64,000 nt of DNA. Origin: Embleya scabrispora DSM 41855. Lineage in GTDB: Bacteria > Actinomycetota > Actinomycetes > Streptomycetales > Streptomycetaceae. Below, in pieces: positions 1 to 64,000 of this stretch (position 1 is its first letter; each line of letters opens with the position of its first letter). The notes below the pieces were generated by a model that made no database searches, was not told the origin of the DNA, and saw nothing but the letters and a program-made list of their open reading frames with translations. A program made the translations under genes and the position numbers. The stretch covers positions 62,001 through 126,000 of the forward strand of contig NZ_KB889741.1 of assembly GCF_000372745.1 (NCBI RefSeq). The letters are read 5' to 3'.

Positions 1-148
1 GGAGGGATCACACGCCGGCGGCGCCGGCCGGGCGCGCGGTCGCAGACACCACCTCGCCGGGGACACCGCCCCGGACCGCACGCGCGCCGCCCGTCCCGCG
101 CGCGGGCTCACCCCCGGCGCGGGACGAGCAAGTCCCCGCGAATCCCGC

Positions 149-2275
149 CTATTTGCGCCCGAGGCGGCGTGGCGCGACGTCCATCGCGTTGGACCGGCGG
201 TCCTCGGCGAGGTCGGCGATCTCCTCGGGATCGGCGTTGTTCGCCCGCGCGTACTCCTCGGCCATCGCCGTCGAACTCGACCAGCCGCTCCAGTAGTTCT
301 CGGTGCGGCCGAGGCCCGAACCGTGTTCGAGCCCGGCGGTGTCCGCGGCCAGCGCGTGCGCCGTGTACCAGTCCATCATCCGGCCGGCGGGGATGCCGAC
401 GTGCGGGATGTAGCTGAGGACCTGCGCGGTCGTGAGGTACTGGAACTTGCGGTTCCAGGTCGCCTCGGTGACCCCCGCCTCGCGCGCTGCGACGATCGAC
501 TCGTCACGCAGACCGTCCATGGTCCCGAGCGCGTTGAACGCCTGCCGGGCCTCGACGTCCATGGCCGGCAACGCGCCCGGCGCCTTGACCACCGGGTGAT
601 GGGCCAACACGTCGGCGGCATGGTTGACGGTGGCGCCGTGCATGACCGCGAATGCCTCGGGATCGGTGCCGGCGGCGGTGATCACCCGCATCAGGTCCTG
701 GTCGTGGAACATCGAACCGTTCCGGCCGTCCTTGGCCACGAGTTGGTCGTACACGCCGTCGCCCATGTACGACGCGACCATGTTGCCCACGCTGTCGCGC
801 ATGATCGCCGGGAACTTGCCCTGCTTCCCGTCCTCCCCGCCCAGCGCCGAGACGGTGTCGCGCATGATCTGCTTCATCGTCTCGTCGTGCACGGGATGGT
901 CGCCGCCGGGCAGACCGTAGCCGCCGGTGGGCACCCGGCCGGTGGCGGCGGCCTCCAACGCGCGCCCCAACTGGTCGTAGCCGGGCGGGGTGTAGCCCTC
1001 GGGAATCGGCCCGGCGCCGTCCCAGTCCATCAGCCAGTGCCGGTCCTTGAGCATGTAGGCGACCTCGCCCGGGTGCTCGGCCGGATCGAAGAACTCCTTC
1101 GCGGCCTCCGGGTTGTTGCCGAACGCGGCCATCAGGCCGGTCATCGGGTCGAGCCCCGCGCCGTGCCCGTCGGTGATGTCGAGCCGGAACCCGTTGTACA
1201 TCGCCCCCGACGGGGTGTTCTTGAGCCATACCGCGGGATCGTCCCGCTCCATGGCACGCATGTCCTGGCCGATCCGGCGCAGGAAATCGGTGTCCTGATT
1301 CCCGGTGTCCAGCAGGGTGCCCAGGAGTTGGTAACCGTAGGGCTGAAACGAATACAGTCCGATGTCGGTCTTCTCCCGGCCGGCCCGCTCGAGTTCGTCG
1401 ATCCAATTCTGATCGACGTGCGGTCCGGGCCCCTTGCCGGTCCCGGCGGCCAACACCCGGCCCAGATCGGCCTGGATGGCCTTGAGGTCCTCCTGCTGGT
1501 CCTTGGGCACATCGCTGCCCGCGCCCAGCTTGGCGATCATGCCCGCCAGCCACAGGGTGCCGCGCGGGCCCTGCTGGTTCAGGAACGGCGTACCGAACGC
1601 CGGATCGTCGGCGTTGGCGGCGAGCAGGTTGCGCAGTTCGCCGCGTTCGGCCGGGCTGAGCATCATCAGCCGGTTGGCCAGGTCGGTCGCCCGACGGGCG
1701 TCCTGGGCCGGCCCCGCGCCGACCGCCTTGCCGTTGAACTTCTTCGGGTCCTCGCCGCGGGTGTCCGCGTTCAATGCGAACGCGGCGCGCTGGTCGGCGG
1801 CGGTGGCCTCGGTCAGTGCCTTGCCGATCCGGTCGGCGATGGCCTGTGCCGCCTCCTTGAGCGGTTTGGTCACCGCGTCGTAGTCGTCCGGCGGCAGGTT
1901 GCGTGCGTACGGTGGCGCCGTCCAGTGCACGCCGCCGCTGTCGTCCACGGTCAGCTTCTGGTCGACCGCGTCGGCGATCGCCTTGGCCAGGTGCTCCTTC
2001 GCGGTCTTGAGGTCGCCCGCGGCGTCGAGCAGCACGGTGCGCAGCGCCGCCGCCTCGGTGTGCGCGTCCTCGATCTGGCCCGACATGGTGCGCAGTTCGC
2101 CGATCCCGGTGTTCGCCTCGGAGCCCTTCCAGGCGCCATTGGCGAGCGGGGAGACCACGTCGCGGTCCACGTCGCCGTGCTGGGTGTGCATGCGGTCGGG
2201 CAACGTGGCCCACACCTCGGCGGCGGTGGTCAGCGTGCCCAGGTCGACATCGCGCAGGTGGATGAAGTCGACCAC
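149..2275 (-). CDS. Large WXG100-like / DUF6571-like protein
   Basis: A 708-residue protein with no signal peptide or membrane segment. The N-terminal ~110 residues (MVDFIHLRDVDLGTL, then a W-K-G element near residue 50) resemble the alpha-helical WXG100/ESX-type folds that start many actinomycete DUF6571-like proteins. The rest is a mixed alpha/beta region without a catalytic motif I recognise. It lies 3 bases downstream of the small WXG-like gene at 2279-2680, so the two are almost certainly one transcript and may form a pair. Proteins of this kind are usually linked to type VII secretion or to polymorphic-toxin-like systems, but no eccC ATPase or immunity gene is visible here. The family name is from memory of similar proteins; the function is unknown. 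Confidence 0.75.
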   Translation of the reverse strand: MVDFIHLRDVDLGTLTTAAEVWATLPDRMHTQHGDVDRDVVSPLANGAWKGSEANTGIGELRTMSGQIEDAHTEAAALRTVLLDAAGDLKTAKEHLAKAIADAVDQKLTVDDSGGVHWTAPPYARNLPPDDYDAVTKPLKEAAQAIADRIGKALTEATAADQRAAFALNADTRGEDPKKFNGKAVGAGPAQDARRATDLANRLMMLSPAERGELRNLLAANADDPAFGTPFLNQQGPRGTLWLAGMIAKLGAGSDVPKDQQEDLKAIQADLGRVLAAGTGKGPGPHVDQNWIDELERAGREKTDIGLYSFQPYGYQLLGTLLDTGNQDTDFLRRIGQDMRAMERDDPAVWLKNTPSGAMYNGFRLDITDGHGAGLDPMTGLMAAFGNNPEAAKEFFDPAEHPGEVAYMLKDRHWLMDWDGAGPIPEGYTPPGYDQLGRALEAAATGRVPTGGYGLPGGDHPVHDETMKQIMRDTVSALGGEDGKQGKFPAIMRDSVGNMVASYMGDGVYDQLVAKDGRNGSMFHDQDLMRVITAAGTDPEAFAVMHGATVNHAADVLAHHPVVKAPGALPAMDVEARQAFNALGTMDGLRDESIVAAREAGVTEATWNRKFQYLTTAQVLSYIPHVGIPAGRMMDWYTAHALAADTAGLEHGSGLGRTENYWSGWSSSTAMAEEYARANNADPEEIADLAEDRRSNAMDVAPRRLGRK

Positions 2276-2278
2276 GGC

Positions 2279-2680
2279 TCAGCCTCCGAACGTCGTGCAG
2301 ACGGTTTTCTCGGTGCTGCGCCAGTTGCTCGCCGTGCTGCTCAGATTGCCCGCCCGGCCCGCGAGCGTGTCGGCCACCGCGATGGTGCGGTCGTGCCAGG
2401 CCGTGTGTGCGCCGTCCAGCGCCTTGGCCAGATCGAAGCCGGCCAGCGCCTTGGAAGCCGGCTCGAGCGCGGTGACGCCCTTGAGGCCGGCACTGCGGAA
2501 GTCGCCCGCGATCTCCCGCAGTCGGCCGGCGGCGGAGTCGAGCGTGCCGGGCTCGACGTGCACATCCGGCGCCTGCGGCGCGCAACCCGGGCGCGGGTTG
2601 GGCGTGTTCGTCGCGGCGTAGGGACTCTTGGCCAACCGGGGCATCCCCGGATTGATTATCGAGTCGAAGTCGGTCGTCAT
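2279..2680 (-). CDS. Small WXG100-like helical protein
   Basis: A 133-residue protein that starts MTTDFDSIINPGMPRLAKSP. After a Pro-rich stretch it has a long amphipathic helical region (residues ~45-125, VHVEPGTLDSAAGRLREIAG...) with an A-W-H-D element in the turn position, as in WXG100-like proteins. It is upstream of and nearly abuts the 708-residue protein, the usual order for a small partner followed by a large substrate. There is no signal peptide, so export would need a type VII-like route. It could equally be a cytosolic antitoxin-like partner. The gene is clear; the role is inferred. Confidence 0.7.
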   Translation of the reverse strand: MTTDFDSIINPGMPRLAKSPYAATNTPNPRPGCAPQAPDVHVEPGTLDSAAGRLREIAGDFRSAGLKGVTALEPASKALAGFDLAKALDGAHTAWHDRTIAVADTLAGRAGNLSSTASNWRSTEKTVCTTFGG

Positions 2681-2971
2681 GGTGTAACCCCCGAGTCACC
2701 AGTGCGATACGCGTCATACACCTGTGGTACCCGGCCATCCAAGACCACCGGCGCCGACTTGATCAACCAATGCGCGGGCATCAGGGCGGAAGATGCCGGA
2801 TCGGGATCTCGACGACGGGCGCTCGACGGGCGTGCCGGTGCCGGTGGCGGGTGCCGCCCGAGTGGGTGACGTGCCGCCGTTCGTGCGGGGCTCGGGCCGA
2901 TGTGCCGGCGATCCCGGGGCGGGCGGGAGACGCTGTCGTGGTACCCGTCGACGCAGACCCGGGAGCCTCCG

Positions 2972-3697
2972 ATGACCGACAACGGACCACCGCCCGCCCG
3001 CTACGACGACCTGCGGGCGCTGTTCGTCAACTGCACGCTCAAGCGCTCACCCGAGGTCAGCAACACCCAGGGGCTCGTGGACCTCAGCCGCGGCATCATG
3101 ACCCGACACGGGGTCACGGTCGACGAATTCCGCGCGGTCGACCACGAGATCGCCACCGGCGTGTGGCCGGACATGAGCGACCGGGGTTGGCCCGGCGACG
3201 AGTGGCCCGCGCTGTACGAGCGGGTGTCGGCCGCGGACATCCTGGTCCTGGCCGGGCCGATCTGGCTGGGCGACAACAGTTCGGTGCTCAAGCGGGTGGT
3301 GGAGCGGCTGTACGCGTGCTCGGGTCTGCTCAACGACGCGGGGCAGTACGCGTACTACGGGCGGGTCGGCGGTTGCCTGATCACCGGCAACGAGGACGGC
3401 GTCAAGCACTGCGCGATGAACGTGCTGTACAGCCTCCAGCACCTGGGCTACGTCATCCCGCCGCAGGCGGACGCCGGCTGGATCGGCGAGGTCGGGCCGG
3501 GGCCGTCCTACCTGGACCCGGGTTCGGGCGGTCCGGGGAACGACTTCACCAACCGCAACACGACGTTCATGACCTGGAACCTGATGCACCTGGCCCGAAT
3601 GCTCAAGGACGCGGGCGGAATCCCGGCGTACGGCAATCAGCGCTCCGGCTGGGCCGCGGGGTGTCGCTACGACTTCGAGAACCCGGACTATCGCTGA
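2972..3697 (+). CDS. Flavodoxin-fold NADPH-dependent FMN reductase-like protein
   Basis: 241 residues from ATG 2972, chosen because CGGGAG lies just upstream and the sequence before it is not protein-like. The start of the Rossmann-like flavodoxin fold is seen in LRALFVNCTLKRSPEVSNTQ (a phosphate-binding loop for FMN). LVLAGPIWLGDNSSVLKRVVERL follows, matching the conserved P-x-W/Y region of NAD(P)H:quinone/FMN reductases. These proteins use NAD(P)H and FMN to reduce quinones, flavins or small electrophiles in the cytosol. It stands alone: the neighbour is convergent with only 3 bases between stop codons. The substrate cannot be told. Confidence 0.8.
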   Translation: MTDNGPPPARYDDLRALFVNCTLKRSPEVSNTQGLVDLSRGIMTRHGVTVDEFRAVDHEIATGVWPDMSDRGWPGDEWPALYERVSAADILVLAGPIWLGDNSSVLKRVVERLYACSGLLNDAGQYAYYGRVGGCLITGNEDGVKHCAMNVLYSLQHLGYVIPPQADAGWIGEVGPGPSYLDPGSGGPGNDFTNRNTTFMTWNLMHLARMLKDAGGIPAYGNQRSGWAAGCRYDFENPDYR

Positions 3698-3700
3698 GCC

Positions 3701-4330
3701 CTACGACGTCGGCAGGTCCGGCAGCGCGGCGATCGCCTCGGGGGTCCAGGTGCCGGCCGCGCCCGGGCAGCCGGCCAGGTAGCGTGCCGCGCGGAGCGTG
3801 GACCAGCCGTGCGACTCGGCGAGGCCGGCCCTCAGGTGCCGCAGATAGGCGGCGGCCGGCGCGTTCCACGGCGCGTCGGCGCTGCGCCAGGGGGCGGTCA
3901 GGGCGAGGATCGCATGCCCGTCGGCGGTCCCCACCCGGACGACCGTCTCGTAGCGACCCGGACCCAGCGTGGCCCGTCCGATGGTCGCGAGCGTGCTCAG
4001 ATCCGGGTCGACTCCGGGCGCGCGGTACATCTCCTGCGCGGCCAGGTCGCCGAACTGCGACGTGGTGAGCAGGTAGGCCCGGGCGGGGGTGCGGCCCGGA
4101 TCCAGCGGGTCGTACAGGGCGAGTCCGCCGGTCCAGTTCTTCGATTCGAAGGCGAAGTACATCCGGCCCGGCAGCACCACCGGGCGCGTGGCGCGTGGCG
4201 CGGAGGGGTCCCGGCAGCCGGGATAGGTGCGCATACCGCCGGGCGGTCGGCCGCCGCGCAGGTAACAGTCCAGCCGCGCGGCGTGCATGTTGGACCCGTA
4301 CGCGGCATACCAGACCAGGTCGCAACCCAC
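3701..4330 (-). CDS. Gamma-glutamylcyclotransferase-fold protein
   Basis: The family hallmark WYAAYGSNM (substrate-binding Y-G-S-N loop) sits close to the N terminus. I therefore chose GTG 4330, about 209 residues; an upstream ATG at 4441 would add 37 low-complexity residues ahead of the conserved start. The central FAFESKNWTGG and the long C-terminal half fit the actinomycete branch of this fold, which is often mislabelled histone deacetylase. Such enzymes cyclise gamma-glutamyl groups to 5-oxoproline, or act on related amide substrates. It faces the flavodoxin-fold gene tail to tail and is divergent from the small gene at 4576. The exact substrate is unknown. Confidence 0.7.
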   Translation of the reverse strand: MGCDLVWYAAYGSNMHAARLDCYLRGGRPPGGMRTYPGCRDPSAPRATRPVVLPGRMYFAFESKNWTGGLALYDPLDPGRTPARAYLLTTSQFGDLAAQEMYRAPGVDPDLSTLATIGRATLGPGRYETVVRVGTADGHAILALTAPWRSADAPWNAPAAAYLRHLRAGLAESHGWSTLRAARYLAGCPGAAGTWTPEAIAALPDLPTS

Positions 4331-4575
4331 CCGACGCAGCCTAGGCCCTGCCCGGCCGAGTGTACCGTCATACCGCCGAACGAGCGGCACGTGCGGGGCC
4401 GAGGGCGTGAACGCACGGATGGGCGGCGCGGTTCTGGGCAACCATGAGTAGGCGTGCGGTCGCCGATCGCCGGGTCGGCCGGGGTCGACCCGGGATCGGA
4501 ACCGAAGTCCCGCGCGCGCCGGGCCGCGGCCGATCGTGCCGTCACCGCCGCGCAGGCACCGCGAAGGAGCCCAGG

Positions 4576-4950
4576 ATGCCCGATCCGTTGCCGCCGCCCA
4601 CCGTGGACCAAGCCGTCGCGGATGTCCTCGATGCCCACCAGGTCCCGCTGGAGGCGACCGTTCGAGTGGACCCGTATCCCGACATGGCGGTGGGCGACCT
4701 GCTGACCCTGTCCTGGCACGGCCCGGACACCGCGGCCTTCACCGTCTGCGTGCCGATCACGGGGCACGCGCTGGGCCGACCGGTCCTGTTCAAGGTGCCC
4801 GCCGCCGAGATCCTCCCGCACGCGGGCGCCCACGTCACATTGAGCTATCGGCTGGAGCGTCCCGGTGCGGAGGTCGCCGGCGACTCGGCCGCACTGGTGC
4901 TCAGGATCGAACTGGACGAGGCGGCGGCCACCCCCACCGAGGCGCGGTAA
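4576..4950 (+). CDS. Small hypothetical protein
   Basis: 124 residues, MPDPLPPPTVDQAVADVLD at the start. ATG 4576 is chosen because AAGGAG lies at 4564-4569, ideally spaced; the upstream extension is Arg-rich and not protein-like. The sequence reads as a mainly beta protein (VRVDPYPDMAVGDLLTLSWHG..., VTLSYRLERPGAE) with a helical N terminus, no signal peptide and no Cys pair. The alternating beta pattern suggests a small immunoglobulin-like or jelly-roll fold, but I recognise no family. It is an isolated single gene. Confidence 0.65.
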   Translation: MPDPLPPPTVDQAVADVLDAHQVPLEATVRVDPYPDMAVGDLLTLSWHGPDTAAFTVCVPITGHALGRPVLFKVPAAEILPHAGAHVTLSYRLERPGAEVAGDSAALVLRIELDEAAATPTEAR

Positions 4951-5079
4951 CGGCACGGTGCCGGTCGCGCGCGAGTCCAATTGGTCTCACGAGCAGCCGG
5001 GCACCAAGGGAACCACCGGGCAACCGAACGGCCGAACAGCCGCGCAACAGACCGGGCAACCGACCACCGAGCGGCCGCC

Positions 5080-6882
5080 CTACCGCGCCGCCGACCCGCC
5101 GAGGTGCCGCACGTCCCACACCTGGACGTCCGCCACCTGCCGGCCCGGCCCGAGCAGGGCGGTCAGCGTCGCCGCGAGTTCGGCCCGATGGCGATGCTCG
5201 GGCAACACCACCACGTCGGCCCGCCAGTGGGCCAGGTTCGCACGGGCCTCGCGGCGCTGATCCTCGGTGATCTCCGGAACCGCGCCGTCGGCGGCGACCC
5301 GGCCCAACAGCGCCGAGGTCGGGCTGTAGTCCGCCCCGTAGACGCCGATCCGATCGGGACCCCACGGACCGACGAAGTAGCCCTCCGCGAGTGGGAAGCC
5401 CAGATCGGCCACGCTCTGCCAGTGCAGCGCGGTGGCGTCGCCGACGTTGGGCAGCGGCACCACCACGACGGAACCGTTGTCCACGTACGGCCGCCACCCG
5501 CCGTCCGCGAAGAACTTCGGCACCGGTTGCCGGTCCCGGACATCCAGCGGCGTGGGCGCGATCGGCAACAGCGCCATGGTCAGCACCGCCGCCCAGATCA
5601 GCCGGACCGGGACCTCGCGCCCCTCGGGGACGGACCGCGCCGAGTCGAGGACCCGGTCGGTGGCCAGGGCCAGCAGTACCGCGACGGCCGGGACGCAGAC
5701 CAGCGTGAAGCGCGATTCCAGGATCGACTCGAACAGGGGCAGGTCGTTCACCAACCGCCACGGACCGGGCAGGCCGGTGTCGTCGTGGTCGACCACGATC
5801 TCCAGGCCCAGCGACAGCAGCGCCGCCACCGCCGCGGTGATCGCCGCGGCGCGGGCGACGGCCAGTCGGCGCAGCCAGGCCACCAGGAAGAGGGTGAGGA
5901 TCACCAGTGGCCAGCCGAAGAACGCGTTCTCCTCGGTGGTTCCCTCGGACAGCACCGCCGCGCCGGCCCGGTCGCCGCCGAGCGAGTCGCTCGCGTACGC
6001 GGTGAACGCGGCCAGGTCGTTGCCCGACTCGTGTTCGAGCGTGGAGTAGTGCTGCGGTCCGAAGAACTGCACCCACAGCGGGTAGGCGACCAGCGCCATC
6101 GACACCGCGGCGCCGATCAGCAGCCCGGTGCCCAACGGCCGGGCCGCCGCCCGCGCCGCGTCCGGCGCGTTCATGGCGTACACGGTCCCGAACACCATCA
6201 GCCCGACCGCGGCGAACAGCAGCGGCTCCTCGCCGATGAAGATCTGGAACGCGATCAGCAGCCCGAGCACGACCCCGTCGCGAATCGGCCGCTCGTCCTG
6301 CCACAGCCGGATCAGCCTCTCGATGATCGGCGGGATCACGAACAGCACCACGAAGTTCGGATGCGCGTTGGCATGCGAGACGATCGGCGGCGCGAAGCCG
6401 CACAGTGCGCCGCCCAGGACCGCGGCCGGCGTGGCGCGCACCAGCCGGCGGGCCAGCAACCGATACCACGCGAAGGCGCTGCCGGCCAGGCCACCGGTGA
6501 GCACCAGGGCCCACGTGGTGGTGGGGCCGAAGAGCAGGGTGACCGGGGTCAGCGGGATGCCGAGGCCGAGCATGGCCGTGTTGGCCATCATGTTCACGCC
6601 CAGCGGATGGTTCTGCAGGTCCGAGACCAGCGGGTCGCGGAAGTTGCGGACCGCGTCGGCGGTGGCGTCGAAGAACCACTCCCACATGTTCTGGTCCTGG
6701 CCGCCGTTGACCAGGTAGGCGCGGTCGAGGTCGGCCCACAGGTCCTTGTACAGCCACCACGCCAGGACCAGGAACAGGGCACCGATCCACAGGTCCGCCG
6801 CGCGCCCGCCGCGCAGCCGGACGGAGATCCGGCGCACGAGCCGGCGGGGATCGGTGCGTTGCCGGGCCTCGGCGACGGGCAT
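5080..6882 (-). CDS. Polytopic membrane protein, GT-C glycosyltransferase-like
   Basis: About 600 residues with around 10 hydrophobic segments, beginning LWIGALFLVLAWWLYKDLW. The large extracytoplasmic loop after the first membrane segment (YLVNGGQDQNMWEWFFDATADA) carries acidic and aromatic residues typical of polyprenyl-phosphate-dependent GT-C enzymes. The C-terminal ~170 residues are soluble and resemble the periplasmic tail of such proteins. I start at ATG 6882 because GGAAGGA lies 10 bases upstream; an ATG 36 bases earlier has no such site. A sugar transfer role outside the membrane is an inference from topology; donor and acceptor are unknown. The gene is divergent from the LAL regulator. 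Confidence 0.7.
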   Translation of the reverse strand: MPVAEARQRTDPRRLVRRISVRLRGGRAADLWIGALFLVLAWWLYKDLWADLDRAYLVNGGQDQNMWEWFFDATADAVRNFRDPLVSDLQNHPLGVNMMANTAMLGLGIPLTPVTLLFGPTTTWALVLTGGLAGSAFAWYRLLARRLVRATPAAVLGGALCGFAPPIVSHANAHPNFVVLFVIPPIIERLIRLWQDERPIRDGVVLGLLIAFQIFIGEEPLLFAAVGLMVFGTVYAMNAPDAARAAARPLGTGLLIGAAVSMALVAYPLWVQFFGPQHYSTLEHESGNDLAAFTAYASDSLGGDRAGAAVLSEGTTEENAFFGWPLVILTLFLVAWLRRLAVARAAAITAAVAALLSLGLEIVVDHDDTGLPGPWRLVNDLPLFESILESRFTLVCVPAVAVLLALATDRVLDSARSVPEGREVPVRLIWAAVLTMALLPIAPTPLDVRDRQPVPKFFADGGWRPYVDNGSVVVVPLPNVGDATALHWQSVADLGFPLAEGYFVGPWGPDRIGVYGADYSPTSALLGRVAADGAVPEITEDQRREARANLAHWRADVVVLPEHRHRAELAATLTALLGPGRQVADVQVWDVRHLGGSAAR

Positions 6883-7397
6883 GGGTGTCGGGTCCTTCCG
6901 GGGGCTACGGCTCGCCACAGGTGTGCACGTGGTCCGGGCGAGGTGCCCGTACCGGGCGACTGCGCTGCGGCACCCGGTCGGGGAGGGGCGACGAGGCGCA
7001 TCTCGACCGATGGGGGCGATCCCCGCGGCGCGTACCGGGACCGAAGCACCCGGCGGGGCGCGCTACGGCGGTTGATCGCCGGCCATGCTACGAGGGCCGG
7101 CCGGTCGACCGTACGGCGGGGTTGCCCCGCTCGGTCGGCGCGGGATGCCCGGGCGCGGGACGTCGGGCGCGGGGCGCGGCGAAATTCGCCGGCTCGATCG
7201 GGCGCGCTCGATGAGGATGGCCGGGTGTCGATCCTTTGGAGACCCCCCGGGGCGGGGTCGAGTACACCCTCACCCGGGCCGACCGGGCCCGATCCGGGAC
7301 CGGGCCGGCCGCCGGATGAGCCTTTGCGCCCCGGCCCCCGGCCGGCCCACCCACCCGCTCTGCCCGTCGCCGCGGGCCGCATGGGAAGCTGCGCCGT
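6883..7397. other. Divergent intergenic region, no gene seen
   Basis: 515 bases between the divergent membrane-protein and LAL genes. Reading frames here are Arg/Gly/Pro-rich and lack ribosome sites. A short hairpin, GACCCC/GGGGTC, lies at 7241-7259. No other structure is evident. It should contain the promoters of both genes. Confidence 0.5.
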
Positions 7398-10361
7398 GTG
7401 ACTGTTCTTGGCGGTGTGCCACTCTTTGTCGGACGCGAGCCCGAGTTGGGGCGACTCGTCGAGGCGCTTCGTGAGGCCGATGGAGGCGAACCCCGCGTCG
7501 TGCTGACGACCGGGGAGGCCGGAGTCGGCAAGACCCGGTTGCTGGAGGAGTTCCTGGTCCAGGCGGCCGGGCGCGCCGAGCAGACCACGGTCGCAGTCGG
7601 CGCGTGTCTCGAATTGGGCGCCGAGGGGCTGCCCTTCGCACCGTTCTCGGCGATCCTGCGCACCCTCGCCGACGCGCTCGGCGAGGACTTCGAGGCCGCC
7701 GTCGGCGACCGGCGCCGCGAACTGGCCTGGATCTCGCCGGCCCTGGCCGCCGAACCCGGCCACGGCCCGGCGCCCGAGCGGGCCCGACTGTACGAGTCGG
7801 CGCTGCGCCTGCTGGAGCGGGTCGGCGAGGACCGCACGCTGATCGTCGCCTTCGAGGACCTGCACTGGGCCGACTCGGCCACCCGCGAACTGCTCGCGTT
7901 CCTGGTCCGCTCGCTGCGCCGGGGCCGGATCCTGCTGGTGGGCACGCTGCGTGCGGACGCGATGGACCGCAGCCACCCGATGCGCCGACTGGTCGCCGAA
8001 CTGGAGCGGATCCGCACGGTGACCCGGCTCGAACTCGGCCGACTCACCATGCCCCAGGTCGAGGAACACCTGACCGGCCTGCTCGGCGGCACCCCCTCGC
8101 GCGCCCTCACCCAGCAGGTGTTCGAGCGCTCCGAGGGCAACGCGTTCTTCGTCGAGGAACTCGCCGCCGGAGTCCGCGACGGCCGGCTCGCCGGTCTCTC
8201 CGACACGCTGCGCGACCTGCTGCTGATCCGGATCGAGCAACTGCCCGAGCAGGCCCGACGGGTGGTGCGGCTGGCCGCCGTGGGCGGCATCGGGGTCGAG
8301 CACCGGCTGCTCGCCGAGGTGGCCGGCCTCGATCCGGACACGCTGGAGACGGCGCTGCGCGCGGCGGTGTCCGGACACGTCCTGGTGGCGGAGGCGGACG
8401 GCGAGGGCTACTCCTTCCGGCACGCGCTGGTGCGCGAGGCGGCCCTGGGCGACCTGCTTCCGGGCGAACGCACCCGGATGTACGCGGCGTTCGCCGAGGC
8501 CCTGGACACCCTGGTCGAGCGCGGTGAACTGCCGGCGCACCGCGACCACGTGGACCGCCGGGCCCACTACTGGATCGCCGCCGCCCGACCGGCCCTGGCG
8601 CTGCCCGCGAGCGTGACCGCCGCGGCCGCCGCCGCCGACCGATACGCGTTCGGCGAGGCATGGGCGCTGTACGAGAGCGCGATCACCATGTGGGACCAGG
8701 TCCCCGATCCCGAGCAACTGACCGGCACGACGCTGGCGCAGGTGCTGGACGGCGCCATCGTCGCGGCCCGCTACGACAACTCCGGCGACCGCGAACTGGC
8801 CTTGCTGCGCCAGGCGTTGGCCCTGGTCGACGAGGAGTGTGAGCCGGCCCGGGCGGCGGCGCTGTGGACCCAGCGGGCGAAGACGCTCAGCCGGTTGGGT
8901 CGCGGTCCGGGCATGGTCGAACTGGAGCACGCGGAACGGCTGTTGCAGGACCGGCCGGAATCGATCGAGTACGCGAACGTGATGATCCGGATCGCCCGCG
9001 CGCACTTTCTGGAGGGGGTCGCCGGGGAGGCGACCCGGATCGCCCGGCAGGTCCTGGAGATCGCTCGGCGACTGGACGACCAGGACATGATCGCCGGTAC
9101 CCTCCAGACGTTGTCCTGGTTCCTCACCGGAAGCGGCGAACTCGACGAGTCGCAGGCGCTCGCGCACGGACTGGAGGCGGTCCGTGTCGCCGAGGCGGCG
9201 CGGGAGGGCAAGCCGGACACGCTCGTCTACGTGCTCGGCAACTGGGCCTCGGTATTGGAAGGGGTCGGCCGACACGACGAGTCGGTGGAGGCGGCCCGCC
9301 GGGCGCTGGACCTGTCCCGCGACCGCGGCGTGATCCGCAACACGGGCGCATTCGTCCTGGGCAACCTCGCGGAGAGTCTGTTCTCGCTCGGCCGCTGGGA
9401 CGAGGTGGCCAAGACGGTGGACGACATCCGTGAGTACGACGCCGACGGATGCGCCACCGGACACGCCGAACGTGTGCTGGCCATGGCCCACCTGGTTCGC
9501 GGCAACGTGTCCGAGGCCGCCGGCCACCTGACGCACGCGCGCGAAAGCTCACGCGGCATGTATCAGGAGGCACAACACCGAATCCCGCAGTCCGGCGCCG
9601 AGATCGCACTGGCCCGGGCGCTGGGGCGACGGGCCGAAGTGGGCGAGATCCTGGACGCGGAACTGCGGGCCGGCTTCGGGGTCGGCAACCAGCGGTTCGC
9701 CTTCCCGCTGCTGATCGAGGCGGCGCGCGCGTACGCCGAGGACGAGCCCACCGAGGCGATTCGGGCCGAGTCGGCTCGGATCCGGGCGGCGGGTGCCGCG
9801 CTGGCCGTGCACTGCGAACTGGACCGCACCCAGGCACTGACGTTGGTCGCGCACCTGGACCGGGCCGAGGGCCGCGCCACCGTCGCGCAGTGGCAGGACG
9901 TGGTAGCGGCCTGGGAGTCGACCACCCAGCCGTATCCCACCGCCTTGGCACACGCCGACCTCGGCGCCGCGCTGGTGGCCGCCGGCGATCGGGCCGCGGC
10001 CGGCGCGGCCCTGGCCCGGGCGCACGGCGCCGCCGGGCGACTGGGCACGACGCCGCTGCGCGACCAGGTCGAACTGCTGGCCCGCCGGGCCCGGATCGAC
10101 CTGCCGGGCCGCCTTGGAACCGGTGCCGGACGTGCGGCGCACCAGGCCGGTGACCTCACGCCCCGCGAGCGGGAGGTGCTGCGTCTGCTGATCGAGGGGC
10201 GCAGCAACCGGCAGATCGCCGAGACCCTGTTCATCAGCGTCAAGACGGCCAGCGTGCATGTGTCGAACATCCTGGCCAAGCTGGAGGTGGCCACGCGCGG
10301 CGAAGCCGCCGCACTGGCCCACCGCATGCGCCTGGTGGACGACGAACCCCTCGCCGGATAG
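7398..10361 (+). CDS. LAL-type (LuxR) ATP-binding transcriptional regulator
   Basis: 987 residues from GTG 7398, with GGGAAG upstream. An N-terminal AAA-type ATPase domain has Walker A TGEAGVGKT (about 38-46) and a Walker B-like region near FEDLHWAD. A long helical TPR-like middle section follows. The C-terminal LuxR helix-turn-helix spans about 919-975 (LTPREREVLRLLIEGRSNRQ, then the FISVKTASVHVSNILAKL recognition helix). LAL proteins are large ATP-dependent activators, often of carbohydrate or secondary-metabolite genes. Here the likely target is the adjacent ABC transporter, which starts 65 bases after the stop, or the divergent membrane protein. The class is very secure; targets and ligand are not. 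Confidence 0.93.
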   Translation: MTVLGGVPLFVGREPELGRLVEALREADGGEPRVVLTTGEAGVGKTRLLEEFLVQAAGRAEQTTVAVGACLELGAEGLPFAPFSAILRTLADALGEDFEAAVGDRRRELAWISPALAAEPGHGPAPERARLYESALRLLERVGEDRTLIVAFEDLHWADSATRELLAFLVRSLRRGRILLVGTLRADAMDRSHPMRRLVAELERIRTVTRLELGRLTMPQVEEHLTGLLGGTPSRALTQQVFERSEGNAFFVEELAAGVRDGRLAGLSDTLRDLLLIRIEQLPEQARRVVRLAAVGGIGVEHRLLAEVAGLDPDTLETALRAAVSGHVLVAEADGEGYSFRHALVREAALGDLLPGERTRMYAAFAEALDTLVERGELPAHRDHVDRRAHYWIAAARPALALPASVTAAAAAADRYAFGEAWALYESAITMWDQVPDPEQLTGTTLAQVLDGAIVAARYDNSGDRELALLRQALALVDEECEPARAAALWTQRAKTLSRLGRGPGMVELEHAERLLQDRPESIEYANVMIRIARAHFLEGVAGEATRIARQVLEIARRLDDQDMIAGTLQTLSWFLTGSGELDESQALAHGLEAVRVAEAAREGKPDTLVYVLGNWASVLEGVGRHDESVEAARRALDLSRDRGVIRNTGAFVLGNLAESLFSLGRWDEVAKTVDDIREYDADGCATGHAERVLAMAHLVRGNVSEAAGHLTHARESSRGMYQEAQHRIPQSGAEIALARALGRRAEVGEILDAELRAGFGVGNQRFAFPLLIEAARAYAEDEPTEAIRAESARIRAAGAALAVHCELDRTQALTLVAHLDRAEGRATVAQWQDVVAAWESTTQPYPTALAHADLGAALVAAGDRAAAGAALARAHGAAGRLGTTPLRDQVELLARRARIDLPGRLGTGAGRAAHQAGDLTPREREVLRLLIEGRSNRQIAETLFISVKTASVHVSNILAKLEVATRGEAAALAHRMRLVDDEPLAG

Positions 10362-10426
10362 GCCCGAGCGGGGTGCCCTGGTCGGGTCGGACGGGCTATA
10401 CATGGTCCGTTCGGTATTTCGGGGGC

Positions 10427-12124
10427 ATGCCGTCGGGGGTGGTCGTGGGGGAGCACGGAGTACGCGTCGCGGCATGCGGGGTGAGCCGAACGGTCGCGGG
10501 ACGCACCGTACTTCGGGACGTCTCGCTGGTCGCCGAGGCCGGTGAGGTCTCCGCCGTCGCCGGGAGCAGCGGATCGGGCAAGACCACGCTCCTGGACACC
10601 CTGGCCGGGATCCGGCTGCCCAGCGCGGGCGAGGTGCGCCACGACGGCGGCCGACCGGACGCGCGTGGGCTGGGCTACGTCCCGCAGGACGACATCCTGC
10701 ACCGGGCACTGCCGCTGGCACACAGCCTCCGCTATGCCGCGGCGTTGCGCGAGCCGGTCGACGAGGGCGTGGACGCCGCGGTCGCCCGCACGCTGGCCGC
10801 CCTGGGCCTGACCGCGTGCGCGGATCGGCGGGTGGGCGCGCTCAGCGGCGGCGAGCGCAAACGCGCGAGCATCGCCGTCGAGTTGCTGACCCGGCCCCGG
10901 GTGTTGTTCCTGGACGAACCCACGTCCGGCCTGGACCCGGCCGCCGCAGCGGAACTGATGCTCGTACTGCGTAAGTTGGCCCGGGCCGGCACCACCGTCG
11001 TGCTGACCACCCATGCGCCGGCCGATCTGGTCCGGTGCGACCGGGTGGTGTTCCTGGCCCCGGACGGGCGGCTCGCGTACGTGGGGGACCCGCGGGCGAT
11101 GCGCGCCCACTTCGGCGTCGAGACCGAGGCCGACGTATACGCCGCGGTGGCCTCGCGCGGTGCGAGCGCGGACGCGGAACGCGAGCCGGAACTCGAATTG
11201 GAACCGGAAGTGGGGGCACTGGAACCGGAATTGGGACCAGGACCGGGCCCGGAGGCGGCCGGGGCGGCGGATCGGCCCGCGGCGCGAGCCGATCGGGCGC
11301 TTCGGCAGTGGGCCATCCTGGCCCGCCGCGACCTCGAACTGATCACCCGCGACCGGTTGGCCGCCGCGATGCTGATCGGCTCACCGCTGGTGATCGTGGC
11401 GATGTTCGCGATGCTCTTTCGGCCCGGCGCGTTCGACCCCGCCGACCCCAGTCCGTCCGGTGCCGCGATGATCCTGTTCTGGATCGCCTTCGGCGGCTTC
11501 TTCTTCGGGCTGACCTACGGGCTGTTGCAGATCTGCGTGGAGTTGCCGATCGTGCGCCGCGAACGGCTGACCGTGTTGCGGATCGGGCCCTACGTCGCGG
11601 CCAAGTTCACCGTGCTGCTGCCCGTCCTGGCCTTCGCCGACGTGCTGCTGCTCGCCGTGCTGCGCGCCTTGGACCGGCTGCCCGCCGCGTCCTGGGGGGT
11701 CTACGGGTCCCTGCTGACGACGCTGTTGCTGGCGTCCGCCGCGGCGCTCGCGCTCGGGTTGTTGACCTCCGCGGCGGTCACCGAGGTGGGCCAGGCCACG
11801 TTGATGTTGCCGCTGCTGTGCTTTCCCCAAGTGCTCTTCTCCGGCGCGTTCGTGCCGGTACCCCGGATGCCCGTGATCGGACACGCGCTCAGCTACGCGA
11901 TGACCAACCGGTGGGCGTTCGAGGCACTGGGCGGCGATCTGGACCTGCCGGGGCGCTGGGCACACAGCCGTTCCGCGCTCGGCCCGCCGCTGCTCGCCTC
12001 CTACGGCGACAGCTTCGACCACCCGCCCGCGCTCGGTTGGGTGATACTCGCGGGCTGCGCCGTGCTGTTCGTCGCCGCGACCTGCGCGGTGCTGGCCCGC
12101 CGATGTCCGCGGGCCGGGTCCTGA
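10427..12124 (+). CDS. ABCG-like fused ATPase-permease ABC transporter
   Basis: About 565 residues from ATG 10427; an earlier frame-continuous ATG at 10373 is possible. The ABC domain comes first: Walker A GSSGSGKTT (46-54), signature LSGGERKR, Walker B VLFLDEPTSGLDP and the H-loop. A Glu/Pro-rich linker (ELELEPEVGALEPELGPG) follows, then an ABC-2 permease with about six membrane segments. This ATPase-then-permease order is that of ABCG half transporters, which act as dimers exporting lipophilic molecules. A TATACAT element at about 10396 could be a -10 box of its own promoter. It probably forms a unit with the LAL gene. The substrate is unknown. Confidence 0.9.
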   Translation: MPSGVVVGEHGVRVAACGVSRTVAGRTVLRDVSLVAEAGEVSAVAGSSGSGKTTLLDTLAGIRLPSAGEVRHDGGRPDARGLGYVPQDDILHRALPLAHSLRYAAALREPVDEGVDAAVARTLAALGLTACADRRVGALSGGERKRASIAVELLTRPRVLFLDEPTSGLDPAAAAELMLVLRKLARAGTTVVLTTHAPADLVRCDRVVFLAPDGRLAYVGDPRAMRAHFGVETEADVYAAVASRGASADAEREPELELEPEVGALEPELGPGPGPEAAGAADRPAARADRALRQWAILARRDLELITRDRLAAAMLIGSPLVIVAMFAMLFRPGAFDPADPSPSGAAMILFWIAFGGFFFGLTYGLLQICVELPIVRRERLTVLRIGPYVAAKFTVLLPVLAFADVLLLAVLRALDRLPAASWGVYGSLLTTLLLASAAALALGLLTSAAVTEVGQATLMLPLLCFPQVLFSGAFVPVPRMPVIGHALSYAMTNRWAFEALGGDLDLPGRWAHSRSALGPPLLASYGDSFDHPPALGWVILAGCAVLFVAATCAVLARRCPRAGS

Positions 12125-12145
12125 GCGCACACCCGCGAGCGCGCA

Positions 12146-12160
12146 CCCGACGGAGTCGGG
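12146..12160. terminator. Short hairpin between convergent genes
   Basis: CCCGAC-GGA-GTCGGG, a 6-bp GC-rich stem with a 3-base loop in the 40-base gap between the convergent ABC transporter and class V aminotransferase genes. Its position fits a bidirectional terminator; no T-run follows, which is common in actinomycetes. Confidence 0.45.
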
Positions 12161-12164
12161 CGGG

Positions 12165-13562
12165 TCAGCAGCGCAGCCGAGGAGCCAGCCCCCGGGCGTC
12201 GGTGGCCCGGTCGCGGTAAGTGCGCGAGACGAAGTCGAGGAAGGCGTCCACGTCGGCGGTCGTGGACGGCAGGCCGAGCGAGACGCGCACCGCGCCGCCG
12301 GAGGGCAGCCCCAGGCGGGTCAGATAGTCGTCGAGGGTCCCGCCGGAGGCGGCCGTACGCAACACCGCGCCGCGCAGCGTCCGGCGCCCGATCGCGAACG
12401 CCGCCTCGCCCGCGCCCGGATTGCAGAAGCAGCCGGTGCGCACGCAGATCCCCGCGGCGGCGGTGTCGCGGGCGACGATGCGCTCGTCGACCACGGCGCC
12501 GGCCGCGTCCAGGATGTTCAGTGCGACCGTGCCGCCCCGGGCGCTCACCGTGTCCGGCCCGTACACCCGGATCAGCGGCGCGCCGCAGTGATGGCGCAAC
12601 TCGGCCAATCCGGCGAGCAGATGGGCGGTGAGATCGGCGACCCGGTCGTGGATCGCCCGCATGCCCAGCGAGTCCACCCAGGCCAGGCCGTGCGCGACAT
12701 CGGGGATGGCGAGGAAGTTGAGCGTGCCGTCCTCGTAGGCGGACTCGTCGCCGGCCATGCGATGCCAGCCGCCCTGCGCGCTGACCGCCTCGATCGTGCC
12801 GCCCGCGAACCACGGCCGGCGCAGCCGCGCGAGCGCGTCCCGGCGGGCCAGCAGACAGCCCACGCCGGTCGGGTAGCCGAATACCTTGTACCAGCTCACC
12901 GCGACGAACTCCGGCTGCACCACGCTCAGATCGAGCACATTGGTGGGTGTGTACGCGGCCGCGTCCAAGAGCACGTCGTAGCCGTGCTCCTGGGCGACGC
13001 CGATCCACTCCAGGGGGTGCCGGACCCCGGTGAAGTTGCTTTGCGCGGGATAGGCGAACAATCCTCGGTGGCGGGCGAGTGCTGCCCGCAACGCAGCGCC
13101 GTCCAGGCGCAGTTCCGCGCCGGTCAGGCCGATGTACTGGGTGCGGGCGCCGCCGGCGCGGGCGTATTCGCGGATCCCGTTCACCGAGTTGTGGTTGTCG
13201 ATCGGCAGCACCAGGCGGGTGCCGCGGCGGAACGGGTATGCCTCGCCGACCAGTCGACAAGCGCCGGTGGCGTTCGCGGTGAACACGGCCGCATAGCGGT
13301 CGGGGTCGGCGTTGAAGTGATCCAGGATCGCGTGGCGGGTGTTCTCCACCAGCGTCGTGGAGGCGACCGAGGCCGGGTGTTCGGAGTGCGGGTTGCCGTA
13401 GGTGGCCCCGGACAGCCGCTCCGCGTGCGCCCGCCGTTGGCTGCGCGCGGCCAACCCCGCTCCGGTGTGGTCGAGGTAGACCAGGCCCTCGTCGTCCAGG
13501 TAGCCGTACTCCTCCCGTCGGATCGCGTCGAAGTCCGGACCGAGCACGTCGGCGACCACCAC
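12165..13562 (-). CDS. Class V aminotransferase, MoCo-sulfurase/cysteine desulfurase-like
   Basis: About 465 residues. The start is taken as GTG 13562, which has GGGGAGG 8 bases upstream; GTG 13571 overlaps that site. The N-terminal YLDHTGAGLAARSQ and the PLP-Schiff-base lysine in SWYKVFGYPTG match the NifS-like domain of molybdenum cofactor sulfurases. The C-terminal RTGCFCNPGAGE carries the conserved cysteine that would bear the persulfide. The MOSC domain of eukaryotic MoCo sulfurases is absent, so this is the stand-alone bacterial form. It could sulfurate MoCo for xanthine-dehydrogenase-type enzymes or supply sulfur elsewhere. No molybdoenzyme gene lies in the window. Confidence 0.85.
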   Translation of the reverse strand: MVVADVLGPDFDAIRREEYGYLDDEGLVYLDHTGAGLAARSQRRAHAERLSGATYGNPHSEHPASVASTTLVENTRHAILDHFNADPDRYAAVFTANATGACRLVGEAYPFRRGTRLVLPIDNHNSVNGIREYARAGGARTQYIGLTGAELRLDGAALRAALARHRGLFAYPAQSNFTGVRHPLEWIGVAQEHGYDVLLDAAAYTPTNVLDLSVVQPEFVAVSWYKVFGYPTGVGCLLARRDALARLRRPWFAGGTIEAVSAQGGWHRMAGDESAYEDGTLNFLAIPDVAHGLAWVDSLGMRAIHDRVADLTAHLLAGLAELRHHCGAPLIRVYGPDTVSARGGTVALNILDAAGAVVDERIVARDTAAAGICVRTGCFCNPGAGEAAFAIGRRTLRGAVLRTAASGGTLDDYLTRLGLPSGGAVRVSLGLPSTTADVDAFLDFVSRTYRDRATDARGLAPRLRC

Positions 13563-13684
13563 CGGCCTCACCTCCCCGGGTCTGCCGAGTCTTGCGCCGC
13601 ACCGGCGGCAGCGTCAACGGATGGGCCGGCCGCGCGTCGCGGACCGGGTTCGGGCCTGCCGGTGCCCGTTCTCACCCCTGATGG

Positions 13685-13712
13685 TTGATCCGCGACAAGG
13701 ATCCCCTAGGGT
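13685..13712 (+). promoter_or_regulatory. Predicted -35/-10 promoter of the siderophore-binding lipoprotein
   Basis: TTGATC at 13685-13690 and TAGGGT at 13707-13712, 16 bases apart, directly upstream of the iron box. The layout is that of a housekeeping-sigma promoter whose start site is covered by the repressor site. Confidence 0.5.
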
Positions 13713-13716
13713 TGGG

Positions 13717-13735
13717 GAAGGTAAGGCTTGCCTCA
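13717..13735 (+). promoter_or_regulatory. IdeR/DmdR-type iron box
   Basis: GAAGGTAAGGCTTGCCTCA matches 13 of 19 positions of the actinobacterial iron box TTAGGTTAGSCTAACCTAA as I recall it, and is a near-perfect palindrome (AGGTAAG/CTTGCCT, 6 of 7). It sits between a predicted -10 box and the start codon at 13827. It predicts repression by an iron-loaded DmdR/IdeR regulator. Confidence 0.75.
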
Positions 13736-13826
13736 GCGGATCGCCCTGCCTCCGCAGTGCGGGTCGAGCGCCGCCTCGTCGCGGCGCCCGGCTCGTGTCC
13801 CCACACGTGCCAAGGAACCAGGACCC

Positions 13827-14849
13827 ATGCCGAAACCTCGCCGCCGGATCGCCGCCGTCGCCGTGACCCTGTCCGCCGCCCTGCTCACCGGAGCCTGTGG
13901 CTCGGACTCGTCCGACGGGAACAAGGGCGGTGGCAAGCCCGCCGTCGCAGCCGGAGGCAAGGAGTTCGGCAGCGCCGGCCAGGTGACCACGGGCCTGGGC
14001 ACCGATGCCGCGCCCGGTCAGTACCCACGCACGATCCGCACCGCGATGGGCGACGTGACGCTCAAGGCGCAGCCCAAGCGGGTCGTCGTGCTGGACACCG
14101 GCGAGTTGGACAACGTCGCGGCCCTGGGCGTGCAGCCGGTCGGCGTCGCATTCACCGACGGATCCCAGGAACTCCCGGCCTACCTGGGCGGCAAGGCGGG
14201 CAAGCCGGCCAAGGTCGGCACGATCAACAGCCTGAACCTGGAGGCGATCGAGAACCTCAAGCCGGACCTGATCCTGGGCAGCAAGCTGCGCGCGGAACAG
14301 CAGTACGCGGTGCTGAGCAAGATCGCGCCGACCGTGTTCTCGGTGCGCCCCGGCTACACCTGGAAAGAGAACTTCCTGCTCAACGCCGCGGCCTTGGACA
14401 AGACCGCCGAGGCCCAAGCGCAGTTGCACGCCTACCAGGCCCGGGCCAAGGCGCTGGGCGACAAGTTGGGCTCGAACAAGCCCACCATCTCCATGGTCCG
14501 CTTCATGCCGGGCAAGATCCGCCTGTACGCGAACAAGTCGCTGATCGGCACCGTGCTCCAGGACGTGGGCCTGCCGCGCCCGGCCAACCAGAACATCGAC
14601 GACCTGGCCGTGGAGTTGTCCGAGGAGCGGATCACCGAGGCCGACGCGGATCGGATCTTCGTCGGCACCTACGGCCCCGCGGACAAGACCGCGCAGGCCC
14701 GGGTGACCGACAACCCGCTGTGGAAGAAGCTCGGCGCGGTGGAGAAGGGCAAGGCCGTCACGGTCCCCGACGAGACCTGGTACCTCGGCCTGGGCGTGGT
14801 CGCGGCGAACTCGATCCTGGGCGACCTGGAGAAGAACCTGATCGGCTGA
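13827..14849 (+). CDS. Iron-siderophore ABC transporter substrate-binding lipoprotein
   Basis: 340 residues from ATG 13827 with AAGGAA upstream. The lipoprotein signal has a twin-Arg-like basic start, a hydrophobic core and lipobox LTGAC with Cys24. The mature part has the FecB/FhuD two-lobe layout joined by a long helix: KRVVVLDTGELDNVAALGVQ, NSLNLEAIENLKPDLILG, then a C-terminal region with WYLGLG. Such proteins bind ferric siderophores outside the membrane and deliver them to a permease. No permease or ATPase gene is adjacent, so it probably serves a transporter encoded elsewhere. The upstream iron box supports iron-dependent regulation. Confidence 0.9.
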   Translation: MPKPRRRIAAVAVTLSAALLTGACGSDSSDGNKGGGKPAVAAGGKEFGSAGQVTTGLGTDAAPGQYPRTIRTAMGDVTLKAQPKRVVVLDTGELDNVAALGVQPVGVAFTDGSQELPAYLGGKAGKPAKVGTINSLNLEAIENLKPDLILGSKLRAEQQYAVLSKIAPTVFSVRPGYTWKENFLLNAAALDKTAEAQAQLHAYQARAKALGDKLGSNKPTISMVRFMPGKIRLYANKSLIGTVLQDVGLPRPANQNIDDLAVELSEERITEADADRIFVGTYGPADKTAQARVTDNPLWKKLGAVEKGKAVTVPDETWYLGLGVVAANSILGDLEKNLIG

Positions 14850-14868
14850 GCCCGAACAGACGGCCCGG

Positions 14869-17800
14869 TCAACCACCCGACGCGGCGCCCGGCGGGGGAT
14901 CGAAGACACGCCCCAGGGGCTCGCGCGCCGCGTACGCGAGCAGTGCGGCGACTCCCGCGGCCGGCCCCTCGGCACGACGCCAGTGTGCGTCGCGCTCGGT
15001 CAGCGCGCCGAACAGGCGCTGCCAGGACCGGTCCTCGGTGCCGAGCAGATCCACGGTCAACGCGGCGACCTCGGTGTACGCGGCCGCCACCGCCACCCGC
15101 ACCGGCTCGGACGGGTCGATGCGCGCCCGGGCGTCGGCCAGGTAGCGCAGCACGCGGTCGGCGTGACCCACCTCGTGTACCAGGTCGTGGCCGGTGAGCA
15201 GGCCCGCCTCGATCAATCGCTCGATCTCGACGTGCCATTCGGCGGTGCCGCCGTCGGGCAGCACCCACGCGGCGACGGTCCGAGCCGCCCGCGGGCCGCG
15301 CCGGGCCGCCGCGAACGCCTCGGCGGGACGCAGGTCGGTCGGCATCGTCACGACGAACTCCTCGGGCGCGTCCGGCCGACTCACCAGCGCCTGCCGTACA
15401 CCGGCCGGCCAGGGCTCGCGGGTGTGTTCGCTCGCCAGCAACGTCCAGTCGCGCCGGTAGGGGCGGTCCAGGACGCGTTCGGCATCCGCGAGCCGGTGAC
15501 AGCCACGCAGCCTGGCGACCAGCCGGGTCGGGGACAGTTCGCGGTCGATCCGCGAGGTCAGCACCGCTACGCCGGCCCCGGTCGGGTCGCCGCCGGCCAG
15601 TGCCTTCGCGGCGACCCCGGCGGCACCGCTGCCGAGCAGTCCGCGGTCGATCAGCGCGCGCAGCCGGTTCGGGCCGCCGAAGCGCAACGTGTTGCGGGCC
15701 GCGAGCAGTTGGTCCGGCAGCGACAACTTCCCGGCCAGACCGGCCAGCGCGAGCTCGACCACGTCGGGGCACGCCGCCTCAACGGTCACCCGCAACGAGT
15801 CCGCCCAGTACTTGGAGAACACCCCGGGATCGAGCAGGCGCTCGCGCAGCACGGGCGACAACGGCCGGGTGTCCTCGGCCGCGCGGGCCAGGATCCGACG
15901 CCGCTCGGCCACGTCCCCGTGCCCCTTCACGTCGCCGTACAACCGGTCCTCCAGCACCGGATCACCCCGATCGAGCAGCCTTTCCCGGATGTGTCGGGTG
16001 TGCGGCGAGCGCGAGTCGCCCTCGGCCAGGATCAGTGCGGGACCCGCGTCGGCCAGACCCAGTACGTACCCGACGAGGTCGTCGCCGACATGCCGGGTGC
16101 GCTTGGCGTCGCGGGCCAGGGTGCCCGCCGCCCGCGGGCCCAGCGACGGGAGCACGGCGCGGAGCACGTGCATGTCGGCGTACACGAGCAGGGCCGAACC
16201 CGCGCTCGACAGCGTCGCGGGCGCGGGTTCGGATCGGCGGTCGGCACCGGTGGTCACCCGGTCGAGCAGTGCGGGCAGCGGCAGTTCGCCGGCGTCGGTG
16301 TCCATCGCGGCCAACGCGGCGAGCCAGCGGTCGCGATCGTGGCCGAGTCGGGCGGCGAGCAGTGCGCGCACGGCCCGGGTGAGCGGTTTCCGGGCCAACT
16401 GCGACAACTCGCCAGGGCGGGCCGTACCGAGTGCGCGCGCCGGCGTGGTGGCGATCATCTCGGCCGGCCCGACCAGGCCCGCGCGGTAGCGCACCGAGGC
16501 GGAGGCGGTGTTCCGGAAGCCGGCCGGATCCCGCCGGGCCAGCCGTTCCCGCGGCAGGTCGCCGGCGTCGGCCGCGCATGCCGCGACCAGCCAGTTCGGG
16601 TGGCGCAGCCCGGGCAGGTCCGCTTCCGGGGTCTCCGCGAACACCGCGAGTACCGCCGGGTCGGTGGGTATCGGCGCATCCGGCACGACCTGCCGCAACA
16701 GCTGCGCGGCCGCGAGCGCGCAGCCCCGATCGGGGGTGTTGCGCCGACCGCGTCTGGTCGGCAGTGCCGGCCCGGCCGGCGCACGGGTGTGCGACGTCGG
16801 CGCGTGCCGCGCGAGGGTGCGGGCGTACTCGGCGATCTCCGCGTCGTGCAGGGCGCGTTGCGCGGCCCCGGGCGGGCGGCCGGCCGCCTGCGCCGCGACG
16901 GTGATCAGCTCGGCGACGGTGCCGGCGAACGAGTCGAGCAGGCCGAGTCCGATCACCGTGGCCTCGACGTGGCCGGCCAGGTGGGTCCGGACCAGTTCCG
17001 CCAGCCGTGCGTGGATCGGCGCGGCCACCGTCTCCGGCGCCAGCTTGGGCAGCGCGCGCAGCACCTCGCCGGCCGGCCGTGCGGTGTCCACCAACCGCAC
17101 CGGGTCCAGCAGGCCGTGATCCACGCAGTCGTTCACCCACGCGGCGTCGGCGCGGCCGAACGCGACAGCGCCCAGCCGGTCGACCGGCTCGCGGTTGAGA
17201 TCCTCGGCCCCGGAGCCGCACGTGCGGTTGACCAGGGCGAGCCGCAGCAGCCGGCCGAGTTCGCCGTCGGCGTGCTCGTGGCGCAGGAGTTCGTCGATCG
17301 GCTCGGGCGGATACGGCGTTTCGCGATGCCGGGCGACCAGGCGCGGCAGGTCGTAGACGTACGGTTCGTGCACCAGGGTGGCCATCAGTCGGCGGGTGGC
17401 GTTGCGTCCCCTGGCGGCGGCGAATACGCGAGGCAGCGCCTCGGGATCTTCGTACGGGATGCGCGGTGGGCCCAAGCGGCTCGGCCCGCCTGGGGCTTCG
17501 AGCGCGTTCAGGACGGCGGCGGTTCGGTCGCAGTGACCCGGCTCGCCGAGCAGTTCCACCAGGCGCCGGACCGCGTCGGGGCCGCCGCGCCGCCACACCC
17601 GCAGGAACGCGAAGCAGCGTGTGTCGGCGGACGGGAACGCGTGGAGCGCGGCGTGCACGAGCTCCGGGTCGCCGCTGACCGCCAGCGGCGTGAGCCGGCG
17701 CTGGTCCCGGCAGTCGAGCAGGTCGGCGCGCAACCCCGGGTCCAGCGGCACGGGTTCGGTGCGGCCCGGGGTGCGCGGCACGCCGGAGGCGATGGTGCGG

Positions 17801-19383
17801 CGCAGGGTCAGCGGGGTGCGATGGTTGCGGTACACGGCCGCGTCGACGCTGGGTTCGTCCAGCGCGACCAGCCGGCCCAGCTCGCGCGGATCCAGGCCGG
17901 CGTTGTGTGCGACGGCCGCGCACACTCGCGGATCGCGGGTGGCCAGCGCGACGTCGAGCGCGTGCGCCGGCAGCGGCCCCCTGCCCAGCAGGTCGCGCAG
18001 CAACTCGTCGGGCAACCGGGGCAACAACGCGCGCAGGTCCTCGGGGTCGGCGGCATGGAGAAGAAACCGATAGGGCCTGGACAGGGCCGGCGGAACGGCC
18101 GCACCGGCATCCGGAACGGATCCGTCGGCGACGTGGGCCAGCAACTCGGCCAGGGTGCCCCTGTGGCGCGAGAGGGCGACCCGCACAGTGGCCCAACGGC
18201 TTGCCGAGCCGCCCAGGTGACGGTGGATCAGGTCGGTGAGCGGCCGGCCGGCCGGGAGTTCGGCCAGCGTGGCGATCGCCGCCCGGGCGGGGGCGATCGT
18301 CTCCACGACCAGCGTGGTGTGTCGCTCGCCGGTGAGCCCCGCTGCGGCGGCCGAGGCGGCGATTCGGGCCACCTCGGGGTGGCCGGGGCAGTGCGCGGCG
18401 GCTTCGAGGAGGGCGGCCGAGGGACGAGCCGATCGAGCCACGGTTTCCGGGTGCGCCCGGTAGAGCTCCACGAGCAGCGCATCGGGACAGTCCGTTCGCC
18501 CGGCCAGTGCGGCGCAGGCCGCCTCGGGCAGCGGCTCGGCCCGGTGGGCGGCGAGGAGCCGGGCCCAGTCCAGGTCGCGGCGCCAGGTCGGTTCCGGCTC
18601 ACCGGCGCGCAGACCGGCGATCAGGCCGGCGGTGCCCTCGGCGGCGAACACCGCGGCCCGCAGGTCGGCGACCCGCCCCGAGGCCAGGGCGTGCGCGGCG
18701 AGATCGGCGACGTCGGGGGCGATCGGCGCACCGAAGCCGTCGCCGTCGCCGTCGCCGTCGGCTTCGATCGGCGATCCGAGCCGACCGCGGCCCGGGTCGG
18801 TGTGCGTCGCCGTTTCCGCGAGCAACCCGGCCAGCCGCGGTGGGTCGGCGAACAGGCCGAGCACGCCCCGAAGTTGTTCGGCCCGGGCCAGTCGCGAGCC
18901 GCTCGCGCGCAGTGCGTGCTCAACCAGTGCCGGCACGTCCGACACCACGGCGGCGCCGACGAAGTGCGGATGATCCGGCGGGTCTTCGGCGCAGGCCCGG
19001 ATCTCCTCCAACAACACCGTGAGCGCCGCCGGATCCGGATGTCGCCCCGGGGCGAGCACCTTGCGGCGCATCCACGGCAGCGCGGTGGCATGCCGGTACA
19101 CCAGCCGATCCACCACCGGGTCCGGCCGATCCAACAGCGCGGCCAGGTCGGCGGCGGTGGCCCGGGGGTTGCGCGCCACGGCACGCCGCACCAGCACGTC
19201 CGAGTCGCGAACGGCCTTGGTGCGCGCGGCGATCGGCAACAACGCGTCGGCCAGGTAGGCGGGGTCGGTTACGCCGAGTCGATGCCGCAATCGGCCCGCG
19301 TCCCCGGGATCGCCGCTCGCCACCGCGAGCCCGAGCAGCACCTCGGCGGCCGGGTCGTACCGGCGGGCGGCTCCATGCGTCAC
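14869..19383 (-). CDS. Giant helical-repeat protein of unknown function
   Basis: 1504 residues with no signal peptide, membrane segment or catalytic motif I can name. It consists of degenerate helical repeats of the leucine-rich-variant/HEAT type: RNPRATAADLAALLDRPDPV, VALDEPSVDAAVYRNHRTPL, SRPDAPEEFV and others recur with an A/V-x-x-P-x-x-x-x-x-L-x-x-L pattern. A DGDGDGDG run from hexanucleotide repeats lies near residue 210. It reads as a scaffold or binding surface. It is convergent with the siderophore-binding gene (19-base gap). Codon use on this strand is convincing, and the long opposite-strand frame is a mirror effect. It could be a defence- or surface-related recognition protein, but nothing proves that. 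Confidence 0.75.
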   Translation of the reverse strand: MTHGAARRYDPAAEVLLGLAVASGDPGDAGRLRHRLGVTDPAYLADALLPIAARTKAVRDSDVLVRRAVARNPRATAADLAALLDRPDPVVDRLVYRHATALPWMRRKVLAPGRHPDPAALTVLLEEIRACAEDPPDHPHFVGAAVVSDVPALVEHALRASGSRLARAEQLRGVLGLFADPPRLAGLLAETATHTDPGRGRLGSPIEADGDGDGDGFGAPIAPDVADLAAHALASGRVADLRAAVFAAEGTAGLIAGLRAGEPEPTWRRDLDWARLLAAHRAEPLPEAACAALAGRTDCPDALLVELYRAHPETVARSARPSAALLEAAAHCPGHPEVARIAASAAAAGLTGERHTTLVVETIAPARAAIATLAELPAGRPLTDLIHRHLGGSASRWATVRVALSRHRGTLAELLAHVADGSVPDAGAAVPPALSRPYRFLLHAADPEDLRALLPRLPDELLRDLLGRGPLPAHALDVALATRDPRVCAAVAHNAGLDPRELGRLVALDEPSVDAAVYRNHRTPLTLRRTIASGVPRTPGRTEPVPLDPGLRADLLDCRDQRRLTPLAVSGDPELVHAALHAFPSADTRCFAFLRVWRRGGPDAVRRLVELLGEPGHCDRTAAVLNALEAPGGPSRLGPPRIPYEDPEALPRVFAAARGRNATRRLMATLVHEPYVYDLPRLVARHRETPYPPEPIDELLRHEHADGELGRLLRLALVNRTCGSGAEDLNREPVDRLGAVAFGRADAAWVNDCVDHGLLDPVRLVDTARPAGEVLRALPKLAPETVAAPIHARLAELVRTHLAGHVEATVIGLGLLDSFAGTVAELITVAAQAAGRPPGAAQRALHDAEIAEYARTLARHAPTSHTRAPAGPALPTRRGRRNTPDRGCALAAAQLLRQVVPDAPIPTDPAVLAVFAETPEADLPGLRHPNWLVAACAADAGDLPRERLARRDPAGFRNTASASVRYRAGLVGPAEMIATTPARALGTARPGELSQLARKPLTRAVRALLAARLGHDRDRWLAALAAMDTDAGELPLPALLDRVTTGADRRSEPAPATLSSAGSALLVYADMHVLRAVLPSLGPRAAGTLARDAKRTRHVGDDLVGYVLGLADAGPALILAEGDSRSPHTRHIRERLLDRGDPVLEDRLYGDVKGHGDVAERRRILARAAEDTRPLSPVLRERLLDPGVFSKYWADSLRVTVEAACPDVVELALAGLAGKLSLPDQLLAARNTLRFGGPNRLRALIDRGLLGSGAAGVAAKALAGGDPTGAGVAVLTSRIDRELSPTRLVARLRGCHRLADAERVLDRPYRRDWTLLASEHTREPWPAGVRQALVSRPDAPEEFVVTMPTDLRPAEAFAAARRGPRAARTVAAWVLPDGGTAEWHVEIERLIEAGLLTGHDLVHEVGHADRVLRYLADARARIDPSEPVRVAVAAAYTEVAALTVDLLGTEDRSWQRLFGALTERDAHWRRAEGPAAGVAALLAYAAREPLGRVFDPPPGAASGG

Positions 19384-19920
19384 TGTTCGATTTCCCCTCG
19401 TCGGGCCGACCCGTCCACCGCCGTTCCCCGGTTCCGGGCGGGTTCACGACGACCACCCCACCACAACTCACCGACGGTTGGGCCTCGGCGGCCATCGGTA
19501 GGGGGCCGGATAGGGGTGGCCTCGTGGGAGCCGGCCTCGGCGCCCGGCGGTCGGAATGGCCGAGATCGTACAAGACCACTCCCGGCGGGCCGGGCGCCGA
19601 TCCGAGGCGTGGACAACCGATGAAGGGGTGGGGTTTCGCCGCCCCCGTGGCGGCGAAACCCCACCCCTCGAACAACCCACCCGTCCCGACGCCCGTTCCG
19701 CCACCCCGTGTCGGCGGTCCCGCCCCACCCGCGCCCGCTGCCTGCACACCACATCCTGACGGCGCCCACCGACGCGAACCATCCGCCCGGCTACTCGGCC
19801 GCCGACCTGAGTACCGAACGTCTGTCCTGAGTATCGATGGGCGCCGATTCGGGCGGCGGCTCGGTGGACACCCCGATCCGCACCGGCCGGATGCCGCCGG
19901 GCGCACCGGGAGTCGGCCGT
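19384..19920. other. Intergenic region with a long perfect hairpin
   Basis: 537 bases between the start of the giant repeat gene and the end of the MFS gene. Apart from the 20-bp inverted repeat at 19624-19668 I see no gene or other ordered element. Confidence 0.5.
19624..19668. repeat. Perfect 20-bp inverted repeat (terminator-like hairpin, copy 1)
   Basis: Arms 19624-19643 and 19649-19668 are perfectly complementary over 20 bp with a 5-base loop (CCCGT). The inner arm reads GGGGTTTCGCCGCC. It is about 250 bases downstream of the minus-strand MFS stop. The inner arm is shared with the hairpin at 22098-22137. It would form a very stable RNA stem-loop, and is either a terminator or a copy of a dispersed palindromic element. 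Confidence 0.8.
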
Positions 19921-21198
19921 TCAGTGGACGGCGAGCAGGGCCGCGATGGCCGGGCCGAAGGCACCGCCCAGGAGGTAGCACAGGTTGAACAGGCCGATGG
20001 CGGTCGGGCGTTGCTCGGGCGCGACGGACCCGGCGGCGAGTACCGCGAGGGTGGCTTGACCGGAGGTCGCGGCGAAGACCGAGAGTGCGGTGACGACCAG
20101 GAGCAGCGGAGCCCAGACGCCGACCAGGGCGGCCAGCGGAGCGAGTACGCCGAGTGTGATCAGCAGGGCCGGGACGGTGCGCCGGCCGAGCCGGCCGGAG
20201 ACGGCGGCGAAGCCCCACGTGGCCGCCGAGCCGACGAGCAGCGCGACCAGTTGGGCCAGGCCGATTCGTCCGGTGCTCCAGGCCGTGTCCCGGGCGAGCA
20301 GACGCGGGACGGCGAACAGCAGGGTGAAGTACGACGTGGACAGCGCCAGCGTGACGCCGGCAGCCAAGCCGAAGGTCGGACTGCGCAGGATCGCCACCGG
20401 CACGAAGCCGTTCGGCGCCACCCGCAGACGCAGGGCCAGCGCGGCAACGGCGATCAGGGCGCCGAACAGCGCGGGCAGCGGATACTGCGGCACCAACACG
20501 AGCGCGGACACGAGCACGGTCGTCAGCAGGGCGCCCACCGGGTCGAACCGATCGGCGTCGGCGGCGGCCGGCCGGGCCGGCGCTCGACGGGCGACGAAGG
20601 GTACGGCCAACAGGCCCACGGCGGAGGCGATCAGCGGGACACGCCAGGAGAGCACGTCGCCGAGCACGACGCCGGCGGTCGGGCCGACCGCGCCGCACAT
20701 GCCGAACAGCGCGGTGATCACGCCCATCCGGCGCACCGAACCGGCCAGATTCAGCGCGACGGCGGTCAGCCCGGCACCGCCGAACGCCTGGGCCGCCCGC
20801 CCGGCGAGCAACAGCGGCAACCACGGCGAGAGGGCGACCGCCACCGTGCCGAGCGCGGCCATGGCCGCGGACAGTGTCAGTGTGGACCGAGCGCCCCGCC
20901 GGCGGATCAGCGCGGCGGCCAACGGCGTCCCGATCGCGACCGCCCAGCCGAACACGCTGACCAGCCACGAACCGGTGGCCGACGAGACGCCCAGGTCGGC
21001 CGCGATGTCCGGCAGGATCAGCACGGGGCTGTTGGCACTGATCGCGAGCGGTGCGGCGAGCAGGGCCAACGCGAGGGCGGGCACCCGGCGTTCGGGCCGT
21101 GCGGCGGGGTGTCCGGCGAGCGGGCGGGACGGTGTGCCGGCCGGCCCGGGGATGCGCAGCGCCGGCACCGGCCGGGTCGGCATGGACGTGGTTCGCAT
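19921..21198 (-). CDS. MFS transporter
   Basis: About 425 residues with 12 predicted membrane helices. It is related to the AraJ/arabinose-efflux type (SVFGWAVAIGTPLAAALIRR after helix 2, and a G-x-x-x-D/G-P-x-x-G-type motif near VGPTAGVVLGDVLSW). The start is ATG 21198, the second of two adjacent ATGs; GAGGAG lies 6 bases upstream of it. It is an inner-membrane antiporter that would export drugs or sugars with protons. It lies 140 bases downstream of the cupin gene on the same strand, probably co-transcribed, and its stop is followed by the hairpin at 19624. The substrate is not predictable. Confidence 0.88.
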   Translation of the reverse strand: MRTTSMPTRPVPALRIPGPAGTPSRPLAGHPAARPERRVPALALALLAAPLAISANSPVLILPDIAADLGVSSATGSWLVSVFGWAVAIGTPLAAALIRRRGARSTLTLSAAMAALGTVAVALSPWLPLLLAGRAAQAFGGAGLTAVALNLAGSVRRMGVITALFGMCGAVGPTAGVVLGDVLSWRVPLIASAVGLLAVPFVARRAPARPAAADADRFDPVGALLTTVLVSALVLVPQYPLPALFGALIAVAALALRLRVAPNGFVPVAILRSPTFGLAAGVTLALSTSYFTLLFAVPRLLARDTAWSTGRIGLAQLVALLVGSAATWGFAAVSGRLGRRTVPALLITLGVLAPLAALVGVWAPLLLVVTALSVFAATSGQATLAVLAAGSVAPEQRPTAIGLFNLCYLLGGAFGPAIAALLAVH

Positions 21199-21340
21199 CA
21201 TGGACTCCTCGGAACGGTGGGGAAGCCGGCTGCGCGGCCGGCGCGGCTGCCGTGCCGCGGGCAAGGCGGGGCAGGACGGTCGCCCCGCCTTCCCATGAGG
21301 GGTCGGGACGAGGCGACCGACGCCGGATCGGACCGGGACC

Positions 21341-21877
21341 TCACGCACCGGCGAGGGCTTGGCGCCACACCGGGCTGTCGACGTAGTGGTTGTCGAACCG
21401 CTCGGAGGTCTCGCGCAGTTCGGCGACGTCGGCCTCACCGCGGTACACCCGCTCCAGGAGCCGGTAGTAGTCGAAGCGGTCCATACCCGGGGTGAACACG
21501 ACCAGCATCTTGGCCTCGGTGTCCGGCGCCGGCGCGAAGGCGTGCGGCATGTGCGGCGGCACCAGCAGGAAGTCGCCGGTTTCGAGGGTGACGATCTCCT
21601 CGCCGAGCAGGATGCGCATCGTGCCCTCGGTGACGTGGAACATCTCGCTTGCCCGGGTGTGGAAGTGGGCGGGTGCGCCGGGCGAGCCCTTGTGGAAGGT
21701 GGCCAGGTTGGCGGTCATCCCGGGGGTGTCGGCCAGCAACGTGATCAGGCTGGTGGGACCGTCCTGGACGATGTCCGCCTCCTGGGTGCGGACCAGGATC
21801 GGAGCGGTGGCGGTGGCGGTGGCGGTGGCGGCGGCGTTCGCGGTGTTGCCGGCGGTGTTCGAGGCGTGCGTGGACAT
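21341..21877 (-). CDS. Cupin-domain protein
   Basis: 178 residues from ATG 21877 with AGGGAG upstream. A single cupin barrel: motif 1 region PAHFHTRASEMFHVTEGTMR (two His and a Glu ligand pattern) and motif 2 LLVPPHMPHAF. It resembles stand-alone quercetin-dioxygenase-like or regulatory cupins that bind a metal and a small ligand. The N terminus has an Ala-Thr run (ATATATAT) encoded by an imperfect GCGGTG repeat, probably slippage-prone and functionally neutral. It precedes the MFS gene; the pair could detoxify and expel a compound. No adjacent regulator gene is seen. Confidence 0.8.
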   Translation of the reverse strand: MSTHASNTAGNTANAAATATATATAPILVRTQEADIVQDGPTSLITLLADTPGMTANLATFHKGSPGAPAHFHTRASEMFHVTEGTMRILLGEEIVTLETGDFLLVPPHMPHAFAPAPDTEAKMLVVFTPGMDRFDYYRLLERVYRGEADVAELRETSERFDNHYVDSPVWRQALAGA

Positions 21878-22000
21878 GGTGACTCCCTGGAAGGTGAGGA
21901 GGTGGGTCGGTCGAGTGGATCGGTGGGCCGGTCGGTGTGCGCTGCTTGGCTTTCGACTCCCGGCCGCGCCGTTCGTTGGTATCAATCTATGGCGGCTATC

Positions 22001-22041
22001 GACCCATGGAAGGGTGCATTTCCATGCCGGAATGATGGGTC
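22001..22041. promoter_or_regulatory. Nested inverted repeats upstream of the cupin-MFS operon
   Basis: GACCCAT (22001-22007) pairs with ATGGGTC (22035-22041), and inside it CATGGAA (22005-22011) pairs with TTCCATG (22020-22026). The stretch is AT-richer than its surroundings and lies about 125-165 bases upstream of the cupin start. It could be an operator or a leader structure. Confidence 0.4.
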
Positions 22042-22097
22042 AATTCGAGAGCGGCGGGCGAGCGGGGGCAGCGCGGGCACGCGCCGGCGCGCCGGGC

Positions 22098-22137
22098 GGG
22101 AGGGGTTTCGCCGCCCCGTGACGGCGAAACCCCTCCC
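22098..22137. repeat. Perfect 16-bp inverted repeat (terminator-like hairpin, copy 2)
   Basis: Arms 22098-22113 and 22122-22137 are perfectly complementary over 16 bp with an 8-base loop. The arm contains GGGGTTTCGCCG, the same sequence as the hairpin at 19624. It lies about 100 bases downstream of the minus-strand FMN-reductase stop, a natural terminator position. Confidence 0.8.
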
Positions 22138-22237
22138 TCGCGCGCATCGGGACCGCGTCACGGCCCGACGGCGCTCCCCGCGGTCGGATCCCGGCGGCCC
22201 GGTGGGCGAACGCGGACTTCGGCCTCGATCGATCGAT

Positions 22238-22804
22238 TTACTTGCCGTCGATCTTGCCCGCCAGTGCGTCGAGCAGGTCCCGAAGCATGCCGATGGTGGC
22301 CTCGTCGATCAGGTTCCCGGCGTCGTCGAAGCGCTCGTGCGACCGGAAGGCGATCACCTCGGGCTTGCCGACCACGTCGGTGTGCGTCCAGACGAACACT
22401 TGGCGCAGCGCGAGTTGCGCGCGCACCGACCCGAAGTGGGTGGGCGCCGCCCCCATGATCGCGGTCGGCTTGCGCAACAGCGGCAGGCCCTCGGTCTTGG
22501 TCCAGTCCGTGCTCACCCAGTCGATCGCGTTCTTCAGTACGCCGGGGATCGAGTAGTTGAACTCCGGGGTGGCGATCAGCAGGCCGTCGGCTTCGGTGAT
22601 CCGCCGGCGCAGGTCGGCGACGACGGCGGGACGATCGTCCGGATTGTCCTGGTCCATGTCGTAGGGTGGGATCTCGCGCAGGCCGTCGTATATCTCGATG
22701 TCGATGCCGCCGGGGGCGAACTTTCGCGCGGCACGCAGCAGCAGGGTGTTGTGCGACTCGGCACGCAGACTGCCGGAAATGCCCAGGATCTTGATGTCAC
22801 TCAT
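22238..22804 (-). CDS. NADPH-dependent FMN reductase
   Basis: 188 residues from ATG 22804, with AAGGAG 8 bases upstream. The flavodoxin-like fold is clear: ILGISGSLRAESHNTLLLRA (FMN phosphate loop), LIATPEFNYSIPGVLKNAIDW (the family's P-E-Y/F-N-x-x-x-P-G-x-L-K signature) and PTAIMGAAPTHFGSVRAQLA. Members reduce FMN, quinones, azo dyes or chromate with NADPH, often in response to oxidative or electrophile stress. It is a single gene ending before hairpin copy 2. Confidence 0.92.
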   Translation of the reverse strand: MSDIKILGISGSLRAESHNTLLLRAARKFAPGGIDIEIYDGLREIPPYDMDQDNPDDRPAVVADLRRRITEADGLLIATPEFNYSIPGVLKNAIDWVSTDWTKTEGLPLLRKPTAIMGAAPTHFGSVRAQLALRQVFVWTHTDVVGKPEVIAFRSHERFDDAGNLIDEATIGMLRDLLDALAGKIDGK

Positions 22805-23065
22805 CGCGAGCGCTCCTTCGCGGGGTTCGATGTTCGGGCGGGCGCGCACTGTCGAGGTCGCGGCGAAGCGGCCGGCGACCGGACCGATCGGCGGCGTGCC
22901 CGTTCCGGGGTACACGAGAAACGTATGACCCGGACGGGGCCGACACGGATGGCCCGACATGCCACACAGGGGACCGATCGCGACACGCGCCCGCCGACCC
23001 GCGGTCTTCGGCCGGCCCTCCGTCGCCGGTCGGCGCAGGGTCGAAGGAGGGTGCTCAAGTTCGGC

Positions 23066-24361
23066 TCAGGGCGCCGCGGCCGCTGCCAGTTTCTGGAACT
23101 CGGCGCCGAGGGCCCTGGCGAGCCGGTCCGCCAGTGCGCGATGGGCGCGGTCCGTGGTGACGCCGGCCGTGAACGTGTCGCCGTGGCTCGTGAAGCCGAA
23201 GACCACGTTCTGCGACCCCATCAGCGGCGGCGCCACGATCAGTTCGACGGCCGGCCGGCCGAGCAGAACCAACGGGGTCCTCGGGCCCGGGAAGTTGGTG
23301 CAACTGGTGTTCGCATGGCCTGCGGACATGGTGATCAGGCCGGCGAGTCGAGTCACGTGCAGCGGTAGGCGGGCGGCGACCTCGACGGCGGTTCGCGCGA
23401 CGGCGGCCTGTCCGATCGACTTGGCGCGCGCCGTCTCGGCGTGCACCCGGGCCAACCGGGCACGCGGATCCGGTTCGGTAAGCGGTAGTGGGATCCGGAA
23501 GAAGGACACCACGTTGCCGATCCGGGACGCCTCGTCCGCCGCCCGCATGTTCACCGGGACCAGCCCGGCGACACGACCCGGTATCACCCGGTCCGCCAGG
23601 ACCGTGCGCAGCGCCCCGGAAACCGCCGCCAGGTACACGTCGTTGACGGTCGGGCGCGCGGTGCCCGGAGCCGCGTGCCGGGCGGCTCGTACCGTCTGCG
23701 CGGACACCGTCACCCAGGCCGGGTGGCGACCCTCGCCGGGGCGGCCGTTGAACGGCAGGCGCGCGTTCGGTCGGAGCACCCCGGCGGCCGTGGCCGGAAC
23801 CCCGCGTAGCGAGGCCGGTCCCGGCGGCACCCGGCGCACCGCGCTGCCGGGCCGGGAAACTCCCGCCTCGGCACCGTCGCCCATCAGCCGCTCCAGCAGC
23901 CGGATCACCGAGACGCCGTCGGCCACCGCGTGGTGCACCCGCAACAGCACCGCGAATTCGTCGACTTCGGGGCCGGACAGCAGGTACAGCCGCCATGTGG
24001 CCACGGTCGATCGCAGCGGCTCGCCGAGCAGCTCGCCGACTCGCTCGCGCAGCGCGTCCGGGCCGGGCGGGACCGGCGCGGCGACGACGTGCTGCTTCGA
24101 GTCCGGGCCGTCGGCCACGAACCAACGCGGACGTCCGCGCCGGCGTCCGGTCGGCGTCGGGCGCGCCCGCAGCCGCATCCGGGGCACCGGCCCCCAGCGC
24201 GACCGGACCAACTCGCGCAGGTCGGCCAACTCCGGTGCGCCGCCCCGAAGGCGCACCAGCACGTAGAACCAGGGGTCACCGGGGCTGCCGAACCACTCGT
24301 GCACGACGAACGGCAGGTCGCCGGGCGCAGGATGGCTCGGATTCGGCGGGGTGCGTGGCAC
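23066..24361 (-). CDS. WS/DGAT family O-acyltransferase
   Basis: About 431 residues from GTG 24361 with GGAGG 8 bases upstream. The catalytic motif HHAVADG (HHxxxDG) is at about residue 142. The conserved C-terminal half includes PTVNDVYLAAVSGALR (the ND motif) and the family region SCTNFPGPRTPL. Enzymes of this family esterify diacylglycerol or fatty alcohols with acyl-CoA to make storage triacylglycerol or wax esters, at the membrane face. This is common in actinomycetes. It is divergent from the SigE-family sigma gene, with 165 bases between starts. Confidence 0.92.
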   Translation of the reverse strand: MPRTPPNPSHPAPGDLPFVVHEWFGSPGDPWFYVLVRLRGGAPELADLRELVRSRWGPVPRMRLRARPTPTGRRRGRPRWFVADGPDSKQHVVAAPVPPGPDALRERVGELLGEPLRSTVATWRLYLLSGPEVDEFAVLLRVHHAVADGVSVIRLLERLMGDGAEAGVSRPGSAVRRVPPGPASLRGVPATAAGVLRPNARLPFNGRPGEGRHPAWVTVSAQTVRAARHAAPGTARPTVNDVYLAAVSGALRTVLADRVIPGRVAGLVPVNMRAADEASRIGNVVSFFRIPLPLTEPDPRARLARVHAETARAKSIGQAAVARTAVEVAARLPLHVTRLAGLITMSAGHANTSCTNFPGPRTPLVLLGRPAVELIVAPPLMGSQNVVFGFTSHGDTFTAGVTTDRAHRALADRLARALGAEFQKLAAAAAP

Positions 24362-24526
24362 GTTCCGAACCTCCGGTGGTGGGTCCGAGGCAGCCGCGCA
24401 CGTCCGGCCCGCCGTCGACGCGGCGGACGACCGGGCCGTTGCCCGCTGTGACACAGGCCACATGCATCCTATCGGTCCTCGAATGCGTATGGATCAAGGA
24501 CGGAAGCGGCAGGAAGGGAGGACGGG

Positions 24527-25039
24527 ATGGGCCCACAGGGCCGCGAGGGGTTCACCGAGTTCGCCCGGACCTCGGCACACCGCCTCTGTCAGACGGCATA
24601 TCTGTTGTGCGGCGATTGGCATCTCGCCGAGGACCTCACCCAGATCGCGCTGGAGAAGCTCTACGTGGCCTGGCGCCGGATAGAACACACCGACCAACCG
24701 CACGCGTATGCCAAGCGTGTGCTCTTGAACGCATACCTGGACCGCAGACGCCGTCGCAGCTCCACCGAACTGCCCGGCATCGACGCTTCGGCCCTGGAGC
24801 GCCGACCCGACACGGCGGCCGACGCGGATCTCCCGGACGTGCGAATGACGCTGATCGACGCGCTCATGCGGCTGCCACCACGCGATCGAGCGGTGGTGGT
24901 CCTGCGCTATTGGGAGGACCACAGCGTGGAGTCGGTCGCCGAGATGCTCGGCATGTCCACCTCCGCGGTCAAGAGCGCCGGGCCGCGCGCACTGGCCCGA
25001 CTGCGCGGCACGCTGGAGGTCAACCCGCTGGTCGGCTGA
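24527..25039 (+). CDS. SigE-family (ECF-like) RNA polymerase sigma factor
   Basis: 170 residues from ATG 24527 preceded by GGGAGG. Region 2 (FARTSAHRLCQTAYLLCGDW, HLAEDLTQIALEKLYVAWRR) and region 4 (LPPRDRAVVVLRYWEDHSVE, then VAEMLGMSTSAVKSAGPRAL) are both present, and the length is standard for the SigE branch. It heads a three-gene group with the membrane partner at 25322 and the DUF3152 protein at 26233. Such sigma factors are normally held by a cognate membrane protein encoded next door. The target promoters cannot be told. Confidence 0.93.
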   Translation: MGPQGREGFTEFARTSAHRLCQTAYLLCGDWHLAEDLTQIALEKLYVAWRRIEHTDQPHAYAKRVLLNAYLDRRRRRSSTELPGIDASALERRPDTAADADLPDVRMTLIDALMRLPPRDRAVVVLRYWEDHSVESVAEMLGMSTSAVKSAGPRALARLRGTLEVNPLVG

Positions 25040-25134
25040 CCCGGCCGACGGGGGCTGCCGGCGGTGGTTGCGGTCGGCCGTCGAGTTCGCCCCTCGGCGT
25101 GCGCGCATCGGTCGCGTGCGTCGGTCGGGGACGC

Positions 25135-25186
25135 GCACCGAAGACGCGCACGGAAGGCGTGTACGGAAGGCGTGTACCGAGGGCGG
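25135..25186 (+). repeat. Four tandem 13-bp repeats between sigma factor and partner gene
   Basis: Four in-register 13-base units start at 25135, 25148, 25161 and 25174, with consensus GYACSGARGRCGN (for example GCACGGAAGGCGT, GTACGGAAGGCGT). Two partial copies, GCACCGAAG at 25195 and GCACCGAG at 25214, follow. They lie in a 282-base gap that has no credible gene. They could be an iteron-like protein site or a slippage product. Confidence 0.75.
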
Positions 25187-25321
25187 GGACACGTGCACCG
25201 AAGAGAGCGACGTGCACCGAGTACAGGCAAGTGGACACATGCACCGCCGACTTGAAGTGGCGACATGCATCGACGGGCCCCGGCGGGGCCGATCGATGAT
25301 CGAACGAGAGAGGGGGTGACC

Positions 25322-26236
25322 ATGGCACGCGACAAGGCAATTCCCGGCTCCGGAGCCGATTTCGAAGCCGGTCCCGGTTCTGATTCCGGTTCCGATTCCG
25401 GCCCCGGTTTCGGCATCGATGCCGAGTTCGACCTCGACCTGGAACGCGCCTTCCGGCGCCGGCTCGACGACGAACTGGCGCACCAGGGCAGCCGTTCGAT
25501 GGCCGAGGTGGTGGCCCGCGCGGCCTCCCGGGGGCGACGGCGCGTCCTGATCCGTACCGGTGGCATCGTGGCTTCGGTGGCTGCGGTGGTGGTCATCGGA
25601 GGGGCGGCCACGGTCGCCGTGGACAACGGCGACGCGGCTCCCGAGCAGGTGGCGACACCGGCCTCGGTGGCGGCCCGGCCGAACTCGGCGACCGCCGACG
25701 GCCGGACCGACCTCGCCCGCACGGCGATTGCCCGGGACCTCGGTGAGGTGCTGACCGGCCTGCTGCCGGAGGGGAGTTGGTCGGCGGTGCGGATCGGCTA
25801 CGACCCCGACACCGGCATCTCGGCCGAGGTGACCCGGGAAGGCGCCTTCGGGTCGGGCGGGGTGGTTTCCGTGTCGTTGCGACCCGGCGATTTGGCGGAC
25901 TGTCCCAGCACTTTGCAGACCCCGGCCGAGCGCACGGACGAATTCGGGCTCAAGCACAGCATCAAGTGCGTGGCACCGGGACGGGACGGTAAGCCGCTCG
26001 CGATGGAGACCGTGCTCGGTCCGGACGGCGTCTTCCGGGCCCAGGGGCGGCACGTCGCGGTCGGTACGACCGTGCTCCGGCTGATCTGGGCCAACGGGCC
26101 GCTGGACGGGAAGATGCCGCAGAACGCCAAGCCGAGACCGCCGCTGACCGACGAAGAGGGTGCGGAGATCTCCCGGAGCGCCCGTTGGGAACCGGTCGCC
26201 CGGCGTCTTCCGGAACCCGGCGTGGGGGCGGGGTGA
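25322..26236 (+). CDS. Single-pass membrane protein, likely sigma-factor partner
   Basis: 304 residues from ATG 25322 with GGGGGTGA upstream. The cytosolic N terminus (~75 residues) is acidic, with a Gly/Ser/Asp-rich run SDSGSDSGPGFG, then a helical stretch with ERAFRRRLDDELAHQ. It is followed by a basic stop (RGRRRVLIR), one membrane helix GGIVASVAAVVVIGGAATVAV, and an extracytoplasmic domain of about 200 residues. This topology, immediately after a SigE-family sigma gene, is that of the anti-sigma-like partners of this branch, though no zinc-binding HxxxCxxC motif is present. Its stop overlaps the next start by four bases (GTGA), so translation is coupled. Confidence 0.75.
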   Translation: MARDKAIPGSGADFEAGPGSDSGSDSGPGFGIDAEFDLDLERAFRRRLDDELAHQGSRSMAEVVARAASRGRRRVLIRTGGIVASVAAVVVIGGAATVAVDNGDAAPEQVATPASVAARPNSATADGRTDLARTAIARDLGEVLTGLLPEGSWSAVRIGYDPDTGISAEVTREGAFGSGGVVSVSLRPGDLADCPSTLQTPAERTDEFGLKHSIKCVAPGRDGKPLAMETVLGPDGVFRAQGRHVAVGTTVLRLIWANGPLDGKMPQNAKPRPPLTDEEGAEISRSARWEPVARRLPEPGVGAG

Positions 26237-27126
26237 GCCGGCGCGGTACGGGCCGTCGGGCCAAACCGCGTGCCGCCGCCCGCAGCGGCGGCCACGCCCG
26301 CTCCGCCGGTCGCCCGCGCGTCGTACGTCGCGCGATGTTCGGCGTGGGCGCGATGGCCGCGGCGTTATGCGTGATGGCGGTGGTACTCGGGATCTCCGGC
26401 GGTGGCGCGCCGGCCGTCGACATCGGCGCCACTCCGGTGCCGAGCGCCCGAGCGCCCGAGTCGATACCGCTGCCCGAGCAGCCGTCGGCCCAGCGAGACC
26501 TGCCGGTTCGGGCATCCGCGTCGTCGGATCCCGACACGCAGGCAGGGCTGCGCTTCCCGTTGGAGCCCACCCTCAGGCTCGGTGGGCGGTTCGTCACCGT
26601 GCCGGGCAGTGACACCGGGCCGGCCGCGGACAAGCGGTTCACCTATCGGGTGGAGATCGAGGAGGGCCTCGCACTGGACGGCACGCTGTTCGCCGCGATG
26701 GTGCAGCACACCCTCAACGATCCGCGCAGTTGGAGCCGGGACTCCCTGGCCTTCGATCGCACCGACGGAACGACCGCGTCCTTTGTGGTGCGGCTGTCCA
26801 GTCCCGGCACCCTGCACCGGATCTGCTCGCCCATCGTGGGTGACACCAGCAGGTCCAACGTGTCCTGCAACGCCAACGGAACGCCGTGGGTGATGATCAA
26901 CGGCTGGCGCTGGGCCCAGGGTTCGACCGCGTACGGCGACGACATCCGCGGCTACCGGCAGATGCTGATCAATCACGAGGTCGGCCATCGGCTGGGCCAC
27001 CAGCACAGCACCCGATGCGGTCCGGGCGGCCTGGCGCCGGTGATGATGCAGCAGACCAAGAGCCGCGAGGCGGGCAACGGCAAGGTGTGCGGCGCCAATC
27101 CGTGGCCGTATCCCACCGCGGGCTGA
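26233..27126 (+). CDS. DUF3152 secreted/membrane-anchored metalloprotease-like protein
   Basis: About 297 residues from GTG 26233. The start overlaps the upstream stop as GTGA. An Arg-rich N terminus is followed by one hydrophobic helix (MFGVGAMAAALCVMAVVLGI), a Pro-rich linker and a DUF3152 domain. The metal-binding signature HEVGHRLGHQH near residue 250 is of the HExxHxxxxxH zincin type, with Gly in place of one variable residue. Cys pairs in SPIVGDTSRSNVSCNANG and CGPGG suggest disulfides. It would act outside the membrane. Co-translation with the sigma partner suggests a role in the same envelope response. Activity is not proven. Confidence 0.82.
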   Translation: MSRRGTGRRAKPRAAARSGGHARSAGRPRVVRRAMFGVGAMAAALCVMAVVLGISGGGAPAVDIGATPVPSARAPESIPLPEQPSAQRDLPVRASASSDPDTQAGLRFPLEPTLRLGGRFVTVPGSDTGPAADKRFTYRVEIEEGLALDGTLFAAMVQHTLNDPRSWSRDSLAFDRTDGTTASFVVRLSSPGTLHRICSPIVGDTSRSNVSCNANGTPWVMINGWRWAQGSTAYGDDIRGYRQMLINHEVGHRLGHQHSTRCGPGGLAPVMMQQTKSREAGNGKVCGANPWPYPTAG

Positions 27127-27366
27127 CCCGGTCGGCGCGCCGGACGTCGGTTTGCTCCAAGACGTCCGGCCGCCGGTCCGCAACGGTGGTCCCGCAAGCC
27201 ACCGCTTCGGGCGCGGCAACGGAGAGTGGGATCGACGTGCGCGGCGGCGGCCGGCGGCGTCGGCGCCCGCTCGACCCGGATGCGCTCACGATCCGGCCGC
27301 GCTCGATCCGCCGCGCCCGATGCCGACGCGATCGGTCCACGTGCGTTCGATCCGAGTGCGTTCGAC

Positions 27367-28032
27367 TCAGATGTGTTCGCTGATCAGGATCGCGGACGTG
27401 TCCGGGGCCAGCGCCTCGAAGATGTGCGGGGCATCGCCCGGGTAGGTGATGTAGTCGCCGGGCGCGAGTTCGACGGGGGCCTCGATCGGGCCGACCAGAG
27501 CACGGCCGGTGGCGAGCACCACGTGCTCGGTGGTGCCGGGCGTGTGCGGTTCGGAGGCGCGCGGTGCGCCGGGCTGCGCGACGACGCGGTACAGGTCGCG
27601 GCGGGCGTTGGGCGGACACGTGGCGAGCAGGGTGGCGGCGTAGTCGGCCTGCTCCGAGTGGGTGACGGGCCCGTCACCGGCGCGGATCACCCGGACGCTG
27701 GAGCGCGGTGGGTCCACGAGCCGACTCACCGGTACGCCGAGGGCGACGGCCAGGGCCCACAGCGTCTCCACGCTGGGATTGCCGAGGCCCGCTTCGAGCT
27801 GGGACAGCGTGGACTTGGCGATCCGGGCCCGCTTGGCCAGTTCGGTCAGCGACAACCTCGCGCGCTCGCGTTCGCGCCGTACCGACACCGCGATCAGCAT
27901 GATCGGGCCGGCAGCCGGCGCAGGGGAGGGCTCGGGGGCGGACGACGGGGTGTGGCGGGCCAAGTGTTCGCTCCAGACGTCGTTTCGTTCGGCTTGACGA
28001 ACGGGCAATGCTTCGTTCACTGTACCGGACAT
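27367..28032 (-). CDS. XRE-family regulator with C-terminal cupin domain
   Basis: 221 residues from ATG 28032. After an unconserved ~65-residue N-terminal arm comes an HTH_3 domain (RRERERARLSLTELAKRARI, AKSTLSQLEAGLGNPSVETL), then a cupin (RASEPHTPGTTEHVVLATGR, YITYPGDAPHIFEA). This architecture is usual for regulators that sense a small metabolite, often of amino-acid transport genes. It is divergent from azlC, and the two ATG codons overlap in one CATG. Two matching palindromes sit at and just inside the start, so the true start may be further downstream (ATG 27900). Likely controls azlCD and itself. Confidence 0.88.
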   Translation of the reverse strand: MSGTVNEALPVRQAERNDVWSEHLARHTPSSAPEPSPAPAAGPIMLIAVSVRRERERARLSLTELAKRARIAKSTLSQLEAGLGNPSVETLWALAVALGVPVSRLVDPPRSSVRVIRAGDGPVTHSEQADYAATLLATCPPNARRDLYRVVAQPGAPRASEPHTPGTTEHVVLATGRALVGPIEAPVELAPGDYITYPGDAPHIFEALAPDTSAILISEHI

Positions 28033-28050
28033 GCGTTCGTCATACCGAAC
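27987..28050. promoter_or_regulatory. Pair of GTTCG-N6-CGAAC palindromes (candidate operators)
   Basis: GTTCG-GCTTGA-CGAAC at 27987-28002 and GTTCG-TCATAC-CGAAC at 28035-28050 have identical arms and spacing, 48 bases apart. They flank the shared start-codon region of the XRE-cupin regulator and azlC. They are the best candidates for the regulator's binding sites. Confidence 0.6.
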
Positions 28051-28741
28051 ACTCGATCGCGGCACTGTCCGCGACATCCTCCTGGTCTGCGTCGCCGATG
28101 CCGTGGTCGGTGCCTCCTTCGGCGCGATCGCCGTCACCGGCGGCCTCGACCCATGGGTACCGATCGTCATGTCCGTGCTGGTATTCGCCGGTGGTGCCCA
28201 GTTCGCCGCCGTGGGCGTGGTGCTCGCCGGCGGCAGCCCGGTGGCCGCCGTCCTGGCCGCCCTGGTCCTCAATGCCCGGCTGCTGCCGTTCGGCTTCGCC
28301 GTCGCGGACGTGCTCGACGATCGGCGACGCCGGTGGACCCGACTGGCGGGCGCGCACCTGATCACCGACGAGACGGTGGCCTTCGCGCTGCGCCACACCG
28401 ACCCGGCGCGGCGCCGGGCGGTCTTCCGGCTGTGCGGAATAGCCCTGTTCGTCACCTGGAACCTGGCCGTCGCGGGCGGTGCGGTGGCCGGCACCGGCCT
28501 CGGCGACCCCACCGCACTGGGCCTGGACGCGGCCTTCCCCGCCGTACTCCTGGCCCTTGTCCTACCCGCTCTCCGTGACCGCGCCACCCGCACCGCGGCC
28601 CTCCTCGGCGCCACCATCGCCCTCGCCGCAACCCCATACCTGCCACCCGGCGTACCGGTCCTACTCGCCCTCCTCGGCCTGACCCCCTATCTGCGCCCAC
28701 CTCGCCCGACCTGGCCCGACCAGCCCGGGGGGTCGGCCTGA
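28031..28741 (+). CDS. azlC: AzlC family branched-chain amino acid permease subunit
   Basis: 236 residues with 7-8 hydrophobic segments. The family start DILLVCVADAVVGASFGAIA and the motif GGAQFAAVGVVLAGG (AzlC G-A-Q-F) are clear, followed by LITDETVAFAL. AzlC is the large subunit of the two-component exporter of branched-chain amino acids, working with AzlD. ATG 28031 shares bases with the divergent regulator's ATG and has no ribosome site, so a leaderless transcript is possible. azlD lies 271 bases downstream, an unusually long gap for this pair. Confidence 0.92.
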   Translation: MRSSYRTLDRGTVRDILLVCVADAVVGASFGAIAVTGGLDPWVPIVMSVLVFAGGAQFAAVGVVLAGGSPVAAVLAALVLNARLLPFGFAVADVLDDRRRRWTRLAGAHLITDETVAFALRHTDPARRRAVFRLCGIALFVTWNLAVAGGAVAGTGLGDPTALGLDAAFPAVLLALVLPALRDRATRTAALLGATIALAATPYLPPGVPVLLALLGLTPYLRPPRPTWPDQPGGSA

Positions 28742-29013
28742 TGCGGGTGCCGGGCGCGAGCCGCAGGTGGTTCGGGCGGATCCACGGGGCTCGTGGACGG
28801 CCACGGGAACCATCCGGCCACCGCGCGCACGGGCCGACACGGCCCGGGAGCGGTCCTGATGTGCCTCCGGGCGCAGGCCGCACGCGGCCCGACGCCGGGC
28901 GATTCCCCTCCGGAGTCGGCCCGATGCCGCTGCTCGACGTGGCCGTCGCGCTTGCCGGCACATCGTCCCGGCGACCGCCCGGCACACACCGTTTCGACCG
29001 GGAGTCCTCCTGA
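28741..29013 (+). other. 90-codon open frame bridging azlC and azlD (coding status doubtful)
   Basis: An open frame fills the azlC-azlD gap exactly. It shares TGATG with the azlC stop at its start and TGATG with the azlD start at its end. The product is rich in Arg, Gly and Pro with no recognisable domain, and about a fifth of third positions are A/T, which is weak for this genome. It may simply be an open stretch; the double stop-start overlap is what makes it worth listing. Confidence 0.2.
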
Positions 29014-29321
29014 TGCCACTGTTCGCCATCGCCGTCGTCGCCGCCGGGACCTACGCCTTTCGCCTGGTCGGCCCACTCTCCCGAGACCGCGTACACCTGC
29101 CCGAGCGAGCGCACCGACTGCTCGGGATCGCTGCCGCCGTGCTCCTGATCGCCCTGGTCGGCGTCGGAACCTTCACCGAGGGGCACGACTTCGCCGGCTG
29201 GTCCAGGCCGGCGGGTGTACTGGTCGCCGGCGTCCTGGCGATCCGCCGGGCGCCGTTCCCGGTGGTGGTGGTTGCCGCGATCGGTACGACGGCGCTCCTG
29301 CGCCTGGCCGGGGCCTCCTGA
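29013..29321 (+). CDS. azlD: AzlD family branched-chain amino acid transport protein
   Basis: 102 residues with four hydrophobic helices: LFAIAVVAAGTYAFRLVGPL at the start, then LLGIAAAVLLIALVGVGTF, and a C-terminal VVVVAAIGTTALLRLAG. Size and pattern are those of AzlD, the small partner of AzlC. ATG 29013 has GGGAG 8 bases upstream. It follows azlC on the same strand and should form the exporter with it. Together with the divergent XRE-cupin gene this is a standard amino-acid efflux module. Confidence 0.88.
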   Translation: MPLFAIAVVAAGTYAFRLVGPLSRDRVHLPERAHRLLGIAAAVLLIALVGVGTFTEGHDFAGWSRPAGVLVAGVLAIRRAPFPVVVVAAIGTTALLRLAGAS

Positions 29322-29640
29322 GCAAGTGTTCTTCGGCCGAGTGCCGTCCCCTTCTCGTGACCGAAGCCGACGACCCGCCACCGACGATCTGCACAACGGA
29401 CCGTGAACGATCGCTTGCCCGACACTGTGTCAGCCGGGAGACGGCGGCCCCGGTCGGTGGCGGCGTCGGCAGGCATACGGGCTCGCGATCCCCGTCGGCC
29501 TCGGCGAAGCCGGCCGCGCGCCCGGGCGCAGGCACTTCTGTCGCCCACCGCGTCGTCGGCGTGGCCCGGTGGGTTCGCGCCGGCCGTCGCGTTCGTGGGT
29601 GTCGTCGTGCCGGGGCGAGGCGCCGGAGGCGCGTTAGCAT
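29322..29640 (+). other. Intergenic region ending in a leaderless-type -10 box
   Basis: No gene seen. GACACTGTGTC, an 11-base palindrome, lies at 29421-29431. At the right end TAGCAT (29635-29640) is followed by exactly 7 bases and the ATG of the next gene, with no ribosome site: the arrangement of actinomycete leaderless mRNAs. Confidence 0.5.
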
Positions 29641-29647
29641 CGACCGC

Positions 29648-30310
29648 ATGCGCATTGTCATCGCGGGTGGGCACGGGCAGATCGGGCTCCGGCTGGCGAA
29701 GTTGCTGGCCGGACGCGGGGACGAGGCGGTGGGGCTGATTCGCCGCGCGGCGCAGGCCGACGATCTGGTCGCGGTGGGAGCCGAGCCGATCATTTGCGAC
29801 CTCGAAGCGGCTCCCGTCGAGGAGTTGGCCGAGTACCTGGCGGGTGCCGACGCCGTGGTGTTCGCGGCCGGCGCGGGACCGGGCAGCGGCATCGCCCGCA
29901 AGGACACCGTGGATCGAGCCGCCGCCACGCTATGCGCGGATGCGGCCGAGCAGGTCGGCGTGCGGCGCTTCCTGGTCGTCTCGGCGATGGGCGTCGACCA
30001 CGAACCGCCCGCCGGTACCGACGAGGTGTTCGCCGCCTACCTCCGGGCCAAGGGCGCGGCGGACGCGGACGTGCGGGCTCGACCCGAGCTGGACTGGACG
30101 ATCCTGCGCCCCGGCCGACTCACCGACGACCCCGGCACGGGGCTGGTCACCCTCGCCGAACACACCGATCGAGGAGCCATTCCCCGCGACGACGTCGCCG
30201 CGGTTCTGGTGGCCCTCTTGGACGAACCTGCCACGGCCGGCCGCAGCTTGGACCTGATCGACGGCAAAGCCACGATCCCGCAGGCAATCACCACCCTCAC
30301 CCGATCCTGA
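29648..30310 (+). CDS. NAD(P)-binding SDR-like protein (NmrA/YwnB type)
   Basis: 220 residues, starting MRIVIAGGHGQIGLRLAKLL, which contains the GGxGxxG dinucleotide loop. Later ADAVVFAAGAGPG and RRFLVVSAMGVDH mark the atypical SDR class (NAD(P)H-binding, PF13460-like), which often lacks the catalytic Tyr-Lys pair; LDWTILRPGRLTDD follows. Members act as redox sensors or epimerase-like enzymes. The start has no Shine-Dalgarno but has TAGCAT 7 bases upstream, so it is probably leaderless. A GCCCCG/CGGGGC hairpin follows the stop. Confidence 0.88.
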   Translation: MRIVIAGGHGQIGLRLAKLLAGRGDEAVGLIRRAAQADDLVAVGAEPIICDLEAAPVEELAEYLAGADAVVFAAGAGPGSGIARKDTVDRAAATLCADAAEQVGVRRFLVVSAMGVDHEPPAGTDEVFAAYLRAKGAADADVRARPELDWTILRPGRLTDDPGTGLVTLAEHTDRGAIPRDDVAAVLVALLDEPATAGRSLDLIDGKATIPQAITTLTRS

Positions 30311-30342
30311 CCTCCGCAACCCCCGGAACCATCCGCCGACTC

Positions 30343-30362
30343 GCCCCGGGCAGGAGCGGGGC
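30343..30362 (+). terminator. Hairpin downstream of the SDR-like gene
   Basis: GCCCCG at 30343-30348 pairs with CGGGGC at 30357-30362 across an 8-base loop, about 30 bases after the stop codon. It is a plausible factor-assisted terminator. The rest of the 346-base gap up to 30656 shows no gene. Confidence 0.45.
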
Positions 30363-30656
30363 CCAACGTCGGCCGGCACGCCCCATGCCCGGGTGAGCGC
30401 CCATCGCCCGGTTCGACCGCCTCGTGCAACTCGCTCGCCCGGGCCGCTCCGACACCGGCCGACCACGCGGCCTTTCCACGAAGCCGCCGATCACAGCCGG
30501 ATCGGCCGATCCCGGGCCCGCTTGGCTGGTTCGGCGACGCGCCGGGCCGGCCCGGTCCCATGCGCCCGCCCCACCTCCCGGCCCGGCTGCCTGTGCGGCG
30601 AATCATGTTCCGAAGGTGGGGCCGGATCGTGTCTGCGCCCCCTACGGTGGCATGCC

Positions 30657-31484
30657 ATGAGGGTCCTGGTCATCGGCGGCAGCGGCTTCTTGGGCAGTGA
30701 GCTGGTACGCCAGGCCACGGCGGCGGGGATGGAGACGGCCGCGACGTTTGCCACCCGGGCCGGCTCCGCCACGGCTGCCCGGTGGTATCGCCTCGATGTC
30801 CGGGAGGCCGAGGAGGTGGCTCGGGTGATCGCGGACGTGATGCCCTGTGCCGTCGTCAATGCATCCAGCGGCCTGGCCGACTGGCCGGTCACCGCCGAGG
30901 GCGCGATTCGGGTGGCGATGTCCGTTGCCCGACAGGGTTGCCGCCTGGTCCACGTCTCCAGCGACGCGGTGTTCTCCGGCGCCCGGATCCACTACGACGA
31001 GACCTGCCCGCCAGACCCCGTCACCCCGTATGGCGCGGCCAAAGCCGCAGCCGAGACGGGGGTTCGGCTGGTCGCTCCGCACGCCGTGGTGGCTCGCACC
31101 TCGCTGATCATCGGCGACGGCGGATCCGCGCACGAACGCCTCGTACATGCCCTGGCCGCCGGCACCCGCGGCGGCGTGCTGTTCACCGACGATGTCCGCT
31201 GCCCCGTGCACGTCGCGGACCTGGCCGCCGCTCTCTTGGAGTTGGCGGGATCCGAGGAAGGCGGCGTGCGGCACGTCGCGGGAGCGGACGCGCTGAGCCG
31301 CCATGCGCTCGGTGTGCTCATCGCCCGCCGCGATGGGCTCGACCCCTGCCAGCTTCCCGTCGGACGACGCGTCGACGCGGCCATGCCGGGCGCACTCGAC
31401 GTTCGCCTGGACAGCCGTGCCACACAAGGGCGACTGGGCACCACCCTGCGAGGTGCCCGGGAGTTCCTTGCGGTGGGAGCCTAG
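30657..31484 (+). CDS. dTDP-4-dehydrorhamnose reductase-like SDR (RmlD type)
   Basis: 275 residues. MRVLVIGGSGFLGSELVRQA gives the GGxGxxG motif; RLVHVSSDAVFSG and PVTPYGAAKAAAE give the Ser and YxxxK catalytic signature of extended SDRs. The order and lengths fit RmlD-like sugar reductases or the beta subunit of SAM synthetase. No other deoxysugar gene is near. TACGGT at 30643-30648 lies 8 bases before ATG 30657 and no ribosome site exists, again suggesting a leaderless message. Confidence 0.85.
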   Translation: MRVLVIGGSGFLGSELVRQATAAGMETAATFATRAGSATAARWYRLDVREAEEVARVIADVMPCAVVNASSGLADWPVTAEGAIRVAMSVARQGCRLVHVSSDAVFSGARIHYDETCPPDPVTPYGAAKAAAETGVRLVAPHAVVARTSLIIGDGGSAHERLVHALAAGTRGGVLFTDDVRCPVHVADLAAALLELAGSEEGGVRHVAGADALSRHALGVLIARRDGLDPCQLPVGRRVDAAMPGALDVRLDSRATQGRLGTTLRGAREFLAVGA

Positions 31485-31499
31485 GTTCCGCACGGCGGA

Positions 31500-31577
31500 T
31501 CATCTGCGGAGCCGGAGTCGGATCGCCGCAACGATGACGGTGGCGTGGAAGACGTGGGCGCGTTCGTCGTATGTCGA
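31500..31577 (-). pseudogene. C-terminal remnant of an IS5-family transposase
   Basis: The last 25 codons read GSTYDERAHVFHATVIVAAI followed by RLRLRR and a stop. This closely resembles the extreme C terminus of IS5-family DDE transposases common in streptomycetes, as I remember them (Y-E/D-x-R-A-x-V-F-x-x-T-V-x-V-A-x-x-x-x-W/R-L-R). Upstream of these codons, in this frame, the sequence turns Pro/Arg-rich and no DDE domain remains. It is an old, truncated insertion-sequence scar. Confidence 0.5.
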
Positions 31578-31768
31578 GCCCCCCGCCCCGCCCGGCGCCG
31601 TCCTGCCATTGCGTGGCCCCGTCGTTTCGTGCATCGGGTAGCGGTGGCGGGTCGATCGATGGAGCGGCAAACGTGATGGTTTGGCCGACTCTGTGGAGGA
31701 TTCGGGCGCATCATGGGGCGAAGGAGGCGGGATCGGGGAGAAGTCCCGCTCTGTTTCGGGGGGATTCG

Positions 31769-32764
31769 ATGGAGGTTTGGCCACCGCCTGCGTGGAGGAG
31801 GACCGATCGGCGGCGGCGTCCGTGGCGCGCGGCGCTCGTCGCCGTGTGTACCGCGTGTGCGCTCTTGCTCGGTGCCGCGTCCGGTTGTGAGGATCCGAAG
31901 GTGTCGAAGGTGCTCGGGGTCGTGGCGGGCGACCCGGGTGCGGATCCGTTCTTCTCGGTCAACTTCGGACTGGACACCCTCGGTTTGCGCCCCAAGGTGT
32001 CCGCCGCCAACCTGTCCGGCGACACCCCGGGCCTGTTCGGCGGCACCAACAAGGCGCGGATCTGCGACAAGGAGCAGCTGATCCGGTTCCTCGGCCTGGC
32101 CGCCAACCTGGTACCGGCGACCCGGTGGATGAAGGTCCTCAAGATCGCCGGTACGCCGGCCATCCGTGCGTTCGTGGCGCGGCTTACGCCGGTCGTACTA
32201 CGGACCGACACCCTCGTGCGCAACCACACGCTCAAGAACGGCGCGCTGGTGGCCTTCGACGCCATCCTGCAGGCCGGTACCGCCGTGTTGATCGACGAAC
32301 ACGGACAACCGGTGGTCAAGTGCAACTGCGGAAACCCGCTGGCCGAGCCGGAGAAGGACCCCGGCCGCGTACGCCTGGACACCACCGACGCCGGCTGGAA
32401 GCGGACCGGATCCAAGCCCACTGCGGTAAAGAAGGCCAAGCAGCCGGTGAAGACGTTCGTGATCACCGACCCGATCCGGCCCGACCTCGCCGTTGCCCGG
32501 CCACCCGGGAGCGCGGGAGACCGCGACGCGCCCACCGCGACCCCGCCGCCGCTGCCCGAGCGGGGCAAGAAGGCGACCCCCACCGGGTCCACCGGCACCG
32601 CCGCGGTCACCGGCCCGACCGGAAGCGCCTCCTCGACATCGAACTCGAAGTCCACCTCCACCTCGACCGGCAGTCGGCGGCCGACCACCCCCGGAGGCGC
32701 AGGCGGCAAATCCGCCGAACCCGGGAGTCCGGCAGCCGCGTCGATCGCCCCCGCGCTGCGCTGA
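31769..32764 (+). CDS. DUF6777-like secreted lipoprotein
   Basis: 331 residues from ATG 31769 with GGGGGGA upstream. An Arg-rich start, a hydrophobic stretch and a lipobox-like AASGC with Cys40 indicate a lipoprotein. The conserved core (ARICDKEQLIRFLGLAANLV, LTPVVLRTDTLVRNH, then LQAGTAVLIDEHGQP and VKCNCGNPL) is the pattern I associate with the actinomycete DUF6777 family, which has a Cys-rich CxCGNPL end. A Lys-rich linker and a Ser/Thr/Pro/Gly-rich tail follow, as in cell-wall-spanning proteins. Function unknown; the family name is from memory. Confidence 0.8.
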   Translation: MEVWPPPAWRRTDRRRRPWRAALVAVCTACALLLGAASGCEDPKVSKVLGVVAGDPGADPFFSVNFGLDTLGLRPKVSAANLSGDTPGLFGGTNKARICDKEQLIRFLGLAANLVPATRWMKVLKIAGTPAIRAFVARLTPVVLRTDTLVRNHTLKNGALVAFDAILQAGTAVLIDEHGQPVVKCNCGNPLAEPEKDPGRVRLDTTDAGWKRTGSKPTAVKKAKQPVKTFVITDPIRPDLAVARPPGSAGDRDAPTATPPPLPERGKKATPTGSTGTAAVTGPTGSASSTSNSKSTSTSTGSRRPTTPGGAGGKSAEPGSPAAASIAPALR

Positions 32765-32782
32765 CCGTACCGCCGCAACGGG

Positions 32783-32808
32783 CCGGCCCGGCCCGGAAGC
32801 CGGGCCGG
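32783..32808. terminator. Bidirectional terminator hairpin
   Basis: CCGGCCCGGC (32783-32792) pairs perfectly with GCCGGGCCGG (32799-32808) across a 6-base loop. It lies in the 65-base gap between the convergent lipoprotein and S9 peptidase genes. Confidence 0.75.
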
Positions 32809-32829
32809 GACGCCCCCGCCGCACCGACC

Positions 32830-34872
32830 TCAGGCCGCCGGTATAGCCAAATGCCGTCGCAGGAAGTCGAGTTGATGCAGGAGCAGCTTTTCGAACAGGT
32901 TCTCGTCCGACGGTGCGTGACCGGTGTCCGGCAGCAGCAACACCTCGTGCGGCCGTCCGGCGGCGAGCAGTTCGCCGGACAGCCGCAGGGTGCTCGCCGG
33001 GAACACGTTGTCGTCGGCCAGGCCATGAACCAGCAGCAGGGGTCGACTCAGCCGCGCCGCCTCGAACAGCGGCGAGCACGCGGCGTAGCGTTCGGGGTGT
33101 TCGTCGGGTAGGCCGAGGAAACGCTCGCGCCAGTGTGTGTCGTACAGCCGCTGATCGCTGACGCCTGCCCCGGCGATCGCCGCGTGGAACACGTCGGGTC
33201 GCCGCAGTACCGCGGCCATGGCCAACATCGCGCCGAACGACCAGCCTCGGACGGCCACCTTGCTTGCATCCAACTCCCTTCGGGTGGCCAGGACTTCGGC
33301 CAACGCGGCCACCTGATCGGCGAGCACCGGCCCGAGGATGTCCCCGTACACCTCACGCTCCCACGCGGGCCCGCGCCCGGGTGTGCCGCTGCCGTCCGTG
33401 ATCAGTACCGCGAAGCCCTGCTCGGCGAACCACTGCGACACGAAAGCCATCGGGGACTGCTGGGCGGTGACCCGCTGGAGGGCCGGGCCGGCGTACGGAT
33501 CGACCAGCACGGGCAGCGGCGGCGTATCCCGGCGGTGCCACGAGGGCAGCAACAACTGGGTTTGCAGGCTGCGTTCGGTGGTGGTGAAGCTGGTGGCGCG
33601 CAGTCGCAGAACCGGGTCGTGTGCCGACGAGTGCACGGGGACGGCGGTTCCGCCCGGGCGCCGGGCCACCGTACGGGCACCGGGTCGGTCGGAGGTGCGC
33701 GCGGTGTGGATCAGGGTCCCGGCGCGGCGGACGGCGGTGTGTACACCGGGTTCGGTGTCCAGCCGGCGCGGCTCGGTGCCCGGTCGCCAGGTCCACAGCT
33801 GTACCTCGGTCGGTTCGCCGGAAGCGCCGAACAGCACGTCGTCGCCGTCCACGCCGAACACCTCGCGGACATGCAGCCCCGGCGGGGTGACCGGGACGCC
33901 GTCCAGGGTCAGCCGTCGGGTGCCGTCCGCGTCGCTGTGCGCGACCAGCGCGCCGGACTCGGTCCGCACCGGGGTACCGGGCAACAGGTGTACCCAGTAG
34001 GGGTCGTGCTGCTCGGCGAGCGGGCGGGTGCGACCGGTCGCCGGGTCCACGGCCAGGGTGCGCACGGTGCGCTGGTCGCGGCTCTGCACCGCGGCCAACG
34101 GGCCGAGGGCATCCCAGCCGGCATGCGTCAGGTATTCGAACTCGTGGTGGTCCCGATCTACTTGCGTGTGCTCTCCGGCGATGGTGACGAGCCGCAGGGT
34201 GACCTGCGCATTGGCGCCGCCGGCCACGGGGTAGCGCAGCGTGCGCGGCGGCGAGGCCGGGCGGGTCGGGTCCGACACGTGCCAGTTCGGCACGGCGCTC
34301 TCGTCCACCCGAGCCACCAGCAACCGAGTGCCGTCCGGGGCCCACCAGTAGCCGCGCGATCGGCCGATCGACGCGGTCGCCGCGTACTCGGCGACGCCGA
34401 ACCGCACGTGCGCGCCGTCCGGTTCGGCGAGCGCCCGATCGTTGGACCCGACAACGTCGATCACCCGCAACGCGCCGTCGGCGAGGTAGGCGATCCGCCG
34501 ACCGGTCGGGTCCGGTCGGGGGTCGAGCACCGGGCCCTCGACGGGCAGCCGCCGGGTTCGACCGGTCGCGACCTCCACCACCCACAGGCCACTGGGCAAT
34601 GCGAACGCGGCAAGGCCCGCCGCGTCGTCGCCGGCGTAGCCGGTGATCCCGGACTCGCCGGCCGATCCGGGCAGCGCGGCCGGATCCACGAGCAGCCGCT
34701 CGGTCGCCGAGTCCAGGTCCAGGTGCCACAGGCAGCCGACCGGGTCGTCCCCGGATCGACTGCGCAGGAACAGCACCGAGGCACCGTCCGGGGACACGGT
34801 GAACGCGGTGGGGATACCGGCGGAGAAGCGCCGGGTACGTACGAATTGGCGGGGCAACTCGATCGTCGACAT
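32830..34872 (-). CDS. S9 family prolyl oligopeptidase / DPP-IV-like peptidase
   Basis: About 680 residues from ATG 34872. An N-terminal beta-propeller with repeated blades (FTVSPDGASVLFLRSRSGDD, TGRRIAYLADGALRVIDV, STGRSRGYWWAPDGTRLLVA-like) is followed by an alpha/beta-hydrolase domain. The catalytic Ser is in VRGWSFGAMLAM (~544), Asp in HGLADDNVF (~619) and His in LPDTGHAPS (~649), all in the S9 order. No signal peptide is present, so it is cytosolic and should trim proline-containing peptides. No ribosome site is evident at 34872, so the exact start is uncertain. Confidence 0.92.
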   Translation of the reverse strand: MSTIELPRQFVRTRRFSAGIPTAFTVSPDGASVLFLRSRSGDDPVGCLWHLDLDSATERLLVDPAALPGSAGESGITGYAGDDAAGLAAFALPSGLWVVEVATGRTRRLPVEGPVLDPRPDPTGRRIAYLADGALRVIDVVGSNDRALAEPDGAHVRFGVAEYAATASIGRSRGYWWAPDGTRLLVARVDESAVPNWHVSDPTRPASPPRTLRYPVAGGANAQVTLRLVTIAGEHTQVDRDHHEFEYLTHAGWDALGPLAAVQSRDQRTVRTLAVDPATGRTRPLAEQHDPYWVHLLPGTPVRTESGALVAHSDADGTRRLTLDGVPVTPPGLHVREVFGVDGDDVLFGASGEPTEVQLWTWRPGTEPRRLDTEPGVHTAVRRAGTLIHTARTSDRPGARTVARRPGGTAVPVHSSAHDPVLRLRATSFTTTERSLQTQLLLPSWHRRDTPPLPVLVDPYAGPALQRVTAQQSPMAFVSQWFAEQGFAVLITDGSGTPGRGPAWEREVYGDILGPVLADQVAALAEVLATRRELDASKVAVRGWSFGAMLAMAAVLRRPDVFHAAIAGAGVSDQRLYDTHWRERFLGLPDEHPERYAACSPLFEAARLSRPLLLVHGLADDNVFPASTLRLSGELLAAGRPHEVLLLPDTGHAPSDENLFEKLLLHQLDFLRRHLAIPAA

Positions 34873-35086
34873 GCCGCTCAGGCTGACCCCGACCGACCGA
34901 CCTCTCCACACTTTCGCGGAGCAGCGAAACCTTGGTCGGCAAAAGCTCGGTCGGCGGGATCCGGGCGGGTGAAACCGTCGGCGCGCTCGCGCAGTTGCCC
35001 AGCCGCGCCTACCCGCCTGCGCATCTGCCCGGGACCGCGGCCGCCGAACGGCCGAGGCCCGTTGCGGCTTGATGCCTCGCGCGGCG

Positions 35087-35290
35087 TCAGCTCGTGAGGC
35101 CGCCCACCAGAGACGTCACCGCGGTGTTGAGGGCGTCGGACGCGTTGGGGCCGGTGCCGGCCGGAGCCGTCGGGTCCGAGGTGTTGAGTGCGATGTCCTG
35201 GGAGGTGTCGGCGTTCGCGACCGGTGCGGCGAGCGTGGCGGCGCCTGCGGCCAGCAGGACGGCGGCGAGAATGCGTCGAGTGTGCGTCAT
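35087..35290 (-). CDS. Small secreted protein
   Basis: 67 residues, MTHTRRILAAVLLAAGAATL then AAPVANADTSQ: a classic signal peptide with an A-x-A site, leaving a mature peptide of about 40 residues without Cys. It ends with ALNTAVTSLVGGLTS, an amphipathic helix. AGGA lies 5 bases before ATG 35290. Small secreted proteins like this are frequent in streptomycetes and some are surface-active or developmental. I do not recognise this one. Confidence 0.7.
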   Translation of the reverse strand: MTHTRRILAAVLLAAGAATLAAPVANADTSQDIALNTSDPTAPAGTGPNASDALNTAVTSLVGGLTS

Positions 35291-35506
35291 GCCATCCTCA
35301 ACGGCGATACCGCCTCACGGGCTACGCCCTATCACCCACTCGGACCTGTCCGCGCCCGGCCGGACCGCACCTGACCGGCACCACCCCGGCCGGCCCAACC
35401 CCTCCGCCCGGCCGCGCACGCCTCGGTCCGACCGCCCTGCCTCCGGATCCATCCCACCTCGCGAGCCTGCGCGAAAAGCCTTCGACAACCCCCGCACGTC
35501 GGCTGT

Positions 35507-35512
35507 TACCGT
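35507..35512 (+). promoter_or_regulatory. -10 box TACCGT of the ABC-F leader transcript
   Basis: TACCGT is followed by exactly 7 bases and then the ATG of the leader ORF at 35520, so transcription should start at or next to that A. TTCGACA about 20 bases upstream may be a weak -35. Confidence 0.5.
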
Positions 35513-35519
35513 GGCCCGC

Positions 35520-35543
35520 ATGTCTACGCCCCGAATCTCCTAG
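35520..35543 (+). CDS. Seven-codon leader peptide ORF upstream of the ABC-F gene
   Basis: ATG TCT ACG CCC CGA ATC TCC TAG encodes MSTPRIS. It is probably leaderless (the -10 box is 7 bases upstream) and ends 59 bases before the ABC-F ATG. A terminator-like hairpin begins 4 bases after its stop. Short Arg-containing leader ORFs ahead of hairpins are known to regulate ABC-F resistance genes by ribosome stalling in Gram-positive bacteria. The coding role here is inferred from this layout. Confidence 0.5.
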   Translation: MSTPRIS

Positions 35544-35547
35544 CAAC

Positions 35548-35588
35548 GGGACCCGCTTACACGTCACCCGTGTGTCCCTTTGCTGTTT
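35548..35588 (+). promoter_or_regulatory. Terminator-like attenuator hairpin before the ABC-F gene
   Basis: GGGAC (35548-35552) pairs with GTCCC (35574-35578), and inside it ACACG (35559-35563) pairs with CGTGT (35569-35573) around a 5-base loop. TTTGCTGTTT follows directly. ACGGG (35546-35550) can instead pair with CCCGT (35567-35571), a competing fold. This looks like a transcription attenuator controlled by translation of the leader ORF. Confidence 0.5.
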
Positions 35589-35602
35589 CGGAGCGTTATC
35601 CC

Positions 35603-37204
35603 ATGATCACCCTTCGTGGTGTCGACGTGCGCGTCGGCGCCCACCTGCTGCTGTCCGACGTCGGCTTCCATATCGCCCCCGGTGACCGGGTCGGCCTGGT
35701 CGGCCGCAACGGTGCGGGGAAGACCACCCTGCTCGACACCGTTGCCGGCCGCATTCCACCTGCGGCGGGCACCGTCACCCGCACCGGCTCGCTCGGCTAC
35801 CTGGCCCAGGATTCCCGCGTATCCGACCAAAGCGTCACCGTCACCGACCGGATCCGCTCCGCGCGCGGCCTGGACCGGGCGGACCACGCGCTGCGGGCTG
35901 CCGAGGCCGGGCTCGCCGACGCGGTGGACCCGGCCGCGCTGGAGCGGGCGATGCGCGCCTACGTCCGAGCCGAGGCCGAATTCCAGGCCCGCGGCGGTTA
36001 CCCGGGCGAGGCCGAGGCGGCCCGGGTCGCCGCCGGGCTCGGGCTGCCGGAACGTGTCCTCGACCAGCCGGTCGGCGCGCTTTCCGGCGGGCAGCGACGC
36101 CGCGTGGAACTGGCCCGCATCCTGTTCGCCGACCACGGCACGCTGCTGCTGGACGAGCCGACGAACCACCTCGACGCCGACTCGATCGCCTGGTTGCGCG
36201 GTTTCCTGGTCGGCCATCGAGGCGGCCTGGTGCTGGTCAGCCACGACACCGCGCTGTTGGCCGCAACCGTCAACCGGGTCTTCCGCCTGGACCCGCACCG
36301 CGCCGCAGTCGACGTGCACAACACCGGATGGTCCGGCTACCTCGCCCAACGCGACGCGGACGAACGCCGACACACCCGCGAACGGGCCAACGCCGAGCGC
36401 AAGGCCGCCTCGCTGCACGCCCAGGCGGACAAGATGCGCGCGCACGTGGCGACGGCCGTGGCCGCACGGAACATGGTCCGTCGCGCGGATCGCATGTTGG
36501 CCGAGCTGGAACCGGCCCGGCGTGCCGACAGGGTCGCCCGGATCCGGCTGCCCGAACCGGCCCCCTGCGGGCGCATCCCGCTCGGCGCGATCGCGCTTAC
36601 CAAGTCCTACGGCGACCACCGGGTGTTGACGGACGTCGACCTGGCCGTCGACCGGGGCAGCCGACTGGTCGTCCTGGGCCTCAACGGCGCGGGCAAGACC
36701 ACCCTGCTGCGCGTCCTCGCCGGGCGCGAGACGCCGGATCGAGGTCGGGTGGTGGTCGGCCCCGGTCTGCGTCTGGGCTACTTCGCCCAGGAGCACGACA
36801 CGCTGGACCTCACCCGTTCGGTCCGGGACAACCTGGCCGCCGCCGCCCCGCACCTGAGCGACGGTGAAGTGCGGCAGGTGTTGGGTGGGTTCCTGTTCAC
36901 CGGGGGCGACGCGGACAAGTCGGCCGGGGTGCTGTCCGGCGGCGAGAAGACCCGGTTGGCGTTGGCGGGCCTGGTCCATTCGGGCGCCAACGTGCTGTTG
37001 CTCGACGAGCCCACCAACAACCTCGACCCGGCCTCCCGGGACGAGGTGCTCGCGGCGGTCGGCGACTATCCCGGTGCGATCGTGCTGGTCACCCACGATG
37101 TGGGCGCGATCGAGGCACTGCGCCCGGACCGGGTGCTGCTGCTCCCGGACGCCACCGAGGACCTGTGGCGCCGGGACTACCTGGACCTGGTCACGCTCGC
37201 CTGA
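35603..37204 (+). CDS. ABC-F family ATP-binding protein (ribosome protection type)
   Basis: 533 residues from ATG 35603 with GGAG upstream. Two ABC domains: Walker A GLVGRNGAGKTT and LGLNGAGKTT, signatures LSGGQRRRVELA and LSGGEKTRLALA, Walker B LLLDEPTNHLD and LLLDEPTNNLD. There is no membrane domain. The domains are joined by a charged linker (RERANAERKAASLHAQADKM...) corresponding to the P-site tRNA-interaction motif. ABC-F proteins act on ribosomes to dislodge antibiotics or rescue stalls. The leader ORF and hairpin upstream suggest induction by translation inhibitors, favouring an antibiotic-resistance role over a housekeeping one. It carries a C-terminal repeat of CCTGACCGGCCGGAGCGG overlapping the stop. 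Confidence 0.93.
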   Translation: MITLRGVDVRVGAHLLLSDVGFHIAPGDRVGLVGRNGAGKTTLLDTVAGRIPPAAGTVTRTGSLGYLAQDSRVSDQSVTVTDRIRSARGLDRADHALRAAEAGLADAVDPAALERAMRAYVRAEAEFQARGGYPGEAEAARVAAGLGLPERVLDQPVGALSGGQRRRVELARILFADHGTLLLDEPTNHLDADSIAWLRGFLVGHRGGLVLVSHDTALLAATVNRVFRLDPHRAAVDVHNTGWSGYLAQRDADERRHTRERANAERKAASLHAQADKMRAHVATAVAARNMVRRADRMLAELEPARRADRVARIRLPEPAPCGRIPLGAIALTKSYGDHRVLTDVDLAVDRGSRLVVLGLNGAGKTTLLRVLAGRETPDRGRVVVGPGLRLGYFAQEHDTLDLTRSVRDNLAAAAPHLSDGEVRQVLGGFLFTGGDADKSAGVLSGGEKTRLALAGLVHSGANVLLLDEPTNNLDPASRDEVLAAVGDYPGAIVLVTHDVGAIEALRPDRVLLLPDATEDLWRRDYLDLVTLA

Positions 37205-37235
37205 CCGGCCGGAGCGGCCTGACCGGCCGGAGCGG
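37200..37235 (+). repeat. Exact 18-bp tandem duplication at the ABC-F stop codon
   Basis: CCTGACCGGCCGGAGCGG occurs twice in direct succession (37200-37217 and 37218-37235). The first copy contains the ABC-F stop codon. Each unit holds the palindrome CCGGCCGG. Confidence 0.8.
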
Positions 37236-37391
37236 TACGGACGGGTCCGGGTACGCCCGGGCCCGCCCGTCGTTTCACACCCGAGGCGCACGACGCGCGG
37301 GCCGCGCGGCAGCGACGGATCGAAAACGCGCCGGCGCGGCGGTGATCGGGTCGCCCACCCACCCGCCGCGCCGACCCCATCGCAGTGTGCT

Positions 37392-38096
37392 CTAGCCGAC
37401 GAACTCCCGGTCTCCGTAGTGGATCGTGGCCTTGGACCAGTCGCCGCCCAGGGTGCCGACGAAGCGCTGGACCAGGCCCGCGTCCGCACGGTCGGCGACC
37501 AGGATCAGCTTGCCGCCACGCACCGTGACCGACCCGCCGAACAGACGGTCGCGCGCCTCGGGGTCGGCGGCCAGACCGTCGTGCAGGCGCTGTACGTCCA
37601 CGCCCGGCACCTCGACCTCGATCGCGTCCGCGCGCGGCGAGTCGATACGCAGGTATTCGAAGGTCAGCACCGACTCCTGGGCGAAGCGTTTGCGCAGCAC
37701 GTCCGCGACGTGGTTGAGCTGCGCGGCGTCGATGTCGTCCACGTCGAAATCGCGCGAGCGTTCGTAGGTGGTGTTCTGCAGCTCGCCGGACCAGAACACG
37801 CCGTCGAGCAGCGAGGACTTCTCCGGATCGGAGCCGTGTGCGCGGATGATCGCGCGCACCTCGCAGGCGAACCCGTTGAGTCGGGTGTTCAGTCGCGGGT
37901 CGTTGGGGTCGCTGATCACCGCGGTGTTGTCGGTGACGAAGATCTCCGCCTCCGGCAGGTGCCGGCGGGTGTGTCCGGGCGACGCGTCGGCCACGCACGC
38001 CGGGCTGTGCGAGCCGGCGGCGACCGCGGTCCGGGCGCCGCCGGCTCCGATGGTGATGCCGAACGCGAGGACGAGGGCTGCCGGCCAACGCTTCAT
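37392..38096 (-). CDS. Secreted protein of unknown function
   Basis: 234 residues from ATG 38096 with a strong GGGGGAA upstream. The signal peptide KRWPAALVLAFGITIGAGGA ends near AVAAG. The mature part has alternating charged segments: EAEIFVTDNTAVISDPNDPR, FEYLRIDSPRADAIEVEVPG and a C-terminal GGDWSKATIHYGDREFVG. It has one Cys pair (ACVAD, FACEV), consistent with an extracytoplasmic disulfide. I recognise no family. It is convergent with the ABC-F gene. Confidence 0.75.
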   Translation of the reverse strand: MKRWPAALVLAFGITIGAGGARTAVAAGSHSPACVADASPGHTRRHLPEAEIFVTDNTAVISDPNDPRLNTRLNGFACEVRAIIRAHGSDPEKSSLLDGVFWSGELQNTTYERSRDFDVDDIDAAQLNHVADVLRKRFAQESVLTFEYLRIDSPRADAIEVEVPGVDVQRLHDGLAADPEARDRLFGGSVTVRGGKLILVADRADAGLVQRFVGTLGGDWSKATIHYGDREFVG

Positions 38097-38293
38097 CGAG
38101 GTTCCCCCTGGGTGGTCGGGCGCTGCGAACGACAGCGGTGCCGAACGCCCATGGCGACGAGTCACCCTGAGCGTTCGGACCGGAGCGAATCGAACGCGTC
38201 ACATGATCACGAAGCAGTCAACATACCGGCGCGTCGCCGACACCGGGCAAATTCTCGCGCCGCTGCCGCAGTGCAAGAAGTCGAGCCGGCCCG

Positions 38294-39055
38294 TCACTTC
38301 CGTGCCTCGAAGAGGGACTGGAGATCGGTGTGCAGGTGGTCGAGTGCGCTGCGGTACAGCTGGGGTCCCACGGAGACCCGGGCGACACCGATCGCCCGAA
38401 GCTCGTCCAGCGACCCGCCTTTCAGTGGAAGGCCCGCGTTCACCGGCGCACCGACCTCGGCGATGACGGCCCGGAGGTCGTCCGGCCCGGCCCCGGGAGG
38501 GAACACACAATCGGCGCCGGCCGACCAGTACGCCTCGGCCCGGCTGATCGCATCGGCGCGCTTGTGATCCTCGGCCAGAGGCGAGGTGGGGAAGAAGGAG
38601 TCGATCCGGGCATTGATGACCAGCGGCACCCCGACGCGGTCGGCGGCCGCGCGCATCCGCGCGATGTAGGCGGCGTGAATATCGACGCCGATCAGACCGC
38701 CGTTGGCGTGATCACTGTCCTCGACGTTGCAGCCGACGACTCCGATCCCGCTCAGCAGTTCGACCAGCTCCTCCGGTGCCATCCCGTAGCCGGCTTCGGC
38801 GTCGACGGTGACCGGCACCTCGACAGAGGCTGCGATGCGTTGGGCGACGAACATCATCGCCTCGCTCGGGGCGCCCTCACCATCGTCGTAGCCCAGAGCG
38901 GCGGCGATCGCGTTGCTCGCGGTCGCGACCACCGGGAAGCCCGCGCCGACGACGGCGCGGGCGCTGCCCACGTCCCAGGCGTTCGGCAGCACCAGCGGAG
39001 TGCCCGGGACGTGCAGGGAACGAAGCAGCTCGGCCTTGTCGGCCTGATCGCACAC
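38294..39055 (-). CDS. Isocitrate lyase/PEP mutase family protein
   Basis: About 253 residues. GTG 39055 is preferred: GAGG from the upstream gene's end is 5 bases away, whereas TTG 39073 lies inside that gene. The family core is intact: LPNAWDVGSARAVVGAGFPV, VTVDAEAGYG (metal-binding D-x-E-x-G-Y-G), CNVEDSD and VINARIDSF. Members cleave or rearrange C-C or C-P bonds of oxaloacetate-like or 2-methylisocitrate-like acids. It is the last gene of the AHSA1-ArsR-SDR operon, 7 bases after the SDR stop. Its substrate is unknown; the operon context suggests a detoxification or catabolic step. Confidence 0.88.
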   Translation of the reverse strand: MCDQADKAELLRSLHVPGTPLVLPNAWDVGSARAVVGAGFPVVATASNAIAAALGYDDGEGAPSEAMMFVAQRIAASVEVPVTVDAEAGYGMAPEELVELLSGIGVVGCNVEDSDHANGGLIGVDIHAAYIARMRAAADRVGVPLVINARIDSFFPTSPLAEDHKRADAISRAEAYWSAGADCVFPPGAGPDDLRAVIAEVGAPVNAGLPLKGGSLDELRAIGVARVSVGPQLYRSALDHLHTDLQSLFEARK

Positions 39056-39062
39056 GGCGGCC

Positions 39063-39875
39063 TCAGTCGACAAGTGCGCCGGCGGACAGATTGGCGATCG
39101 TTGCGGTCATGGCGCCGGCTCGATCCGAAGCCAGGAACGCGGCCGTCTCTGCGATTTCGGCGAGCGTAGGCAACCTCTTCAAAAGCGTTCCCTGCGCCAT
39201 CCCCCCGCCTTCGAGCAACTCCTGGACCGACTGCCCGGCCGCTGCCGCGATCGGCTTGAAGAGGTCCTTGGTGTAGGAACCCGCCGCCGGCGCATCGACC
39301 ACAGCGTGCGGACGGATGCAGATCACCCGGATGTTGGCGGGAGCCAGCTCCGCGGCCAGAACCCGCGAGAATGCCTCCTTGCCGGCCGCGCTCACGCTGT
39401 GTCCCAAGATGCCGCCCACGGCCAGTTTGGAACCCGGCTCGGACAAAGTCAGAATGACGCCGGGACGCTCGCGACCCATGTGCGGTGCCACGGCCTTGCT
39501 CGTGATGAACAGCGTCCGCAGAAAGCCGTCGATCGGCCGCATGAACTCCTCCAGCGAAAGGTCCGCCAGCACAGTCCCCTGGTCGTGCATGACGCTCACG
39601 GCGTTGAGGGCGATGTCGATGCTGCCGGCCGTTGCCGCGATCGCATCGGCGTGCTTTTCGACCGCTTGCTGATCGAGAACGTCGACCTGCGCGGTCTCGA
39701 CTGATCCGCCCGCGGCGGTGATGTCACGCGCCACGGCGTCGAGCTTCGCCTGCGTACGCCCGGCGATGAAGACCCGCGCGCCTTCTCGGGCGAATACCCG
39801 TGCGATCGCGCCGCCGATGGCGCCCCCGCCCCCATAGATCACAGCGTTCTTGTCACCGAGCAACAATCCACTCAT
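39063..39875 (-). CDS. SDR family oxidoreductase with altered catalytic Tyr
   Basis: 270 residues. NAVIYGGGGAIGGAIARVFA is the dinucleotide loop and RVFIAGRTQAKLDAVARD the beta2-alpha3 region; LTLSEPGSK has the conserved Ser. In the active-site helix the expected YxxxK reads HSVSAAGKEAF: the Lys is there but the Tyr position is Ser. The NAG motif is also changed (ALNAVS). It therefore may be a non-catalytic or atypical SDR. It lies 27 bases after the ArsR gene and just before the PEP-mutase gene, in one operon. Confidence 0.88.
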   Translation of the reverse strand: MSGLLLGDKNAVIYGGGGAIGGAIARVFAREGARVFIAGRTQAKLDAVARDITAAGGSVETAQVDVLDQQAVEKHADAIAATAGSIDIALNAVSVMHDQGTVLADLSLEEFMRPIDGFLRTLFITSKAVAPHMGRERPGVILTLSEPGSKLAVGGILGHSVSAAGKEAFSRVLAAELAPANIRVICIRPHAVVDAPAAGSYTKDLFKPIAAAAGQSVQELLEGGGMAQGTLLKRLPTLAEIAETAAFLASDRAGAMTATIANLSAGALVD

Positions 39876-39902
39876 GTGTGTCCTCCGAAGGTGATTGGTT
39901 CT

Positions 39903-40241
39903 TCAGTCGCGTTTTTGACGCTGGATCTCTTCCGCGATGCGCTTGATGCGGTTCAGTCGCGCATCCCAGGTCTTGCCGACTTCATTCAGTTGCCGGACGG
40001 CGCGGCCGAGCTGTACCTCGTCGACTTCGTAGCGCCGCTCGCGGCCCATCGGTGTCGCGTGCACGAGACCGGCGCGATCGAGGACGCCCAAGTGCTTGGT
40101 GACCGCCTGGCGCGTGATCGGGAGACGATCGCTCAGGCTGGTCGGCGTACCGACTCCGTCCGCGAGCAGCAGGTCGAGCAGGCGACGCCTGATCGGATCG
40201 CCGATCGCCGACCACAGTTCGTCGTCGACGGCGACGGTCAT
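39903..40241 (-). CDS. ArsR-family winged-helix regulator
   Basis: 112 residues from ATG 40241; the start overlaps the AHSA1 stop by ATGA. WSAIGDPIRRRLLDLLLADG begins the winged helix, the recognition helix is in LPITRQAVTKHLGVLDRAGL, and the wing is in PMGRERRYEVDEVQLGRAV. There are no Cys metal ligands, so it is not a metal sensor. ArsR proteins of this sub-branch normally pair with AHSA1/SRPBCC genes; here the order is reversed (AHSA1 first). It likely represses its own operon through the GCAAC-N5-GTTGC sites upstream. Confidence 0.9.
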   Translation of the reverse strand: MTVAVDDELWSAIGDPIRRRLLDLLLADGVGTPTSLSDRLPITRQAVTKHLGVLDRAGLVHATPMGRERRYEVDEVQLGRAVRQLNEVGKTWDARLNRIKRIAEEIQRQKRD

Positions 40242-40687
40242 TGCGCCACCACGGAAGCGGCGTAGCTCTGCAGTCGGGGCAGGAACATGTCCCACCCGCG
40301 CTCGTGGTCGTGGAAGGCCTCCTCGAGCACAGCGGCTTCCCAGCCCTTCTCCCGCCAGCCGCTCTCGGTCAGGCGCACGATCGTGCCGTCACCGGAGGGC
40401 TCCAGCTCGAAGGTGATCAGGAGGGAGTTGTCCGCATCGGGCAGTCGACCGTCGGGAGCGATCCAGCGGATCGCGAATGTGTGGGGCGGATCCACCTCGA
40501 CCACCGTGATTTGTTCAACCGCGGCGCGCTCGCCCCACACCAGTTCGCCGACCGAGCCCGGCGTAGGCTCGAACGACGCGTCGTCGGGCCACCACATCCT
40601 GATGTGCTCGGGACGACTCACCACGTCGAACACGATCTCCGGTGACGCGTCGATGCGGATCTCGCGTTCCAACTTTCCGAACTCCAT
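40238..40687 (-). CDS. SRPBCC/AHSA1 family protein
   Basis: 149 residues from ATG 40687, the second of two ATGs, with GGAGG 6 bases upstream. LEREIRIDASPEIVFDVVSR starts the START-like fold; HIRMWWPDDASFEP and GDGTIVRLTESGWREKGWEA are typical of AHSA1-like proteins, which bind hydrophobic ligands or Hsp90. It heads an operon with ArsR, SDR and PEP-mutase genes. The pairing with ArsR is a common, poorly understood module, often stress- or toxicant-related. Confidence 0.88.
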   Translation of the reverse strand: MEFGKLEREIRIDASPEIVFDVVSRPEHIRMWWPDDASFEPTPGSVGELVWGERAAVEQITVVEVDPPHTFAIRWIAPDGRLPDADNSLLITFELEPSGDGTIVRLTESGWREKGWEAAVLEEAFHDHERGWDMFLPRLQSYAASVVAQ

Positions 40688-40703
40688 CATGGACCTCCAA
40701 TAA

Positions 40704-40764
40704 GCAACCATCGGTTGCACATGACTCTAACGATGGGGTGAGCAATCCGCAACCTTATGTTGCG
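40704..40764 (-). promoter_or_regulatory. ArsR operon promoter with two matched operators
   Basis: GCAAC-N5-GTTGC occurs at 40704-40718 and again at 40749-40763 (the second extended to CGCAAC/GTTGCG). On the minus strand TTGCGG (40747-40752) and TAGAGT (40724-40729) form a -35/-10 pair with a 17-base spacer. One operator covers the -35 and the other the start site, the textbook layout for autorepression. Confidence 0.7.
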
Positions 40765-40978
40765 TGATGACCGCGAGCTCGACGCGGGGGAGCATTCGAC
40801 CAGGCGCAGGCGACCTCGGATCGACTGAGCCGAGCACTCGATCCGGATCACGAACTCTGTTGATTTCAGGTCGAGTTGCACTGCCCGGTAGCCCTGGACG
40901 CGGCCGGCCGCGGGCCGATCGCCGGAGGTCACCCGTCGACGACGAGGTGGTGTCCGGGCGCGGGCACGGACGTGAATC

Positions 40979-41014
40979 GGGGCACCGCCGGGAGGTCGTT
41001 CCCGGCGGTGCCCC
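40979..41014 (-). terminator. Strong terminator hairpin after the cold-shock gene
   Basis: A perfect 14-bp stem (40979-40992 with 41001-41014) and an 8-base loop lie 28 bases past the cold-shock protein stop. The remaining gap from 40765 to 40978 shows no gene. Confidence 0.8.
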
Positions 41015-41042
41015 GGTTCTCATTCGTCCGTGTCGCGATGCG

Positions 41043-41252
41043 TCAGTCCGTGGTGACGGTGACGTTTTCCGCCTGCGGGCCCTTCGGCCCCTGGACGACA
41101 TCGAATTCCACCCTGGCGTTTTCCTCCAGCTGGCGGAAACCCGAGCTTTGGATGGCCGAGAAGTGCACGAACACGTCCGGGCCGCCGTCGTCCTGCTCGA
41201 TGAAGCCGAAGCCCTTGTCCGCGTTGAACCACTTCACCTTGCCTGTAGCCAT
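41043..41252 (-). CDS. Cold-shock domain protein (CspA family)
   Basis: 69 residues, [20 protein letters not shown], with both RNA-binding motifs ([17 protein letters not shown]) and the standard length. GAAGGA precedes the ATG. It binds single-stranded nucleic acid as an RNA chaperone in the cytosol. It is a monocistronic gene with its own terminator. Actinomycetes carry several; which paralogue this is cannot be told. Confidence 0.96.
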
Positions 41253-41386
41253 CGATCCATTCCTTCACCTGATGCCACGACGTGTCGTGGGGGACGCGCC
41301 GGCCGGAGCCTCGTCGCGACTGCGGCCCCCGAGATTTCCCGCCCCACCACCGGCGAAACACCCGCCCGGCCGGCGGCCGGGCATGC

Positions 41387-42616
41387 TCAGGCGCGCCGGC
41401 CCGCCGAGCGGTGGCCGGCGGCCTCGTCGAGCAGATAGGCCGGGCTCCGGGTGCTCTCGTCGTGATCGTCGTAGTAGCGGTGGTACACCGGTGTCAGGCC
41501 GCCGGAGACCGGGGGCACGATCCAACTCCAGTCCGCCGGGCACGTGCGGCCCGCCTCCGCCTCGCGTTCGACGTGCCGCAGGAAGCGGTCGGATTCGGTG
41601 TGGTGGTCGGTGATGGTCGCGCCGGCCGCGTCGAACGAGTGCAGCACGGCGCGGTTGAGCTCGATCGAGGCCCGATCCCGCCACAGCGTGCGCTCGCTGG
41701 AGGTGTCCAGGTCGAACAACGCGGCGATCGCCGGGAGCATGTCGTAGCGGTCCGCGTCGACCAGGTTGCGGGCACCGATCTCGGTACCCATGTACCAGCC
41801 GTTGAACGGCGCCGCACTGTAGGAGACGCCGCCGATCTCCAGGCGCATGTTGGAAATCGCCGGGATCGCGTGCCAGCGCAGGCCCAGGGCGGCGAATCCG
41901 GGGTGTTCGGGGTGGGTGAGCGCGATTTCCCGGACCGCGTCCGGCGGCAGCGTGTACGAGTGCAGCCGGCCGTCCGCGCCCTCGATGATCAGGGGCAACG
42001 GGTCGAAGTCGGTACCCGCGCCGCGCCAGCCGAGTTCGTGAGCGAGCTCGGTGACGCCCAGGTTGCGGCCGTCGCCCACGAGCGCGCCGTCCGCCCGGCG
42101 ATAGCCGGCGTAGCGGATCAACTGCTCGTTCCAGATCCGCACCCTCGGCCCGGTGGGGGCGTCCGGCGCGAACACGGTGATCGTCGGCCGGATCCGGCCG
42201 CCGCGCCAGGTCTCGCGCAGGTGTCCCGCGCACTGGGCGGCGACCTCGTCCGGCCGGCTCACGTGCCGGCGGTCCCGGACGACCAGGCTGTTCCAATACA
42301 ACCGGCCGATGCATCGGGCCGAGTTGCGCCAGGCGACCCGGGCACCCCAGACGAGTTCGGCCGAGGTGTGGATGTAGGTGCCGGTGTCTCGGATTTGCTC
42401 GACGATCTCGCGCCGACGAGCGTCCCGATCCACCGGTGACCCGGTCTCCCGATGGAAACGTTCGAGGAACGCGAGGGCTCGGGCGGGGTCCACGGCGCCC
42501 TCGGGAGGGGCGTCGGGTAGTGCGGACGAGGGCTGCGGGGCGGGGACTTGGGGGTGGTGTGGTACGGGACACGACGGCTGGTCGCCGCGGATCCGGGTGA
42601 TGCTGTGCTCGGTCAA
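41387..42616 (-). CDS. Bacterial nitric oxide synthase oxygenase
   Basis: 409 residues. The heme-thiolate Cys102 is in WRNSARCIGRLYWNSLVVRD. The substrate-binding region is intact: EIGGVSYSAAPFNGWYMGTE (the Trp-Glu pair that binds the L-Arg guanidinium), then the pterin-side region CPADWSWIVPPVSGGLTPV. It is oxygenase-only, as in all Gram-positive NOS, and oxidises L-Arg to citrulline and NO using external reductase electrons. The start is TTG 42616 with AGGAG close by; ~40 poorly conserved residues precede the domain. The flavohemoglobin-like gene lies just upstream on the same strand and may supply electrons or consume NO. No thaxtomin-type P450 is nearby. Confidence 0.95.
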   Translation of the reverse strand: MTEHSITRIRGDQPSCPVPHHPQVPAPQPSSALPDAPPEGAVDPARALAFLERFHRETGSPVDRDARRREIVEQIRDTGTYIHTSAELVWGARVAWRNSARCIGRLYWNSLVVRDRRHVSRPDEVAAQCAGHLRETWRGGRIRPTITVFAPDAPTGPRVRIWNEQLIRYAGYRRADGALVGDGRNLGVTELAHELGWRGAGTDFDPLPLIIEGADGRLHSYTLPPDAVREIALTHPEHPGFAALGLRWHAIPAISNMRLEIGGVSYSAAPFNGWYMGTEIGARNLVDADRYDMLPAIAALFDLDTSSERTLWRDRASIELNRAVLHSFDAAGATITDHHTESDRFLRHVEREAEAGRTCPADWSWIVPPVSGGLTPVYHRYYDDHDESTRSPAYLLDEAAGHRSAGRRA

Positions 42617-42709
42617 CGCTCTCCTGGGAACCGGCTCGGCGCTGCGACCGGGGGTCGCGGGAGCCTGTTTCGGGTCTGGTGGGGGTACGAGCCGGCGGCG
42701 GCCCGCGGG

Positions 42710-43975
42710 TCAGCCCGGCGCTTCCGCGGCCACCGGGACGGCCGGCTGGGCCGCGTCATCGGCGGAGTACGCGCCGACGACCGGGTCATGGTGGATCTGT
42801 CGCTTGCTCAGGCCGAGTCGGCGCAGCACGCGGGCACTGTCCAGCACCATCGCGGGCGGCCCGCTCAGATACGCGTCGCAGTCGTAGCGTGGCCCGTACT
42901 CCCGGACCACGTCGGAGACGCCTCCGCTGATCCCGGCCAGGGTCAGGTCGTCGAGCGCCGGACGCACCCGCAGCCAGGACACCCGCTGGGACAGTCGCAA
43001 CAGGTCCTCCAGCCCGTACAGCCCGCTGTGCGCGCTGGCGCCGTAGAACAGGTCGACAAAGCGATCGGTGCCGTAGTAGGCCAGTTCCTCGACCATCGCC
43101 TTCAGCGGCGCCAGGCCGGTACCGCCCGCCACGCACAACACCGGATTGGGCGCCAGGTGATCCACGACCATCTCGCCCATGGCGGCGCCCAGTTTGATGC
43201 GATCGCCCGGTTTGGCCTTGTGTACCAGGGCGTTGCTGACCCAACCCGCGGGCACCGAACGCACGTGGAAGGTGAGCAGGCCGTTCGGGCCTGGCGCGTT
43301 GGCGATCGAGTACGCCCGCCACACGCGCGGCCACCACGGGGTTTCCAGGAACGTGTACTGGCCCGCCCGGTAGGGGAACGGTATGTCGGGGCGCACCGTG
43401 ACCAGGGCGATGTCGTCGGCGGGCTTCTCGTGCGAGACGATCTCCGCGGTCCAGTGCGGGGGGTTGGTCAGGGCATCCTCGTCGGCCGCGCCGATCATGA
43501 TGCCCGCGGCCGCGCCGTACGCACGTACCCAGGCGTTCTGTACCGCGTCGTTCCAGGTGTCGCCGCTGAATCGCGCGAGCGCGGCGACCAGGCACTCGCC
43601 GACCAGATCGTAGTGTTCGGCGATGACGTCGAATTTGCGATGGTCACGACCGAGTTGGCCGAGGAATCCGGCCAGTGCCGGAGCATTCTCCAAGTCGCCG
43701 ACGATGCGGATCAGCGCGTGCAGCAGGCGGTCGCGCTGGACGTCCATCGCCGGTGGGAACAGGTCGCGCAGGTCGGGTCGGCGAAGGAACAGCAGTGCGT
43801 AGAAGTGGGACGTGACATCCGCGGCCCGGGGGGCGACGACCGCGAGATTTTGTCGGATGATTTCTGCGTCTTGAGATTCCAAAATCGGCCCATCGGTAGC
43901 CCTTCCGCATGAGGGTTGTCCGGCCGGTTCCGTCGAAAGTCCTTCACGGAACATCGGCGGCCGGAACACGATCAT
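42710..43975 (-). CDS. Flavohemoglobin-like protein (globin + FAD/NAD reductase)
   Basis: About 400-421 residues. A globin domain (residues ~35-165) has the proximal-His region LGRDHRKFDVIAEHYDLVG and the B10 Tyr in SHFYALLF. The ferredoxin-reductase half has the FAD motif RVWRAYSIANAPGPNG and the NAD motif CVAGGTGLAPLKAMVEELAY. This is the layout of NO dioxygenases (Hmp), which turn NO into nitrate. It is the gene before NOS on the same strand, 93 bases away, so either it protects the cell from NO or its reductase half feeds NOS. The start is uncertain: 43975, 43954 or a later TTG; none has a clear ribosome site. Confidence 0.9.
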   Translation of the reverse strand: MIVFRPPMFREGLSTEPAGQPSCGRATDGPILESQDAEIIRQNLAVVAPRAADVTSHFYALLFLRRPDLRDLFPPAMDVQRDRLLHALIRIVGDLENAPALAGFLGQLGRDHRKFDVIAEHYDLVGECLVAALARFSGDTWNDAVQNAWVRAYGAAAGIMIGAADEDALTNPPHWTAEIVSHEKPADDIALVTVRPDIPFPYRAGQYTFLETPWWPRVWRAYSIANAPGPNGLLTFHVRSVPAGWVSNALVHKAKPGDRIKLGAAMGEMVVDHLAPNPVLCVAGGTGLAPLKAMVEELAYYGTDRFVDLFYGASAHSGLYGLEDLLRLSQRVSWLRVRPALDDLTLAGISGGVSDVVREYGPRYDCDAYLSGPPAMVLDSARVLRRLGLSKRQIHHDPVVGAYSADDAAQPAVPVAAEAPG

Positions 43976-44637
43976 GGGGTTGTCGTACCGGCGTCAAGTC
44001 GAAGGCCCGGTTCCGGTTATGGATCGACAGAAGTCCCCTTTGCGACTTTTGATGCCGTTTCACCCGGCACTCTCCGCAGCCATACGGTCACGTATGGCAG
44101 CGATGAAATGCCTGGTGGGAGGGCGAATTCAAGCCGGCGCGGGGCGCGCACGACGGCCGCTGCGAAGCCCCGGACGGACCGCCGCACGACGGGGTGAGGT
44201 TCCTTGGACGCGGGCCCGAGGCATGGGATGAAATCGGGCGGAGCGCCCGGTCCGGGACGACGGTGAGGACCGATGCCCGAGACCTCGGTTTCCGTCGGCC
44301 GGCCGGCCGACGCCGGCAAGGCCACCCTTGCGCACCGGCTCGGGTTGGGGTTGGATGCGGTGGTCCCGGATACCGGTCTGCCGAATCGAGCCGCGGTACA
44401 CGTCACACGGCACACGTGTTGTTGCGAATGCCGCCGAGCGCGGTGGAGTTGCCGGCGATGGAGTTCGGTCCGGCGCGGATGTCGAACGCCGACCGGGGAG
44501 TTCCGGCATGCCCGACGACGGCGTCCGGTGCGGCGGCGAGGACGTCACGGACATCGACTCCACCCGGATGACGTCGACCGACGTGCTCTCCCGGGTGGAG
44601 CAACGACTGCGCGATGCCGCGACGGCCCGCCCCGAGG
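43976..44637. other. 662-base region without a confident gene
   Basis: Only short, Arg-rich frames are seen. One plus-strand frame from 44273 has a P-loop-like VGRPADAGKATLAHRL at its start but then decays. The stretch from about 44000 to 44110 is AT-richer and holds the palindrome at 44080-44097, so it is likely the promoter zone of the flavohemoglobin-NOS genes. Confidence 0.4.
44080..44097. promoter_or_regulatory. CCATACG-GTCA-CGTATGG palindrome upstream of the NOS operon
   Basis: Two perfect 7-base arms with a 4-base spacer, about 105-125 bases upstream of the first flavohemoglobin start. It is the most regular element in this gap and could bind a regulator of the NO genes. Confidence 0.45.
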
Positions 44638-45165
44638 TCAGTCGAAGGCGATCTCGCCGTGGGCTCGGGCCAGGAACCGGTAGCCGGCGCCGTTTGCCTT
44701 GATGCCGGCGCGCTCGTCCTCGGTGAGTTCGCGCTTGACCTTGGCCGGTACGCCGGCGACCAGGACGCCGGGCGGTACGCGCGTGCCCTGGGGCACCACG
44801 GCCCCGGCGGCGATCAGGGCGCCCGAACCGATGTGGGCGCCGTTGAGGACCGTGGAGTTCATGCCGACCAGGACGTCGTCCTCGATCGTGCAGCCGTGCA
44901 GCACCGCGTTGTGGCCGACGGACACACGCGCGCCGATCACGGTCGGGAAGTCCGGGTCGCTGTGCACGGTGCAGTTGTCCTGGATGTTGGTGTCCGGACC
45001 CACCGCGATCGATTCGGCGTCGCCGCGCAGCACCGCGCCGTACCAGATGCTCGCGCCGGCGGCGAGCGTGACGGCACCGACCACCGTCGCGTTGGCGGCG
45101 ACGAAGGCGGCGGGATCGATCTGCGGCTCATGCCCGCCCACGGCGGCGATCAGCGGGTTCGTCAT
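44638..45165 (-). CDS. Gamma-class carbonic anhydrase family protein
   Basis: 175 residues from ATG 45165 with AAGGAGG upstream. Hexapeptide repeats of a left-handed beta-helix run from ANATVVGAVTLAAGASIWYG to GSGALIAAGAVVPQG. The zinc-ligand His residues are in TVHSDPDFP and VGHNAVLHGC. It matches the short CamH/YrdA type, which interconverts CO2 and bicarbonate or is inactive. It is a stand-alone gene divergent from the MmcQ/YjbR gene. Confidence 0.92.
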   Translation of the reverse strand: MTNPLIAAVGGHEPQIDPAAFVAANATVVGAVTLAAGASIWYGAVLRGDAESIAVGPDTNIQDNCTVHSDPDFPTVIGARVSVGHNAVLHGCTIEDDVLVGMNSTVLNGAHIGSGALIAAGAVVPQGTRVPPGVLVAGVPAKVKRELTEDERAGIKANGAGYRFLARAHGEIAFD

Positions 45166-45423
45166 GGTCCTCCTTGTCGGTGGGCGGACCACGGCAAGGC
45201 CCGTCGCGAGCGAACTCTAGTGCGGGGGACTCGGGCGCCGGATCGCCGAGATGGGGTGGGCCCGGCCGGGGGTGAGGCTGGGTCGGGGCGGAGGCGATGA
45301 GTGGCGGGCTGCGGGCGGCGGGCGGTGTGGTGCGGGCCGGCGGGTCCGGCCGTGGGCCGCTCGCCTCGGGCCGGGTGTGCTGCCCTGTGTGGGTGGGACT
45401 TGTGCTGTGGGCATACTGGCGGG

Positions 45424-45837
45424 ATGGTCGATGCGCAGGGGTTGGCGGGGATGGGAGCCGAGCGGCTTCGCGGCATGTGCCTCGAGTTCAATGGGGCCGT
45501 GGAGGAGTTTCCGTTCGGGCGGAATCCGGACCTGTCGACGTTCAAGGTGGGCGGGAAGATCTTCGCGTTCTCGACGCTGACCGATCCGCCACCGTTGCGA
45601 GTGAGCCTGAAGTGTGACCCGGAACTCGCCATCCGACTACGTGCCGAACACCCGGCGATCGCCCCCGGCTACCACCTGAGCAAGCGGCACTGGAACACCG
45701 TGACCCTGGACGGCTCGCTGCCGGAGACGATGGTGCGCGACCTGATCGAGGACTCCTACGACCTCGTGGTCGCCCAACTGCCGAAGCTGCAACGGCTGAA
45801 GCTGGACTGGCCCGGACAACGACCGGAAGAGGCGTAG
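45424..45837 (+). CDS. MmcQ/YjbR family DNA-binding protein
   Basis: 137 residues from ATG 45424 (ATG 45451 is possible). EFNGAVEEFPFGRNPDLSTF, KVGGKIFAFSTL and PGYHLSKRHWNTVTLDGSLP are the conserved stretches of this small double-wing fold. DNA binding is proposed for the family from structure; the physiological role is unknown. CATACT lies 6 bases before the ATG, so it may be leaderless. Confidence 0.88.
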   Translation: MVDAQGLAGMGAERLRGMCLEFNGAVEEFPFGRNPDLSTFKVGGKIFAFSTLTDPPPLRVSLKCDPELAIRLRAEHPAIAPGYHLSKRHWNTVTLDGSLPETMVRDLIEDSYDLVVAQLPKLQRLKLDWPGQRPEEA

Positions 45838-45979
45838 CCGCTCCGGGCCGACCGAGTGCGACCGGGCCGTGGCCGAGTGCTCGATTTCCGATCGAGGGCT
45901 CCTGATCCCTGGGCCCCGACCGCGGGCGAGAGGCGAGACCTTGGGACCGAGCCCCATGTCGCCCGGGGGCCGGCTCCGG

Positions 45980-45985
45980 TACGCT
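45980..45985 (+). promoter_or_regulatory. -10 box TACGCT of the sulfur leader transcript
   Basis: TACGCT is followed by exactly 7 bases and the ATG of the leader peptide at 45993, so the message should be leaderless. The spacing equals that of the ABC-F leader. Confidence 0.55.
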
Positions 45986-45992
45986 CGGCCGG

Positions 45993-46082
45993 ATGAATCC
46001 GGTTCGCCTCGTCGCACGACTTCATGTCGATCTACAGCGCGTGGCGACCGCGGTCTGTCCGGATTCCCCGCGCCGTACCTGA
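45993..46082 (+). CDS. Sulfur-type attenuation leader peptide
   Basis: 29 residues beginning MNPVRLVARLHVDLQRVATA followed by VCPDSPRRT. The RxHVDLxRVxxAxC pattern is the one I know from short actinobacterial leader peptides in front of sulfur-assimilation genes, where translation past the Cys codon senses cysteine. A GC hairpin, CGCGCC/GGCGCG, lies at 46169-46184. It precedes an ssuD-like gene (alkanesulfonate use), the expected target. Too short for normal gene finding, but the motif and leaderless promoter make it convincing. Confidence 0.7.
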   Translation: MNPVRLVARLHVDLQRVATAVCPDSPRRT

Positions 46083-46168
46083 TCGGCGCCCGTTTTACTC
46101 TCTCGCCGCCGTCGAACGCCCGTCCGCTCCCGTCAAGTCCGGCCGACCGGTGATTACCGATCTCCGGC

Positions 46169-46184
46169 CGCGCCGCTCGGCGCG
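46169..46184 (+). terminator. Hairpin between the leader peptide and ssuD-like gene
   Basis: CGCGCC-GCTC-GGCGCG, a 6-bp GC stem in the 245-base leader between the Cys peptide and the ssuD-like start. It is a candidate attenuator; no T-run follows. Confidence 0.35.
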
Positions 46185-46327
46185 CGATCGACGAGCCTTC
46201 GCGACGGCGCTTCCTCCATTGCCGCGCATGTCCTGACATCCCGTCACGCCCCGGTGCGCATCACGCGCGCCCGCCCGGGCCCGGTCGAGGCGTCGGCGTG
46301 CCGTACCAGGCCGCCGGGATGAGTCTG

Positions 46328-47444
46328 ATGAGTACGCGATTCCATTGGTTCCTGCCCACTTCCGGTGACGGCCGCCAGGTCGGCGCCGCCACCACCACCG
46401 TCGGCGCGCTCGCGCACACCCACCCGGCCGACCACGCTCGGCTACCTCGCACAGATCGCTGCGGCGGCCGAACAGGCGGGTTTCGACGCGGTGTTGACCT
46501 CGGTCGGCGCCGGTTGCCCCGATCCGTGGATCGTCTGCTCGGCGCTGATCGAGCGAACCAGCACGCTGCGCTTTCCGGTCGCCTTCAGGCCGGGCTTCGT
46601 GTTGCCCACCCTGGCCGCGCAACAGGCCCGTACCTTCGCCGAGTTCTCCGGCGGCCGGCTCGCGGTGAACATCGTCACCGGTGGCGACCCGCACGAGCAG
46701 CGCGCCTACGGTGACTTCCTCACCCACGCGGATCGCTATGCCCGCACCGGTGAATTCCTGGCCGTACGGCGCCGATCGTGGGCCGGTGAACCGTACGGTT
46801 TCGACGGCACCCACTACCGGGTCGAGGACGGCCTGACCACCGTCGGCGCGAGCGCGAGCGCCGACCCGCCGATCTACTTCGGCGGTGCGTCACCCGCGGC
46901 CGAGGACGTGGCCGCGCGCTTCGCCGACGTGTACCTGCTGTGCGGCGAACCGGGCCCGGCCGTTGCGGAACGCGCGGCGCGGGTCCGGGCGAAGGCCCGG
47001 GCACAGGGGCGCGAGCTGCGATTCGGCCTGCGCGTGCACGTGATCGCCCGGGACACCACGGAGGCCGCCTGGGGCGAGGCACACCGCCTGCTCGACGGCA
47101 TGGACGCGGCCCGAATCGCGGCCGCCCAGGCGCGGTTCGCCGCGATGGAGTCGGTCGGCCAGGCCCGAATGGCCGCGCTGCACGGCGGCGACGCCCGAGA
47201 CCTGGAGATCGCGCCCAACCTGTGGGCGGGCATCGGTCTGGTCCGCGAGGGCGCCGGCACGGCCCTGGTGGGGAGTCACGAACAGGTCGCCCGACGACTC
47301 GCCGAGTACGCGGCCCTGGGCATCGACGAGTTCATCCTGTCCGGCCGGCCGCACCTGGAGGAGGCGTACCGGGTCGGCGAACGCGTCGTCCCGCTGCTGC
47401 GAACCGACCCGAACCCGATTCCGCCCGCGCGTCCTGTCCGATGA
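46328..47444 (+). pseudogene. Frameshifted SsuD-like alkanesulfonate monooxygenase
   Basis: The SsuD N terminus MSTRFHWFLPTSGDGRQVGA starts at 46328 in one frame. The rest of the enzyme (TLGYLAQIAAAAEQAGFDAV, FPVAFRPGFVLPTLAAQQA, LAVNIVTGGD, then ADVYLLCGEP) runs in another frame to 47444. The frame change lies between about 46385 and 46430 and equals one extra base or two missing ones. Intact, it would be an FMNH2-dependent monooxygenase releasing sulfite from alkanesulfonates. The leader peptide upstream fits this role. It is either a true pseudogene or a sequencing error; a start at 46365 in the second frame would leave a truncated N terminus. Confidence 0.75.
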
Positions 47445-49584
47445 GCCGGGTGGATCACGCCGCCCGAACCCGTGCAGAGCTTCGTGCATACCCACCCGCG
47501 GTGTGCCGATCGGCCCGGCCACGACCATTCGAGTGAACCAGGTGAGCCTGGAACCGCTCGTCCGCCACGCGGCCGTTGAGCTGGGGGTGGGTCGTGTGGT
47601 GGACGGCTGTGTGCGGCCCGGTGCCGCGCGAGCGGGCCTGGGGGGTTGCGTGGCGCGTGGAGGGCTGGGTGCGGGGCGCATGAGGGCATCTGCGGCAGTA
47701 TGGCCGGTTGCCTGTCGCTACGTGGCCGGGTGCGTGCGGTGTGTGTTGTTGGTGGTGCGCGTCCACTCCGTGGCCGGGGTGTGGTCCGTTCGCTGCGCGC
47801 CGGGTTGCGCATTCGCCTCGCGGCCCGGCGGGCCGAACGGCCGGGGACGTCGGTGGGCTGGCCGTGGGCGGCCCGGGGCGCAGCGGTGTGGGGCCGGGCG
47901 CGCCGAGTGAACGGGCCGTGTGGGTGCGCCGTGTGATGCGTGGGCCGCGTTGGGATTTGTCGAACGGCAGGTTGTGGTGCGGCGGATCGAGCAGCGGAGG
48001 CGGGTGGCGCCGAGTGCCGGGTGGTGGGGCGGCCGGCTACCGAATTCCGACTCGGCTTGCCACTACGTGGAATCGGGCCGGGGCCGCTCGACGAGCCTTA
48101 CCCGGCCACGGAGTCCGTTTCGGGTCTGTCGTAGCCGCCTTGTCCCGGTGCGGATTCAGCCCTCGATCGGCGCGGCGCACCGGTTTGGGGGGAAATCGCG
48201 CTGGTGAGCCCGTCCTCCCGCGGCTCCACGAGGGTTCCACCGGGCGCCGCTGAGATGGCCTGGCCTCGTGGTTGATTCCGGTGTCGGGCCCGTCCTTCCG
48301 CCGCCTGTGGGGGATTGCGGCGGGTGCGGGCGTCATGGGCCCTGTTCGGGCGTCGAGTCCGTGGTGCGGCGGGTCCTCCCCCGGCCAGTCGCGGAGCGCG
48401 GTGGATGCCGGTGTCCTGGGCCTTGTCGCACGGATGGGTCCGGTGCACTCTTCGACGCGCTTGATGACTTTTGGTGACCGGAGCGCCCTGTGTGCGGAGG
48501 GCCCTCCGCCTCGAACCGTGGCGGGATCGCAGGATTGGTTGGATCGGTGGCGATTCCCCTGTGCGTGCGGGGGATCCGGCTTGCGGACGGGGCGGATCCG
48601 GTTCGGAGTGACCGGGGCTCGGCTGTCTGCGCCGGAGTGCCGTCGAAGCGCTCCATCGGCGTGGCCGGCGGGGCCGCGGGGGCTCGGAATCCGCGCTTTG
48701 GGGCCTGGTCTGCCTTGGGTGGCCCCTGGGTGCGGCTGCGACGGTTCGATCTCGCGGGTTTCGGGCTCGGATCGGGCGCTTTTCGGCGGTCGGGTTTCGT
48801 GCTCACGGGCCATGGGGGCTCGATTTGGCGTATTCGGGCGCGGGTCGGGCTGGTGACGGGCGGATTTGCTGCGCCTGGGCGGGGGCTGCGGGAAGGCCCG
48901 GTTCGGGGTTCGGAGTCGGTCGCTCTTGGGCGTCTCGTGTGTGCTCTCCGGCACGCCGCGCGCCACGCGCCCGACATGCCAACCGCTCCGGAGCGCGTTT
49001 GCGCACGTCAACCGGCCTGTGGTGGCGTTGTGGTGGTGAGGGCGAGAAGGGATTCCACGCTTGGGCGGGGGCGGGGTGCGTTTTTGCCGGCCGGCGCCGT
49101 CCCGGGGGTGGGCGGACGGATCGATTGTGGGTCGGTTTCGGTGAGTTGGCAGGACGTGGGGAGGCGGATCACGTCCACGGACGGACGTTGCCACGCCGAA
49201 AGTGCGAAATCCGTTCGGCGGAAGCTCGGGTCGGCGAGTATTTCCCGATTACCGCACCTGTGGAGGCGGTCGTCGAGCAGTGGCGGGAAGCCGCCGGGAG
49301 GGGCCTTGGGCCTTGCGCCACAAGGGGAAACTGCCCCTCGGTGGGTCAACGTCGGGACCGGACAGGAGGATTTGCCGAGTGTTTCGCGGATCCCCGCGTG
49401 GGTCCCCGTCGTTGATCCAAGGGGGTGTTTCGGGCGCTTCTTTGGTGTGGTTCGAAATGCCCCCCGTGTGACGGAGAGTTACAGTCATGGAAATGGGTAC
49501 TGGCGCAACGGCGTTCGACCCGATCGGTCGGATGGTCCGGCCGGTCGAAAGCGATCGGTACCCCCGCACCGAGAAGGGCATCTC
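47445..49584. other. 2.1-kb region with no credible gene
   Basis: Open frames on both strands are Pro/Arg/Ala/Gly-rich, lack domains and mirror each other. The plus strand is noticeably richer in G and T than in A and C over long parts (about 47,560-49,150). No inverted-repeat ends or transposase pieces were seen. The last ~140 bases are the hupS promoter zone, with TTACAGT near 49480 as a possible -10. Confidence 0.5.
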
Positions 49585-50283
49585 ATGAACAAGGCACAAC
49601 TCGTCGAAGCCATCGCCGACAAGCTCGGCGGTCGGGCTGCGGCCGAGGAAGCGGTCGACGCGGTCCTGGACACCATCATTCGCTCGGTCGTCGCCGGGGA
49701 CCGGGTCTCGGTCACCGGCTTCGGCTCGTTCGAGAAGGTCGAGCGCGCCGCCCGGTACGCTCGTAACCCCCAGACGGGCGAACGGGTTCGGGTCAAGAAG
49801 ACCTCCGTGCCGCGCTTCCGCCCGGGCCAGGGCTTCAAGGACCTCACCGGCGGCACCAAGAAGCTGACCCGTGGCGAGACCGCGATCAAGAAGGCTTCGC
49901 CGGGTACCGTGACCGGCGGTACCACCGTCGCCGGCAAGAAGGCCGCAGCGAAGAAGACGACCGCGAAGAAGGCCACCGCCAAGAAGGCCGCCGCGAAGAA
50001 GGCGACCACGCGGGCCACCACGGCGGCGAAGACCGCTGCTCCGGCCCGCAAGGCCGCGGCGAAGAAGGCCACCGCGAAGACCACCGCGGCGAAGAAGACC
50101 ACCGCCGCCAAGTCGACGGCGGCCAAGAAGACCACCGCGAAGAAGACCACCGCGAAGGCGACCCCGGCCAAGACGACCACCGCCAAGAAGGCCGCCGCCA
50201 AGACGCCCACCACACGCAGCGCCCCCGGTCGCAAGACGGCCGCCAAGCGCACGACGAGCGCTCGCACCGCCAAGCGCGCCTGA
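49585..50283 (+). CDS. hupS: HupS-type HU protein with Lys/Ala-rich C-terminal tail
   Basis: 232 residues from ATG 49585 with GAGAAGG upstream. Residues 1-90 are a complete HU fold (MNKAQLVEAIADKLGGRAAA, VTGFGSFEKVERAARYARNP, RFRPGQGFKDLT). The remaining ~135 residues are histone-H1-like AAKK/TAKK repeats. This two-domain HU is characteristic of streptomycetes and relatives and compacts the spore nucleoid. The tail is long for the family. It is monocistronic with a strong terminator. Confidence 0.95.
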   Translation: MNKAQLVEAIADKLGGRAAAEEAVDAVLDTIIRSVVAGDRVSVTGFGSFEKVERAARYARNPQTGERVRVKKTSVPRFRPGQGFKDLTGGTKKLTRGETAIKKASPGTVTGGTTVAGKKAAAKKTTAKKATAKKAAAKKATTRATTAAKTAAPARKAAAKKATAKTTAAKKTTAAKSTAAKKTTAKKTTAKATPAKTTTAKKAAAKTPTTRSAPGRKTAAKRTTSARTAKRA

Positions 50284-50305
50284 GGACCACCCGGTCGGAT
50301 GCGAT

Positions 50306-50336
50306 GGTCGGACCGCCCGCGCGGGGCGGTCCGACC
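50306..50336 (+). terminator. Terminator of hupS
   Basis: A perfect 13-bp stem, GGTCGGACCGCCC (50306-50318) with 50324-50336, around a 5-base loop, 22 bases after the stop codon. Confidence 0.85.
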
Positions 50337-50689
50337 GGGGTGCCGGATCGGAACGCGCCGAGGTTCCGATGGAGCGTTCCGACGGCGGACCGACCGGCAC
50401 TCGGGTCGTGCCGCCGGTCGTCCCGCCGGCCGGCGAGAATCACCGGATCACGCCGCCGCGGACGGGTTCGGCGCGGCCCGGGCCGGCCTTGTGCCCCGGG
50501 CTCGGGCCCTGCGTCCAGGGGCCACGCCCCGCTTCCTGCGCCTGGGCCCGCCCGACGGCCCTGCTCCGCGCCCTGACCCACCCCGTCCACGGACCTGCCC
50601 CGCGCCGCCCCGCCTACGACGCCCCTCGGCCCGCCGGCGCCGCCGCTTTCAGGCCCTGCCCCGCGCCGCCGCGCCCGCCCCGACGCCGC
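50337..50689. other. Intergenic region, nothing identified
   Basis: About 350 GC-rich bases between the hupS terminator and the end of the convergent PI-PLC-like gene. No gene or ordered element was seen. Confidence 0.4.
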
Positions 50690-51757
50690 TCACCCCCCGT
50701 TCAACTCGCCGACGATCGAAGCCGGGCTGTGTCCGCTCCCGTCGGATTGCCGATGGAAGTCCACCGCGACGAAGTTCGGGTTCCGCCCCGCCGCCGGTTC
50801 GCACTGCTGTGCGATGCGGTTGCGGAGCTTGGTCCCGTTGTCCAGGGCGGCGGTCCCGATCGTCGGCACATTGCGGAAGTGGCTCATCGCGAACAACCGG
50901 CGGAAACCGGGTTCGGTCCGGTTCAGCGGGACGTCGGACCACCGGCTCGTGCAGGCCAGGTCGTTGCCCAGGTCACCCAGGCTCCAGTAGTTCTGCACGG
51001 TCCAGTCCTTGTCGTACATCACGCCCAGGCCCTCCTTGCCGGGCTTGTCGGAGAAGAGCAGCAGGCGCTTGTCGGCGGTGACCATGTCCGCCACCCTGGG
51101 CCAGCCGTTGTTCCGCACGCCGGCGGTGTCCGGCCGAAACAGCAGGTCCGGCAGCCCGCGCACCTGTTCCAGGGAGCGACGGAGCCGGTCGGTGTCGACG
51201 TAGTCCTCCAGGAACACGGTCACCACCTCCAGCGGATTCGCGTTCAGGAAGTCGACCACGGTCTGCATCGCCCCGGCGAAGCTCTGCCGGGGCAGCGCGT
51301 AGGTCACCCCCGCGAACGCCTTGCAGTCCCCGTGACACAGGTACACGTCGCTCGGGTAGCAATCGCTGCCGAAACTGATGATGCACAGGCCGGTGCTGTG
51401 CTCGTACCAGTGCGTGTCGAGCATCAGCCCGCGTACGCCCCGGTCCAACTGCCCGCGGATGGACTCGGACTGGTTGACCGAGGACCATCGCGAGTCCTCG
51501 TAGTTGGTGAACGAGTTGTGCGTGGTCAGCGAAGTGACCTGATCGAGGCGGTCGTTGCCCCAACGTTGCTCCGCGGCGGTGAGGGGTGCCGCGGTGGCGG
51601 TGCCGGAGACGGTCGAGGGGACGAGGGCGGCCAGGAGCGCGAATACCATGACCAGGAGCCCGGGGCCGGGCCGGCCGATGAAGCGCAACCTGCTGCGGGA
51701 TCGGGGGCGTTCCCCGAATCCTGGGGTGGCGGCCGGTATGCCGCTGGAAGAGTCCAT
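50690..51757 (-). CDS. Secreted PI-PLC X-domain-like phosphodiesterase
   Basis: 355 residues from ATG 51757. The signal/anchor helix GLLVMVFALLAALVPSTVSG is followed by a TIM-barrel-like domain. Catalytic-type His residues are in TSLTTHNSFTNYED and YLCHGDCKAF, with the acidic MLDTHWYEH between. Cys pairs suggest an exported enzyme that cleaves inositol- or glycerophospholipids. TACGTT lies 8 bases upstream and there is no ribosome site, so the gene is probably leaderless. It starts 61 bases after the lanC stop on the same strand, so read-through from the lan operon is possible. A role in lanthipeptide action is speculative. Confidence 0.8.
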   Translation of the reverse strand: MDSSSGIPAATPGFGERPRSRSRLRFIGRPGPGLLVMVFALLAALVPSTVSGTATAAPLTAAEQRWGNDRLDQVTSLTTHNSFTNYEDSRWSSVNQSESIRGQLDRGVRGLMLDTHWYEHSTGLCIISFGSDCYPSDVYLCHGDCKAFAGVTYALPRQSFAGAMQTVVDFLNANPLEVVTVFLEDYVDTDRLRRSLEQVRGLPDLLFRPDTAGVRNNGWPRVADMVTADKRLLLFSDKPGKEGLGVMYDKDWTVQNYWSLGDLGNDLACTSRWSDVPLNRTEPGFRRLFAMSHFRNVPTIGTAALDNGTKLRNRIAQQCEPAAGRNPNFVAVDFHRQSDGSGHSPASIVGELNGG

Positions 51758-51818
51758 GGCAGGGGAACGTACTCGGAACCGGTCGCGTTGTGACCCCCGT
51801 CGACCGGGTGAGCCGGGA

Positions 51819-53177
51819 TCACGCCACCAGGAGCGCCTGATCCCACCCGGCCGTTGCCCGCCCCTCGGCGTACGCGTCCAGGGCGAGTGCGACGCCCGCC
51901 GCACCCTCCAGGAAGGCCGGTACGTCCACGCCCTGCGGGACGCGCGTCATCGTCGAGCGGAAGCCGAAGCGGTACTCGTCGTGATACTGGGCCAGCACCA
52001 GCGCGGCCAACTCGTCCCGGACGGCGGGCAGTCGGGCGTCGTCCAGGTGTTCGCCCAGCAGGCCGAGCAGGTGCAGCAGGCCGCCCCAGCCGTGACACAG
52101 CGCCGGATCGTCGATGCCCCAGTCCGCGATCGGCGTGTCGAGCAGGTCGGTGAGCGAACGGCGGGTGAGCTCGTGCCAGTCGGGTCGGTCGAGGGCGAGC
52201 GCCGCCAACTGGACCGCACGGGAGACCCCGGGGGCGCCGTAGCACCAGGACGGGCGCTGCGCCGGGGCGTCCGGGTCCGGTGCGGTCGCCCACTGCTCCA
52301 GCGTCCGAAAGGCCGGCCACCACAGGGCGTCGCCGGTGGGGACGGCGCACTCGGCGAGCAGCGCCACCAGTTGTTCGAGCGCGGCGCGTTGTCCCGGTAC
52401 CCGCACGTCCGCCCGCCAGGCCAGCGCGAGCAGCGCCAGCGGCCCGGCGATGCCGTGCGACAGGCCCAGGTTGAGATGGCCGGTGGGCATCTCCACCTCC
52501 TGGCCCAGCTTGGGCGCGGCCAGGGTCCACCAGCGCGGCACCCGGCGACCCCGATGCAGGATCTCCCCCTCGGACAGGCCGACCAGGTAGGACAGCACCA
52601 TCCGCAACTCGTCGCCGGCGGCGTCGCGTGCCAGCAGGTAGCGGCCGACCCCGCTGAGCCCTCGGACGGTCTCGAACTCGCCGTTCGTGCTCAGCGGCGC
52701 GTTGGTGCGCGGGCGTGGCAGCGCCGCCCGGACCACCCGGCGCTGGTGCTCGTCCATACGGGCCAGGGCGTTCACATACCCGCCGGTCGCGCGGTGGGCG
52801 ACCAGCGTGGCGAACGCGACCGAGCCCGGCCCGGTGAAGATGCCGGCCGCCGGAAAACGCTCCCCCGCCAGTACCTCCATCGCCTTGCCCAGGTGGGCGT
52901 GTGCCCGGGCGGCGTGCTCGGGTCCGCGCGGGGTGCTGCCGCTGAAGGCCAGCGAGACGCCCGGGAATCCGCTGGACAGCGACAGGTCCACCCACAGCGG
53001 TTGATCGTCGCCGTCCCAGGACATCTCGGCCAGGACGTCGGTATCGGCGGCGACCGCCGCCGGATCGGCGAGCCGCTCCAACACCCGCGCCACCATCGCA
53101 CGCGCCTGGTCGGCGAAGCGGGGTTCGGCGGGTGCGCCGACCGTGGTCGTCGTACCCTCCCGCGCCGGCTCAGTCAT
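51819..53177 (-). CDS. lanC: Lanthipeptide cyclase LanC
   Basis: 452 residues from ATG 53177, overlapping the lanB stop by 8 bases. The zinc ligands are in place: Cys in RPSWCYGAPGVSRAV (~311) and Cys-His in PALCHGWGGLLHLL (~360). The double alpha-barrel pattern of LanC is seen in LSLSSGFPGVSLAFSGS, HGIAGPLALLALAW and AAGVALALDAYAE. It adds Cys thiols to the dehydrated Ser/Thr made by LanB, forming lanthionine rings. Size and motifs are complete. Confidence 0.94.
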   Translation of the reverse strand: MTEPAREGTTTTVGAPAEPRFADQARAMVARVLERLADPAAVAADTDVLAEMSWDGDDQPLWVDLSLSSGFPGVSLAFSGSTPRGPEHAARAHAHLGKAMEVLAGERFPAAGIFTGPGSVAFATLVAHRATGGYVNALARMDEHQRRVVRAALPRPRTNAPLSTNGEFETVRGLSGVGRYLLARDAAGDELRMVLSYLVGLSEGEILHRGRRVPRWWTLAAPKLGQEVEMPTGHLNLGLSHGIAGPLALLALAWRADVRVPGQRAALEQLVALLAECAVPTGDALWWPAFRTLEQWATAPDPDAPAQRPSWCYGAPGVSRAVQLAALALDRPDWHELTRRSLTDLLDTPIADWGIDDPALCHGWGGLLHLLGLLGEHLDDARLPAVRDELAALVLAQYHDEYRFGFRSTMTRVPQGVDVPAFLEGAAGVALALDAYAEGRATAGWDQALLVA

Positions 53178-56100
53178 TCCGCTCGTCCCTCTCCTGATCG
53201 TTCGCGGCCTCGGCGGCAACGGGTTCGGCGGTAACAGGGTCGCCGGTCGCGGTCTTCGCGCCCGTGCGATCGGCGCCCGAGCCCGCTGCCCCGGACCGTC
53301 CCGGCGCGTGCGCGAGCCGGCCCAGATGGTCACTCGCGATTCCGCGCAGGATGGCGTAGCCGCGCTGTTCGCTCGCTCGGTCGATGCCGATCAGTCGGTT
53401 GTGCTGCATGTGCAACAACCCGAGTACGGCGTTCTCGTGCGCGGCGCCGGCCGGCCGGCGGCCCGCGTCGGAGAGCACGGTCGCGCCGTACGCACGACCG
53501 TACTCCGGCCGCGTCCACAACCGGGCCAGCGCCGGGACGCCCAGCCGCTCGCCGACCGCCGCGGCGGTGTGGCCGGGCCGGATCAGGTCCCGGACCAGCG
53601 CCCGATGTCGGCGGAACGCGCTCTGGTCCGGGTCCTTGACGAACGCGTACTCCACCCACGAGGGCCAGTCCCAGTCGCCCAGGCTCTCCAGGAGCAGTGC
53701 GTGGTTGACCGCGATCAGCACCTCGTCCGGCACCGCGAGCGCACCGCGTGCGCGCAGGCCCAGTTGGGCGATCGCGGACCTGCTGTCCAGGGTGAACAGG
53801 CGCTCCGCGGCCGCCGGCCCGTTCGGCCCGCCGTAGCGTTGGGTCTCCGGCTCGTACACGTCCAGCGCCATCGTGCGGATCGCGCCCGCCCCGCGCATTG
53901 CCCGTACGTGCCTGGCCAATTCGGGCAGCACCCGGTTGCGCAGCGAGGCCGGGTCGCCGTGCAGGCGGATCCTGATGTGCGGGTCCGGGTCCAGGTATCG
54001 GATGAAGAACCAGCGGTCGACGTGCTCGCCGACGTCGGCGAGCAGCGCGGGCAGGTGCACCCGGAGCAGTTCGTCGTGGGTGTCCGGCGTCGCGTACAGC
54101 TTCGCGAACAACCAGTCCTCGCCCGGCAGATGGTAGCCGGTGGCGGGCCCGGCGGCGGGTTCGGGCGCGACCGGGGCGGTCGTGGGCAGCGCCCGGGCGG
54201 CGGCGCGGCGGGTCAGCGGGACGACCACTTCGGTGCTGTGCCCGTCCGCCCAGCCGAAGCCGCGGCCGTCCTCGCTCGGATCCTCCAGCAGCGCGACCCG
54301 GCCCCGGCGCACCTCGTGGCGCAGCAGCGTGCGGTGCCAGGGCGTGGCCAGATCCAGGCCGTACACCCGGTCCCAGTGCACCACCTGCACCCGGTCCGGC
54401 ACGCCGTAGCGGTCGCTCCACTCGCGCAGCGCGCGGTCGAACTCGGGCGGGTCCTCGGCCCCCGCGTACATCGCACGGTCCGGGGTCCAGCGTTTGGGTG
54501 CGACGACGACCCGGCCGAAGGTCACCCTCGGCAGCAGCGGCAGTGCCTCCAGGCCGGTCCAGTCCCATCCGGTCCAGGTCCGGGACCGGCCGAAGACGAT
54601 GTCCACCATCAGTCGGACCACCTTGGGCGCCTCGCGATCGAGGGCCAGCATGTGCGGCACCACGGGCATCACCCGCTGTCCGGTCCGGGGCAGGATCAGC
54701 TTCAGACCGGCCGGGTCCACACCCACGAGCAGCTCGCGCCAGTCCAGGCTGTGCGGGTCGCGCCGATCGGTGTACACCCCGACCGGGATCTCGTGGGACA
54801 GCAGGCGAGGTACCTGGATCATGTTCAGCGCGCGGGCGGTGTGCGGCCGGAACGAGATCTGCGCGGGCACCGCGTCGACGTCCGCCGCAGCCGCCACCAG
54901 CTTGGCCAACGTGTCGCCGCTGTCCGTGAGTTCGGCGAAGCGTCCGGCCATCGAGCCGGCCACCCAGGAGCCCGCGTGCGCGGTGCCGACCAGCTTGAAG
55001 CGGCCCTGGTCCAGTGCGGCGGCGTCGGATGCGAGGAGTTGGAAGCACAGGTCGAGCGAGTTCGGCGGTGCGGCGGCTTCGCCGCCCTCGGACTGCGCGG
55101 TGCCGGCGAGCAGTTCGATCAGGTCCGGGGTCAGCCGCAGTTCGCGGTCCTCGCGCAACAGCGCCTCCTGGACCAACTCGGCGATCAGCACCCGCCGGTC
55201 GCGGCCGGGTCGGTAACCGGTGGTGGGCTGTTCGCCCGGCGCCAGGCGTTCGCCGTAGCCGGTCGGGAAGCCCAGGCCGCGATGCGGGTCCACGAGTTCG
55301 GCCAGCGGGACGGTTCGGGTGGTGCCATACCGCTCGATGAACCGATTTCGGTAGTCGCGCATGTGTTCGTGGGTGACCCACGCGTCGGACAGCGTCCACA
55401 TCGCGTCGGCGTAGGCGCTTGCCTCCTCGCCCACGGCCCGGGGCAGGGTCAGTTCGGCGTCCATCCGCAGATCCACCTGGACCGGCGGCCGGACGGCGTC
55501 CGCGCGCGGATCGACCAGGGCCATCAACCGGTGCCAGGACTCGGTGCCCTCGCCGGGCCGGGCCTTCTCGTATTCGCGCACCGCGGCCCGCGTCGCCCGG
55601 ACTTCGGCGGCCACGGCGGGCAGTTCCTCGACCGCGGCCTCGATGCGATCGAGCAGTGCCTCGTCGAGCCGGTGCGGGGTGATCGAGCTGAGCAGGAAGC
55701 CGTGTTGCAGCAGTTGCGCCACCGACGCGTCGAGCCGGTCGCGGGGTGCGCCGGGGAATGCCTCGGCGGCTCGATCGAGCAGGGTCCGGTACGGGACGGG
55801 GTGCGGTGCGGCCGCGCGGATGTGTGCGACCAGTGGGCTGTGCCGCACCGAGATCTCCCGCTCGGGCCCGGACAGCACGAGCCGGTCGCCGCGTACCCGA
55901 CACAGGTCGTTGAGCACCACGTCGACGCGTCGGCGGACCTCGGGCGCGGCGAGCCAGGCCCGCACCCGCTCGTCCAGTCGGCCGGCGTCCAGGCGGACCG
56001 CCTTGGTGCCGGGGCCGTGCACCCGCGCTCGTGCGGATGTTCCCAGGTGGGCGGTGGTCACGCCGGCGAACAGGCCGAACGGGGTGGGCCGGCCGCCCAT

Positions 56101-56472
56101 CCGCAGCGCGTACCGGGTCACCGACAGCGCGGTGCCGGTCAGCCGCTTCGGCCCGAGGTCCGCGCCCGCGTCGAGCCGGTCCAGGGCGGCGGACAGGCTG
56201 CCGCTGGCAACCCGTACCGCCTCGCGAAGCAGCGGGTCGGCGATGATCCGGCGCAGCCCCTCGGCGGTGTGCGCGTCGGCCGTGTCCGGGACCGGTGCGG
56301 CGCGCGCGGGGCCCGGGTCCGTCCCGCCGCGCGGCACGCTCGCCATCCGCACGAAGACGGGGCCGGCCGGTTCGTATTGGTTGTCTCGCGCGTCGTCGCG
56401 TCCCGTGTAGGGACCGTCGACGTGCCCAGGATTCCGCTCGGAGTGTCGCACCGTGTTCCGCACCGACCCCAT
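53170..56472 (-). CDS. lanB: Class I lanthipeptide dehydratase LanB
   Basis: About 1100 residues from ATG 56472. The start is uncertain because no clear ribosome site is present. The glutamylation domain comes first (VFVRMASVPR, then TPFGLFAGVTTAHLG, the P-F-G-L-F motif, and ISFRPHTARALNMIQVPRLL). The C-terminal elimination domain begins near residue 780 with EDWLFAKLYATPDTHDELLR and has WFFIRYLDPDPHIRIRLHG. Both halves in one chain mark a full-length, not split, LanB. It uses Glu-tRNA to activate and then dehydrate Ser/Thr in the precursor. It follows lanA and overlaps lanC. Confidence 0.94.
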   Translation of the reverse strand: MGSVRNTVRHSERNPGHVDGPYTGRDDARDNQYEPAGPVFVRMASVPRGGTDPGPARAAPVPDTADAHTAEGLRRIIADPLLREAVRVASGSLSAALDRLDAGADLGPKRLTGTALSVTRYALRMGGRPTPFGLFAGVTTAHLGTSARARVHGPGTKAVRLDAGRLDERVRAWLAAPEVRRRVDVVLNDLCRVRGDRLVLSGPEREISVRHSPLVAHIRAAAPHPVPYRTLLDRAAEAFPGAPRDRLDASVAQLLQHGFLLSSITPHRLDEALLDRIEAAVEELPAVAAEVRATRAAVREYEKARPGEGTESWHRLMALVDPRADAVRPPVQVDLRMDAELTLPRAVGEEASAYADAMWTLSDAWVTHEHMRDYRNRFIERYGTTRTVPLAELVDPHRGLGFPTGYGERLAPGEQPTTGYRPGRDRRVLIAELVQEALLREDRELRLTPDLIELLAGTAQSEGGEAAAPPNSLDLCFQLLASDAAALDQGRFKLVGTAHAGSWVAGSMAGRFAELTDSGDTLAKLVAAAADVDAVPAQISFRPHTARALNMIQVPRLLSHEIPVGVYTDRRDPHSLDWRELLVGVDPAGLKLILPRTGQRVMPVVPHMLALDREAPKVVRLMVDIVFGRSRTWTGWDWTGLEALPLLPRVTFGRVVVAPKRWTPDRAMYAGAEDPPEFDRALREWSDRYGVPDRVQVVHWDRVYGLDLATPWHRTLLRHEVRRGRVALLEDPSEDGRGFGWADGHSTEVVVPLTRRAAARALPTTAPVAPEPAAGPATGYHLPGEDWLFAKLYATPDTHDELLRVHLPALLADVGEHVDRWFFIRYLDPDPHIRIRLHGDPASLRNRVLPELARHVRAMRGAGAIRTMALDVYEPETQRYGGPNGPAAAERLFTLDSRSAIAQLGLRARGALAVPDEVLIAVNHALLLESLGDWDWPSWVEYAFVKDPDQSAFRRHRALVRDLIRPGHTAAAVGERLGVPALARLWTRPEYGRAYGATVLSDAGRRPAGAAHENAVLGLLHMQHNRLIGIDRASEQRGYAILRGIASDHLGRLAHAPGRSGAAGSGADRTGAKTATGDPVTAEPVAAEAANDQERDERND

Positions 56473-56506
56473 GCCCGTGTGACCGGCTCTCGCCGAAGGA
56501 TGACAC

Positions 56507-56536
56507 CCGGGGGCGGGCGCCACCGCCCACCCCCGG
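56507..56536 (-). terminator. Strong hairpin between lanA and lanB
   Basis: A 13-bp GC stem with one mismatch (56507-56519 with 56524-56536) and a 4-base loop begins 9 bases after the lanA stop and ends 34 bases before the lanB ATG. It would act as a partial terminator or 3' stabiliser, giving more precursor than enzyme. Confidence 0.65.
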
Positions 56537-56545
56537 AATTGCAGG

Positions 56546-56725
56546 TCAGGCGCAGCAGAGCGGGCAGCGCGACTGCACGCCGTACGTGCTCGGCGAGGTC
56601 CAGCCGCCGCCGGCCGCACCGAAGTCGGCGGCTTCGAGCTCGCCTTCCGCGATACGGACGTCGAGGTCGAAGTCGGCGAAGTCGCGCGTCTCGGTGGTTT
56701 CTTCGAGCAGAATCTTGTCGTTCAT
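56546..56725 (-). CDS. lanA: Class I lanthipeptide precursor LanA
   Basis: 59 residues, starting MNDKILLEETTETRDFADFD at ATG 56725 with GGGAG 5 bases upstream. The acidic leader holds FDLDVRI, equivalent to the F-N/D-L-D box recognised by LanB. After the Gly-rich stretch FGAAGGG comes the predicted core WTSPSTYGVQSRCPLCCA: five Ser/Thr and three Cys, enough for three thioether rings plus up to two dehydro residues. The T-S-x-S start and C-x-x-C-C end recall lipid-II-type actinomycete lantibiotics such as planosporicin, but the two central Cys and rings are missing. The leader cleavage site is not known. Confidence 0.85.
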   Translation of the reverse strand: MNDKILLEETTETRDFADFDLDVRIAEGELEAADFGAAGGGWTSPSTYGVQSRCPLCCA

Positions 56726-57214
56726 GACAACTCCCGCGATATCGGTCGCAGCGCTTTGGTGGGTGCCGCGAATCCAGGAGACCTGTTTGATCTCGGAGAG
56801 GACGCTAAGCGTTGAATAGGCGGCCGAACAAGAACGATTACCAGCCATCCGCGCCGGCCGGAAATCTCCCTGTGGAAAACGCAATCAGGCTCCTACCCTG
56901 CAAGGATGCCGAGCGGGTGCGGGCTCGTCCGGCGTCTTCACAAGGGGGTTGCCCTGCGATGCGATGAGGCGGTCCGGTGAATCCCGGTTAACCGATTCCG
57001 TTGGCATCTTCTGCATCGTGAACATTCCGCGCGGCAATTTTTCGGCGAGTATCTATCGTCTTCGCAATCTATTCGAATGCGCCGCCGGGTCCATTCGAAA
57101 AGGATCTTCCGCAGCCGAACTTCGCACCCGCGCTTCGGCACCGAACGTCGCGGCCGTGATCTCCGGATCGATCCGGCACCGTTCATGCGGGGTGTCCGGT
57201 CCGGAACCGCCGGA
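56726..57214. other. Upstream region of lanA, no gene seen
   Basis: About 490 bases, clearly less GC-rich than the genes (around 57,000-57,120 especially). It contains ACGCTAAGCGT, a perfect 11-base palindrome at 56802-56812 about 80 bases before lanA, and CGGTTAACCG at 56985-56994. These may be regulator sites. Reading frames are not protein-like. Confidence 0.45.
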
Positions 57215-57832
57215 TCACCAGCCGTGGTGTGGGGGGTCGTTCATCGGTGCGCCGTCGCCGACCGGTGGCAGGTCGCCGCGCTCCACCGGTGTGTTCGCGG
57301 TGCTCGGTCCCGGGCGGGGCGTGAGCGTGCCGGGAGCCGGGGCGGGGACCTCGGCCGGGCGGGCGTCCCGCAGCGCCGCGTGCAGGGTGACCCGGTCGAC
57401 CTCGTTCGGGTCGGCCCACACCCACACGACCAGGCCGTCGCCAGCGCGGGCGTAGGTGTGCTCGGCCGGCGTGCTGCGGTACCAAGCGTCGCCGTCGGCC
57501 ACGCATGTCTCGCCGGCCGGCGGATTCGGCGGGCAGGCCGCGGAGTTCGGGTCGCCCGCGTCCACGCCGAGGTGAATCTGCCCGCCCTGCGCCGATACGT
57601 AGACCGACTGGAAGCCGGTGTCCCCGTAGACCGCGACCGACTGCGGCGCGAGCACGTAGCCGGGCACGTCGACGACGTGCACGAATCGGGGTTCGACCGC
57701 CGCGGGCGGTGTACCGGCGAGGGTGGGGCGATCCGCCACCGGGCTCCGACCGGCCTCGGTGTTCCCGCACCCGACCAGTAACAGCGCCGCGAACAGTGCG
57801 ACCCCTGCGGTGAATCCCCCACGAGTGTCCAT
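57215..57832 (-). CDS. Secreted lipoprotein of unknown function
   Basis: 205 residues from ATG 57832. The signal has lipobox LLVGC after FTAGVALFAALLLVGCGNTE. The mature domain (~130 residues) is beta-rich (RFVHVVDVPGYVLAPQSVAV, YVSAQGGQIHLGVDAGDPNS) with Cys residues in AACPPNPPAGETCVADG, then a Pro-rich tail. TAGGGT lies exactly 7 bases upstream of the ATG with no ribosome site, so it is probably leaderless. I recognise no family. It sits between the lan locus and the gene-fragment mosaic. Confidence 0.8.
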   Translation of the reverse strand: MDTRGGFTAGVALFAALLLVGCGNTEAGRSPVADRPTLAGTPPAAVEPRFVHVVDVPGYVLAPQSVAVYGDTGFQSVYVSAQGGQIHLGVDAGDPNSAACPPNPPAGETCVADGDAWYRSTPAEHTYARAGDGLVVWVWADPNEVDRVTLHAALRDARPAEVPAPAPGTLTPRPGPSTANTPVERGDLPPVGDGAPMNDPPHHGW

Positions 57833-57893
57833 GCGGCGCACCCTAACCGAGGGCCCGGACGGTGCCGAGGTCGCCGCGGGTCGGGCGGCGGGA

Positions 57894-58031
57894 TCAGGCC
57901 AGGGTCACCGTCACCGGGAGTTCCTTGATGCCGTTGACGAAGTTGGACCGGACTCGGCGGACCTCGCCCGCGAGCCGGATGTCGGCGATCCGGGGCAGCA
58001 GTTCCTCGAACATGATCCGCATCTCCAGGCG
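57894..58031 (-). pseudogene. Cytochrome P450 C-terminal fragment
   Basis: The last 45 codons of a P450: RLEMRIMFEELLPRIADIRL, AGEVRRVRSN, then FVNGIKELPVTVTLA and stop. In an intact enzyme this follows the heme-binding Cys loop, which is absent. It is joined, with a frame change, to the glutamine-synthetase-like fragment. Confidence 0.8.
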
Positions 58032-58254
58032 GTTTGGCCATGAACGTGGCCAACCTGCCCTCCAGGCACGCCAGTTCCTTGATCGCGGCCTTGAACCGGA
58101 AGGCCCGGTCGGCCGCGCCCAGCGCGTCGGAGTGGTCGAGGTTGATCTCGAACCGGCCAAAACAGTACTCGTGGTTGCCGGTGGTGGCGCCGATGCCCAG
58201 CGAGCCGAGGTTGCGCAGGGTGCGCAGCAGGTGCCCGTCCGGGTCGCCGCGGCG
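58032..58254 (-). pseudogene. Glutamine-synthetase-like internal fragment
   Basis: About 74 codons in frame with the permease fragment: RNLGSLGIGATTGNHEYCFG, RFEINLDHSDALGAADRAFR, FKAAIKELACLEGRLATFMA, KP. This matches the middle of GlnA-type enzymes of the gamma-glutamyl-amine kind (FEIN...D, then TFMAKP). It stops exactly where the next motif (S-G-x-H-x-H) should begin. Confidence 0.75.
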
Positions 58255-58256
58255 AC

Positions 58257-58590
58257 CGGCCACCCGGCCCAGGCCCTGCGCGACGTAGGCGTAGAAGGCG
58301 CCGGCGCCGGTGATGCGCCGGCTCATCGCGGCGTAGCCGACGCTGAACACCGCCGGCAGGGCGGCCGGTACGAGGTAGAGCGCGGGGATGCCGGAGGTGC
58401 CGGTGACCGCGAGGCGCTGCGGGATGCCGCCGGCGGCGACGGTCAGTGGGGCGGAGGCCGCCACCACGAAGAAGACGATGTGTGCGACGCCGAGCGAGCC
58501 GCGCGAGGGGGCGGCCGCGTGGGCGGTGGGGCTGTTCGTCGACGCTTGTCCGATTGTCTTGCCCGGCGCCTCCGAGGGGCGGAAGCCCAT
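58257..58590 (-). pseudogene. APC-family amino acid permease N-terminal fragment
   Basis: 112 codons from ATG 58590: GSLGVAHIVFFVVAASAPLT, VAAGGIPQRLAVTGTSGIPA, MSRRITGAGAFYAYVAQGLG. This is the start of an APC permease through its third helix. It ends after GRVAG and runs in frame into the glutamine-synthetase-like piece. It is divergent from the MarR gene, as an intact permease-enzyme operon would be. Confidence 0.8.
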
Positions 58591-58726
58591 TCGTTTGGAC
58601 CCGTACGGTTTGCGGGTGCCGCTGATCGTACGGATGCAAACAGGTCGCCACAAGGACTAGATTTCGGGATGCGGAAGGCGTATCGGGGCACCACCCGGAC
58701 GCGGACGACGAGGAAGGGCGGAGCAC

Positions 58727-59296
58727 GTGGTCAAGCGGTCCATCACCGAAACGGAGAAGGCCGTCCAGGCACGACTGGGCGACATCCCGCTGCGGCGAGA
58801 GCAGATGGCCGCGGTGTCGAACATCTACCGCGCCGCCGCCGCGGTGCGTCAGCACCTGGAGAACTCGGTGCTGCGCGACGCCGAACTCACCTGGACCGCG
58901 TTCACCGTGCTGTGGGAGGTGTGGATCTGGGGCGAGAGCGAGACCCGGCGCGTCGCCGAGGAGGCGGGCATCTCCAAGGGCACGCTCACCGGCGTGGCCC
59001 GCACCCTGGAATCGCGCGGCCTGCTCACCCGCGCCACACACGCCACCGACGGCCGGCTCGTCCTGCTTTCGCTGACCCCCGCCGGCGAGGAACTGATGGC
59101 CGACGTCTTCCCGGCCTTCAACGCCGAGGAGGCATTCGTCACCGACGACCTCGGCGCCGACGAATGCCTCACCCTCGCCGACTCGCTACGCCGCATCGTC
59201 GCCCGCCTCGAAGCCAAGGGCGAGGAACGCCGCCAGGATCTCCTGGCCGGCAACACCCCCAAGCCCCGACGAGGCGGCCGCCGCGCGAAGGGCTGA
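58727..59296 (+). CDS. MarR-family transcriptional regulator
   Basis: 189 residues from GTG 58727 with AAGGGCGGAG upstream. The winged helix lies at about residues 55-120: RRVAEEAGISKGTLTGVART, then LESRGLLTRATHATDGRLVL. A basic C terminus follows. It is divergent from the truncated permease; its original target was probably the permease/glutamine-synthetase/P450 genes. CGTACGG occurs twice in the 136-base gap and could be its site. Confidence 0.9.
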   Translation: MVKRSITETEKAVQARLGDIPLRREQMAAVSNIYRAAAAVRQHLENSVLRDAELTWTAFTVLWEVWIWGESETRRVAEEAGISKGTLTGVARTLESRGLLTRATHATDGRLVLLSLTPAGEELMADVFPAFNAEEAFVTDDLGADECLTLADSLRRIVARLEAKGEERRQDLLAGNTPKPRRGGRRAKG

Positions 59297-59493
59297 CGCC
59301 ACGGGCACGGCGCGCCGGGTGCGGGCTGGTCGGCGGGGACGGGGTGTCGGTGTCGGTGGTGGGCTGCTTCGGTGAGGGCGGTGAAGAGGGAGCGTTGGGT
59401 GGGGTCGGTGTGGTGGCGCCGGGTGGGCGGGCGATCGCCCCGGCCGCGACGTACCGCCGGGAACTGGTCGCCTGACCTGTGCCCGGCGGCGAC

Positions 59494-60744
59494 TCAGGTA
59501 CCGGTGAGCGGCTCGACCTCCGTCCCCGGCCCGGGCTGCTCGCGCGGCTCGACCGCCGGGCCCGACGCGGCCGCCTCCGGGCCGGTCCAGCGGATCCGCG
59601 TGGCGCAGACCGACACCAGCATCGCGGAGACGGCCACCGCGCCCATGCCCCACACCAGGCTGCTGCCGCTCGCGATGAAGCCGATCAGGGCCGGACCGGC
59701 GAGCAGACCGGTCGTGCCCATGGCGGCGACCAGGGCCAGCGCGTCCGAACCCGACCGGGCCGCCGCCACATACACGCACGGCGTCACCGCGGCGACGCCC
59801 AACCCGACACACGCGAAGCCGATCAGCGCCGGCACCACACCACCAGCCGCCAGCGCGACCGCCAGCCCGGTCCCGGCCAGCGCGCCGCCGACCCGAACGA
59901 TCCGGCCGTCGCCCCAACGGCTGCGCCACCCGTCGGCGAAGACGCGGGCCAACACCATCATCACCGAGACCACCGCGATGCCCAGCGGCGCCACCTCCGC
60001 GCTCGCGTCCGCGACATCCTTCATGTACAGCGCGGACCAGTCGTTCATCGCGCCTTCGGTCACCGTGCCGAAGGCCATCGCACCGCCCATCCAGAGGGTG
60101 ATCCGGGACGGCAGCGTCAACCCGCGCCGGTCCGACCGCGACGACTGCTCGGCCTCGGCGGATTCGGCCGCCGCCCGATCGGCGGTCAGCAACCCCGGTC
60201 GGGCGTAGGCCAGGAGCAACAACAGCAGCGCCGCGGCGACCGCGAAGTGCGTGGCCAGGTTCGAGGTCAGCGCGTTCATCCCGGATGCGAGCAGGGCCGC
60301 GCACAGCGAACCGGCGCTGAACGTCGCATGCAGTTGTGACATCGCGGTGCGCCCGTACTCGACCTCGAGCGCGGCGCCCTGCGCGTTCATCGCCACGTTG
60401 AGACAGCCGACGGCGACCCCGTCGCAGCAGATGATCACCAGCGCGACCGGATAGTTCGGCGCCATGGCCAACGCGAGCAGGAGCAGGCCCAGCACCAGGG
60501 CCGAGGACAGCGCCAGCAGGCGTGAGCCCAGCCGCCTGGTCAGTACCGCGACGAGCGGAAAGGAGGCCGCCGCGCCCGCGCCGCAGGCCATCAGCAACAG
60601 GCCGACCTCGGCCTCGCTCAGGTCCAGTTCGGCCTTGATCGCGGGCAACCGCGATGCCCAGGTGGCGTACTGCAGCCCGAGAAAACAGAACAGTGCTGCG
60701 ATCGCCACCTGTGCTCGGCGGAAGTCATCGCGAACGCGAAACAT
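59494..60744 (-). CDS. MFS transporter (FucP/YbjJ-like)
   Basis: 416 residues from ATG 60744, with 12 membrane helices. FLGLQYATWASRLPAIKAEL at the start and MSQLHATFSAGSLCAALLAS after helix 4 are typical of the YbjJ-like MFS group. It begins 10 bases after the GNAT gene and ends the DUF6271-decarboxylase-GNAT operon, so it is the probable exporter of the cluster's product. Confidence 0.9.
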   Translation of the reverse strand: MFRVRDDFRRAQVAIAALFCFLGLQYATWASRLPAIKAELDLSEAEVGLLLMACGAGAAASFPLVAVLTRRLGSRLLALSSALVLGLLLLALAMAPNYPVALVIICCDGVAVGCLNVAMNAQGAALEVEYGRTAMSQLHATFSAGSLCAALLASGMNALTSNLATHFAVAAALLLLLLAYARPGLLTADRAAAESAEAEQSSRSDRRGLTLPSRITLWMGGAMAFGTVTEGAMNDWSALYMKDVADASAEVAPLGIAVVSVMMVLARVFADGWRSRWGDGRIVRVGGALAGTGLAVALAAGGVVPALIGFACVGLGVAAVTPCVYVAAARSGSDALALVAAMGTTGLLAGPALIGFIASGSSLVWGMGAVAVSAMLVSVCATRIRWTGPEAAASGPAVEPREQPGPGTEVEPLTGT

Positions 60745-60754
60745 GTGTATCGGC

Positions 60755-61375
60755 CTACTTCGTCTTCCGGGGATGATCCGTAGACCGGACCATCGGCTGG
60801 CTTCGCCTTCTCGCATCGCGGTCCTCGTGCACCGGTTCGGACCGGTACAGCGCTTCCGACATGCGCAGCGCTTCGGACATGCGCAGCGCTTTGGACATGT
60901 ACACCGCGCTCGCGCCGTAGCTCGGCGCGAGCGCCACCTCGGGCACGGCGTCGAACGCGTTCGCGGACCAGAAGCCCTCGCTGCCGCCGACGGCGATCAG
61001 CGAGACGCGTTCGTACTTCTTCGCCCGGGCCGTCGTGGTCAGCCGGTGCAGGAGTTCACGGGCCAATCCGTTGCCCCGCACGTGCTCGGCGACGACGAGG
61101 TCGTGCAGGTGCAGATTGCGCGAGTGGTGGACCACGTCCTCCGCCCGGGACAGGTCCGGGTAGCGGAACATCGGGTAGGGCAGGGCCAGTACGTAACCGG
61201 CGGGTCGCTTCTCGAAGTCCAGCACGAAGCACGTGCCGGGCGAGGACCGGGCCCGGGACTCCAACGCGTGCCGCTCCTCGGACAGCGCGCCGGCGGAATG
61301 GGCGGCTGCCTCCAGTGCGACGATGGCATCCCAGTCGCCCTCGGTGATGTGCCGGATGCGCACGTCGCGTCCCAT
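60755..61375 (-). CDS. GNAT-family N-acetyltransferase with C-terminal repeat
   Basis: 206 residues. ATG 61375 follows the decarboxylase stop directly (TAGATG), with GGAAGG upstream. The acetyl-CoA site is in LVVAEHVRGNGLARELLHRL (motif A, R-G-x-G-x-A) and VSLIAVGGSEGFWSANAFDA. After the fold, the tail contains MSKALRMSEALRMSEAL, three near-identical six-residue units encoded by an 18-bp tandem repeat. It would acylate an amine, plausibly the decarboxylase product. Confidence 0.88.
   Translation of the reverse strand: MGRDVRIRHITEGDWDAIVALEAAAHSAGALSEERHALESRARSSPGTCFVLDFEKRPAGYVLALPYPMFRYPDLSRAEDVVHHSRNLHLHDLVVAEHVRGNGLARELLHRLTTTARAKKYERVSLIAVGGSEGFWSANAFDAVPEVALAPSYGASAVYMSKALRMSEALRMSEALYRSEPVHEDRDARRRSQPMVRSTDHPRKTK
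60849..60902. repeat. Three tandem 18-bp repeats inside the GNAT gene
   Basis: Units AGCGCTTCCGACATGCGC, AGCGCTTCGGACATGCGC and AGCGCTTTGGACATGTAC at 60849, 60867 and 60885 keep the reading frame and encode the M-S-x-A-L-R repeats of the protein tail. Confidence 0.85.
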
Positions 61376-62617
61376 CTACACCACACCTTCCGGAAGTACG
61401 TCGATGGCGGACGATGGACTCCGCTGCCGAGCGTGGTTGCCGTCGTCGTGGTCGCCGCCGATGCAGGTGTACGGAAGCGGAGCGAATCCGTTGAACCCCC
61501 GGGTCGTGTAGCTGGTGACGTAGGCGCCGCAGGAGACGATCCAGACCGGGTCCCCCGAGGCGACCGACCCGGGCACCGGCACCGGGTCCTCCTCGTGCGG
61601 ATAGGCGTCGTCGCTGTCGCAGGTCGGGCCGGCGACGACGGCCGGCACGCACTGTGCGTCCTCGTGGGTGGGAAAGACCAGCCCATACCGGAGTTCGTCC
61701 ATCTCGTACAGGCCGTTGAACTTGCCGCAGCTCAGGTACAGCCAGAACTGGCGTTCGCCGTCGAGCTGTTGCCTGGCGGACAGGCGGGAGACCCGGGCCC
61801 GGATCGCGCCGTTGTCGGCGACGAACCAGCGGCCCGGCTCCATCAGGAAGTCCAGGGGCGACGCCGAGACTTCGCGGAGCCGTTGGATCCCCTCGCGGAT
61901 CACCACGAAGATCTTGTCCAGCGGCGGATCCAATCGCCGGCCGCGCCGATCCAGGTAGCCGAGGGCGGGCAGGCCGCCGCCGAGATTGACGTGGTCCGGC
62001 GCGATCCCGCGCCGGTTCAGCGCCGCGAGCACGTCCGCGAGCTTGTCGAAGGCGTCCTGCCATGCCTCGGCGGTCATCTGTTGCGAGCCGACGTGAACCG
62101 ACAGGCCCGCGGGAGTCAGACCCAGGGCCCGGGCCTCCGCCAGGACGAGGATCGCGTCCGTGCCCGAGCAGCCGAATTTGCGGCTCAGGCCCCACAGGGC
62201 CCCCTCGCCGCCGGTGGCCAGTCGGCAGAAGACCCGGGAACCGGGAGCGTGGGCGGCGACGGCCCGCACGTCCTCCAGGCTGTCGGTGGCGAAATCCCGG
62301 ATCCCGAGCCTATATGCGTCCCGGATGTTCCGGTCCGACTTGATGGTGTTGCCGTAGTGGATGTGCTCGATCGGTACGCCGGTGGCGATGGCCTGCTCGA
62401 TCTCGTGCGGACTCGCCGCGTCGAAACCGGCGCCCTTGCGGGCCAGGCAGGAAAGCACCTCGTCGACGGGGCATGCCTTCATCGCGAATCTGACCGAGAC
62501 GTCGGGCAACTCCGCGAGCAGCGAGTCGTATCGCTCCTCGATGCCGGTCAGATCGAAGACGATGCGGTCCTCGGTGGAAGCCGCCAGGGCGGCGCGCAGG
62601 TGTGCGTTCATGTGCAT
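61376..62617 (-). CDS. Type III PLP-dependent decarboxylase, ornithine decarboxylase-like
   Basis: 413 residues. The PLP lysine is Lys47 in VRFAMKACPVDEVL. LSVHVGSQQM and VNLGGGLPALGY bind the cofactor phosphate, and VAGPTCDSDDAY carries the catalytic Cys of the ornithine-decarboxylase group. FNGFAPLPY is near the C terminus. It would decarboxylate ornithine, lysine or a related diamino acid to an amine. It is downstream of the DUF6271-like gene (18-base gap) and translationally coupled to the GNAT gene. No ribosome site is clear at ATG 62617; ATG 62611 is an alternative. Confidence 0.9.
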   Translation of the reverse strand: MHMNAHLRAALAASTEDRIVFDLTGIEERYDSLLAELPDVSVRFAMKACPVDEVLSCLARKGAGFDAASPHEIEQAIATGVPIEHIHYGNTIKSDRNIRDAYRLGIRDFATDSLEDVRAVAAHAPGSRVFCRLATGGEGALWGLSRKFGCSGTDAILVLAEARALGLTPAGLSVHVGSQQMTAEAWQDAFDKLADVLAALNRRGIAPDHVNLGGGLPALGYLDRRGRRLDPPLDKIFVVIREGIQRLREVSASPLDFLMEPGRWFVADNGAIRARVSRLSARQQLDGERQFWLYLSCGKFNGLYEMDELRYGLVFPTHEDAQCVPAVVAGPTCDSDDAYPHEEDPVPVPGSVASGDPVWIVSCGAYVTSYTTRGFNGFAPLPYTCIGGDHDDGNHARQRSPSSAIDVLPEGVV

Positions 62618-62635
62618 GATTGGGTCCGGGCCCCA

Positions 62636-63949
62636 CTATCGGTGCGGTTCGTGGACGCTCGTGGCCTTGCCGGCGTGGATCAGTGCCTCCCACGCCTCGA
62701 TCAGCAGCGTGAAGTCTTCGATATCCGACCGGGCCTCGTCGAGCAGGCGCGGGCCACGGGCGGCCAGCGTGTCGGCGAAGGCGGCGTAACGGCCGCCCAG
62801 GCTGCGATAGGAGCGGTCGAGGCTGCGCAGCCGGTGCACGTTCTCGGCACGATCCGACCCGGCGGCGGCCCGGGCGAGTTCGGCGACGGCGGCGGGCCGG
62901 AGGCGTTGTTCGGCGTCGAGCAGCGCACCGGCGGCCGTCGCCATCTCGGCGTAGATGGCATTGAAGTAGAGCATCGACAGGAAGAACTTGGTCAGCCGCA
63001 GCTGGTAGGCGACGAAGCCCGAGTCGGTGCGGCGCTCCTCGGTGTAGAAGTTCACGATGTTGCGGTTGTGCAGTACACCCGGCAACTCGGCGTCGTGGAT
63101 CAGGTGCATGAGGAAGTAGTCGCTGCCGATGGTGTCGGTCGCCGGCGGCAGCGGTACCCGCTCGTACACCTCGTGACGGAAGGCGATGTTGCACATGTCC
63201 AGCCGCATCGGATCGACGATGGTCAGGGTCGAGTGGTCCCGGACGAAGGGGTCGGTGCCCGCTCCGGTGAAGGATTCCTCGACCAGCCGTCGCTTTTGTT
63301 GCTCGGACCATTCGGGTGGGGCCCACAGGCTGACGATGTCGAAATAGGTCTCGGGGTCCAGGCGTTGGATCTCGCCGATGTCCACCGACAGTTCGCCGAC
63401 GAAGGAACTGCCGGCCAGCACCACGGGCCTGTCGGCGTGGGCCGGATCCAGGACGGTTTCGCTCACACCGGACGCCGCGTCGCGAGCCCGCTTTCCGAGC
63501 GACGTCAGCTCGTGGTGGATGGGAAAGACCGGTTCCCCGTTCAGCGTCTGATAGTTGCTGTCCGAATCCCGGCGGTGGATCGACGCACACCCGAGCGCGG
63601 CGGCGATCAGGAAGGCGCGATTGGTGCAGGCGCCGTAGGAGACGGCGGCGGGCAGCATCAGGTCGAGGAACAGGTCCGGAGTGTCGACGCCCGCCCGGTC
63701 GACGACCCTGCGTAGGAAGTTCCGCTGTGTGGCTTCGTCGAGATGGTGCACGATCACGTTCGGCGAGGCGGGCGTCGCGTCGACGACCTTGGCATGGATC
63801 GTGAACGCGGACTCCTCGCAGGAGTCGAGAATCAGCAGGTGCACCTCGACGTCGAAGTGCGTTGCCGCGTACTCGGCTTCCTCGGCGATGGCGGATATCG
63901 TGGCGGCGCAGGCCCGGTTCGTGGGCAGGGTCAGGCAGATTTTGTGCAT
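62636..63949 (-). CDS. DUF6271-like protein of unknown function
   Basis: 437 residues from ATG 63949 with GGAGAG upstream. MHKICLTLPTNRACAATISA starts a Rossmann-like domain (FDVEVHLLILDSCEESAFTI), and SIHRRDSDSNYQTLNGEPVF has the DxD-type acidic pattern of glycosyltransferase-A folds. The second half (FYTEERRTDSGFVAYQLRLT) is helical. I associate this with the actinomycete DUF6271 family, from memory. A nucleotide-sugar or related transferase is possible but unproven. It lies in the same operon as the decarboxylase, GNAT and MFS genes. Confidence 0.8.
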   Translation of the reverse strand: MHKICLTLPTNRACAATISAIAEEAEYAATHFDVEVHLLILDSCEESAFTIHAKVVDATPASPNVIVHHLDEATQRNFLRRVVDRAGVDTPDLFLDLMLPAAVSYGACTNRAFLIAAALGCASIHRRDSDSNYQTLNGEPVFPIHHELTSLGKRARDAASGVSETVLDPAHADRPVVLAGSSFVGELSVDIGEIQRLDPETYFDIVSLWAPPEWSEQQKRRLVEESFTGAGTDPFVRDHSTLTIVDPMRLDMCNIAFRHEVYERVPLPPATDTIGSDYFLMHLIHDAELPGVLHNRNIVNFYTEERRTDSGFVAYQLRLTKFFLSMLYFNAIYAEMATAAGALLDAEQRLRPAAVAELARAAAGSDRAENVHRLRSLDRSYRSLGGRYAAFADTLAARGPRLLDEARSDIEDFTLLIEAWEALIHAGKATSVHEPHR

Positions 63950-64000
63950 GCCGGCTCTCCGGTGAACTGGTCGGTGTCCAGCCCGCGCCACGATTCGAGC
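63931..64000 (-). CDS. C-terminal end of an upstream gene, cut by the window edge
   Basis: An open frame enters from the right edge, ends LESWRGLDTDQFTGEPACTK then SA, and stops at 63931-63933, overlapping the start of the DUF6271-like gene by 19 bases. The overlap fits a translationally coupled operon, so the cluster probably extends beyond the window. Too little remains to identify the protein. Confidence 0.35.
   Translation of the reverse strand, partial: LESWRGLDTDQFTGEPACTKSA

Follow-up and report, generated by a model that had tools for sequence, protein, structure and literature searches.

The ABC-F gene at positions 35603-37204 of the window, the whole 64,000-nucleotide stretch of Embleya scabrispora DSM 41855 DNA that was analysed, is preceded by an 87-nt leader that is most probably a translational attenuator built around an apparently leaderless upstream open reading frame (uORF). 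In the proposed mechanism, transcription from a WblC-type promoter would begin at the ATG of a seven-codon ORF or one base away from it. While this uORF is empty, its codons 3-6 would pair with the Shine-Dalgarno (SD) sequence upstream of the ABC-F start codon, a long hairpin would keep the gene shut, and a ribosome held on the first uORF codons would cover the anti-SD strand, which would render the SD accessible and allow the ABC-F protein to be made. The stalled ribosome itself would presumably be the signal. Such a leader would be a compact switch, open to testing, with a single strand serving as sensor, lock and coding sequence, and it links leaderless translation with antibiotic-induced attenuation, fields that are usually separate. 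If the mechanism is true, an antibiotic-sensing attenuator operates here with leaderless initiation. The features of the locus are as follows.

35473-35487, + strand: WblC/WhiB7-like box GAAAAG, 3 nt and -35 hexamer TCGACA, with a 19-nt spacer to the -10 element
35507-35512, + strand: -10 element TACCGT; putative transcription start at the A of the uORF ATG or an adjoining base
35520-35543, + strand: uORF MSTPRIS, apparently leaderless (ATG at 35520, TAG at 35541-35543); codons 3-6 are also the anti-SD strand
35526-35535, + strand: ACGCCCCGAA, 5' strand of the SD-sequestering helix (uORF nt 7-16), with covariation
35542-35584, + strand: lower and apical stem, AGCAACGGGAC ... ACACG-loop-CGTGT GTCCCTTTGCT
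35548-35552, 35559-35563, 35569-35573 and 35574-35578: hairpin arms GGGAC, ACACG, CGTGT and GTCCC
35579-35588: TTTGCTGTTT, tail 3' of the hairpin
35587-35596, + strand: TTCGGAGCGT, 3' strand of the SD-sequestering helix, including the SD GGAG at 35590-35593
35603-37204, + strand: ABC-F gene including the stop codon, 533 aa, OcrA (Rv1473)-like subclade

The first-pass annotation of this DNA had described TACCGT-N7-ATG, the ORF MSTPRIS and a nested hairpin 4 bases past its stop, and this observation is confirmed, as all of these elements are present (35507-35578); its interpretation of the leader as a whole is partly supported. The helix between the uORF and the SD, which is the main element of the leader, was absent from its list. 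The leader folds with -29.7 kcal/mol (z = -4.0), a stability equalled in 0 of 200 shuffles, and in this fold uORF nt 7-16 pair with 35587-35596, a stretch that holds the SD GGAG.

Conservation of the upstream open reading frame

Homologues were gathered by protein searches of named genomes (best 80 matches), 100 relatives and 297 genomes of the same family. The 62 loci analysed are all those of this collection with at least 67% identity to the window protein, none of them dropped (the window, 7 named, 12 relatives and 42 others of the family); the set excludes loci that turned up afterwards. Identity to the window protein has a gap between this subclade (68-81%) and a paralogue (about 54-66%) that nearly every one of the 100 relatives has, the few exceptions, such as G095, giving distant or partial matches only. 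Among the best 80 matches in the named genomes the closest ABC-F protein is 79% identical, and the closest in the plasmid collection, from Embleya sp. NBC_00888, is 89.7% identical. The subclade gene is listed in at least 52 of the 297 family genomes, which is a lower bound because a covariance search added four genomes (G318, G474, G519 and G626) with the leader before an ABC-F-like frame.

A short ATG ORF follows a TAnnnT element in all 62 loci, with a gap of 6 nt in 28 and 7 nt in 34, and all 62 carry Ser or Ala at position 2 and Ser as the last residue, under a search pattern that itself starts with ATG-[TG]C, spans 7 codons and has one match per locus. This arrangement is well beyond chance, since TAnnnT-N6-7-ATG-short-ORF was found within 200 nt upstream of 62 of 62 homologues versus 5 of 3100 dinucleotide shuffles and, among stretches of 200 nt drawn at random from the window, 3 of 2000. 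MSTPRIS is the most common peptide (43 loci), followed by MSTPRVS (9), MSTPRMS (4) and MATPRIS (2), and MASPRIS, MALPRIS, MSLPRIS and MSTLFIS occur once each, the last being the altered uORF of L098. Position 3 is Thr or Ser in 60 of the 62 and Leu in 2. On the ABC-F protein tree, 60 of 80 codon changes in the uORF are synonymous, whereas random single changes would give 33%. Nucleotide changes at codon positions 1, 2 and 3 number 15, 4 and 68, with 49, 91 and 64 in the 18 nt past the stop. This predominance of synonymous changes indicates that the uORF is very probably translated. The translated, apparently leaderless sensor ORF that had been proposed is supported. Two records outside the model keep the same layout, as judged by eye, with MSTPRLS in Embleya sp. 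NBC_00888 and MSTPRTS in Nonomuraea gerenzanensis.

Pairing between the uORF and the Shine-Dalgarno sequence

In the uORF-SD helix 95.5% of the alignment cells are paired, versus at most 46.6% in controls slid by 1-3 columns, and parsimony places 12 double changes on the tree, compared to 0-1 in eight slid versions, along with 19 breaks. At pair 15-96, for instance, the 62 loci have 39 AU, 8 GC, 1 CG, 1 UA and 1 GU pairs and 12 unpaired cases, wobble changes at codon 5 being matched by changes beside the SD. The lower stem is paired in 78.5% of cells (MAFFT alignment A1), both sides have changed in 6 of its 11 pairs, and it shows 14 double changes on the tree versus 1-6 in slid versions, so that the alignment across relatives suggested in the first-pass annotation yields both a short ORF kept at every locus and a conserved stem with compensatory changes. 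The 74 breaks of the lower stem stem in part, in our reading, from length changes that the alignment misses. For the full structure, which comprises the uORF-SD helix and the lower and apical stem, 86.8% of cells are paired and slid versions (1-3 columns) reach at most 41.9%, in a cells-paired measure that is biased against the slid versions as the structure was taken from the same 62 sequences. The hairpin of L159 has diverged, with a covariance score of 25.2 bits. By comparison among the leaders, the uORF-SD helix and the stem can be taken to exist.

Accessibility of the SD was expressed as a free-energy cost, which was adopted in place of a joint-probability measure of SD opening, the thresholds of which no leader (0 of 62) and no shuffle (0 of 310) reached, so that it did not discriminate. 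Opening GGAG costs a median of 9.70 kcal/mol in the free leader (62 loci) and 2.54 kcal/mol when a modelled ribosome blocks nt 1-18, which leaves a weak residual SD pairing of 2.5 kcal/mol in the model. The median cost is 5.1 kcal/mol with nt 1-9 blocked, 3.3 with blocks to 12-15, 2.5 to 18 and 2.4 to 21, and it is 3.6-4.1 kcal/mol with blocks to nt 24-36; the lowest costs at 18-21 therefore suggest that a ribosome held at the first uORF codons would open the SD best. The median release on blocking nt 1-18 is 6.77 kcal/mol, versus 0.01 in dinucleotide shuffles, and the window leader itself releases 7.7 kcal/mol. Shuffles match the release of their own leader in 10 of 1240 cases, and none of 20 do so at 53 of the 62 loci. 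The closed and opened states are thus seen by calculation only, and covariation and folding agree on a hairpin, of the kind found in ABC-F leaders, the state of which would depend on a ribosome on the uORF. The spacing from SD to start codon is 9 nt in 56 of the 62 loci.

The same calculations would also accommodate plain translational coupling, in which ribosomes constantly translate the uORF and open the hairpin as they pass, setting a basal ratio without drug sensing, as blocks from nt 1 to anywhere in nt 9-45 already cut the median SD cost to 2.4-5.1 kcal/mol. Coupling of leaderless short ORFs to downstream genes is moreover described for mycobacteria in the available part of PMC4633059. 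However, 53-83 nt separate the uORF stop from the ABC-F start codon in the 62 loci, which is presumably far for re-initiation, and position 2 stays Ser or Ala though its codon, which lies outside the SD helix, varies (24 changes, 20 of them synonymous and 4 from Ser to Ala). The target genes are also of protection and efflux type, and coupling on its own is rather unlikely.

Promoter and predicted transcription start

In Streptomyces coelicolor the WblC motif reads GAAAWY, 3 nt, TKGMNN, 16-19 nt, TANNNT, and most transcription starts of WblC promoters lie 7-8 bp downstream of the -10 element, according to the portion of PMC7157823 at hand. Scored on the 10 fixed positions of this consensus, the window promoter has 8, and the median of the 62 leaders is also 8, with scores of at least 8 in 39 of 62 versus 37 of 3100 shuffles, and of 6 or less in 9. 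Promoters of the paralogue, taken at the same spacing, show no WblC fit, as 1 of 31 reaches 8 and the median of 4 is at shuffle level. The leader promoters therefore resemble WblC/WhiB7 targets in their motif. The -10 element ends 6-7 nt before the uORF ATG in 62 of 62 loci, and the start of transcription is predicted from promoter spacing at, or one base from, this ATG. If so, there is no room for an SD of the uORF, because the -10 element ends so close to it.

Translational attenuation versus termination

The first-pass annotation had implied a terminator/antiterminator switch, with a competing ACGGG/CCCGT fold. In its strict form, transcription attenuation would have the hairpin and a U-rich tail act as a terminator that is blocked by a ribosome stalled on the uORF, and it can be considered unlikely. 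Terminator/antiterminator leaders have been described for the Streptomyces ABC-F genes tiaA and are5sc, at least in the accessible text of PMC12421871, and at least 5 T are found among the 8 bases past the hairpin in 16 of the 62 leaders, for example TTTTGCTT. On the other side, the count is 3 or less in 39 leaders and 4 in 7, including the window, where a consensus scan recognised no intrinsic terminator and where the terminator with U-tract typical of ABC-F attenuators was thus not found. A lost T-run is often offset by a change in the other arm that keeps the pairing (L090, L093 and L120, by eye), and the SD helix, which would have no role in a pure terminator model, clearly covaries. For tiaA itself, the transcriptional fusion was constitutive and induction was seen in translational fusions only (PMC12421871, in part). 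The competing fold is complete in 1 of 62 leaders, the window itself, with a 4-bp core in 19, and it was rejected on this ground.

Since 39 of the 62 leaders are without a clear U-tract and the competing fold is complete in a single one, translational attenuation is favoured over a terminator switch, and the conserved pairing of the uORF with the ABC-F SD points in the same direction. The terminator/antiterminator was accordingly rejected as the main mechanism, with no terminator recognised and few T. Termination may nevertheless add to control in the 16 T-rich leaders.

A ligand-binding RNA or RNA thermometer, for which translation of the uORF would be unneeded, might suit the nearly invariant apical stretch and the variable lower stem, but it is highly improbable in view of the clear coding signature of the uORF and of Rfam, in which the leader matches no described RNA family up to E = 1. 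A chance pattern or alignment artefact, a concern that arose as the case of the first-pass annotation rested on a single leader, deserves practically no credence given the comparison with the shuffles and the covariation on the tree.

Relation to known attenuators

The closest mechanism is translational attenuation of the cat/erm type. In the cat-86/cmlA and erm attenuators, a drug-stalled ribosome on the leader ORF opens an SD-hiding stem, which in leaders of the cat type includes the last part of the leader ORF. The SD of the window gene is likewise held in a stem that, in the model, a leader-ORF ribosome would open, and the differences are a leaderless start, with no SD of its own for the leader ORF, another peptide, other targets and the WblC-type promoter.

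Short uORFs are also found before the ABC-F genes vmlR (Bacillus subtilis), cplR (Clostridioides difficile), tiaA and are5sc (Streptomyces coelicolor), as described in the available passages of PMC9226507, PMC10201436 and PMC12421871, on which the following comparison draws. SL-4 of vmlR and the terminator stem of cplR are hairpins able to hide the ABC-F SD, as in the window leader, and for cplR translational attenuation alone is reported to be sufficient for repression. Induction proceeds in these systems via ribosome stalling, as is proposed for the window leader. The known leaders measure 194-232 nt and have intrinsic terminators, whereas that of the window has 87 nt with none recognised; the uORFs of vmlR, tiaA and are5sc have ribosome binding sites, whereas the window uORF is apparently leaderless; and the peptides MIN, MRI, MVGDDDISG and MLV differ from MSTPRIS. 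Furthermore, unlike in these ABC-F leaders, the uORF of the window type is itself the anti-SD strand. The leader works like a translational attenuator and is set apart from the terminator-type ABC-F leaders, with which it is not classed because the U-tract is missing.

Leaderless poly-cysteine short-ORF attenuators of mycobacteria (Canestrari 2020, cited in PMC13236596), along with the attenuator candidates listed in part of PMC4633059, are similar in that a leaderless short ORF is said to control the downstream gene. These attenuators sense cysteine, whereas the window uORF has no Cys codons and the targets are protection- and efflux-type genes. Within the open-licence literature, with subscription papers outside the scope, no leaderless uORF acting as an anti-SD strand before an antibiotic-protection target was found.

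The ABC-F protein and its likely inducer

In the window protein, Pfam cut-offs are passed by two ABC_tran stretches and by ABC_tran_Xtn, and the protein scores 338.6 bits with the NCBIfam model ribo_prot_ABC_F (NF000355), under the cut-off of 380. Its best solved relative among resistance ABC-F proteins is PoxtA (E 1.2e-67), which is outscored by YheS and similar in score to EttA. Full-length homology with two ATPase domains fits an OcrA-like ABC-F protein. In Mycobacterium vaccae (L068), an enoyl-CoA hydratase-like gene, the ABC-F gene, a TetR-like gene and a 943-aa frame follow one another, as judged by eye, which matches the order echA12-Rv1473-Rv1474c-acn, and on this account we regard this as the OcrA (Rv1473) family. 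The expectation that the target belongs to a family linked with ribosome drugs is borne out to this extent, on sequence and gene order.

OcrA and PoxtA/OptrA, which belong to the protein family of the window gene by sequence and, for OcrA, by gene order, protect against linezolid and chloramphenicol according to the available parts of PMC9159947, PMC12633451 and PMC8987054. Knockdown of Rv1473 sensitises to linezolid, and its homologue in Mycobacterium abscessus affects macrolides as well as linezolid and chloramphenicol (PMC9159947, PMC12633451; both in part). The window gene, a candidate for such protection, falls in a separate, patchily distributed subclade.

Stalling by chloramphenicol and linezolid works best with a penultimate Ala and less with Ser or Thr (PMC8987054, in part), and Ser or Ala at uORF position 2 fits stalling of the phenicol/oxazolidinone type. 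Pairing with the SD also fixes codons 3-5 (xCG CCC CGN, which is Thr/Ala-Pro-Arg), therefore position 2 is the only independent evidence on stalling. Lincosamides and pleuromutilins stop ribosomes at start codons, as stated in the accessible text of PMC12421871, and would also open the SD. The natural inducers would be drugs that act at the peptidyl transferase centre, with the phenicol/oxazolidinone type as the most likely because of Ser or Ala at position 2, the mostly Thr at position 3 and the OcrA-type ABC-F.

Distribution and leaders of MFS genes

The covariance model R1 was trained on the 62 leaders, so these are matched by construction and new matches are the informative ones. R1 matches occur in 64 of the 297 family genomes and in 21 of 394 genomes of the class, all of the latter in two families (f1 and f19, the second being probably Streptosporangiaceae, as its named Nonomuraea loci suggest). 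A third family (f3) has two loci, L099 and L100, which came from the protein search of relatives. The leader is thus known from ABC-F genes in three families of actinomycetes, and an MFS efflux-type gene carries it as well. The 64 genomes divide into 52 with a listed subclade ABC-F gene, 4 with an ABC-F-like frame and 8 without either, and in 6 of these 8 (G535, G521, G652, G480, G493 and G046) the leader precedes an MFS transporter, as does a second copy in G516. In G513 the match is at the end of a contig, and in G526 neither an ABC-F nor an MFS frame follows the leader.

The MFS frames score above the Pfam cut-off for MFS_1, and their best NCBIfam match is TIGR00900 (H+ antiporter/Mef-like), below cut-off. 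By eye, 9 of the 10 closest full-length MFS homologues in the 297 genomes (at least 56% identical) have a leader of the same type, 7 of which are also R1 matches (L205 and L206 are not). The exception is L204, a 65% identical MFS gene located some 3 kb away from the ABC-F gene of G036, which has no leader of this type, and none was seen by eye at 20 homologues of low identity (L207-L226, at most 42%). The nine uORFs read MPAAPRVS, MAITPRVS, MLVTPRVS, VLTTPRVS (twice), MTAASRIS, VFTTPRVS, MRTAPIV and MRIAPIV and do not keep Ser or Ala at position 2. Promoter scores of at least 8 are found in 7 of 8 MFS leaders versus 7 of 400 shuffles, L203 being left out as it has no TAnnnT at that place. In the model the uORF pairs with the SD in all nine leaders, where changes on the two sides match (CGU/ACGG), and the release of the SD is 0.7-6.3 kcal/mol, weakest in L179 (0.7) and L184 (0.8), and L201 and L203 close again under longer blocks.

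Taken with the ABC-F leaders, these findings raise the possibility, which we put tentatively and at just short of even, of a portable cassette in which a WblC-driven, leaderless anti-SD mini-ORF would read phenicol/oxazolidinone-type stalling at its first codons, Ser/Ala-Thr-Pro, and switch on ABC-F and MFS genes. If such stalling is indeed read, it would explain how actinomycetes may induce OcrA-type protection on the matching drug, and OcrA-family genes of actinomycetes may commonly be controlled by such a uORF cassette. The cassette also flags further candidate resistance and efflux genes. In f19, the SD release is at least 4 kcal/mol in 10 of 11 ABC-F leaders, with none in L193 (-0.2), and two leaders have the deviant peptides MSNSRIY and MSESRIY. 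In G608 a second copy of the leader is followed, 156 nt on, by the start of an EmrB/DHA2-type MFS frame, which scores above the cut-off of TIGR00711.

Short ORFs upstream of the OcrA paralogue

The OcrA paralogue is a widespread ABC-F relative that is distinct from the subclade of the window protein, and leaderless short upstream ORFs (uORFs) were found in front of it at 31 of 91 loci versus 8 of 4550 shuffles; a looser pattern recovers a uORF in 43 of the 91. The paralogue loci include L002 (G000:C118), in the window's own genome. The encoded peptides are mostly MA[IVFA]LL[AV]H*-like in Streptomyces, V[LP]RCEG* in Micromonospora and VDIQLE* in Amycolatopsis. The modelled SD release, which is the drop in the cost of opening the target-gene SD when the uORF is blocked, is smaller for the paralogue, with a median of 1.5 kcal/mol in 39 candidates. 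The paralogue uORFs possibly represent a second class of leaderless sensors.

In several paralogue promoters (L024, L078, L112 and L116), a GAAA-TTGC box is visible by eye upstream of the -10 element TAGACT, and the gap of about 8-10 nt between them, also judged by eye, is shorter than expected of a WblC promoter.

Variation in the stem of the proposed attenuator

The apical stem of the attenuator alternates among species between two forms, CACG/CGTG or CGCTTC/GAAGTG, and the apical stretch is nearly invariant.

Window 35559-35566: apical stretch, nearly invariant; consensus CCACGCCA, window version ACACGTCA

By eye, another lower-stem register (GGACAC with GUGUCC) seems to be used in five of the compared loci (L012, L015, L097, L130 and L150) and in the leaders of MFS efflux-type genes; this register is not represented in A1, the MAFFT alignment of 62 leaders.

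Leaders and neighbouring genes

At L176 (G608:C28), a leader with the uORF MSTPRVS is followed by an apparent ABC-F start remnant and then by an EmrB/DHA2-type MFS frame; here another gene may have captured the leader. L204 (G036:C29:55322-56515) is an MFS gene of 65% identity that has no leader and lies about 3 kb from a leader-controlled ABC-F gene in the same genome. The leader at L182 (G526) has no ABC-F frame downstream, and at L173 (G474) and L175 (G626) the frame after the leader is shortened or its start is unusual; these three are perhaps decaying leader copies.

A small gene lies immediately upstream of the attenuator promoter in the window.

Window 35087-35290, minus strand: divergently oriented; the 67-aa product looks secreted, with MTHTRRILAAVLLAAGAATLAAPVANA at its start resembling a signal peptide
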